From Terriglobales bacterium (GTDB lineage Bacteria; Acidobacteriota; Terriglobia; Terriglobales; Acidobacteriaceae): a DNA stretch of 32,226 nt. Numbering within the stretch: position 1 is the first letter of the stretch; every line of letters begins with the position of its first letter. Location of the stretch: assembly GCA_035624455.1 (NCBI GenBank), contig DASPRM010000104.1, positions 1 to 32,226 of the forward strand. The letters run 5' to 3'. Positions 1-32,226 of this stretch are shown here, piece by piece. The position numbers and the translations under genes are program-made. The notes below the pieces were generated by a model. The model was not told the origin of the DNA and made no database searches. It saw only the letters and a list, made by a program, of their open reading frames with translations.

Positions 1-2
1 CT

Positions 3-125
3 GCCGAGCCCGAGGTCATCAAGAAGGGCAAGCAGGAAACTGCCGAAGAGGGTGCCGCGCCTGCCGAGGGCAAGGAAGCCAAGGCCGAGAAGCCGGAGAA
101 GGCGGAGAAAAAAGAGAAGAAGTAG
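3..125 (+). CDS. rplY: 50S ribosomal protein L25/CTC (3' end only)
   Basis: Only the last 40 codons are present; the gene begins before the window. The frame that stays open to the TAG at 123-125 encodes PEVIKKGK followed by a tail made almost entirely of Lys, Glu, Ala and Pro. That is how the C-terminus of the long CTC-type bL25 usually looks, a 5S rRNA-binding protein of the large subunit. The position directly upstream of pth, the usual rplY-pth order in many bacteria, supports the call. The identification rests on a low-complexity tail plus synteny, so it is good but not certain. Confidence 0.8.
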   Translation, partial: AEPEVIKKGKQETAEEGAAPAEGKEAKAEKPEKAEKKEKK

Positions 126-167
126 CCGCCCGCTATTGGCCGTTGAGCGGTGGTTCGAGAAGGTGGC

Positions 168-752
168 GTGAAGCTGATCGTTGGCCTTGGAAATCCGGGA
201 ATCCAATATCAGTTCACCGCCCACAATCTCGGGTTTCTCACGCTGGACCGGCTCGCAGAGCGCTGGAACATCGCTGTAGATAACCGCCAATGCCGTGCGC
301 TTACGGGAAGGAAGAAGGTTGGTTGCGACGAAGTGCTGCTCGCTAAGCCAGAAACGTACATGAACCTGAGTGGTTTGGCGGTGCGCGAGTTGGTTCAGGA
401 GTACGAGATCAACCCGCAGAGCGATCTGCTGGTGATCTACGACGAGCTGGATCTGCCATTCGGTTCGGTTCGGATTCGGACCAGGGGCAGTTCCGCCGGG
501 CACAATGGGATGGTGTCGATCATCAACGCACTGGGGACGCAGGAAGTGCCCAGAGTCCGATTGGGGATCGCGCCCGATCATCCCGTAAAGGATGGCGCCG
601 GGTACGTGCTCGCGCCGTTCAAGCGGTCGCAGTATAAAGCCGTGGATGAGCTCCTGGAGGCCGCTGCCGATGCAGCCGAGTCGGTTTTGGGCGACGGAAT
701 TCAGGCGGCCATGAACCGCTTCAACCGCAAGCCCGATGCGGAACTCGGGTAG
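168..752 (+). CDS. pth: Peptidyl-tRNA hydrolase
   Basis: Cytosolic enzyme that cleaves the ester bond of peptidyl-tRNAs released from stalled ribosomes and so recycles tRNA. The 194-residue product has the normal family length and shows all the known functional residues: N9 in GLGNPG, catalytic H19 in AHNLGF, N66 in YMNLSG, D92 in YDELDLP and N113 in GHNG, corresponding to E. coli N10, H20, N68, D93 and N114. The start chosen is GTG at 168, with GAGAAGG about 5 bases upstream; this gives the standard KLIVGLGNPG N-terminus. A GTG at 150 would add six atypical residues. It lies 42 bases after rplY and before rpsF, and is probably co-transcribed with rplY. Confidence 0.97.
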   Translation: MKLIVGLGNPGIQYQFTAHNLGFLTLDRLAERWNIAVDNRQCRALTGRKKVGCDEVLLAKPETYMNLSGLAVRELVQEYEINPQSDLLVIYDELDLPFGSVRIRTRGSSAGHNGMVSIINALGTQEVPRVRLGIAPDHPVKDGAGYVLAPFKRSQYKAVDELLEAAADAAESVLGDGIQAAMNRFNRKPDAELG

Positions 753-758
753 CACTCT

Positions 759-810
759 GTCATCCTGAGCGAGGACCGAGCATAACGACGAGGTCCGAGT
801 CGAAGGATCT
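759..810. repeat. Intergenic stem-loop repeat, family A copy 1
   Basis: The element begins TGTCATCCTGAGCGAG and ends CGAGTCGAAGGATCT. The outer ATCCT/AGGAT ends can pair, and an inner GGACC (773-777) can pair with GGTCC (792-796). Two related copies occur at 18103 and 25580, where the inner stem has different but still complementary bases. It sits in the pth-rpsF gap, inside what is otherwise a ribosomal-protein transcription unit. Confidence 0.75.
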
Positions 811-875
811 TGTGGTACTGGCGACCGACAGTGAGTCTTTTGAATTTTTGCTACAGATTTGTAATGGAGATGGTA

Positions 876-1310
876 ATGAATCGTACTTACGAAGTGATGT
901 TTATCGTCCGGCCTGACATGGCCGACGAGGATCTGGAAAAGTTGAATTCCGCGCTGGAGAACCATACTACGGGCGCAGGCGCCGCCGTTAAGCACATCGA
1001 AAAGATGGGCAAGCGGCGGCTGGCGTATCTGGTACGCGGCTTTCATGAGGGTATCTACGTCCTCTTCATCGTGGAAGGCAAGGGCGAGGTAGTGCATGAG
1101 TTGGAGCGTCGTCTGCGCGTCACCGAGCCGGTGATTAAGTTCATCACTGTGCGCGTGGATGAAGAGCACAAGCGCCTGGAGAAGATGAAGAAGCTTCGTG
1201 AGTCTCGTCGTCGTGGACAGGGAACGCACGCGGCGACGCTGGGAGCCGAGGCTCCGGTCGCCACCGCTGGTGAACCAACTGCCACGCCGGCAGCACCAGC
1301 CACCACGTAA
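876..1310 (+). CDS. rpsF: 30S ribosomal protein bS6
   Basis: Small-subunit ribosomal protein that binds 16S rRNA next to bS18, whose gene follows. The start used is ATG 876, with GGAG at 866-869 six bases upstream; it gives MNRTYEVMFIVRPD, the canonical N-terminus. In-frame ATGs at 864 and 870 are possible but less well placed. The 144-residue product carries the bS6 signature near residues 45-60 (EKMGKRRLAYLVRG) and a C-terminal tail rich in Ala, Thr and Pro beyond the usual ~95-residue core. It forms an rpsF-rpsR-rplI operon. The ssb gene that often lies between rpsF and rpsR is absent here. Confidence 0.97.
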   Translation: MNRTYEVMFIVRPDMADEDLEKLNSALENHTTGAGAAVKHIEKMGKRRLAYLVRGFHEGIYVLFIVEGKGEVVHELERRLRVTEPVIKFITVRVDEEHKRLEKMKKLRESRRRGQGTHAATLGAEAPVATAGEPTATPAAPATT

Positions 1311-1390
1311 GCAGAGATTCATCGCTCCGCCGGGAATTATTCGGTGACGGGTAGAAGTGCCCGCACCTGGAAGCGAAAAAAGGAGAAATA

Positions 1391-1729
1391 ATGGCTGACG
1401 AAACACCACGTTCTGCTACTGGACCCGCCGCCGAAGGAGATGCGGGGCGGACAGGCCGTCCCGGAGGTCCGGGTCGGGGAGGAGCCGGAGGCCCGCGCGA
1501 ACCGCGCAAGTATTTCCGGCGCAAAAAGGTGTGCAAGTTCTGCGTCGAGAAGATCGACGCCATCGACTACAAGGACTACCGCTTGCTCGGTCAATTTATC
1601 GCGGAGAGCGGAAAGATTGTGCCCCGCCGGCTGAGTGGAGTGTGTACTCCGCATCAACGGCGACTAGGTCGCGCCATCAAGCAGGCGCGCAATATCGCGC
1701 TGTTGCCGTTTGCTAGCAGCCGCCCATAG
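1391..1729 (+). CDS. rpsR: 30S ribosomal protein bS18 (zinc-ligand form)
   Basis: Small-subunit protein that partners bS6 on the platform. The ATG at 1391 follows an excellent AAGGAGAAATA Shine-Dalgarno. The 112-residue product is longer than the usual ~75-80 because of a Gly/Pro/Arg-rich N-terminal extension (residues 1-40). The conserved core starts at [10 protein letters not shown] and includes [12 protein letters not shown] and the LARAIKQAR-like [16 protein letters not shown]48, C51, C85 and H88 form a CxxC...CxxH set, which fits the zinc-containing variety of bS18; actual metal binding is inferred. Confidence 0.97.
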
Positions 1730-1836
1730 CCGGCCAGGAGAGGAAGATATTCCGGCTGTCGGACAGTTCACTTACGCGGTAACGAGCATACAAAATCAAG
1801 AGCGCAGTTTTTCCAAATTCTGATCGGAGTCATGTG

Positions 1837-2295
1837 ATGGAAGTCATTCTGAAAGAAGACGTACCCAAGCTCGGATCGCGAGGCGAAGTTGTCAAGGTGA
1901 CCGAGGGCTACGGGCGCAACTATCTGCTTCCGCGGAAGCTCGCCATCGAGGCCACGCCCGGTAATAAGAAAGTAATCGAACAGATGAAGGCTGCGGCCGT
2001 CCGCCGCCAGCAACGTGACAAGGCTGAGGCTGAGGCCTTGGCGAAGCAATTGGAACCGCTGTCCCTGACTCTCGTCCGGCGTTCAGGCGAGCACGACCAA
2101 CTCTTCGGATCGGTGACTTCTTCCGACCTGGCGGCCGAGCTGGAGAAGAAGGGATTTACCATCGATCGCCGCAAGATTCATCTTGATGAACCACTGAAGA
2201 CGCTTGGTGAGTTCACTGTTCCTATTCGCCTGTTCAGGGACGTGACTGCCAGGATCCGGGTTCAGGTGATCAAAGAGGAAGCGGCGGCACAATAA
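1837..2295 (+). CDS. rplI: 50S ribosomal protein bL9
   Basis: Large-subunit protein that binds 23S rRNA through its N-terminal domain and projects a long helix. The 152-residue product has the expected length and the diagnostic N-terminus MEVILKEDVPKLGSRGEVV followed by GYGRNYLLPRKLA. A long charged connecting helix occupies about residues 40-75 and a C-terminal domain follows. ATG 1837 is preceded by CGGAG with 7-base spacing; a GTG immediately before it (1834) is in frame but unnecessary. It is the last gene of the rpsF-rpsR-rplI unit, about 100 bases after rpsR. Confidence 0.97.
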   Translation: MEVILKEDVPKLGSRGEVVKVTEGYGRNYLLPRKLAIEATPGNKKVIEQMKAAAVRRQQRDKAEAEALAKQLEPLSLTLVRRSGEHDQLFGSVTSSDLAAELEKKGFTIDRRKIHLDEPLKTLGEFTVPIRLFRDVTARIRVQVIKEEAAAQ

Positions 2296-2303
2296 CCGGG
2301 GCA

Positions 2304-2330
2304 GAGGCAGGCAGGCTCCTGCCTCGCTTT
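2304..2330 (+). terminator. Terminator-like hairpin after rplI
   Basis: GAGGCAGG (2304-2311) and CCTGCCTC (2318-2325) form a perfect 8-bp G+C-rich stem with a 6-base loop, followed by GCTTTC. It begins 9 bases after the rplI stop codon. The T-run is short, so it may be a weak intrinsic terminator for the ribosomal-protein operon. Confidence 0.6.
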
Positions 2331-2745
2331 CCCATTCCGGAAAGGCTTTTCTATTTGCAAGTGCCCAGAAAATAAGTAGTTACACCAAAACTTTGTTTCT
2401 TTTAGCAAATTCTCATCCAACTCGCCTTTTATCCTTCCGTAAATTGCTCACGTCCTTGTCCTCACCCCGTCTAAGTCGTTGTGAGCCTGAGGTTAGGCTC
2501 GGAGTGCAGGTTCGAACATTCCCGGTGGAACGCGTACCAGCCCGGGGCTCCGATCAGGTAAACCGACCTGCTTGGAGTGGAGGTGAGACGCAATTATGCC
2601 GGCCGACATCATGGCGTTTCGGGTTCCCCAGCAAATCCGGCTTTGGTTTGCCGGGGTGGCGTGCACGGTTGGCGATGTCCATCAACAGCGCACCAACAAC
2701 AGCGGACAGCTTGCCAATGGTCAGGCTGTTTGGTCACGGGAACGA
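2331..2745. other. Gene-poor gap upstream of the ECF sigma factor
   Basis: Open frames through this stretch (for example 2393-2773 and 2596-2745) encode Ser/Arg/Pro-rich sequence without recognisable domains and appear spurious. The first part (about 2345-2450) is locally A+T-rich and the rest is G+C-rich, so a promoter and an untranslated leader for the downstream sigma-factor gene are plausible. A GGAAC at 2527 resembles an ECF -35 element, but no convincing -10 was identified. Confidence 0.35.
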
Positions 2746-3342
2746 ATGGTTGGACAGTCTCAAGGCCGCGTAGACGATGCGATTCTGATTCGCGAGGCGC
2801 AGCAAGGAAATCGCGCCGCCTTCGAAGAATTGATTCGGCAATACGATCACGCAGTATTGCGGCTTGCCCTCCACCTCACTGGCTCTCCGGACGATGCCCA
2901 GGATATTTATCAGGAAGCCTTCTTAAAGGCGTACCGAAGCGTGGGCAATTTCCGCTTCGAGTGCTCGTTCTATACCTGGATTTATCGCATCGTAACCAAT
3001 CTTTGTCTCGATCATCTGCGCAAACGGCAAGTGCGAAAAGAAGACTCGCCGACGGTGGTCGATCGCGAAGGTGAGGAATACGATCTGCTCGACATGGTGG
3101 CGGACAGCCGCGCTACTCATAATCCCGAGCGAGATCTGATGCGGCGCGAGCTAGGCGCGAAGATCAGCAAGGCGCTGGGCCGGCTTACCGCGCGCGAGCG
3201 CATGGTTTTCGAGCTTAAGCACTATCAGGGACTGAAGCTGCGAACCATTGGCGAGATGTTGAACACCACCGAGGAAACAGCGAAGAATACGCTGTTCCGG
3301 GCCACGCAGAAGCTGCGGGCTTCGCTGGCTGAAATGCGATGA
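2746..3342 (+). CDS. ECF-type RNA polymerase sigma factor (SigW/RpoE-like)
   Basis: Alternative sigma factor that directs RNA polymerase to a stress or envelope regulon. The 198-residue product has region 2 at about residues 25-95 (FEELIRQYDHAVLRLA, DDAQDIYQEAFLKAY, FYTWIYRIVTNLCLDHLRKR). An acidic linker follows, then region 4 at about 140-192 (RLTARERMVFEL and a helix-turn-helix ending AKNTLFRATQKLR). ATG 2746 gives the normal family length; the open frame extends upstream to 2596, but that extension has no sigma-like sequence. The zinc-finger anti-sigma gene starts 22 bases downstream, the typical sigma/anti-sigma order. Confidence 0.93.
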   Translation: MVGQSQGRVDDAILIREAQQGNRAAFEELIRQYDHAVLRLALHLTGSPDDAQDIYQEAFLKAYRSVGNFRFECSFYTWIYRIVTNLCLDHLRKRQVRKEDSPTVVDREGEEYDLLDMVADSRATHNPERDLMRRELGAKISKALGRLTARERMVFELKHYQGLKLRTIGEMLNTTEETAKNTLFRATQKLRASLAEMR

Positions 3343-3364
3343 CAGAAGCGAGGAAGAAGTAGTC

Positions 3365-4333
3365 ATGAACTGCGACTGGGTGAAGGCGAATATCCCGTTG
3401 TTTATCTACGACGAGCTCACCGATGACGCCCGTCATGAGCTGCAGCAGCATTGCGCCCGTTGCTCGGGCTGTGCCGGTGAGCTGGAGAGCGCACAAGGCT
3501 TCAAGGCTGCCATGTCGGCCGTGCCCCGGCTGGAGCCGAGCCCCAGCCTGCTGGCGGCCTCGCGCATGCGCTTGCAGGAAGCGCTGGAACAAGCCGAGCA
3601 GGATCGCGGCTGGCGACGCTGGGTATTTGACCCTACCGCTTGGCTGCGCCAGGTCCGCTTCTCGCCCGCGCTGGCTGCGATGATCCTGATGGCAGGCTTT
3701 GCCGGTGGCATCGCCACCACCTGGCAAATCGCCCGCGGCGGCAATGCCAACAACGCGGGCAACGCAACCAACGTTTTTACCCCGACTTCGAATTCTTCCG
3801 CTGTTGTTCCTTCGCAAGAAGCTTCGATTGCCGGCATTCGCGACGTCAGCCCGATTCCCGGCAGCAACAAGGTCGAGATCCGCTATGACAGCCTGGTGCC
3901 GCAGAAGGCGGAGGGCAATCTCGACGATCCCCGCATCCAGCAACTCTTGCTGTTCGCCGCTCACAGCAATATGAATTCCGGCGTCCGCATCGACTCGGTT
4001 GACGTGTTGGCAAAAAAGCCGGAGGATGCCGCCATTCGTGAAGCTCTGAAGGGTGCGTTGCGCTACGACACCAACGTGGGTGTGCGTCTAAAGGCGCTGG
4101 AAGCCTTGACCCCGTATGTGAAGGACGATGTCGGCGTCCGCGATGCCGTCCTGGAGGCTCTGTTGCACGATTCCAATCGTGGTGTGCGCACGGAAGCGCT
4201 CAATACGCTGAGGGCGGTGCGGGTCGACGGTAGTGTGCGGCAGGCGCTGGAGTATCTGGCGAACAATGACAAGGATGATTACATTCGGCGCCAGTCGCGT
4301 TCTCTGCTCGCTACCGCTCCCGAGATGAATTAG
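3365..4333 (+). CDS. Membrane zinc-finger anti-sigma factor with HEAT repeats
   Basis: Probable partner that holds the upstream ECF sigma factor inactive at the inner membrane. The N-terminus has the zf-HC2 pattern: C3, then H29-x3-C33-x2-C36 after YDELTDDARHEL. A Pro-rich linker leads to one membrane span at about residues 101-121 (PALAAMILMAGFAGGIATTW). A low-complexity Asn/Thr/Ser stretch follows. The C-terminal half, about 185-318 and presumably periplasmic, consists of HEAT-like helical repeats with the recurring pattern VGVRLKALEAL / RGVRTEALNTL. ATG 3365 has a GAGGAAG upstream. The HEAT domain could be a protein-binding sensor, but its ligand cannot be predicted. Role confidence is high for zf-HC2 and moderate for sigma specificity. 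Confidence 0.88.
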   Translation: MNCDWVKANIPLFIYDELTDDARHELQQHCARCSGCAGELESAQGFKAAMSAVPRLEPSPSLLAASRMRLQEALEQAEQDRGWRRWVFDPTAWLRQVRFSPALAAMILMAGFAGGIATTWQIARGGNANNAGNATNVFTPTSNSSAVVPSQEASIAGIRDVSPIPGSNKVEIRYDSLVPQKAEGNLDDPRIQQLLLFAAHSNMNSGVRIDSVDVLAKKPEDAAIREALKGALRYDTNVGVRLKALEALTPYVKDDVGVRDAVLEALLHDSNRGVRTEALNTLRAVRVDGSVRQALEYLANNDKDDYIRRQSRSLLATAPEMN

Positions 4334-4477
4334 GAACCGTGGAGTGTGGCAGAGAAGGTTGTTTGCTGAGGGGTTGAGACTCGCGCCGAGAAGGTCGGGC
4401 ACGATTAGGTTCGCAGAAGGCTCAGGAAGAAAGAAATTAAAAAGGGGGCCAAGTTCAGGGGGAGTTAGGAGAAAACG

Positions 4478-5671
4478 TTGAAGAAGAAAACACAATTCGC
4501 GGCGGTGATGGTGGCGTCGGTCTTGCTGTCCGCGCTCCCAGGACTGGCGCAGGGATCCCGGGTTTATCGGGATGGAAATTCATGGGTCGAAGAGCTGACC
4601 GGCACAATTCCGGCCAGCCGGATACTCAGGGTGAATACTGACATTGGCTCGGTACGTGTTCAGGGCAGCAGTGGTCAGAACGAAATTCGCTATACGATTC
4701 GCAAGCGCTCTAATACCTCATCGGAAGAATCAGCCCGGCGCAGTTTCGAGCAGTTTCACATTGTCGCTACCAAGCATGGGGATACGGCTCTGTTTGAAGG
4801 TAGTTCCGAGCATTCACACGGACGGCTTTCCGTTGATTTCGCATTCGAGGTGCCGCGCAATCTCGACGTTACCAAGCTCAATACCAATGGTGGCGCCATG
4901 ACCGTGCGCGGTATTAATGGAAGGTTCGAAGGCGAAACCAGTGGCGGAGCAATCATGCTGGACGACATTGGCGGCAACATCAATGCGGAAACAGCAGGTG
5001 GAGCAATCGATGTAGGCACGGCCAACGGCGAATTGAGACTGCAAACCGGTGGCGGCTCCATTCGCGTCAGCAACGCCAAGGGCAGGGTGGTGGCCAGCAG
5101 CGGCGGCGGGACGATCTCCATTGGCTCCGCCGGGGGAGTGGATCTGGAGACCGGCGGTGGCAACATTGAAGTGGAATCCTGTCGCGGCGATGGCGCTAAG
5201 ACGCAAACCGGCGGGGGTAGCATCCGGGTAGGAGACGTGTCGGGCCCGGTATCCATGGAAACAGGCGGAGGCAGCATCCGGCTCTCTGGCGCGAAAGGAT
5301 TCGTCAAGGCACAGACCGGTGGGGGCAGCATCGAACTTGAGAAGCTGACCCAGGGCGCTCGCGCGGAAACAGGGGCGGGCAGGATTACGGCGGAATTCAT
5401 CGCCAACAACACATCCGGCTATTCTGTGCTGGAGACTTCCGCCGGCGACATCATCGTTTACATCGCGCCAAATGTGAACATGTCGGTGCATGCCCAGATT
5501 CAAACTGCTTTCGGGCACAAGATTCGCTCCGATTTTCCGGAGCTGAAGATCACTTCCGAGGGTGGTGAGTACGGCCCCAAGACGATGTACGCGGAGGGGA
5601 ATCTCAACGGAGGCGGACCGGGGCTGAAAGTCATGACCAATTTAGGGAACATTGAGTTTCGCAAGCGATAG
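4478..5671 (+). CDS. Secreted DUF4097-type repeat protein (putative adhesin fold)
   Basis: A 397-residue exported protein with a signal peptide (KKKTQFAAVMVASVLLSA, cleavage near ALPGLAQ). The TTG start at 4478 is supported by AGGAG (4467-4471) with 6-base spacing. Residues about 136-310 consist of some ten tandem coils of 17-19 residues, each centred on T-G-G-G-S-I-R-V or a close variant (SGGAIML, AGGAIDV, TGGGNIEV). This suggests a right-handed beta-solenoid like that of DUF4097 proteins. No catalytic motif is visible. It lies 144 bases after the anti-sigma gene and 41 before the PDZ protein, and probably belongs to the same envelope regulon. A biochemical function is not known to me. Confidence 0.85.
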   Translation: MKKKTQFAAVMVASVLLSALPGLAQGSRVYRDGNSWVEELTGTIPASRILRVNTDIGSVRVQGSSGQNEIRYTIRKRSNTSSEESARRSFEQFHIVATKHGDTALFEGSSEHSHGRLSVDFAFEVPRNLDVTKLNTNGGAMTVRGINGRFEGETSGGAIMLDDIGGNINAETAGGAIDVGTANGELRLQTGGGSIRVSNAKGRVVASSGGGTISIGSAGGVDLETGGGNIEVESCRGDGAKTQTGGGSIRVGDVSGPVSMETGGGSIRLSGAKGFVKAQTGGGSIELEKLTQGARAETGAGRITAEFIANNTSGYSVLETSAGDIIVYIAPNVNMSVHAQIQTAFGHKIRSDFPELKITSEGGEYGPKTMYAEGNLNGGGPGLKVMTNLGNIEFRKR

Positions 5672-5712
5672 AAGGTGCAAGGCAGGGGCGAATCAAATCG
5701 AAGGATAAGTAA

Positions 5713-6954
5713 ATGCGCAAATCGGTCATGCTTACGTACCTTGCTCTGCTTCTGCTGGTGGCGATCGGGTCGGCGCAGGTGGCTCCCTCTGCACCCACGC
5801 CTCCGGCGCCTCCAACGGCTCCCACTGCCCCAGTCGCCCCCGTTGCTCCGGTGCGCCCGGTTCCTCCGGTTCCTCCTGTCCCGCCGCGTTCCGGCGAGAG
5901 TTCGCACGGGTCCTACCTGGGCGTCGACACGCGCGACGTAACCTCGGATCGCGTCGGCCCGCTGAAGCTGAGGGAAGAGGGCGGAGTAGAAATCCTAATG
6001 GTTGATCAGGACGCTCCCGCCGGCAAGGCTGGGCTCAAAGAACACGACGTGATCCTCAGTTTCAACGGGCAGAAAGTCGAAAGCGTCGAGCAGCTGAAGC
6101 GCGTGATCCGCGAAACTCCACCTGGACGAACCGTGAACCTGGGAATCAGCCGCGACGGCCAACCTATGAACATCAGCGCGCAGTTGGCGGATCGCGCCAA
6201 GCGCGCTGAAGGGCACGTTATCTACATTCCCAGAGTCGAGATTCCGCCGATGCCGGCGATGGATTTTGACGTCCCTAACATCCAGGTCCTGCAATACACG
6301 CGGCGCAACGGCCTGATGGTTGAGAACTTGACTCCGCAATTGGGCAATTATTTCGGAGCTAAAGAGGGGCACGGTGTACTGGTGCGGTCCGTTGAACAGG
6401 GAAGTCCCGCCGAAGCCGCGGGCTTCCGCGCCGGCGACGTCATCATTCGCGTCGGCAAAGAGCGCGTGGAGGACACCAGCGACTGGGGTCGCCTGATGCG
6501 CCAACAAACGCCCGGGGCCAAGGTCAGTATTGGGATTATTCGCGATCGCCGCGAGCAGAGCGTCTCCTTCACCACCCCGGAACGGAAGCGCAGCGATGCC
6601 GGCTCGTTTCCCGTGGAGTTACCTGCCGATCTCAGCCCGCAGCTTGAAGATCTCCAGGTACAGCTCGCCGAGATCGGCCCGGAGATTCGCAAACAGATCG
6701 AACTGGCTCAGCAGCAAGTCCATCGAGCAGTGAACGATCCCAAGCTCCGCCAGCAGATCGAGCAAGCCCAGCAAGAGGCGAAGCGCGAGATGGCGGCTCA
6801 TCGCAAAGAAATACAGAATGCGCACAAGGAACTGCTGCGGGCGCAAAAAGACGTGCAGAAGGCTAGCGAGGAAATCCGCCGCGAGGTCGAGAAGGCTGGC
6901 GAAGAAATCCAGCGCGAGCTGGACCAGGAATTCTACTTCCAATACCAGGAATGA
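5713..6954 (+). CDS. Secreted two-PDZ-domain protein with C-terminal coiled coil
   Basis: A 413-residue exported protein. Residues 1-22 form a signal peptide (TYLALLLLVAIGSAQ), and about 23-60 are a Pro/Ala/Val linker of repeated APV/PPV units. PDZ 1 spans about 65-160 (SYLGVDTRDV, AGLKEHDVILSFNGQ). PDZ 2 spans about 200-290 (GVLVRSVEQGSPAEAAGFRA, GDVIIRVGKERV). A charged Gln/Glu/Lys-rich coiled coil spans about 308-405. No protease domain is present, so this is likely a periplasmic scaffold or substrate-binding adaptor, not an HtrA enzyme. The ATG at 5713 follows AAGGATAA. It is last in the run that starts with the sigma factor. Confidence 0.87.
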   Translation: MRKSVMLTYLALLLLVAIGSAQVAPSAPTPPAPPTAPTAPVAPVAPVRPVPPVPPVPPRSGESSHGSYLGVDTRDVTSDRVGPLKLREEGGVEILMVDQDAPAGKAGLKEHDVILSFNGQKVESVEQLKRVIRETPPGRTVNLGISRDGQPMNISAQLADRAKRAEGHVIYIPRVEIPPMPAMDFDVPNIQVLQYTRRNGLMVENLTPQLGNYFGAKEGHGVLVRSVEQGSPAEAAGFRAGDVIIRVGKERVEDTSDWGRLMRQQTPGAKVSIGIIRDRREQSVSFTTPERKRSDAGSFPVELPADLSPQLEDLQVQLAEIGPEIRKQIELAQQQVHRAVNDPKLRQQIEQAQQEAKREMAAHRKEIQNAHKELLRAQKDVQKASEEIRREVEKAGEEIQRELDQEFYFQYQE

Positions 6955-6955
6955 T

Positions 6956-7117
6956 TTACGCAGCTTTTCCTGGCGACGTTAGCTTGTCGGTCTGGATTGG
7001 GGCCTTTGGCGCAGTATCGGTCCGAGGCACCCACAGATAACAGGCGATCAGGCTGAGGATTACGAGAATGCCCAGAATAGCAACCAGAGCTTTAGTCGAC
7101 CGTTGAGTTTTTTCCAC
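6956..7117 (-). CDS. Small single-span membrane protein, 53 residues
   Basis: A short reverse-strand gene. From a GTG at 7117-7115 it reads EKTQRSTKALVAILGIL, continues through a hydrophobic span of about 20 residues ending near CYLWV, and finishes with a polar Pro/Thr/Lys tail. The layout is cytoplasmic basic N-terminus, one transmembrane helix at about residues 10-30, and a hydrophilic tail. A GAGG lies 4 bases upstream of the GTG, close but usable. Its stop codon is one base from the stop of the PDZ gene (convergent), and it lies downstream of the DUF5818 gene on the same strand, with which it may be co-transcribed. I do not recognise the family. It is short, so a chance frame cannot be excluded. 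Confidence 0.6.
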   Translation of the reverse strand: MEKTQRSTKALVAILGILVILSLIACYLWVPRTDTAPKAPIQTDKLTSPGKAA

Positions 7118-7147
7118 CTAACCTCACCGCAGGTTTTCTGAGAGTCC

Positions 7148-7585
7148 CTACGCGCCCAGTTCAATCGCCTGCAGGTGAATGATGTTGGTAGTGGAGTCGA
7201 GGCTGCCCGTCACCTTTACGGTCTTTCCTTCAAACTTGCTCGCTTTATCCTGGTCGTCGAGCTGATAAGTGACGTTGTCGGCCGTCTTGAGGACGTAGCT
7301 GTTACCGTCCCTGACCATCGTTCCGGTAAAAGTCTGGTTCGCCTGGTTCATTTGATCTTGCGAACCCGAAGTCTGCCCTTGCTGTGGCCTCGCCGGGGGC
7401 TGGTCCTGTGCTGCCTGGCCAGAGCCCTGCCCGGAAATTGTTTCGGGGATCGTCCACACAATCAGCCGCGAACTTCTTAGCTGCGGATTGACCGCATATT
7501 GCATATCTTGCTGTGCAAAGCTGGTGTGCGAAAAGAAAGCAACAGCGATGAAGAGAAGCAACAGGAAGCGCGCCTTGCGGCTCAC
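7148..7585 (-). CDS. Exported DUF5818-type protein
   Basis: A 145-residue secreted protein. The GTG start at 7585-7583 has AGAGG with 7-base spacing upstream; the frame is open further upstream but would hide the signal peptide. The N-terminus SRKARFLLLLFIAVAFFSH is a clear signal sequence with likely cleavage after SFAQ. A Gln/Pro/Gly/Ser-rich linker (about residues 50-85) leads to a small domain from about 88 to 145 with TFTGTMVRDGNSYVLKT, YQLDDQDKASKFEGKTVKV and NIIHLQAIE, a beta-barrel-like pattern that I associate with DUF5818, common in Acidobacteriota. Function unknown; OB-fold-like binding is only a guess. Confidence 0.82.
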   Translation of the reverse strand: MSRKARFLLLLFIAVAFFSHTSFAQQDMQYAVNPQLRSSRLIVWTIPETISGQGSGQAAQDQPPARPQQGQTSGSQDQMNQANQTFTGTMVRDGNSYVLKTADNVTYQLDDQDKASKFEGKTVKVTGSLDSTTNIIHLQAIELGA

Positions 7586-7868
7586 GACTACACCTCTACG
7601 GCCGACGCAATCAGCACGAAGAGCACGCGCTTTGCCAAAGCAGACCGGCGGCATCACACTCGCAGTTTGTTATCGATAGCCTTGGGAACTAGTTTGAGAA
7701 GATATTTTCGGGCGACTTAGGCGAGAAGATTCTTCTCTCAAAGTGGTCAAAGCGAACTACAGTAAACCCTGTAGCATCTCCCAGGGCCCAGGGTTCGCAC
7801 GTGAATTTCGGCTGGGCGATCCGGGTTTGCGCCGTGCTTTTCGGCGCTAACCTGGGAACTACGCACCA
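7586..7868. promoter_or_regulatory. Divergent intergenic region, DUF5818 gene / mtnB
   Basis: This 283-base gap separates two divergent genes and so must hold promoters for both. A short dyad CTACAG/CTGTAG lies near 7757-7774, and an A+T-rich patch lies near 7693-7740. I looked for a SAM-riboswitch-like core in front of the methionine salvage genes and did not see one. No individual promoter box is convincing enough to call. Confidence 0.35.
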
Positions 7869-8519
7869 ATGACCAACGACAACCAATTCCGTGACCCCTC
7901 GATGGTTGCCGATCCGATTCCATCTCTCATCGAAATTGGCCGCGAGTTCTACCGCCGAGGCTGGGTACTCGGCACCAGTGGGAATTTCAGCGCCAGACTT
8001 TCCGAATCGCCCTTACGCTTGACCATCACCGCCAGCGGCTTGGATAAGGGCGCTCTCTCCGCTTCCAGCTTCCTTGAGATTGACGGTCGCGGCAACGTTC
8101 TGCGCGGCTCCGGACGTCCCTCCGCCGAAACCGCTCTCCACCTGAAGATCGTCGAACAACTCGGCGCAGGCGCCGTGCTCCACACCCACTCCGTCTGGAG
8201 CACGCTCCTCTCAGACCAGTTCGCTCCGCAGGGCGGACTACCCATTGAGGGCTACGAGATGCTCAAGGGCCTGTCCGGCGTGACCACCCACGAATATCGC
8301 GAGTGGGTTCCCATCCTGGAGAACTCGCAGGATTACGCGCTGCTCTCAAAGCAGATCGAAACCCAGTTGCAGCAAAACCCTAAAATTCATGGCATGCTAT
8401 TACGGAGGCACGGTCTTTACATTTGGGGTCAGGATCTGGCAGAGGCCAGGCGTCACGTCGAAATCCTCGAGTTCCTCTTCGAAGCCGTAGGGCGTATGCA
8501 ATTTCCTGGGCCTGAGTAA
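7869..8519 (+). CDS. mtnB: Methylthioribulose-1-phosphate dehydratase
   Basis: Class II aldolase-family zinc enzyme of the methionine salvage pathway; it dehydrates 5-methylthioribulose-1-phosphate to the diketo intermediate used by MtnC. The 216-residue product shows TSGNFSAR (36-43, phosphate binding), SAETALH with candidate catalytic E87, zinc ligands H105 and H107 in VLHTHSVW and a third, H181, in RRHGLYIWG. The typical MtnB region GYEMLKGL separates it from fuculose aldolases. It heads the mtnB-mtnD-mtnC cluster. The ATG at 7869 lacks a strong Shine-Dalgarno; another in-frame ATG lies at 7902 (residue 12). Confidence 0.93.
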
Positions 8520-8544
8520 ATTCGTCGAGCAATTGAGGCGACAA

Positions 8545-9096
8545 ATGGCGACACTCGGAATACCAGCCCAAAATCGGACTCTCACCCGTGAATCGGAAGT
8601 TCGCGATTACCTCGCTGCACTGGGAATCGAATATGAACGCTGGGACCTGAGCCGGGTTCGCTCCGACGCTCAGGCTGATGAGGTTCTGAATGCCTACTCA
8701 AAGGAAGTCCAGGATCTCAAGCAAAAAGGCGGTTACAAAACTGCCGACGTAATCGACGTCAATCCGCAAACTCCCGGCCTCGACGCCATGCTGGCCCGCT
8801 TCAATCGCGAGCATTGGCACGACGAAGATGAAGTGCGCTTCATCATCAGCGGCCGCGGCCTGTTCCACATCAGCCCGCCGCAAGGCGACGTTGTCTTCAT
8901 TGAAGTTGTCCCCGGCGACATGATCCGCGTTCCCCGCGGCACTCGCCATTGGTTCAATCTCTGCTCCGACCGCCAGATTCGCGCCATTCGCTTTTTCCAG
9001 GATCCAGCCGGCTGGACTCCGCACTACACCGACAGCAGAATCGACGAGCAGTATGAACCCGTCTGCCTGGGGCCGACTTATTTGGCTGCCTCGTGA
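8545..9096 (+). CDS. mtnD: Acireductone dioxygenase (ARD)
   Basis: Cupin metalloenzyme that oxidises the acireductone made by MtnC to the 2-keto acid precursor of methionine plus formate (Fe form) or to an off-pathway product (Ni form). The 183-residue product has the signature H90-W-H92-D-E-D-E96 and the fourth ligand H135 in GTRHWF. The ATG at 8545 has GAGG at 8535-8538 with ideal spacing; an in-frame TTG at 8533 is less likely. It follows mtnB by 25 bases and precedes mtnC by 33. Which metal is used cannot be read from the sequence. Confidence 0.95.
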
Positions 9097-9129
9097 ACAT
9101 GACGGCTGGTTGCTGATTGCTTGTTATCC

Positions 9130-9861
9130 ATGCCCAGGCTCTACCTGCTCGACATCGAAGGCACCGTCTCCCCGATCAGCTTTGTGTATGACGTCCTGTT
9201 CCCCTACGCGCGCGCCAGGTTGCCGGAGTTCCTAACCCACAACTGGAACCATCCTGAAATCCAATCCGAGCTTCAGTTATTGGCTAAAGAGAACCAGCGC
9301 GAGCTGGCTTCAGGAGCAGCTCCACCTGAAATTCCGCAGCATACAGGTCCGGCACTTCGCGACAACACCATCCAATCCAGCATCGCCTACTTATTCTGGC
9401 TGATGGACCGCGATCGAAAATCCACCGCCCTCAAGTCGCTTCAAGGCAAGGTCTGGGCCGAAGGATACGAGCGGGGAGAACTTCTGAGCATGGTCTTCGC
9501 CGATGTCGCGCCCGCGTTGGAGCGCTGGCACAAGCAGTCGAAAATCGCCATTTACTCCTCAGGAAGCGTCGAAGCTCAAAAGAACTTCTTCGCCCACACC
9601 AACTCTGGTGATCTCAGCCCTTTTCTTAATGGCTACTTTGATACACGAACCGGACCCAAAACCGAAATGCAGAGTTACCTCACCATCGCCGCCGCCTTCG
9701 CAGTCTCTCCCGCCGAAGTTCTTTTCATCTCCGACTCCCTCGCCGAGTTAGATGCCGCCCGCCAGGCCGCAATCAAGACTGCCCTGTCAATCCGCCCCGG
9801 AAACCCCGAGGCCGATGAAACGCAAGATCACCGGGCCATTCGTTCCTTCGACGAACTCTGA
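9130..9861 (+). CDS. mtnC: Enolase-phosphatase E1
   Basis: Bifunctional HAD-superfamily enzyme of methionine salvage: it enolises 2,3-diketo-5-methylthiopentyl-1-phosphate and then removes the phosphate to give the acireductone. The 243-residue product begins MPRLYLLDIEGTVSPISFVY, with the E1-specific DIEGT in place of the usual HAD DxDGT. Motif II is YSSGSVEAQK, motif III includes the lysine in GPKTEMQSY, and motif IV is LFISDSLAELDAA. ATG 9130 is chosen because it gives the family N-terminus. There is no clear Shine-Dalgarno, so translation may be coupled to mtnD. No mtnA, mtnK or aminotransferase gene is present in this window. Confidence 0.93.
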   Translation: MPRLYLLDIEGTVSPISFVYDVLFPYARARLPEFLTHNWNHPEIQSELQLLAKENQRELASGAAPPEIPQHTGPALRDNTIQSSIAYLFWLMDRDRKSTALKSLQGKVWAEGYERGELLSMVFADVAPALERWHKQSKIAIYSSGSVEAQKNFFAHTNSGDLSPFLNGYFDTRTGPKTEMQSYLTIAAAFAVSPAEVLFISDSLAELDAARQAAIKTALSIRPGNPEADETQDHRAIRSFDEL

Positions 9862-9941
9862 ACGCGCACTGACCGCCGGGCAACATCTGAAATTATGCGA
9901 GAATCCAAGCTCATGGATCCGCAGTTCACAATTGTCACGTA

Positions 9942-9984
9942 GGAACGGACCTTCCGTCCGTTCCGGTCGAGCCGCAGGCTCGAC
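9942..9984. repeat. Two tandem compact hairpins after mtnC
   Basis: Hairpin 1: GGAACGGAC (9942-9950), loop CTTCC, GTCCGTTCC (9956-9964), a perfect 9-bp stem. Hairpin 2: GTCGAGCC (9966-9973), loop GCA, GGCTCGAC (9977-9984), a perfect 8-bp stem. Neither has a T-run, so they look more like REP-type elements than terminators, although they could still stop or stabilise the mtn transcript. Related hairpins occur at 15703 and 18063. Confidence 0.7.
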
Positions 9985-10089
9985 AAAGCTCCGTACCCTC
10001 TCAATCCCCCCGGCGCTCATCTCTCATCGCACAGAACCCCGGCTGCTGCCGCCACTGATGGGTTACCATGTTTCGGGGTGAGTTTCCTC

Positions 10090-10752
10090 ATGTTCGCGCC
10101 GCTGCTGCCCGCCGGCAATCGAAGGCTCCGCCTCAGCCTGGCTGCCTCCCTGGCCCTGCACTGCCTGGCTCTGGCATGGTTTCTCCGACCGGCGCCAGTC
10201 CGTTTCATAACGCCATCATCCGTCCTTGCTGGGAACTACGGCACAGCTGTAATGCTGATTTACCCTCGCCAAGGAACACCCCAGATAGCAGCCAGCCCGA
10301 TGCCCCGCACCAGACCGCCAGCCCGGCTCAAATTTCCGAACACGCAGCTTGATCAAGCCTCATTGGCGCCACCGTCGAACAATCCCACACCCGAAACTGC
10401 GGACGCTGCCGCCACGGCCGCCGGCACGCCTTTCGGCTCACTTACCGATGGTCCCACCACTGGCCACGACGTTCGGCCCGCTTTGCCCGTCATTGCTCCA
10501 GACCCCGTAGTTGCGGTCTCGGATCTGCCCGCTGACCTCGAAGGCAATGTCATCGTCGAAGTCACCATCGACGCTCAGGGCAACGTTATTCGTACTCGCG
10601 TCTTGCAGGCTCTCGGACATGGAATCGAAGAGAAGGTTTTGGCAGCTCTGCGCAATTGGCACTTCTCCCCCGCCACCGAAGACGGAATCGCGATTGCCTC
10701 GCAGCATGACGTTTACTTTCATTTTGGCAGGCGGCCAGCGACAAACAGATGA
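10090..10752 (+). CDS. TonB-family C-terminal domain protein
   Basis: A 220-residue inner-membrane protein. A short basic N-terminus (GNRRLRLS) is followed by one membrane span at about residues 14-32 (LSLAASLALHCLALAWFL), then a long Pro/Ala/Thr-rich periplasmic linker. The C-terminal domain at about 135-215 is of TonB type (GNVIVEVTIDAQGNVIRTRV, VLAALRNWHFSP). ATG 10090 has GGTGAG about 7 bases upstream; an in-frame GTG at 10078 would add four residues. No exbB or exbD lies nearby, so whether it energises an outer-membrane receptor is unknown. It converges on the HtrA gene across a shared hairpin. Confidence 0.85.
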   Translation: MFAPLLPAGNRRLRLSLAASLALHCLALAWFLRPAPVRFITPSSVLAGNYGTAVMLIYPRQGTPQIAASPMPRTRPPARLKFPNTQLDQASLAPPSNNPTPETADAAATAAGTPFGSLTDGPTTGHDVRPALPVIAPDPVVAVSDLPADLEGNVIVEVTIDAQGNVIRTRVLQALGHGIEEKVLAALRNWHFSPATEDGIAIASQHDVYFHFGRRPATNR

Positions 10753-10765
10753 GGTAAGCCTCCCG

Positions 10766-10799
10766 TCGCGGTCCCAGCCTGAGAGAGCCGGGACCGCGA
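10766..10799. terminator. Bidirectional terminator-like hairpin
   Basis: TCGCGGTCCC (10766-10775) pairs perfectly with GGGACCGCGA (10790-10799) over 10 bp with a 14-base loop. It lies between the convergent stops of the TonB-domain gene and the HtrA gene. No T-run flanks it, so Rho-independent activity is uncertain. Confidence 0.5.
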
Positions 10800-10820
10800 A
10801 GCGAGAGGGTTAAGCTGATG

Positions 10821-12296
10821 TTAGGCCGCGACGAAGAGTGTGGTACCGCGGCGGTTCACCAGCAACAGAGGTTCCTTGCCGGCCTTGCGCACCGCCTCCT
10901 GGAACTCGGAGACGTTCTTCACAGACTGGCGATTCACCTCCTGAATCACATCGCCTTTGCGGAGCCCGGAATCGGCTGCCGGACTGGACGGGCTGATATC
11001 CGTCACCACCACGCCCCTGGTCTCCGCTGGCAGTCCCAGTTGTTCCGCTGTACGTGGAGTAAGGTTGGCAACCTGCACTCCTTCCAGCACGCCTCCCAGG
11101 CCGCCATTTTGACTGTTCTCCTTCGCCTGCTGCGTCGGCATCTCGGCGAGTTTTACGGTCACGTCACGCGCATTGCCGTTCCGCAGGGTTTGCAGGTTTA
11201 CTTCTGATCCAGGCTGCATCATGGAAATTCCCATGCGCAGCTGATTGCTATCGCTGATCGGCTTGCCATTCACAGACAAAAGGATGTCTCCACGCTGCAG
11301 GCCTGCTTCTTGCGCCGGGCTTCCCGGGCTTACATCGCTGATCACAACTCCCTTGGCTTCTTTTTCACCGAAAGCTTTGGCGATTGGCGGTGTTACATCC
11401 TGGGGCACGATTCCCAGGTATGCCCGCGTCACTTTTCCATTCTTTAGGATCTGATCCATCACCTCGCGAGCCAGGTTGATCGGCACCGCGAACCCAATGC
11501 CCTGACTTCCGCCTGAGCCTCCCGTCAGGATCGCGGTATTGATTCCGACCAGCTCCCCACGATCATTGATCAGTGCTCCGCCGGAATTGCCGGGGTTGAT
11601 CGGCGCATCGGTCTGGATGAAGTCTTCATAGTCTTCAATTCCCAGGCCGCCGCGTCCGGTAGCACTGATAATTCCCATGGTGACGGTCTGCCCCACTCCG
11701 AAAGGATTTCCCACCGCTAGCGCATAATCGCCAACTTGCACTTTGCTGGAATCGCCGATCGTGATCGCCGGCAATTTGTTTCCGTCGTCGATCTTGAGCA
11801 CGGCAACGTCGGTTTTGGGATCGGTGCCCACGACCCTGGCTTTCACTTCGCGCTTGTCGGACAGCGTCACTCGCACATCGGTTGCGCCATCAACCACGTG
11901 GTTATTCGTGAGCACATATCCTTCCGGGCTCACAATCACTCCCGAACCCAGGCTCTTCTCGCGGCGCTCGCGCGGAATGTTGAACCGGTCGCCGAAATCA
12001 TCCCCGAAGAACTGCCGGAAAAATGGGTCCATGGGGATTTGCGAAGACTGCGCCGGAGTCTTCACCACTTTGGAGGACGAAATGTTAACCACCGTCGGCA
12101 GCACAGCCTTCACCACGGGAGCAAAGCTGGTCTTGCTCAGCCCCTCGTTGGGATCGGCCAGCTTCAAAGTGGCGGGAGGGTTATTGCTAAAGAGCTTTTG
12201 GCTGGCCCGGGCTGCTTCCAGTCCGGCCAGGCTTAGAACCAAAACTAAAGCCAGCACGCCTGGCTTGGATTTCACCCAAGAGCGGATCTGATTCAT
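10821..12296 (-). CDS. HtrA/DegP-family periplasmic serine protease
   Basis: A 491-residue exported protease-chaperone that degrades misfolded envelope proteins. An N-terminal signal or anchor segment lies at about residues 13-30 (GVLALVLVLSLAGLEAARA). The trypsin-like domain carries the complete triad: H133 in TNNHVVDG, D163 in KTDVAVLK and S238 in NPGNSGGAL. Two PDZ domains follow at about 290-385 (RAYLGIVPQDV, GLQRGDILLSVNG) and 395-488 (LRKGDVIQEVNR). Length and order match DegP/DegQ. Upstream lie two adjacent dyads that may be regulatory, and further upstream a two-component system on the same strand. DegP and DegQ cannot be distinguished from sequence alone. Confidence 0.94.
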   Translation of the reverse strand: MNQIRSWVKSKPGVLALVLVLSLAGLEAARASQKLFSNNPPATLKLADPNEGLSKTSFAPVVKAVLPTVVNISSSKVVKTPAQSSQIPMDPFFRQFFGDDFGDRFNIPRERREKSLGSGVIVSPEGYVLTNNHVVDGATDVRVTLSDKREVKARVVGTDPKTDVAVLKIDDGNKLPAITIGDSSKVQVGDYALAVGNPFGVGQTVTMGIISATGRGGLGIEDYEDFIQTDAPINPGNSGGALINDRGELVGINTAILTGGSGGSQGIGFAVPINLAREVMDQILKNGKVTRAYLGIVPQDVTPPIAKAFGEKEAKGVVISDVSPGSPAQEAGLQRGDILLSVNGKPISDSNQLRMGISMMQPGSEVNLQTLRNGNARDVTVKLAEMPTQQAKENSQNGGLGGVLEGVQVANLTPRTAEQLGLPAETRGVVVTDISPSSPAADSGLRKGDVIQEVNRQSVKNVSEFQEAVRKAGKEPLLLVNRRGTTLFVAA

Positions 12297-12421
12297 GCTT
12301 CTTCCTTTGCAAGCGTCGCCCGGCTACCCTCTCGCGGCCGCTTAGGCCAGGCCGCGCACGGTCATATCAAGACCGAGGGGTTGCACCAGGTTGGTATCGC
12401 TGATACATGAATACAGACGCG

Positions 12422-12456
12422 CTATCCCGCGAATGGATAGTCCCCAAAGGTGGGGA
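12422..12456. promoter_or_regulatory. Two adjacent dyads upstream of the HtrA gene
   Basis: CTATCC (12422-12427) and GGATAG (12435-12440) form a perfect inverted repeat with a 7-base spacer. Immediately next to it, TCCCC (12441-12445) and GGGGA (12452-12456) form a second with a 6-base spacer. They lie 125-160 bases upstream of the HtrA start, in the gap after the response-regulator gene. Such paired dyads could be an operator for a dimeric regulator, or a terminator remnant for the response-regulator gene. Confidence 0.4.
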
Positions 12457-12540
12457 TTTCGTCCCCCGGTGAATGGGTAGGCTGGGCCTAGGTAATGTGG
12501 CTGGGGGAGAAGTGGCGTAGACGCTCCTGGACGCGCCCCT

Positions 12541-13191
12541 TCACGCAATGATCCCCTTCCGCACCGCGTAGAGGATCAGCTCCGGCACTCCCCGCAGATT
12601 CAGCTTCTCCATGATGTTCGCGCGATGCGTTTCGACGGTGTACACACTCAGGTTAAGCAGGTTGGCTACATCTTTATTGGACTTCCCTTCCGCTACCAGT
12701 TGCAGAATCTCGCGTTCCCGTGGAGTGAGCAGTTCGTAGGAGTCTTCCACCCCTGACCGCTGCAGCTTGCGCATGTAATCATCTAGCAGCACCTTGCTGA
12801 CTGCCGGACTGAAGAAGCTTTTTGCCTCCGTAACCGCGTGCACGGCGCGAATCAGTTCCGATTCCGCGGAATCCTTCAGCAGATAGCCTCGCGCACCCGC
12901 CTTCAGCGCCCGCAGCACGTAGCTCTCGTCCGAGTGCATGCTCAGCATCACCAACGCTGGAGCCGGGTCCGTCTGAGCAATCTGATGTGCCGCCTCAATG
13001 CCGTTGAGATTTGGCATCCCAATGTCGAGTACGACGACATCCGGCTTGAGCGATTTTGCCAGCGCCACCGCTTGCCGCCCGTCGTCAGCTTCGCCGACCA
13101 CCGTCATGTCCTGCTGCTGCTCGATCAGAAGTTTGAGGCCGCTACGCATCAACTTATGATCGTCGGCCAGCAGGATGCGAATCCTCCTCAT
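12541..13191 (-). CDS. NarL/FixJ-family response regulator
   Basis: A 216-residue cytosolic transcription regulator. The receiver domain (about residues 4-120) has the acidic pair D10/D11 (LLADDHKL), phosphoacceptor D56 (VVLDIGMPN), S84 (VMLSMHSDE) and K106 (GYLLKDS). The LuxR-type helix-turn-helix at about 150-212 carries LTPREREILQLVAEGKSNKD and VYTVETHRANIMEKL. Its first 38 bases overlap the 3' end of the kinase gene, which points to translational coupling and a cognate pair. The next gene downstream on the same strand is the HtrA protease, a plausible target. Confidence 0.95.
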   Translation of the reverse strand: MRRIRILLADDHKLMRSGLKLLIEQQQDMTVVGEADDGRQAVALAKSLKPDVVVLDIGMPNLNGIEAAHQIAQTDPAPALVMLSMHSDESYVLRALKAGARGYLLKDSAESELIRAVHAVTEAKSFFSPAVSKVLLDDYMRKLQRSGVEDSYELLTPREREILQLVAEGKSNKDVANLLNLSVYTVETHRANIMEKLNLRGVPELILYAVRKGIIA

Positions 13192-14596
13192 ACCCTGCGC
13201 GCACCTCTTCCCGGTCTAACGGCAAGTCTGCCTTCATCGACGTTCCCTTTCCCGGCTGCGAATCGATCGTAAGGCTTCCCCTCAGTCGCTTCACGCGCTC
13301 CTCCATCCCCACCAGGCCCATACCCCGAACCCGATCCGACTCGAAGCCCCGGCCGTTGTCGTTCACTTCGACCACAATGCGATCTCTCGCTTGTCGAACG
13401 TTCACGGTCGCATTTTTGGCGCCGGCATGCTGGGATGCATTGTTCAGCGCTTCCTGGACCAGACGGTAGATGCAGATCCTGTATTCATCCGGGAGCTTTT
13501 CCGAAACGCCCTCGGAATGGACCTCCACCTCCATCTCGCCCCGTCGCGACATTTCGCGCGCCTGCCACTCCAGAGCGGGAACTAACCCAAGATCATCCAG
13601 CATCGACGGACGCAACAGCAGGGCAATGTCTCGCACCGTCTTTACCGTTTGTTCGGCTACTGATCGAATGCGCTGCACTTGCTGCTGCATCGCTCCATTC
13701 TCCGACGGCACCATCGCCGATAGCCGCCCCACATCCACCAGTAACGCGCCCAGCGATTGCCCGACTTCATCGTGCAATTCCCGCGATATCGCCCGCCGTT
13801 CTTCTTCCTGTGCATCTACCAGCCGCGCCGAGAGCTCGCGCAGATTCCGGCGGCTCTCTTCCAGTTCGCGGTATCGCTCGCGTCCTTGCCGCTCGAGGCG
13901 CAGGATGTATGCAATGCTGGCGAACGATAGCAACAGCCCTGCGCCCAGCGCCAGGGCCAGCATCCATCCCAGCTTCTTCTGCAATTGGTCCGATCTGGCG
14001 AGCAATGCCCGGTCGGCCGCGTCCAGCCGTTCCCGGTTCAACAGGGCGATCTGCTGCGAGATCTGCAAGATGCTCAGCCGGCGGGGAACGATCTCCTCTA
14101 CGATGAACCGCCGTGCGCGCTCGGGTTGTGACCGCGGATTCCATGTTTCCAACGAGGCAAGCGCATGGTCTTCTTCCCCGAACTGCTTTTCCAGTTCGTT
14201 GAGCAGGCGTTGCTCTTCAGGCTCGCGATCCGGCGGATAAGCATGCAACGCAGAATGTATCTCTGCGACACGATTCGCCATATCTGTCGCTGCCCGATCT
14301 GTTTCCGCAGGCTGACTGCTCAGCAGATATTGCTCAACTCGATTGTTGTAGACATGAACCGAAAGAACCACGGTGGAAATCGCCTGGCTGCGCGCCAGGA
14401 ACTGCCGCCCCACCTGCTGCTGCAACCGGTGCAATTCGCCTAATGAGTAAAGTGCGCCCAACCCGGCCGCGACCATCAGAATCAGCAAGCCGCCAAAGCC
14501 AGCCAACAAAATCGTCCGCAACCTTCGTGCCGACCAGCCGAATTCGACTTCCCCGCCCTCCTCGGGTTTTGTTGCAGCAGCATTCAAAGATTTCAT
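13154..14596 (-). CDS. NarX/DegS-type membrane sensor histidine kinase
   Basis: A 480-residue kinase (490 if the upstream GTG at 14626 is used). Two membrane spans at about residues 26-50 and 209-232 flank a roughly 155-residue all-helical extracytoplasmic domain, similar in layout to CHASE3 or four-helix sensors. After a coiled linker, the HisKA_3 box EEERRAISRELHDEVGQ contains the phosphorylated H275. The HATPase domain has the N-box YRLVQEALNNASQHA and G boxes VNDNGRGF and GMGLVGMEERV. It overlaps the response regulator by 38 bases, so they are a cognate pair. The signal sensed is unknown. Confidence 0.93.
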   Translation of the reverse strand: MKSLNAAATKPEEGGEVEFGWSARRLRTILLAGFGGLLILMVAAGLGALYSLGELHRLQQQVGRQFLARSQAISTVVLSVHVYNNRVEQYLLSSQPAETDRAATDMANRVAEIHSALHAYPPDREPEEQRLLNELEKQFGEEDHALASLETWNPRSQPERARRFIVEEIVPRRLSILQISQQIALLNRERLDAADRALLARSDQLQKKLGWMLALALGAGLLLSFASIAYILRLERQGRERYRELEESRRNLRELSARLVDAQEEERRAISRELHDEVGQSLGALLVDVGRLSAMVPSENGAMQQQVQRIRSVAEQTVKTVRDIALLLRPSMLDDLGLVPALEWQAREMSRRGEMEVEVHSEGVSEKLPDEYRICIYRLVQEALNNASQHAGAKNATVNVRQARDRIVVEVNDNGRGFESDRVRGMGLVGMEERVKRLRGSLTIDSQPGKGTSMKADLPLDREEVRAGYEEDSHPAGRRS

Positions 14597-14752
14597 CGTT
14601 CCACAGAATAGAACATCATCTCTCACAAGCTCAGATGCCCAGGCTGAACGCGAGGACGCACCACTCCCCGTGAGATGAGCGTACTCTCCTGTTCCGATAC
14701 ACTTGTCCTAAGGACCCGGGTGGATGGCACTAAAATCTTCACAAGGAGCGTC

Positions 14753-15694
14753 ATGAAACCTGCGCTGAAAGCCGTCATTGTGATCGCCATTGTTTCAATC
14801 GCTGTTGCTCTCTTGGCTCAGAGCACTCCGCAAACCGTGCCCGTGCGCACCGTGATTCGGGTCGAGAGCAAGGAGCCCACCCCACCCGAGCTCAGCCGCC
14901 AGGACGTCATGGTTCGTCAGGGCAAAGACCGCCTTCAAGTCACCGGCCTGATCTCAGCCAAAGCCGGCTCAGCCGCTAGCGGCCTCGACCTCTACATCCT
15001 TATCGACGATGGTACACAAACCTCGTTGGGCCTCCATCTCGACGAACTGCGGGAGTTCATCACCTCGCAGCCGGCAAATACTCAGGTGGCCGTGGGATAT
15101 ATGCGAAACGGCACGGTCAATGTCGCCCAAGCCTTGACTACCGATCATGCCGCAGCCGCCAAGTCCATTCGTCTGCCCCTCGGCTACGTCGGAGCCGGCG
15201 GCAGCCCGTATCTCTCGCTGATGTCTCTGCTCAAGCAGTGGCCAGGTCAGAATGCCCGGCGCGCCATCCTCATGGTCAGCGATGGCATCGATCGCTTCCG
15301 CGGAGACTTCGGGCCTTTGGCGCCATTCAGCCCCGACCTCTACACCGCCAGCGACCTCGCCCAGCGCGCCGGGGTCGAAATTTATTCCATTTTCTTCCGC
15401 AGCGGCGGTCACCTGGGCCACAACTACTGGGAGCTGAATCGTGGCCAGAACAGCCTGGCGAAACTCGCTGAAGATACTGCTGGCGAATCGTTCTATTTGG
15501 GACTCGACAATCCGGTCGACTTTCAACCTTATCTCAAGGAAATGCAGACCGATCTCGAGAACCAGTACATCCTCGCGTTTCTCGCCAAGCCAAAACCCAA
15601 AGCCGGCCTGCAACGCGTGAAGATATTCACGGAAGTCCCCAAGGTCGAAATCGTCGCTCCTAATGGCGTGTGGGTGCCGGCTATGGTGAGATGA
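14753..15694 (+). CDS. VWFA-related Acidobacterial-domain protein
   Basis: A 313-residue exported or membrane-anchored protein. ATG 14753 follows an AAGGAG (14743-14748) and starts a hydrophobic signal segment (ALKAVIVIAIVSIAVALLAQ). An early strand region (VRTVIRVES) leads to a von Willebrand factor A fold from about residue 75: LDLYILIDDGTQTSLG, then RRAILMVSDGIDRFRG. The metal site normally written DxSxS reads DDGTQTS, so metal binding may be altered. This matches the VWFA-related family that is multiplied in Acidobacteriota; its role there is unknown, and protein-protein contact at the cell surface is a reasonable inference. It is transcribed divergently from the kinase gene. Confidence 0.87.
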   Translation: MKPALKAVIVIAIVSIAVALLAQSTPQTVPVRTVIRVESKEPTPPELSRQDVMVRQGKDRLQVTGLISAKAGSAASGLDLYILIDDGTQTSLGLHLDELREFITSQPANTQVAVGYMRNGTVNVAQALTTDHAAAAKSIRLPLGYVGAGGSPYLSLMSLLKQWPGQNARRAILMVSDGIDRFRGDFGPLAPFSPDLYTASDLAQRAGVEIYSIFFRSGGHLGHNYWELNRGQNSLAKLAEDTAGESFYLGLDNPVDFQPYLKEMQTDLENQYILAFLAKPKPKAGLQRVKIFTEVPKVEIVAPNGVWVPAMVR

Positions 15695-15702
15695 ATGTGT
15701 GG

Positions 15703-15722
15703 CGCGGACACTCCGGTCCGCG
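15703..15722. repeat. Compact intergenic hairpin
   Basis: CGCGGAC (15703-15709) pairs with GTCCGCG (15716-15722) across the loop ACTCCG. It starts 8 bases after the VWA gene stop. It is similar in plan to the hairpin at 9942 (GGAC/GTCC core with a C/T-rich loop) and has no T-run. Confidence 0.55.
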
Positions 15723-15740
15723 TTCTTAGAAAGATAAAGA

Positions 15741-15790
15741 GGGGGTGCCCCGGTGCCCCACCCTTCCGCCCTCTTTTGGCGGAGGGTGGG
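15741..15790. repeat. Large imperfect hairpin, family C copy 1
   Basis: GGGGGTGCCCCGGTG is followed by CCCACCC-TTCCGCC, which pairs with GGCGGAGGGTGGG (15778-15790) around the loop CTCTTTT, leaving one bulged T. Eroded relatives with the same CTTTTGG loop occur at about 17983-18020 and 21441-21477. Confidence 0.55.
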
Positions 15791-15820
15791 AGAGACAGAG
15801 CGAGACACGCCATCCCGCAC

Positions 15821-15826
15821 TAAAAT
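15821..15826 (+). promoter_or_regulatory. Candidate -10 box for the VOC-family gene
   Basis: TAAAAT lies 9 bases before the ATG at 15836, and no Shine-Dalgarno is present in between. If real, transcription would begin at or next to the start codon (leaderless). No clear -35 box is seen. Confidence 0.35.
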
Positions 15827-15835
15827 AACTCTCCT

Positions 15836-16309
15836 ATGCCCAAAATCACCCCATTCCTCTGGTTCGATAATCAAGCCGAAGAAGCAGCCAATCTCTATGT
15901 CTCAATTTTCCCCAACTCAAAAATCCTCAACATTACTCGTTACGGAGACGCAGGTCCCGGTCCCAAAGGCAGCGTTATGACCGTGGTGTTTCAGCTCGAC
16001 GGCAGGGAGTTCATCGCTTTGAACGGTGGCCCCCACTTCAAATTCACCGAGGCCATTTCATTCTCAATCGACTGCAAGACCCAGCAGGAAGTCGATGAAT
16101 ACTGGGAAAAGCTCTCTCGCGGTGGGCAAGAGGGCCCATGCGGCTGGCTCAAAGACAAATATGGCTTATCGTGGCAAATCGTGCCCGCCAAACTCGGCGA
16201 ACTGCTCAGTGATCCCGATCCCCAGAAATCGAAACGGATCATGGAAGCCATGTTCAAAATGAAAAAGCTGGATATCGCAGCATTGCAGCAAGCGCGCGAG
16301 CAGCAATAA
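15836..16309 (+). CDS. VOC/PhnB-like (3-demethylubiquinone methyltransferase-fold) protein
   Basis: A 157-residue soluble protein of the vicinal-oxygen-chelate superfamily, PhnB subgroup. Diagnostic features are the N-terminal TPFLWFDNQAEEAANLY followed by FPNSKI, then VVFQLDGREFIALNGGPHF. A C-terminal strand GWLKDKYGLSWQIVP leads into a helix with LSDPDPQKSKRIMEAMFKM. Members of this group are usually annotated as hypothetical glyoxalase-like or demethylubiquinone-domain proteins, and no reaction is established. The start lacks a Shine-Dalgarno but sits close behind a TAAAAT. The M28 peptidase gene starts 45 bases downstream. Confidence 0.9.
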   Translation: MPKITPFLWFDNQAEEAANLYVSIFPNSKILNITRYGDAGPGPKGSVMTVVFQLDGREFIALNGGPHFKFTEAISFSIDCKTQQEVDEYWEKLSRGGQEGPCGWLKDKYGLSWQIVPAKLGELLSDPDPQKSKRIMEAMFKMKKLDIAALQQAREQQ

Positions 16310-16354
16310 CGTTGGTTGCTCAGCGGCAAGGATGACAACTCCAAGAGGAAATCC

Positions 16355-17971
16355 ATGATTCGCAAACTAGCCCTCTGTCTGTTTCTGATCTCCACCTTCC
16401 TTCTCTCGCAGTCCACCACGTCTGCGCAATTCGACGGCAAGAGCTGGTGGGGATACGTGAAAGTCCTTGCCGGCGACGATATGGAAGGCCGCGAGACCGG
16501 CAGTGAAGGACTGCGCAAGGCATCCGCCTTCGTGATCGATCAGCTCAAGAAGAATGGTCTCGAGCCCGCCGGCAACGACGGCTTCTATCAGCCGGTGAAG
16601 CTGCGCTCGCGCCAGATCGTGGAAGATCAATCCAGCCTGGCTCTGGTACGCAACGGCAAAACCCAGCCGCTGGTCCTCGGCGATGATGCCATGTTCAGCA
16701 CTCGCGTCGAACTGGCGCCCAATGTGGAAGCGCCCCTGGTCTTTGTCGGCTATGGCCTGCGCGTGCCGGAAATGCAGTACGACGACCTTGCCGGCCTCGA
16801 CCTGAAAGGCAAAGTCGCCGTTCTTCTCGTGGGATCACCCGAGCAGATGCCCAGCGCCCTGGCCTCTCACTATCAGTCTCTCGGCGAACGCTGGAAGGGC
16901 TTCGAGCAGGCCGGCGTGATCGGCATCATCACCATTCAAAATCCCGCCGCTATGGATATTCCCTGGGAGCGGCAACGCCTGGCCCGCACTCGTCCCAGCA
17001 TGAGCCTCGCGGATCCTGCGCTGGATGACGCGGCCGGCGAGAAACTCGCCGTGATCTTCAATCCCGCTCGCGCGCAGAAGCTCTTCGAGGGAACCGGTCA
17101 CAGCTTCGACGAGATCGCGGCTCTCGGCAAGAATCGCAAACCACTCCCTCACTTTGCCTTGAACGCAACGATCAAGGCCCATGCCACCATGAACACGAAG
17201 GAAGTCGATTCCGCCAACATTGTTGCCAAGCTCCCCGGCTCCGATCCTGCGCTGAAAAATGAGTACGTGGTGCTTTCGGCCCACCTCGATCATCTCGGCA
17301 TCGGCGAACCAATTCATGGCGACCCCATCTACAACGGCGCCATGGATAACGCTTCCGGCAGCGCCGTCCTGCTCGATACCGCTGCCTCGCTTAAACGGTC
17401 GTCAGAAAAGATGAAGCGTTCAGTCCTGTTCCTCTTCCTGACCGCGGAAGAAAAAGGACTGCTGGGCTCCAAATATTTCGCCGCTCATCCCACCGCGCCG
17501 GCGGAGTCGATGATCGCCAATATCAACATCGACATGTTCCTTCCTATCTTCCCTCTCAAGTTGCTCACGGTGTATGGCCTGGCGGAATCAGATCTCGGAG
17601 ACGTAACCCGCGAAGTAGCCCAGAGTCAGGGACTGCGGGTGCAGCCAGATCCCGAGCCGCTGCGCAATGCTTTCATCCGCAGCGATCAATACAACTTCAT
17701 TCGCCATGGAATTCCTGCCGTCGCCATGAAAGTGGGATTTGAAAAGGGTTCGCCGGAGGAAAAACTCGAGCACGCCTGGTTGACGGAGCGCTACCACGCT
17801 CCTTCCGACGACCTCGATCAGCCCGTCGATCTCGCTGCCGCCGGAAAATATGAAGACGTCATCTCTGCGCTGCTGATCACAGTATCCAATTCCGATCGGC
17901 GGCCACAATGGAAGCAGGACAGTTTCTTCCGCCGCTTCGCTGAGCACAATCGCGCCGGCGGTAGTCGTTAA
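16355..17971 (+). CDS. Secreted M28-family zinc aminopeptidase with PA domain
   Basis: A 538-residue exported peptidase that probably removes N-terminal residues from extracellular or periplasmic peptides. ATG 16355 follows AGAGGAA and starts a signal peptide (LALCLFLISTFLLSQ, cleavage near SAQ). A protease-associated domain is inserted at about 110-280. The co-catalytic zinc site is complete: H310 (SAHLDHLG), D331 (AMDNASG), E365/E366 (TAEEKG), D393 (NINIDMF) and H481 (RYHAPSDD). It matches the M28 group of aminopeptidases common in soil bacteria. The in-frame TTG at 16316 is rejected because it would place 13 polar residues before the signal peptide. Confidence 0.94.
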   Translation: MIRKLALCLFLISTFLLSQSTTSAQFDGKSWWGYVKVLAGDDMEGRETGSEGLRKASAFVIDQLKKNGLEPAGNDGFYQPVKLRSRQIVEDQSSLALVRNGKTQPLVLGDDAMFSTRVELAPNVEAPLVFVGYGLRVPEMQYDDLAGLDLKGKVAVLLVGSPEQMPSALASHYQSLGERWKGFEQAGVIGIITIQNPAAMDIPWERQRLARTRPSMSLADPALDDAAGEKLAVIFNPARAQKLFEGTGHSFDEIAALGKNRKPLPHFALNATIKAHATMNTKEVDSANIVAKLPGSDPALKNEYVVLSAHLDHLGIGEPIHGDPIYNGAMDNASGSAVLLDTAASLKRSSEKMKRSVLFLFLTAEEKGLLGSKYFAAHPTAPAESMIANINIDMFLPIFPLKLLTVYGLAESDLGDVTREVAQSQGLRVQPDPEPLRNAFIRSDQYNFIRHGIPAVAMKVGFEKGSPEEKLEHAWLTERYHAPSDDLDQPVDLAAAGKYEDVISALLITVSNSDRRPQWKQDSFFRRFAEHNRAGGSR

Positions 17972-18062
17972 GGAACCTGAGGGGGCCCCCATCCTAGCTC
18001 CCTTTTGGCAAGGGCGGTGTAATTAAGGAGCTATGTGGGAACGGTCGCCCTCGTCTGCTCTG

Positions 18063-18081
18063 GTCGAGGCGAAGCCTCGAC
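18063..18081. repeat. Compact intergenic hairpin
   Basis: GTCGAGGC (18063-18070), loop GAA, GCCTCGAC (18074-18081): a perfect 8-bp stem. Compared with GTCGAGCC-GCA-GGCTCGAC at 9966, the stem differs at one position and the partner base differs in compensation. Confidence 0.65.
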
Positions 18082-18102
18082 ACTGTTGAAGAATTCGTCG
18101 AA

Positions 18103-18157
18103 TGTCATCCTGAGCGAGGGCCGGGCATAAAGCCCCTGGCCCGAGTCGAAGGACCTG
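18103..18157. repeat. Intergenic stem-loop repeat, family A copy 2
   Basis: It begins TGTCATCCTGAGCGAG and continues to CCCGAGTCGAAGGACCTG, as copy 1 at 759. The inner stem is GGGCC/GGCCC here, where copy 1 has GGACC/GGTCC, a compensatory change that preserves pairing. Confidence 0.75.
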
Positions 18158-18302
18158 GTGTTTTCTTTGTGAAGGCAGAGGAATTCAGAGAGAAGGAAAA
18201 CTTTGCCCTCGGCCCAAACCTTTGCGACCCCCGGCTATTTCTTTCATCTGAAACCTGTACTGTCCGGCTAACTCCAGCGCCAGCGATCTGAGGTTCCGAA
18301 TT

Positions 18303-19976
18303 ATGGCCAGCAAGCCAGTCATTCTTACTGTTGACGATGATCCTGATGTTCTGCGAGCCATCGAGCGCGATCTGCGCCAGGAATATGCCGACCGTTACCG
18401 CATCCTGCGGGCGAATTCCCCCGGCTCGGCTCTCGATTCCCTGCGCCAGCTCAAAGCGCGCAACGAAGCCGTTGCTCTCATGCTCGCCGACCAGCGTATG
18501 CCGGAGCTCGACGGCGTCGGCTTCCTCTCTGAAGCCATGCAGCTTTACCCCGACGCCAAGCGCGCCCTGCTCACCGCCTACGCCGACACCGACGCCGCCA
18601 TCAACGCCATCAACAAGGTCAAGATCCATCACTTTTTCCTGAAGCCCTGGGACCCGCCCAGCGAGCACCTCTATCCGGTCCTTGGTGACATGCTGGAGGA
18701 CTGGCAAGCCTCCTACAAGCCACCCTATCAGGGGATCCGGGTTCTGGGCACCCGCTGGTCTCCGACCTCATATGACGTCCGCGAATTCCTGGCGCGCAAT
18801 CAGATTCCCTACCAGTGGATGGACGTCGAAACCGCTGCCAATGATCCCGAGGTTCACCAGCTGTTGCAATCGCTTGGAGATCAGGCCAGCGAACTTCCCG
18901 TCGTGCTTCTGCCGGACGGAACCCGCCTTGTGCAGCCTACGACCGGCGACCTGGCACAGAAGATCGGTTTGCGCACTCGCGCGCAAGTGGATTTCTACGA
19001 TCTCATCATCATAGGTGGAGGTCCCGCTGGTCTTGCCGCCGCTGTATACGGCGCATCGGAAGGCCTCAAAACCGTGATCGTCGAACGCGAAGCACCGGGC
19101 GGCCAGGCGGGTCTCAGCTCACGCATCGAAAATTACCTCGGGTTCCCCACCGGCCTGAGCGGCAGTGACCTTGCGCGCCGGGCCGTAATTCAGGCGCGTC
19201 GCTTTGGCGTCGAGATCCTCTCGCCGCAGGAAGCCATCGGCCTTCGCATCGATGGCCCTTACCGCATCCTCAAGCTCTCCGACAGTTCGGAGATCTCCTG
19301 TCACGCATTGGTCCTCGCTATGGGCCTGCAGTGGCGCAAACTGGATGTCCCCGGCGCCGACCGCCTTCAGGGCGCGGGCCTCTATTACGGTGCCGGAACT
19401 ACCGAGGCTATGTCCTGTAAGGGTGAGACCGTATACATTGTTGGTGGCGCCAATTCCGCTGGCCAGGCTGCCATGGGATTTTCCAAATATGCCGGCCGGG
19501 TGGTCATGCTCGTCCGCGGAACCTCGCTTGCGCAGACGATGTCGCAATATCTGATCGACCAGATCAAGGACACTCCGAACATCCACGTGTCCTATGATTC
19601 CAGCGTGGTCGAGGTCCACGGCGAGAAGCGGCTGGAAGAGATTTCGATCCTTTGTTCCAAGACGGGGGCTATAGAACGCGTCCCGGCCAGTGGGCTGTTC
19701 ATCTTCATCGGCGCGATGCCGCGCACCGACTGGTTGGGAGATCTGGTCGAACGCGACGACCATGGCTTCATCCTCGCGGGCCCGCAGCTGGTGCGCGATG
19801 GCAAGCGTCCGCGTGGCTGGACCTTGGACCGCGATCCCTTTTTGATGGAAACTAACATCCCCGGCGTTCTGGTTGTGGGCGATGTTCGCCAGGGCTCCGT
19901 GAAGCGCGTGGCCTCAGCTGTCGGTCAAGGCTCGATCGCGGTTCAGTTCGTTCACCAATACCTGAGCAAGGTGTAG
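18303..19976 (+). CDS. Fused response regulator / thioredoxin-reductase-like flavoprotein
   Basis: A 557-residue cytosolic three-part fusion. Residues 1-135 are a receiver domain: D11-D13, phosphoacceptor D63 in LADQRMPELDG, T91 in LLTAYAD, K114 in FFLKPW. Residues about 143-225 resemble a glutaredoxin/thioredoxin fold (IRVLGTRWSPTSYDVREFL, ELPVVLLPDGT), but the usual CPYC is replaced by WSPTSYDV. Residues about 231-557 are a TrxB-type FAD/NAD(P) reductase with GGGPAG (238-243), APGGQAG, the dinucleotide site VGGANSAGQAA (380-390) and the C-terminal FAD motif VVGDVRQGSVKR. The TrxB CATC position reads YGAGTTEAM, so the dithiol is absent. ATG 18303 has GAGG 9 bases upstream. One base separates it from the sensor kinase gene. 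The catalytic or sensory role is inferred. Confidence 0.9.
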   Translation: MASKPVILTVDDDPDVLRAIERDLRQEYADRYRILRANSPGSALDSLRQLKARNEAVALMLADQRMPELDGVGFLSEAMQLYPDAKRALLTAYADTDAAINAINKVKIHHFFLKPWDPPSEHLYPVLGDMLEDWQASYKPPYQGIRVLGTRWSPTSYDVREFLARNQIPYQWMDVETAANDPEVHQLLQSLGDQASELPVVLLPDGTRLVQPTTGDLAQKIGLRTRAQVDFYDLIIIGGGPAGLAAAVYGASEGLKTVIVEREAPGGQAGLSSRIENYLGFPTGLSGSDLARRAVIQARRFGVEILSPQEAIGLRIDGPYRILKLSDSSEISCHALVLAMGLQWRKLDVPGADRLQGAGLYYGAGTTEAMSCKGETVYIVGGANSAGQAAMGFSKYAGRVVMLVRGTSLAQTMSQYLIDQIKDTPNIHVSYDSSVVEVHGEKRLEEISILCSKTGAIERVPASGLFIFIGAMPRTDWLGDLVERDDHGFILAGPQLVRDGKRPRGWTLDRDPFLMETNIPGVLVVGDVRQGSVKRVASAVGQGSIAVQFVHQYLSKV

Positions 19977-19977
19977 C

Positions 19978-21423
19978 GTGGCGCTAGACGATCTGAAGCA
20001 AGCAGAAAATCCGAAGCAAGCTGGCAATTTGAAAGAGGACTTCCGCGGGATAGCTATTTTCTCCGATCTCTCCGACGAAGATTTGCAATGGCTGGCGGAT
20101 CACGCTGAAGAATCCCGATTCGCCCCTGGCGAGATCATGATCCGCGAAGGTGCGCCAGCCGACGCCATGATCATCTATCTCGAAGGCGAAACCGAAGGGC
20201 GCGTCGAACAGGGAGCCGATGATGGCCGCGTCTACTCAGCCCGGGCCGGCGATGTTACCGGCATGTTGCCGTATTCGCGGCTGAAAATAATTCCTCTCAC
20301 CATCAGGGCAATCATCCCCACCAGAATCGCCCTGATACCTGCCGCCTTGTTTGATGAGATGCTGCATCACATTCCGGTGCTTCGCGGACGTCTGGTCAGC
20401 CTGCTTGCGGATCGGGTCCGTGAAGTCACCAAGGCGGACCAGCAGCGCGAACGTCTCGCAGCCCTGGGAAAGCTCTCCGCCGGACTCGCCCACGAGCTCA
20501 ACAATCCGGCCGCCGCCGCCCGCCGCGCCGCCAACACCCTTGGCGACACCCTGCAGCGGCTGTACAAGGCCTGTGACGATTTGCAGGAAGTCCCGCTATC
20601 TACGGAAGCAAGCAACTACCTCTGCCGCTTCGAATCCGAACTGCTTTCGCGCCCGCCCGCTCCTCCCCTGGACCCACTGGCGCAGAGCGAGCGCGAAGAA
20701 GCCATGAGCGACTGGCTGGCCAAGGGCGGCGTATCCGAGCCCTGGAAATTTGCTCCGGAGTTGGTCGAGTCTGGCATTACAACCCAGGAACTGCGCGAGC
20801 TTCACTCTCACTGTCCCGAGATTCCGCCCGACAATCTTGCCAATCGCATCGTTAGTAAAATGCAACTCGCCCGGCTGGCAAGGGAAATCGAGAACGCTAC
20901 TGCCCGCATCTCGGAACTGGTGAAGGCGATTAAGGAATACTCCTTTATGGACCAGGCCCCGGTGCAAGACGTCGATGTTCGCAACGGCCTGGAAAGCACG
21001 CTCACCATCCTCAATCACAAGCTGAAACACGGCATCAGTGTGATCCGCAATTACGCCTCCGATATTCCTCGCATCCCCTCCTATGGCAGCGAACTGAACC
21101 AGGTCTGGACCAACCTCATCGACAATGCCGCTGACGCCATGAACGGCAAGGGCGAACTGCGAATACGGGTGGCCCAGGAAGACACTTCATTGTTGGTCGA
21201 AATTCGCGACAACGGCCCCGGAATTCCCGCCGAGATTCAGCCGCACATTTTCGAGCCCTTCTTCACTACAAAAGATGTGGGCAAGGGCACCGGCCTGGGC
21301 CTCGATACCGTGTACCGCATCATCCGCAAGCATCACGGCACGATCAGCTTTGTATCGCGCCCTGGGGATACATGTTTTCGCGTCCGACTGCCGGTGCAGC
21401 GCCCCCTCGAGCCCCTGCATTAG
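19978..21423 (+). CDS. Sensor histidine kinase with N-terminal cyclic-nucleotide-binding-like domain
   Basis: A 481-residue soluble kinase with no membrane span. Residues about 22-135 match a CRP-like cNMP-binding fold (IAIFSDLSDEDLQWLADH, FAPGEIMIREGAPADAMIIYLEGE). A coiled stretch then leads to the dimerisation box LAALGKLSAGLAHELNNPAA with phosphorylated H172. The ATPase domain has the N-box NQVWTNLIDNAADAMNG, DNGPGIP, FEPFFTTK and GKGTGLGLDTVYR. The GTG start at 19978 lies one base after the stop of the receiver-reductase gene, so translation is almost certainly coupled and the two proteins are probable partners. The long insert between H box and ATPase (about 195-310) is unusual. The ligand is unknown; the cNMP-contacting Arg is not obvious. 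Confidence 0.92.
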   Translation: MALDDLKQAENPKQAGNLKEDFRGIAIFSDLSDEDLQWLADHAEESRFAPGEIMIREGAPADAMIIYLEGETEGRVEQGADDGRVYSARAGDVTGMLPYSRLKIIPLTIRAIIPTRIALIPAALFDEMLHHIPVLRGRLVSLLADRVREVTKADQQRERLAALGKLSAGLAHELNNPAAAARRAANTLGDTLQRLYKACDDLQEVPLSTEASNYLCRFESELLSRPPAPPLDPLAQSEREEAMSDWLAKGGVSEPWKFAPELVESGITTQELRELHSHCPEIPPDNLANRIVSKMQLARLAREIENATARISELVKAIKEYSFMDQAPVQDVDVRNGLESTLTILNHKLKHGISVIRNYASDIPRIPSYGSELNQVWTNLIDNAADAMNGKGELRIRVAQEDTSLLVEIRDNGPGIPAEIQPHIFEPFFTTKDVGKGTGLGLDTVYRIIRKHHGTISFVSRPGDTCFRVRLPVQRPLEPLH

Positions 21424-21440
21424 AACAAGGACCCTGCGGG

Positions 21441-21477
21441 TGCCCTGCTCTAGCCGTCTTTTGGCTAGGGTGGGGTA
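21441..21477. repeat. CTTTTGG intergenic repeat, family C remnant
   Basis: GTGCCCTGCTCTAGCC is followed by the loop GTCTTTT and then GGCTAGGGTGGGG. The right arm could pair with an intact CCCCACCCTAGCC, but the left arm has diverged. The layout matches the better preserved copy at 15741. Confidence 0.4.
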
Positions 21478-21537
21478 GTTTCTTGTGAGCACGCGGCATC
21501 AGTGCTCAGAAGCGACCCCATAGATCGGTGTTGAAAG

Positions 21538-21591
21538 GGCGCGGCTTTCAGCCGCGCCGTCCAGAGCCGCAGAAATCCTGGGCTTTAGCCC
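21538..21591. repeat. Tandem compact hairpins upstream of maf
   Basis: GGCGCGGCT (21538-21546), loop TTC, AGCCGCGCC (21550-21558) is a perfect 9-bp stem. A smaller GGGCT (21580-21584), loop TT, AGCCC (21587-21591) follows 21 bases later. No T-run is present and no gene is covered. Confidence 0.65.
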
Positions 21592-21679
21592 CTGAGGGAA
21601 ACGGACGTTTACCCCTCGGTTCATTGTGAGATTCCTTCTCAGCGCAACTACTGACTACTGATTATGTTGAAATACTCCC

Positions 21680-22261
21680 ATGCCCCTGATCCTTGCCTCG
21701 TCGTCCCCTCGCCGCCGTGAACTGCTCCAGGCCGCCTCCATCCCCTTCATTTCCCAGCCTGCCGACGTCCCCGAAGTCCACACTCCCGGGGAACTTCCAA
21801 CGCAATTCTCCGAGCGCCTCGCCCGCGAAAAGGCCCGGGCTGTCTGGCAAAAACTCCCCACCAACCCCAGCAACTTCGTTCTCGGTGCCGACACTATCGT
21901 CATCGTGGATAACCACATCCTCGGCAAACCCGGCAGCCCCGACGACGCCGTCCGCATGCTGCGCCTCATCTCCGGTCGCACTCACGAGGTCACGACCAGC
22001 GTCTGCCTGATCGGCGCCAATTCCGGCCGCACCTACGAGGACGTTCGTAGCGAAACCAGCCGGGTGGTTGTCTCCCCCATCAGCGAGCAGGAAATCCGTG
22101 ATTATGTCGGCCACGGTGAACCCATGGACAAGGCTGGCGCCTACGCAATCCAGGGCGTCGCTGGGCGCTGGATCCCGCGCATCGAAGGCTGTTATTTCAA
22201 TATCGTTGGCTTGCCCATCCCCCTCGTGTATCGCATGCTCAAAGAACACGGCGCACTCTAA
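21680..22261 (+). CDS. maf: Maf-family nucleotide pyrophosphatase
   Basis: Housecleaning enzyme that hydrolyses non-canonical or methylated nucleoside triphosphates (dTTP/UTP- or m7GTP-type substrates) to the monophosphate. The 193-residue product is full length, with LILASSSPRRRELL at the N-terminus, FSERLAREKA, the GADTIVIVD metal site, the LISGRTHEV loop and DKAGAYAIQG. These match the YhdE-like subgroup, where SSSPRR and DKAG are diagnostic. The ATG at 21680 has no Shine-Dalgarno in front of it. The gene converges on the YdjM-like gene with only 15 bases between the stops. Confidence 0.94.
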   Translation: MPLILASSSPRRRELLQAASIPFISQPADVPEVHTPGELPTQFSERLAREKARAVWQKLPTNPSNFVLGADTIVIVDNHILGKPGSPDDAVRMLRLISGRTHEVTTSVCLIGANSGRTYEDVRSETSRVVVSPISEQEIRDYVGHGEPMDKAGAYAIQGVAGRWIPRIEGCYFNIVGLPIPLVYRMLKEHGAL

Positions 22262-22276
22262 TTACCGAGTGGTCCT

Positions 22277-23341
22277 TCATCTCGGCGCCACCGCTACTTC
22301 CTTGCCGCCAAAAGCTGGCCACAGGTACTCCGTCACGCTCAACTCGGGATCAAGCACCACGCCAGCGGATAACACGCCGCGACTGCTGTTCGGATACCTG
22401 AAGCGCAGATCCTGAAATCGCACGATATAGCCGGGCTGCGGCGGCTCACGTTTCTGCACCTCCTCCACGGGAAAGCGCGACCAATCCAGATACACGCGCC
22501 CAAGATACGATTGCTTGGCAGCCAAAGTTACTGGCGTTTCTTCCAGCTTGTAACGAACCTGTGCTCGCTCCTCGGGATCGACCTGTCCTGAGAGCGAGTT
22601 CACCAGCATGCGATCGAAGCGGTTTTCGGTTTCCACCACTGCATACCACTGAAACGGATTAAGAGGATACGGGAAAGCGCCCACCCGCTTTGCTTCCGCC
22701 CCGTCATACACGCCCGACTGCAACGCCGTGACTGCTCTCCGGTGCTGGTAATCGCGGACACCCCAGACCAGCAGCATGCCGAAGAGCGCCAGCACCGCGG
22801 CCACTCGCCCGGGAGGGCCCTTAGGGCGCGCGCCCACCTCCTCCGAAACCAGGCGCAGAATGGCAGGCACTACCAACCCGCCCAGCAGGACCACGTACAG
22901 CAGCGGTTCGATGATGAACACGATGTCCCAGGCATACCACCTGTATGAAAAAGGTTCGAAGGGCCGCACGCCGTAGCTGTTGGTGAAGTCCAGAAGGATA
23001 TGGCTCAGTCCTGCCAGCACGGCCAGAAGGTATAGCAAGCCCCAGCGTGGGGTGGTGGGATATCCGGGTCTTACTTTCGGCGGCCAGAAGCGGCGGCGGA
23101 ATCGGTGCCAGACCCAAGTTCCGGCCACGACTCCAAGTGCCACCAGCGGAACTCCGACGAAGCTGTGTGTAATTCCACGGTGATGCGCGAAACCGTAAAT
23201 CGGTCCGCGGAGGTTTACCACCAGGTCGATGTCAGCGGCCTCCGCACCGATCGTCATGGTGAATGTCGCCAGCGCCGTCTTGCGATTGAATCCCGCGCGG
23301 CTTAAGACCGCTCCGGTCAGGAAATGAGTGAGGGGTTCCAA
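22277..23341 (-). CDS. YdjM-like inner-membrane metal-dependent hydrolase (DUF457)
   Basis: A 354-residue polytopic membrane protein. Its N-terminal half matches the YdjM/DUF457 group: MEPLTHFLTGAVLSRAG with H6, GAEAADIDL with D37 and D39, FAHHRGITHSF with H53, H54 and H59, and LSHILLDFTNSYG further on, a His/Asp set that could bind metal. About four to five hydrophobic spans lie between residues 60 and 215. The C-terminal third (about 220-354) is soluble and beta-rich (KLEETPVTL, GRVYLDWSRFP, PGYIVRFQDLRF). No reaction has been demonstrated for the family that I can name with confidence. It is transcribed divergently from the next membrane protein. Confidence 0.85.
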   Translation of the reverse strand: MEPLTHFLTGAVLSRAGFNRKTALATFTMTIGAEAADIDLVVNLRGPIYGFAHHRGITHSFVGVPLVALGVVAGTWVWHRFRRRFWPPKVRPGYPTTPRWGLLYLLAVLAGLSHILLDFTNSYGVRPFEPFSYRWYAWDIVFIIEPLLYVVLLGGLVVPAILRLVSEEVGARPKGPPGRVAAVLALFGMLLVWGVRDYQHRRAVTALQSGVYDGAEAKRVGAFPYPLNPFQWYAVVETENRFDRMLVNSLSGQVDPEERAQVRYKLEETPVTLAAKQSYLGRVYLDWSRFPVEEVQKREPPQPGYIVRFQDLRFRYPNSSRGVLSAGVVLDPELSVTEYLWPAFGGKEVAVAPR

Positions 23342-23616
23342 TGGCTCGGCGTCTTGCCTTTCGTCAGCTTAAACAGGCTTGGGATCGAGTGTAACCGCTG
23401 CTGGCCCCAAAATCATTTAAACGCGAGCGGACTTGCCACCGTCCCTCTTGCTCTCTCCGCGTGGTGAACAAATACAATGTTTTCTTATAGTTCCTACCGC
23501 TCCGGCCGTGCTTTCCCCTTGGTAATAGCTGCCGACTGCGCCCCTTGTGCTACCGTTCCGAAGACATCGAAAACCAGGGGCGCGCTCCCCCGACAGCGCT
23601 CGGAAGGAACGTTCCC

Positions 23617-24165
23617 ATGGCTACGACTGAACAGAAGCTATTCTCGCCGCTTGCTTCGCAGGCGGCCAATCTGGCTGCCCCCACGGCCAACGCTACACCC
23701 AATACCAGTGCGATCCAACAGACGCTACAGGCGCAGACCCGTGTGAAGGCCGGCGCCAGCTGGTTTTACTGGATTGCCGCGTTGTCGCTGATCAACACAG
23801 TCATCGTGTTGAGCGGCAGTCAGTGGCACTTCATTCTCGGACTGGGCATCACCCAGGTTGTGGATGCGTTGGCCCGCAAGGTTGGATCCGTCGCATATCT
23901 GCCGGCGGTGATCATCGATCTGGTCGTGGCCAGCGTGTTCGTGTTCTTTGGGATTTTCGCCAGCAAACCGAAGAAGTGGGCGTTTGGCATAGGGATGGCT
24001 GTGTATGCTTTTGACTGCCTGCTGTTCCTGATCGGCCGCGACATCCTAGGCATCGCCTTCCATTGCTTTGCTCTGTATCAGATCTATCGTGGCATGGCGG
24101 CCATGGAGAGCTTGCCCAAACCCCAACCGGCAGGGGTGATGAGCAGCAGCATGAAAATCGGGTAA
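23617..24165 (+). CDS. Conserved membrane protein of unknown function
   Basis: A 182-residue protein. ATG 23617 follows GGAAGGA at good spacing; the open frame begins at 23545 but the extra residues do not look like protein. After a polar N-terminus rich in Ala, Thr and Gln (about 1-45) there are four hydrophobic spans: near 50-68 (FYWIAALSLINTVIVLSG), 72-85 with FILGLGITQVVDAL, 95-118 (LPAVIIDLVVASVFVFFGIF) and 125-160 (FGIGMAVYAFDCLLFLIG). The tail is polar. I do not recognise a characterised family. It stands alone, with a divergent gene on one side and a repeat element on the other. Confidence 0.8.
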   Translation: MATTEQKLFSPLASQAANLAAPTANATPNTSAIQQTLQAQTRVKAGASWFYWIAALSLINTVIVLSGSQWHFILGLGITQVVDALARKVGSVAYLPAVIIDLVVASVFVFFGIFASKPKKWAFGIGMAVYAFDCLLFLIGRDILGIAFHCFALYQIYRGMAAMESLPKPQPAGVMSSSMKIG

Positions 24166-24177
24166 TCTTAAAGCTGA

Positions 24178-24399
24178 CACTCAGCGATCAGCATTCAGCA
24201 GTCAGCCAAAACTTCGAGGGGGAGCCTAGTCCGCTCAGGTCGAGCGGAGAGCTCCCTGCGAATCTACCATTCACCCCTTGCTGGACCTCGACATCGCGTT
24301 GGGGTCTTTTCCTTCACGCATTTATGATTGCCTGGAGAGGGGACTCGAGGTTGGCTATTGAGGGCTGACTGCTGAGTGCTGAATGCTGACTATTGAGTG
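24178..24399. repeat. MITE-like element bounded by inverted heptamer arrays
   Basis: The left arm (24178-24208) and right arm (24362-24399) are imperfect inverted copies of a degenerate CTGANTG heptamer array; the right arm has one extra heptamer. Between them lies a nested stem: GGGAGC (24220-24225) with GCTCCC (24251-24256), enclosing CCGCTC (24231-24236) with GAGCGG (24242-24247). No gene is encoded inside. The right end reaches the start region of rlmH. Confidence 0.55.
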
Positions 24400-24405
24400 C
24401 TCGTT

Positions 24406-24843
24406 TTGAAACTGCGCATCGCCTGGATCGGCCGGACTCGCGAGGCAGCCATCCAATCGCTCACCAACGAATACCTCCGGCGCATCGCCCGTTGCGTACC
24501 TGCGGAGTCACAGGAATTCGCGAGCGAGGCCGCACTGCTCAAGTACCTGGAAAAATCTAATCCACGGCCGGTTCTAGTCGTGCTTGACTCTCGCGGCAAG
24601 CAATTCTCGTCGGAGGATCTGGCGCGATTTCTCGAACAACACCAGAACCGCGGGACCCAGACTCTGATGTTCGCCATCGGTCCCGCCGATGGATTCAGTG
24701 ATCAGGCGATTGCCGCTGCCAGCCTTCAGTTATCGTTGGGAAAGATGACGCTGGCTCACGAACTAGCGCGCGTCGTGCTGCTGGAGCAGCTCTACCGCGC
24801 GTTCACCATCCTGAAAGGACATCCGTACCATTTGGGACATTGA
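24406..24843 (+). CDS. rlmH: 23S rRNA pseudouridine-1915 N3-methyltransferase
   Basis: SPOUT-family enzyme that methylates pseudouridine 1915 in helix 69 of 23S rRNA using S-adenosylmethionine. The start used is TTG 24406, because KLRIAWIGRT then aligns with the E. coli N-terminus (KLQLVAVGTK); an in-frame GTG at 24397 lies inside the upstream repeat. The 145-residue product has LVVLDSRGKQFSSEDLARFL, the SAM-site loop FAIGPADGFSD, and the trefoil-knot end LGKMTLAHELARVVLLEQLY followed by KGHPYHLGH, which is highly diagnostic. The Shine-Dalgarno is poor, so translation may be weak. Confidence 0.95.
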   Translation: MKLRIAWIGRTREAAIQSLTNEYLRRIARCVPAESQEFASEAALLKYLEKSNPRPVLVVLDSRGKQFSSEDLARFLEQHQNRGTQTLMFAIGPADGFSDQAIAAASLQLSLGKMTLAHELARVVLLEQLYRAFTILKGHPYHLGH

Positions 24844-24964
24844 AGATCCGGACGGGTACGTGATCACTTTTGCCGAGCGTGTCGCGACGCTGAGGAGCCT
24901 TCGTGTCATTACCTTGTGCTAACGCCTTGGTTACACCATATGGTTGATGGGTGTTGAGTACGGC

Positions 24965-24970
24965 TAGAAT
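24965..24970 (+). promoter_or_regulatory. Candidate -10 box for ruvA
   Basis: TAGAAT lies 12 bases before the ruvA ATG, with a TTGATG about 15 bases further upstream (24944-24949), slightly short for a standard spacer. The predicted transcript would start almost at the ATG, consistent with the lack of a Shine-Dalgarno there. Confidence 0.4.
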
Positions 24971-24982
24971 GTACGCGTTCCT

Positions 24983-25570
24983 ATGATTGCTCATCTGCGC
25001 GGGCGGCTCCTCGCCAAGCATCCCAATCAGGTCGTCGTGGAAGTCGGCGGCGTTGGCTACGACGTCACTATCACTGTTCCAACCTTTTCGGAGCTGCCCC
25101 CAGCCGGTACATCCGAGGTCTCGTTACACGTTCACACTCACGTGCGGGAAGACGCGCTGGCGCTATACGGATTTCTGCATCACGAAGAGAAGCAACTCTT
25201 CGAGCGGTTATTAAGCGTGAGTGGCATTGGACCGAAGCTGGCGATAACGATTCTCAGCGGCATGCCGGCCGCTGAGATGGTAGGAGCTATCAAGAGCGGG
25301 GATGTGGCCAAGTTGACGCGCATTCCCGGGATCGGCAGAAAGACCGCTGAACGGATGTGTCTGGAATTGCGCGACAAATTGGAAGACTTCGGCGCCGCGC
25401 CAGCGGTGCGCCCGGTTTCCGCGGTGGAGGAAGATGCGCTCTCGGCGCTAATCAATCTCGGCTATCAGCGTCCTGCCGCAGAGCGAGCTCTCGCCGCCGC
25501 CACCCGCAATGGCAAGCCCGAATCCTTCGACATACTTTTTCGCGAAGCTCTGGCGGTGTTGTCGAAATAA
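24983..25570 (+). CDS. ruvA: Holliday junction branch migration protein RuvA
   Basis: DNA-binding subunit that recognises four-way junctions and loads the RuvB motor during recombination repair. The 195-residue product is full length. Domain I begins MIAHLRGRLL and has VVVEVGGVGYDV and EDALALYGFLHHEEKQLF. Domain II has both helix-hairpin-helix motifs, LLSVSGIGPKLAITIL and LTRIPGIGRKTAERM. The C-terminal domain III (about 145-195), which contacts RuvB, includes DALSALINLGYQRPAAERAL. The ATG at 24983 has no Shine-Dalgarno and may be leaderless. RuvB and RuvC genes are not in the window. Confidence 0.97.
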   Translation: MIAHLRGRLLAKHPNQVVVEVGGVGYDVTITVPTFSELPPAGTSEVSLHVHTHVREDALALYGFLHHEEKQLFERLLSVSGIGPKLAITILSGMPAAEMVGAIKSGDVAKLTRIPGIGRKTAERMCLELRDKLEDFGAAPAVRPVSAVEEDALSALINLGYQRPAAERALAAATRNGKPESFDILFREALAVLSK

Positions 25571-25579
25571 CTCCCAGCC

Positions 25580-25630
25580 TGTCATCATGAGCGAGAGCCG
25601 GCACAACGACCCCGGCCCCAGTCGAAACAG
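25580..25630. repeat. Intergenic stem-loop repeat, family A copy 3
   Basis: TGTCATCATGAGCGAG at the left and CCAGTCGAAACAG at the right correspond to the ends of the copies at 759 and 18103. The inner stem here is GCCGG with CCGGC, a third pair of complementary sequences. The outer ATCCT/AGGAT pairing is degraded, so this copy is older or eroded. Confidence 0.6.
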
Positions 25631-25753
25631 TTTGCGTTTGCTGTCTCTGGAAAAGGGGCCTTACCTTTGTCGCTCCTGCTTTTGGAGCGACCGGACCGGG
25701 GTTTCACCGCAGGTTATTTCACTGCCTCCCCAACCTACGCTATTCTTTTCCGC

Positions 25754-26392
25754 ATGCTCTCGCGGTGTGCTGTTCTTGTTCTGCTGATCTCAATTCTGGC
25801 ACTGGCAACAGCAAGCCTCGCCAAAAAGAAGCCCGGCAGCAGCCTGCAGCAAAATCCCGGCCAGACCGCCGATCTCAGCGATCCGCCTTTTTTTGCTGCC
25901 GCACAGAAGTGTGAGAACTGGGCCTGGGCCGCAGGCGTGCAAACGATCCTAAAGGCGCAAGGTGTCAATATCCGGCAGAACTACTGGATTCAGAAGGCCA
26001 ATGCGGGCGAGCTCTGCGTCGAGACGCCTATGGACCTGGGCGACATCGCCAGCGTGATCGACGGGGACTATGTGCTCGACGATGGCGACAAGGTTCACCT
26101 TGATTCCCGTGTCGCCGCGGGCGCTCCCACCGACGTGGGAATGATCGTGGCTAGCATCAAGCTGAACCGGCCGCTACTTCTCTTCTGGAAAAGTCACGCC
26201 TACCTGGTCGAGGGAATTACATACGACGAGTATCTCTATCCCAATGGTCAGCGGATGTTGGAAGCACGGGAGATCAGGCTGGTTGATCCGTACGACAAGA
26301 AGCCAGCCTCATTTGTGAAGGGCCAGGATGATGCCAGCGAAATCAGCGGGACGCTGGAGGTCATCGTCGGGCCAATAACACATTGGCGGTGA
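25754..26392 (+). CDS. Exported papain-like (C39/C70-type) protein, catalytic Cys doubtful
   Basis: A 212-residue secreted protein. The signal peptide is MLSRCAVLVLLISILALATA with cleavage near SLA. The body resembles papain-like peptidases of the C39/C70 type: a helix starting at NWAWAAGVQTILKAQG, a His region KSHAYLVEGITYD (H148) and an acidic partner RLVDPYD (D178). In related proteins the helix normally reads WCWAA; here it reads WAWAA (56-60), with the only nearby cysteine at C53. So it is either an inactive relative or uses a shifted nucleophile. ATG 25754 is used because the longer frame from 25667 would bury the signal peptide; a TATTCT lies 7 bases upstream. Confidence 0.72.
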   Translation: MLSRCAVLVLLISILALATASLAKKKPGSSLQQNPGQTADLSDPPFFAAAQKCENWAWAAGVQTILKAQGVNIRQNYWIQKANAGELCVETPMDLGDIASVIDGDYVLDDGDKVHLDSRVAAGAPTDVGMIVASIKLNRPLLLFWKSHAYLVEGITYDEYLYPNGQRMLEAREIRLVDPYDKKPASFVKGQDDASEISGTLEVIVGPITHWR

Positions 26393-26407
26393 TCCGGCCC
26401 CGCTGGT

Positions 26408-26437
26408 TTGCTCGTTTCGCATCCCGTCCGATATACT
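26408..26437 (+). promoter_or_regulatory. Promoter for rpmH-rnpA-yidD-yidC
   Basis: TTGCTC (26408-26413) and TATACT (26432-26437) are separated by 18 bases, a good housekeeping-type spacing. They lie about 50 bases before the rpmH start, in an A+T-rich leader that also carries TAGGAG ahead of the ATG. Confidence 0.5.
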
Positions 26438-26485
26438 TTAAGTTTGTTTTTAGCGAAATTATTTGGATAGGAGCAGTCAGTTTTC

Positions 26486-26641
26486 ATGCCTAAGCGCACG
26501 TTCCAGCCCAACCGTCATCGTCGCGCCAAGACGCACGGTTTTCGTAGCCGAATGAAAACAAAAGGCGGACAGACGGTGCTGTCCCGCCGCCGCGCCAAAG
26601 GGCGCAAGCGGGTCTCGGTGAAGCCCGGATTCCGCGAATAA
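26486..26641 (+). CDS. rpmH: 50S ribosomal protein bL34
   Basis: Very basic 51-residue ribosomal protein at the start of the conserved rpmH-rnpA cluster. The sequence opens with [19 protein letters not shown] and has the typical core SRMKTKGG and [11 protein letters not shown], as in bacterial L34. An AGGAG lies at about 26468-26472, a little further than usual from the ATG. A promoter-like pair precedes it. The rnpA gene follows after a gap of about 180 bases, longer than in most genomes. Confidence 0.97.
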
Positions 26642-26739
26642 TGGCGTGTTGGAAGGCGCTTTTGCTTCTTCTGCTAATACCCCGGGGGCGGGGCTGAATC
26701 CGCCATGCAAATCGCAGGTTTTTCGCCCGACCGGTTGCC

Positions 26740-26758
26740 GGCGAGGGCGTTCCTCGCC
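26740..26758. repeat. Hairpin in the rpmH-rnpA gap
   Basis: GGCGAGG (26740-26746), loop GCGTT, CCTCGCC (26752-26758): a perfect 7-bp stem between the rpmH stop and the likely rnpA start. It could act as an attenuator or processing site, or be a chance palindrome. Confidence 0.35.
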
Positions 26759-26821
26759 AGCATGGCGGTTGCGGAACCGCAGGAAGGAATTGGCCGTAAT
26801 TTTCAGAAGCAGGATCTGTCC

Positions 26822-27292
26822 ATGACAGATGAGGCGCGCCTTCCAGAACGAGTAAGTGGCGGCTTCTCTTTTCCGCGACGGCAAAAACTGCTGAAACACG
26901 CAGATTTTCAGCGCGTCTACAAGGGTGGGAAGCGCCATTTTGGGGGGCATCTGACGTTTTTCTACCTGCCTCAGCGGGATCGGCTAGCTGAAGGCGGGCC
27001 GCGCCTGGGCCTTACCGTCGGACGGGTCTTAGGAGGGGCGGTTGAACGCAATCGCATTCGGCGGCGCGTGCGCGAGGCTGTGCGCCTGCATTTAGGAGAT
27101 TTATCGGTACCCATGGACGTTGTGATTAATCCGAAAAAGAGCGCAGGCACAGTAGCATTCCCACAGCTCCAAGCGGAAGTTATTCGCGCCTTTCAAGTGA
27201 TTCGCCGTGCAGCGGCCGACCGAACCGGCAGCAATTCAAAGAAATTGCGTACAGCATCAAACGAAAGCGGGCGGGAGAAAGAAGGGCAATGA
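26822..27292 (+). CDS. rnpA: Ribonuclease P protein component
   Basis: Protein subunit of RNase P, which matures tRNA 5' ends together with the catalytic RNA. From ATG 26822, with AGGAT six bases upstream, the product has 156 residues. The core begins [20 protein letters not shown] and has [12 protein letters not shown] and the diagnostic RNR element [20 protein letters not shown]-terminal tail beyond the core is polar and basic. The frame is also open upstream to an ATG at 26705, adding 39 residues of poor conservation value; that longer form cannot be excluded. The stop codon overlaps the yidD start as ATGA. Confidence 0.93.
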
Positions 27293-27654
27293 TGATTCGC
27301 GACTTCATTCTCTGCTGGCTGAATGCCTACAAGATGCTGCTGTCGCCGCTCTTCCCGCCCGCATGCCGCTTTGTGCCTACCTGCTCGGAGTACGCCATGG
27401 AAGCCGTTACTCGCTATGGCGCGATTCGAGGCAGCTTGAAAACTATATGGCGGTTGCTGCGCTGCCATCCCTTTTCCCAGGGTGGATATGATCCCGTGGT
27501 GAGGAACCCTGCAATTCCCCACGAGCGCGGCGAGTTGCCAGTGCACATCTGCTCCCAAGAAATGGATCAACAATTGGCGGGAGAGCTGTTGTCCTATTCT
27601 CCTGCGGATCTAGAAATTTCGAACACCAGTGCGTGCCAGAATCGGCGCTGCTGA
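27289..27654 (+). CDS. yidD: Membrane protein insertion efficiency factor YidD
   Basis: Small amphipathic membrane-associated protein that improves YidC-dependent insertion. The 121-residue product carries the family signature [17 protein letters not shown] with its conserved cysteines, then [20 protein letters not shown] and QGGYDPV. The family is usually ~70-90 residues; the extra C-terminal ~40 residues here look non-conserved and overlap the proposed yidC start. Start ATG 27289 overlaps the rnpA stop by four bases, an ATGA coupling typical of this cluster. A second ATG follows directly at 27292. Confidence 0.95.
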
Positions 27655-29441
27655 TAGAAAGTAACGGTAACGATTTGCCCGAATACTCCAACCCCTCCCA
27701 GGAACCCGGATCCGAAAAACGGATCCTGCTGGTTTTTGCCATCACCTTTCTTGGCCTGCTGCTTTACCAGTTTTTCCTGACCAAGTACGGCCCCAAGCCT
27801 CCCGCGCGTCCGCCGCAGGAAGCACAACAGCAGGTGCAGACACCTGCGCCAGCACCCAGCACGCAAGCGGAGGCCCCAGCAGCTCCTGCTGGCAAGCGTA
27901 CACCGGCTGGTGTTATGCGTCAGGCGGCCAGCGAGACTACTACGGTGGTTGAGAATGGACTCTACCGCATCGAGTTCACGAATCGCGGCGCACAGGTGAA
28001 GTCGTGGGTGCTGAAAAAGTACACCAACGACCAGGGGAAGCCTCTCAACCTGGTGAACGGGGTGGCTTCAGAAAAATTCGGCTATCCGCTGTCGCTGTTT
28101 ACCTATGACGCCAGTCTGCGCAACAAACTGAATTCTGTTCTCTACCTCACGAATTCCAGGGAAGCGCAGCAAGCTCCGGCGGATGTGAGCTTCGAATATG
28201 CCGACAATGACACTACCGTCCGCAAGACCTTTCACTTCGATGATTCCTATCTGGTGAAAGTCGAAGTTGCGGTTACTCAGAACGGGCACACCGTAAGCGC
28301 GTTTCCCACCTGGCCGGCCGGATTTGGTGATGCTACGACTCCTGCTTCTTACGCCAGCGGCCGCATAGATTACCTTGCGGGGGAGAAGGTCACGCGCCTC
28401 GCTCCCGATCGCAAGGGGAAGGCGATCGGCACCGGCAACACCATTCCGGGGCCGTTCTATTGGGCCGGCGCGCAGGATCAGTATTTCGCCGCGGTCTTCC
28501 TCCCCGACGATCCCATGTCCACCGTTCTGGTCACGCTGCGCAATGCGCTGAACGTGCCGCGCATCGACAAGACAGTAGAGGTGCTGGGGGCCGCGGTTGG
28601 GAGCCTCACCGGTTCCACCAGCATCCGCCTGTTCGTGGGCCCTAAGAGCCTCGACGTCCTGGAATCGGTTCACGCTACGGCGATTGGCGGCCAGCCTGGC
28701 CCCGACCTACGCGGCCTGGTCGACTTCGGCACGTTCAGTATCATCTCCCGCCCGCTGTTCCTCTGGCTGCGCTGGACGTACGAGCGCGTGGTTGCGAACT
28801 GGGGCTGGTCGATCATCGTGCTTACGGTGATCATCAACGTGGCGCTGCTTCCTCTGCGGTTGGCCAGCATGCGTTCGGCGTTGAAGATGCAGAAGATTCA
28901 GCCGCAAATGACGGCCATCAAAGATCGCTACAAGAGTCTCCGCTTCGACGACCCCAAGCGCCGGCAGATGAACGAAGAAATCTCCGCCCTGATGAAGGAA
29001 CAGGGCGTGAATCCGGCGGGTGGCTGCCTGCCCATGCTCATTCAGTTTCCGTTCCTTATCGCTTTCTACACCATGCTAGGCGTGGCCATCGAGCTGCGAA
29101 ACGCGCACTGGCTGTGGTTGAAAGACCTCTCGTCCGCCGATCCTACGCACGTTCTGCCCATCGGAATCATCATTACCACTTTCCTGGTGCAGCGCATGAC
29201 GCCGACCGGAGGCATGGATCCGCAGCAACAGAAGCTGATGAACCTGATGATGCCGGTAATGCTGGGGGTGATCAGCTGGAATCTATCAGCCGGCCTCTGC
29301 CTGTACTGGACCGTCGGTAACCTGATCGCCATCGTGCAGCAGGCCATCATGAACCGCACGGGCTTGGGCAAGGAGATTCGCCAAGTCGCAGACAAGCGCG
29401 CCCGCAAACGCGCCCTCAAACAGAGTCCGTCACGGACATAA
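27633..29441 (+). CDS. yidC: Membrane protein insertase YidC
   Basis: Inner-membrane insertase that folds and inserts membrane proteins alone or with SecYEG. The 602-residue product is the long Gram-negative form. TM1 is at about residues 31-50 ([18 protein letters not shown]). A Pro/Ala/Gln linker leads to the periplasmic beta-sandwich at about 90-345 ([37 protein letters not shown]). The C-terminal 60-kDa IMP core (from about 365) has [25 protein letters not shown]-like [30 protein letters not shown] and the final basic tail. GTG 27633 overlaps yidD by 22 bases; TTG 27675 is an alternative. Jag and mnmE, which often follow, are absent here. Confidence 0.95.
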
Positions 29442-29548
29442 TGACAATCAAAATCGGTCGCATGTCATCCAGGCTTAATCGATGGCTCACCCGTGATGTC
29501 GATAAGCAATGGTTCCCCAATTTCTGAGGGTCTCATGCTGATTGCTGA

Positions 29549-30304
29549 TTACCTTCCCTGCGCCAGTCGAGCCGCCAGCCGCTCCGGAAGTTTGGCTTCA
29601 AGGATTCGCTTCTGGGCCTTCTCTAGGTCATAGGGAACGCGGTAGAAGGTCACCGTTCGCTTTGCAGAATCAAACATCGCATATCCTGCTCGCCAGTCAC
29701 CGTCTCGCGGCTGACCTACCGATCCAGGATTTATCAGATAGTTGACCGACTTCTCCAGCTTCAGCTCCCAACTCGCCTTGGACTGCAGGGAGCGGTAGTT
29801 CGGGCGCATGGTGGCTTCGTGATTGCCTTCCAGGCGAAAGCCTCCCTGGATATGGGTGTGTCCGAAGAAGGTGACTGGAACCCGCGTGTTGGCAGTGGAT
29901 TCAGCTGCATCCTCAGAAACCAGGATGTACTCATCCTCGTCCCGCGGGGAGCCGTGAACCATTTGCACGCCTTCCAACCCGTCGACTGACAGCGGCCCGA
30001 GCGGCAGCGCTTTCAGCCATTTCAGATTGTCGGGAGTGAGTTGATGATGCGTCCACACGACGGCGGCGGCGGCTATGGGATTGAAACCGCGCACGTCCAT
30101 CAGGCCGGCGCAAGCCTTGTCGTGATTGCCGCGCACGAAATGTTTGCCGAGTTGGCGAGAGCGGTCGATGACTTCATTGGGACTGGCGCCGTACCCGACA
30201 ATGTCGCCCAGGTTGAGCGCCAGGTCATAGGCAGACGCCTCCCCCAGGCAAGCCTCCAAAGCTTCCAGATTTCCGTGAATATCGCTGAGTAGAAGAACGC
30301 GCAC
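29549..30304 (-). CDS. Calcineurin-like metallophosphoesterase (YfcE/MJ0936 type)
   Basis: A 251-residue soluble phosphoesterase. GTG 30304 gives the normal N-terminus RVLLLSDIHGNLEALE with the first metal motif D8-x-H10. Further metal motifs follow in order: LNLGDIVGYGASP, VRGNHDKACAG, VHGSPRDEDE and FFGHTHIQGGF. NPGSVGQPRDGD in the C-terminal half is typical of the YfcE-like group of phosphodiesterases. The open frame continues upstream to 30475 and overlaps the OppD-like gene, but those residues are not phosphoesterase sequence and are rejected. The physiological substrate is unknown. Confidence 0.92.
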   Translation of the reverse strand: MRVLLLSDIHGNLEALEACLGEASAYDLALNLGDIVGYGASPNEVIDRSRQLGKHFVRGNHDKACAGLMDVRGFNPIAAAAVVWTHHQLTPDNLKWLKALPLGPLSVDGLEGVQMVHGSPRDEDEYILVSEDAAESTANTRVPVTFFGHTHIQGGFRLEGNHEATMRPNYRSLQSKASWELKLEKSVNYLINPGSVGQPRDGDWRAGYAMFDSAKRTVTFYRVPYDLEKAQKRILEAKLPERLAARLAQGR

Positions 30305-30420
30305 AGTATCCGGCAAAATCCCATGATAACTGACTATGGTGCAATCAGCGAAATTTTGAGGTCGCGCTACTAGCCCAGTAGATTTGGTTCGCTCGGGCTC
30401 TCCGACTGCCCGATTGCAAC

Positions 30421-31443
30421 TTACCCGATTATCCGATTCGCGCCGCCCGGCAGACTCACCGGACACCTGACCCAATGTTCCGGCTTCACTTCCTCAAGCG
30501 CCGGAAAATTCACGCTGCACTCATCTACGCTGATATCGCAGCGCGGCTCAAAGGCGCAGCCTGCGGGAAGATTCTGTATGGAAGGAACGTAGCCTTCGAT
30601 CGTCCTCAGCGGCTGCGCGCGATCGGTGTGCAGCGTCGGCACAGAGTTCAGCAGTCCCCGCGTGTAGGGATGCAGAGGACTGCGAAAGATCTCCTGTGAC
30701 GGCCCCATTTCCACGATGGAGCCCGCATACATTACCGCCACGCGATGCGCTACCTGCGACACTACCGCCAGATCATGCGAGATAAACAGCATTGCCAGGC
30801 CGAACTTCTGGCGCAATTCCGCCAGCAGCTCGAGAATTTGCGCCTGAATGGTGACGTCAAGCGCGGTAGTGGGCTCATCGGCAATCAGTAACTCGGGGCG
30901 GTTCACGATGGCCATCGCGATCATTACCCGCTGCCGCATGCCGCCAGAAAGCTGATGAGGATAGTCACGGGCACGGCGCTCAGTATCTGGGATTGCCACC
31001 GTCTTGAGCGCCTCAATCGCTTTCTGCCAGGCATCGCTCTTGTGGGGCCGCTGGCCGTTAACGGGAGCGGCATGGGCCAGCACCGCCTCCGCCACCTGGT
31101 CGCCCACTCGCATCACTGGATTCAGTGCGGTCATCGGCTCCTGAAAGATCATTGCCATCCGCGCGCCGCGCAGATGCCGCACCTGGTCTTCGTCAGCAGC
31201 CAGCAGGTTCTGATCTTCCAGAAGGATTTCCCCGGAAACCCGCGCCACGGTTGGCAGGAGCCGCATGATGGCCAGCGAGGTGACCGATTTACCCGACCCC
31301 GACTCCCCTACCAAGCCCAACACCTCGCCCGGCGCGACGGCAAAGCTGACATCGCGCACCGCCATCAGCGGCACAGAGCGGGCTCCGTTCCTGACCGCAA
31401 ACTCCACTCTCAGATGGCGCAATTCCAGCAATGGCGGGGGCAC
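30421..31443 (-). CDS. OppD/DppD-type ABC transporter ATP-binding protein
   Basis: A 340-residue cytosolic ATPase of the peptide/nickel import family. It has Walker [18 protein letters not shown]-loop [13 protein letters not shown], signature [11 protein letters not shown], Walker [13 protein letters not shown] and H-loop FISHDLAVV. The C-terminal oligopeptide extension has [12 protein letters not shown] and a cysteine set (CAFEPRC and two more) that in DppD proteins holds an iron-sulfur cluster. GTG 31443 gives the family length; the open frame to 31620 is rejected. A TATGAT lies 6 bases upstream. No permease or OppF lies next to it; the partners must be outside this window if it works as a transporter. 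Confidence 0.93.
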
Positions 31444-31514
31444 GGCTCTATCATATCGGAGCCGTGAAGGGCGGAATGTGATTCCCTGAGTGCCGACTAC
31501 CGAGTGCTTGCTTC

Positions 31515-32226
31515 TTACTGCCCCAGGATCAGCGGCAGCCCGCTCTTCCCGCCGCCAATGACCACGACTTTCGAATTGTGGCTGTCGGCCAGCTTTTCCG
31601 TCGCCTCGATGCCCTTCCATTCGAGGAGCTGTGGGCTGATCCCCTGAGCCACGATCTGCTGGAAGTCGCGAATCCCCGCGGCTTCTATCCGCTTGCGGTC
31701 GGCCTCCTGCTTCTCCTTCTGCAGGCGGAACGACATGGCCAGCGATTCCTGCTCCGCCTGCTGCTTGGCTTCGATCGACTGCTTCAGCGCGGACGGCAGT
31801 TGAATGTCGCGCAGCAGGATGCTTTCCACCACCACGCCCCGGGACTCCAGCACGCGCTGGAGCTGGTCGTAGATTTCATGCGACACCTTCTCCCGTTCGC
31901 TGGAGTAAAGAGCATTCGCCAGGTGCGAAGCTGTAACCTCCCGGATTGCTGCGCGGAGATTGGGTTCAACGATTACGCTTGCATATCTCGGCCCAATCGA
32001 GCGGAAGACATCAGCCGCCTTGTCGGCACTCAAGTGAAAGAGTAATGAGGTGTCCATGGTCATGATCAGGCCTTCGTTCGACGGAACTGTGGCTGTCTCT
32101 TTGATCTCTTCCGTGCGGATCGACAACACGTTGTTTACGGTAAGCGGATTCGCCAGGTGGACGCCTTCCGGCAGCACCGTTCCCGTCACCTTCCCGAAAA
32201 GCGTCAACACCCCAACGTGGCCGGTG
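31515..32226 (-). CDS. SPFH/prohibitin-family membrane protein (5' end outside window)
   Basis: The visible 237 codons encode the prohibitin/band 7 domain and C-terminal coiled coil of a membrane-scaffold protein. The frame stays open to the right edge (TGHVGVLTLFGKV, then VLPEGVHLANPL), so the signal/transmembrane N-terminus is missing. Core motifs are IRTEEIKE, VPSNEGLIMTMD and RYASVIVEPNLRAAIREV, followed by a helical stretch with EQESLAMSFRLQKEKQEADR. The C-terminus is SKVVVIGGGKSGLPLILGQ. Such proteins form ring-like assemblies and often regulate membrane proteases; any partner here is unknown. The OppD-like gene starts 71 bases downstream. Confidence 0.92.
   Translation of the reverse strand, partial: TGHVGVLTLFGKVTGTVLPEGVHLANPLTVNNVLSIRTEEIKETATVPSNEGLIMTMDTSLLFHLSADKAADVFRSIGPRYASVIVEPNLRAAIREVTASHLANALYSSEREKVSHEIYDQLQRVLESRGVVVESILLRDIQLPSALKQSIEAKQQAEQESLAMSFRLQKEKQEADRKRIEAAGIRDFQQIVAQGISPQLLEWKGIEATEKLADSHNSKVVVIGGGKSGLPLILGQ

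Follow-up and report, generated by a model that had tools for sequence, protein, structure and literature searches.

Response regulators in which a receiver (REC) domain is joined to a thioredoxin reductase (TrxR) are a described kind of protein: in the passages of PMC5847659 on predicted enzymatic domains of response regulators, thioredoxin reductase is listed, and a Mycobacterium-like REC-TrxR combination is named that is also found in two Heimdallarchaeota. Flavoproteins with a TrxR-like fold but no CxxC are described as well, and the relevant passages of PMC10294844 have TrxR-like FNRs of this sort acting on ferredoxin, flavodoxin, bacillithiol disulfide or IsdG. Both ingredients of the protein analysed here, the REC-TrxR fusion and the TrxR-like fold without CxxC, are therefore already known kinds. 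The protein is encoded in a stretch of 32,226 nucleotides from a Terriglobales bacterium (Acidobacteriota; assembly GCA_035624455.1, contig DASPRM010000104.1), which we refer to as the window, and the features discussed below are collected in Table 1.

The window protein is the same fusion of a receiver with a TrxR-type module as the response regulators of PMC5847659, and no difference from them emerged; its glutaredoxin-fold (Grx-fold) segment and its lack of the catalytic cysteines are features that the source's passages on the REC-TrxR architecture do not mention. It has in common with the TrxR-like FNRs of PMC10294844 the TrxR-like fold without CxxC, yet it carries receiver and Grx-fold domains and, stopping where aligned TrxB proteins stop, has no C-terminal extension or FAD-stacking subdomain. 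Among its PDB sequence matches TrxR ranked well above FNR, and given the absent C-terminal feature we rejected the TrxR-like FNRs as its family. With low-Mr TrxB it shares fold, FAD motif and domain order, and differs from it in the missing CxxC, an altered NAD(P) motif and the additional N-terminal domains. AhpF resembles it in having a domain of the thioredoxin superfamily ahead of its TR module, but AhpF keeps its dithiols; the window protein scored 144.8 against the AhpF profile (TIGR03140; cut-off 502.9) and has no CxxC. A review of cyanobacterial thioredoxin systems (PMC9025218) covers NTR, NTRC, FFTR and DDOR, with no mention of this fusion in its passages on them. In the open-licence literature we found no paper on a family-wide loss of both dithiols or on function, and PMC5847659 was the sole source found that names the REC-TrxR architecture, although older mentions may exist. 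The family is real and, as far as this literature shows, uncharacterised.

Table 1. Features of the fusion gene and its partner kinase gene (positions in the window).
Feature	Position	Strand	Basis
Receiver-Grx fold-TrxB-like fusion gene, 557 aa	18303..19976	+	ORF, Pfam/NCBIfam, relatives
Receiver domain, residues 7-118	18321..18656	+	PF00072, 46.6 bits (cut-off 30.2)
Phospho-acceptor D63 of the receiver (with T91, K114)	18489-18491	+	residue conservation
Predicted glutaredoxin-fold segment without catalytic cysteines, residues 142-225	18726..18977	+	AlphaFold2 model, structural matches
W152-S153-P154-T155-S156, at the site of W-C-x-D/E-C in free Grx	18756..18770	+	alignment to Grx proteins from related genomes
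TrxB-like FAD/NAD(P) module, residues 231-557	18993..19973	+	TIGR01292 (below cut-off); VIA match to 5mh4
Y362-G-A-G-T-T-E-A-M370, at the TrxB CxxC site	19386..19412	+	alignment with TrxB rows
C372, most conserved cysteine (56/63 RR rows)	19416..19418	+	alignment
Partner histidine kinase: CNB-like N-terminus, H172, HATPase_c	19978..21423	+	Pfam, adjacency
Kinase H172	20491-20493	+	conserved in 62/62 kinases
Kinase stretch of ~110 residues between H-box helix and second DHp-like helix (approximate boundaries)	20560..20877	+	62-kinase alignment
Terminator-like hairpin 3' of the kinase gene	21441..21477	+	weak: 4 sites in the region, 4.0 expected

Two architectures recur among the relatives of the window protein, a receiver type (RR) and a type in which a cyclic-nucleotide-binding domain takes the receiver's place (CNB type). 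The 63 RR alignment rows, the 64 RR rows, the 43 RR loci and the 62 kinases referred to below each include the window's own. Three proteins need separate mention: L046, which has an in-frame TAA, was kept out of the alignments yet is counted among the 64 loci examined for kinase adjacency; L066, in which the N-terminal part of the receiver is missing, was grouped with the CNB type in the 63-row alignment and the 64-locus count, and with the RR type in the 95-module tree, the 64-row cysteine counts and the short-flank locus comparison; and L058 was retained among the RR rows despite having no PF00072 match.

Pfam found two domains in the window protein, PF00072 at residues 7-118 and PF07992 at 232-543, and no DNA-binding domain. 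The receiver scores above its cut-off and has its phospho-site residues in place: in the alignment of full-length proteins, to which the window protein belongs, D63 occurs in 63/63 rows, and T91 and K114 in 62/63 each. A scan of positions 17800-21900 found no sigma-70 promoter. Elsewhere in the window lies a second, ordinary two-component pair (12541-14626, minus strand), consisting of a LuxR-type response regulator and a HisKA_3 kinase.

The middle segment of the protein had no Pfam match. Modelled on its own with AlphaFold2 from a 14-row alignment, it gave a mean pLDDT of 81.9 and the order beta-alpha-beta-alpha-beta-beta-alpha. The best structural matches were of glutaredoxin type: the top VIA-align row was 7c12 (Z 11.8, rmsd 1.4, 73 residues aligned; rows within Z 1 are tied), and NrdH (1h75) aligned over 76 residues with Z 10.8 and rmsd 2.8, so that the model points to a thioredoxin/glutaredoxin fold. 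The CxxC or CxxS of glutaredoxins (PF00462) is replaced by W-S-P-T-S, onto which the W-C-x-D/E-C of free glutaredoxins aligns. Cysteines at this site are scarce throughout the 64 RR rows (position 153, none; position 156, three), and one CNB-type row (L029) has a single cysteine at position 153.

Among the free glutaredoxins of the 21 genomes searched there were eight genes with a single in-frame TGA exactly at the first cysteine of the CxxC (TGA-P-P-C), namely L101 in the window genome (G000:C157:53050-53226) and L102-L108, and this suggests selenocysteine glutaredoxins. A strong tRNA-Sec match (at least 66 bits) was found in six of the eight genomes (G000, G003, G004, G005, G011 and G038) and was absent from G001 and G007.

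The C-terminal module has thioredoxin-disulfide reductase (TIGR01292) as its best NCBIfam match, well under the cut-off (208.6 bits against 343.45). In the AlphaFold model of the full protein (mean pLDDT 86.3, pTM 0.70), residues 227-557 match TrxB structures, the top rows being tied (e.g., 5mh4, Z 33.2, rmsd 2.5, 300 aligned). The CATC of the TrxB rows (8/8) aligns onto G363-T367, with one extra residue in the fusion, and in the dithiol-free proteins this old CxxC site sits in a motif of its own, G-V-Y-Y-G-[AG]-[AG]-x-x-E-A. The first set of in-frame, full-length proteins, counting the window's own, has Y362 and G363 in 63/63 and E368 in 62/63; the divergent relative L137 has Ser at 363. The FAD motif GxGxxG is kept (G238 and G240 in 63/63, G243 in 62/63), as are G526 and D527 (63/63). 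The NAD(P) site is altered: GGGD[ST]A of TrxB has become GGANSA (GxGxxA to GxAxxA), with A383 in 61/63 and Gly kept at this position in three divergent relatives (L133, L135 and L136), and HRR (8/8 TrxB rows) has become VRG or similar in the RR proteins, R405 being present in 63/63. In E. coli TrxB, residues at these positions contact the 2'-phosphate of NADPH. Nucleotide binding is plausible but not to be taken for granted, since with the site altered the protein may use nucleotide only weakly, in a changed way or no longer at all. The sequence-only reading had described a complete receiver, a Grx-like segment without CxxC and a TrxB-type reductase with YGAGTTEAM in place of CATC, all of which were borne out here; its further statement that both the FAD and NAD(P) motifs are intact holds for the FAD motif and not fully for the NAD(P) motif, which is altered in two places.

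The domain arrangement of the full-length model is nearer to 5mh4, which is titled FR, than to 5mjk, a structure of the same enzyme that is titled FO (Z 30.2, rmsd 6.5, 295 aligned). An FR-like arrangement would fit an enzyme that has no dithiol to reach, but this is weak evidence because the model had neither ligand nor partner chain. The loss of both dithiols and the altered NAD(P) motif could also be read as signs of a catalytically dead flavoprotein, through which the receiver would act by way of a dimer scaffold or by docking other proteins. We consider this improbable, given that the glycines of the FAD site together with Y362, G363 and E368 are kept across seven phyla, which is more than a scaffold seems to need.

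The absence of the TrxB CxxC extends to every dithiol-free core that we compiled, 90 of 90 in seven phyla (64 RR rows with L066, 7 CNB-type rows and 19 later rows; window included). By contrast, 24/24 distinct TrxB proteins (from 28 loci) have it, as against 0/64 RR and 0/7 CNB-type rows; the window genome itself encodes a separate TrxB with CATC (L002). The first set consisted of best matches alone, and 20 further matches from a search of 297 genomes of the phylum were then added, others remaining. Of these 20, only L146 has the CxxC. Among the other 19, a single cysteine at the Grx site occurs in several rows and both cysteines in none, and the 13 non-RR rows among them were classed without a domain scan. 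With both dithiols gone, and the loss common to the family members examined, normal TrxR or Grx dithiol chemistry appears very unlikely for the window protein, in line with the argument of the sequence-only reading, which had also asked whether the loss is conserved in homologues.

That reading had named two findings that would undo it, a sequencing error and an alternative redox cysteine pair. One relative, from a Pleurocapsa MAG (L046), does have an in-frame TAA at the Y362 codon (L046:6072-6074), but nothing of the kind occurs in the window, and the same kind of replacement is found in all 63 in-frame, full-length proteins. Since the cysteine loss is common to the family members examined, error or pseudogene decay as its cause can be excluded, and we give it a negligible probability. 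As for an alternative pair, cysteines occur at three positions of the window protein (333, 372 and 451). C333 and C372 are found together in 47/64 RR rows and 0/7 CNB-type rows, and C333, with or without C372, in 50/63 RR rows. A C333-x-x-C336 motif is present in 16/64 RR rows, all within one 24-row acidobacterial clade of the 95-module tree, and another pair is seen in L088; both are absent from the window protein. We therefore rejected a hidden, family-wide alternative dithiol, the pairs seen in the sequences being limited to particular lineages.

C372 may still have a role as a single thiol or within particular lineages. Disulfide chemistry might proceed by another route, with C372 as a single thiol or with a low-molecular-weight disulfide as substrate, the latter being the case in YpdA/Bdr, a bacillithiol disulfide reductase that has no CxxC. 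Consistent with this are the frequency of C372 (56/63 RR and 7/7 CNB-type rows), a weak match to the YpdA profile (TIGR04018, 65.2 bits against 339.9) and the structural match of Bdr (7a7b) to the model (Z 27.4, rmsd 3.1, 296 aligned). The YpdA score nonetheless lies far under its cut-off, C372 is replaced by Y, V, T or A in 7/63 RR rows and by F or T in 4/6 later RR rows, and 3/64 RR proteins have only one cysteine in the whole protein. We hold such a route to be quite doubtful.

The fusion belongs, as a typical member, to a family that spans several phyla, and is not a rare or lone oddity. Full-length relatives were found in genomes of Acidobacteriota, Cyanobacteriota, Chloroflexota and Bacteroidota and on plasmid records of Deinococcota, Actinomycetota and Pseudomonadota. 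A full-length match (E < 1e-200) was present in 17 of the 61 genomes near the window (its own included), and 52 of 297 genomes of the phylum had a match of either architecture at E 1e-60 or better. Plasmid annotation names the relatives FAD-dependent oxidoreductase and their CNB sister type "cyclic nucleotide-binding domain-containing thioredoxin-disulfide reductase". The CNB-type proteins have the same Grx-fold and TR core as the window protein, likewise without CxxC, and differ from it in carrying PF00027 (above cut-off in 7/7 proteins scanned) in place of the receiver and in having no partner kinase at any of the six short-flank loci.

The nearest dithiol-bearing relatives that we found are two rare, acidobacterial proteins. 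L146 (1498-2733, minus strand) is a two-domain Grx-TrxR fusion with WCPDC and CATC intact, a glutaredoxin part recognised by PF00462 (35.6 bits, cut-off 22.9) and, in the Pfam scan, no switch domain; L153 (G420:C49:375352-376509, minus strand) is a second such fusion, with WCGDC and CATC. They have the same Grx and TR core as the window protein, L146/L153 being 38% identical to it over 415 columns, and differ from it in their intact dithiols. A search of 396 genomes of the phylum with L146 as query gave three matches at E 1e-95, namely L146, L153 and one already-counted RR-type protein, and no further dithiol-bearing Grx-TrxR fusions were found in plasmids at E 1e-90 or in viral contigs.

In a tree of 95 modules (IQ-TREE) the dithiol-free proteins lay on one side of a branch with 100/100 support, and the RR type formed one group (97/95). 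In a wider, quicker tree of 116 modules (FastTree), which included 21 additional, divergent rows, L146 and L153 were separated from TrxB together with the dithiol-free cores (support 1.0) and fell outside the dithiol-free group with weak support (0.735). The RR type was no longer one group there, and for this reason a single joining of receiver to core is not secure. Neither tree contains AhpF, because a search of 41 genomes gave nothing above the cut-off. As L146 and L153 keep both dithiols, the simplest history would be that a Grx-TrxR fusion lost both of them and gained switch domains.

The gene downstream of the fusion encodes a histidine kinase whose predicted GTG start lies one base past the fusion-gene stop. 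Pfam detects HATPase_c (93.5 bits), with cNMP_binding (25.9, cut-off 27.5) and HisKA (19.7, cut-off 26.9) both sub-threshold. A relative of this kinase is present at 61 of 64 RR loci, directly downstream on the same strand at 48 of them; the three loci without it are L044 (a short contig), L046 and L058. With flanks of ~1.5 kb, shorter at some contig ends, the kinase was found at 43/43 RR loci (window included) and at 0/6 CNB-type, 0/28 TrxB and 0/12 Grx loci. Among the later rows it was found at 5/6 RR loci, 0/13 other cores and not at L146, so that the short-flank loci combined give 48/49 for the RR type as against 0/19 for other dithiol-free cores and 0/28 for TrxB. The exception is L137, from an acidobacterial genome. 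In both L137 and L058 (3998-5593, on a Streptomyces plasmid) receiver residues have been lost, and neither gene has such a kinase in its vicinity; phospho-control is thus not universal, and in these two the core is apparently used without it. For the window protein, the adjoining kinase and the intact phospho-site fit the control by phosphorylation that the sequence-only reading had proposed.

The kinase has features of its own. In the stretch following the H-box helix, E240 is present in 61 and W256 in 57 of the 62 aligned kinases, and the stretch occurs in all 11 rows inspected; with its columns conserved in this way, it looks like an insertion in the dimerisation domain. In the CNB-like domain (20116-20367; below the Pfam cut-off) the phosphate-cassette region reads GDVTGMLPYSRLK. 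The usual phosphate-cassette pattern of cyclic-nucleotide-binding domains is GEL...R, and because of this difference and the sub-threshold score the ligand may be something other than a cyclic nucleotide. At two actinobacterial RR loci the kinase gene is followed by a UBP-type zinc-finger gene (L054:8110-8463 and L056:8137-8487), and in Rhodococcus such a gene (L059:2283-2549) lies before the CNB-type gene, beside trxA and clpB.

Because either REC or PF00027 is joined to the same core, the comparison suggests that the core is the effector. A sensor arrangement would reverse the direction of signalling: the flavin/NAD(P)H module would read the nucleotide pool or redox state and, via the receiver, tune the neighbouring kinase as a phosphate sink or phosphatase. 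The tight linkage of the kinase, the lack of a DNA-binding domain in the fusion (Pfam) and an NAD(P) site whose outline survives with changes, as might be expected of a module that binds nucleotide but turns over slowly, are consistent with it. Receivers, on the other hand, normally signal to their own attached domain, and the 0/19 count for CNB-type and other cores with this kinase within ~1.5 kb indicates that the core is useful apart from the kinase. With two unrelated switch domains sharing the core, and the core occurring without this kinase nearby, we favour output over sensor and regard the sensor arrangement as unlikely.

Our preferred reading, in which we have about even confidence, is that a dedicated two-component pair has the fusion as its output, an NAD(P)H flavoprotein that is gated by phosphorylation and has no dithiol relay. 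The neighbouring kinase would phosphorylate D63 of the receiver, as adjacency and the intact motifs suggest, and the phosphorylated receiver would alter the arrangement or dimerisation of the Grx-fold spacer and the TrxB-type FAD module. The flavin of the core would be reduced directly by NAD(P)H and, because neither dithiol exists, electrons would leave it for an acceptor other than a protein disulfide reached through a CxxC relay. The Grx fold may now be a structural or docking domain, in an oxidoreductase derived, to judge from L146 and L153, from a Grx-TrxR fusion with both dithiols.

More tentatively, and with less than even confidence, the relatives may represent a widespread two-component class in which a receiver switches a dithiol-shed, Grx-TrxR-derived NAD(P)H flavoenzyme, so that redox flow would be changed directly and not via transcription, the core being alternatively joined to a CNB domain. 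The name thioredoxin-disulfide reductase on plasmid records implies residues that these proteins do not have, and genes for the dithiol-free fusions should not be counted as thiol-reduction capacity. A conserved, kinase-paired and dithiol-free flavoprotein in at least seven phyla bears on whether phosphorelays gate electron flow directly in bacteria.
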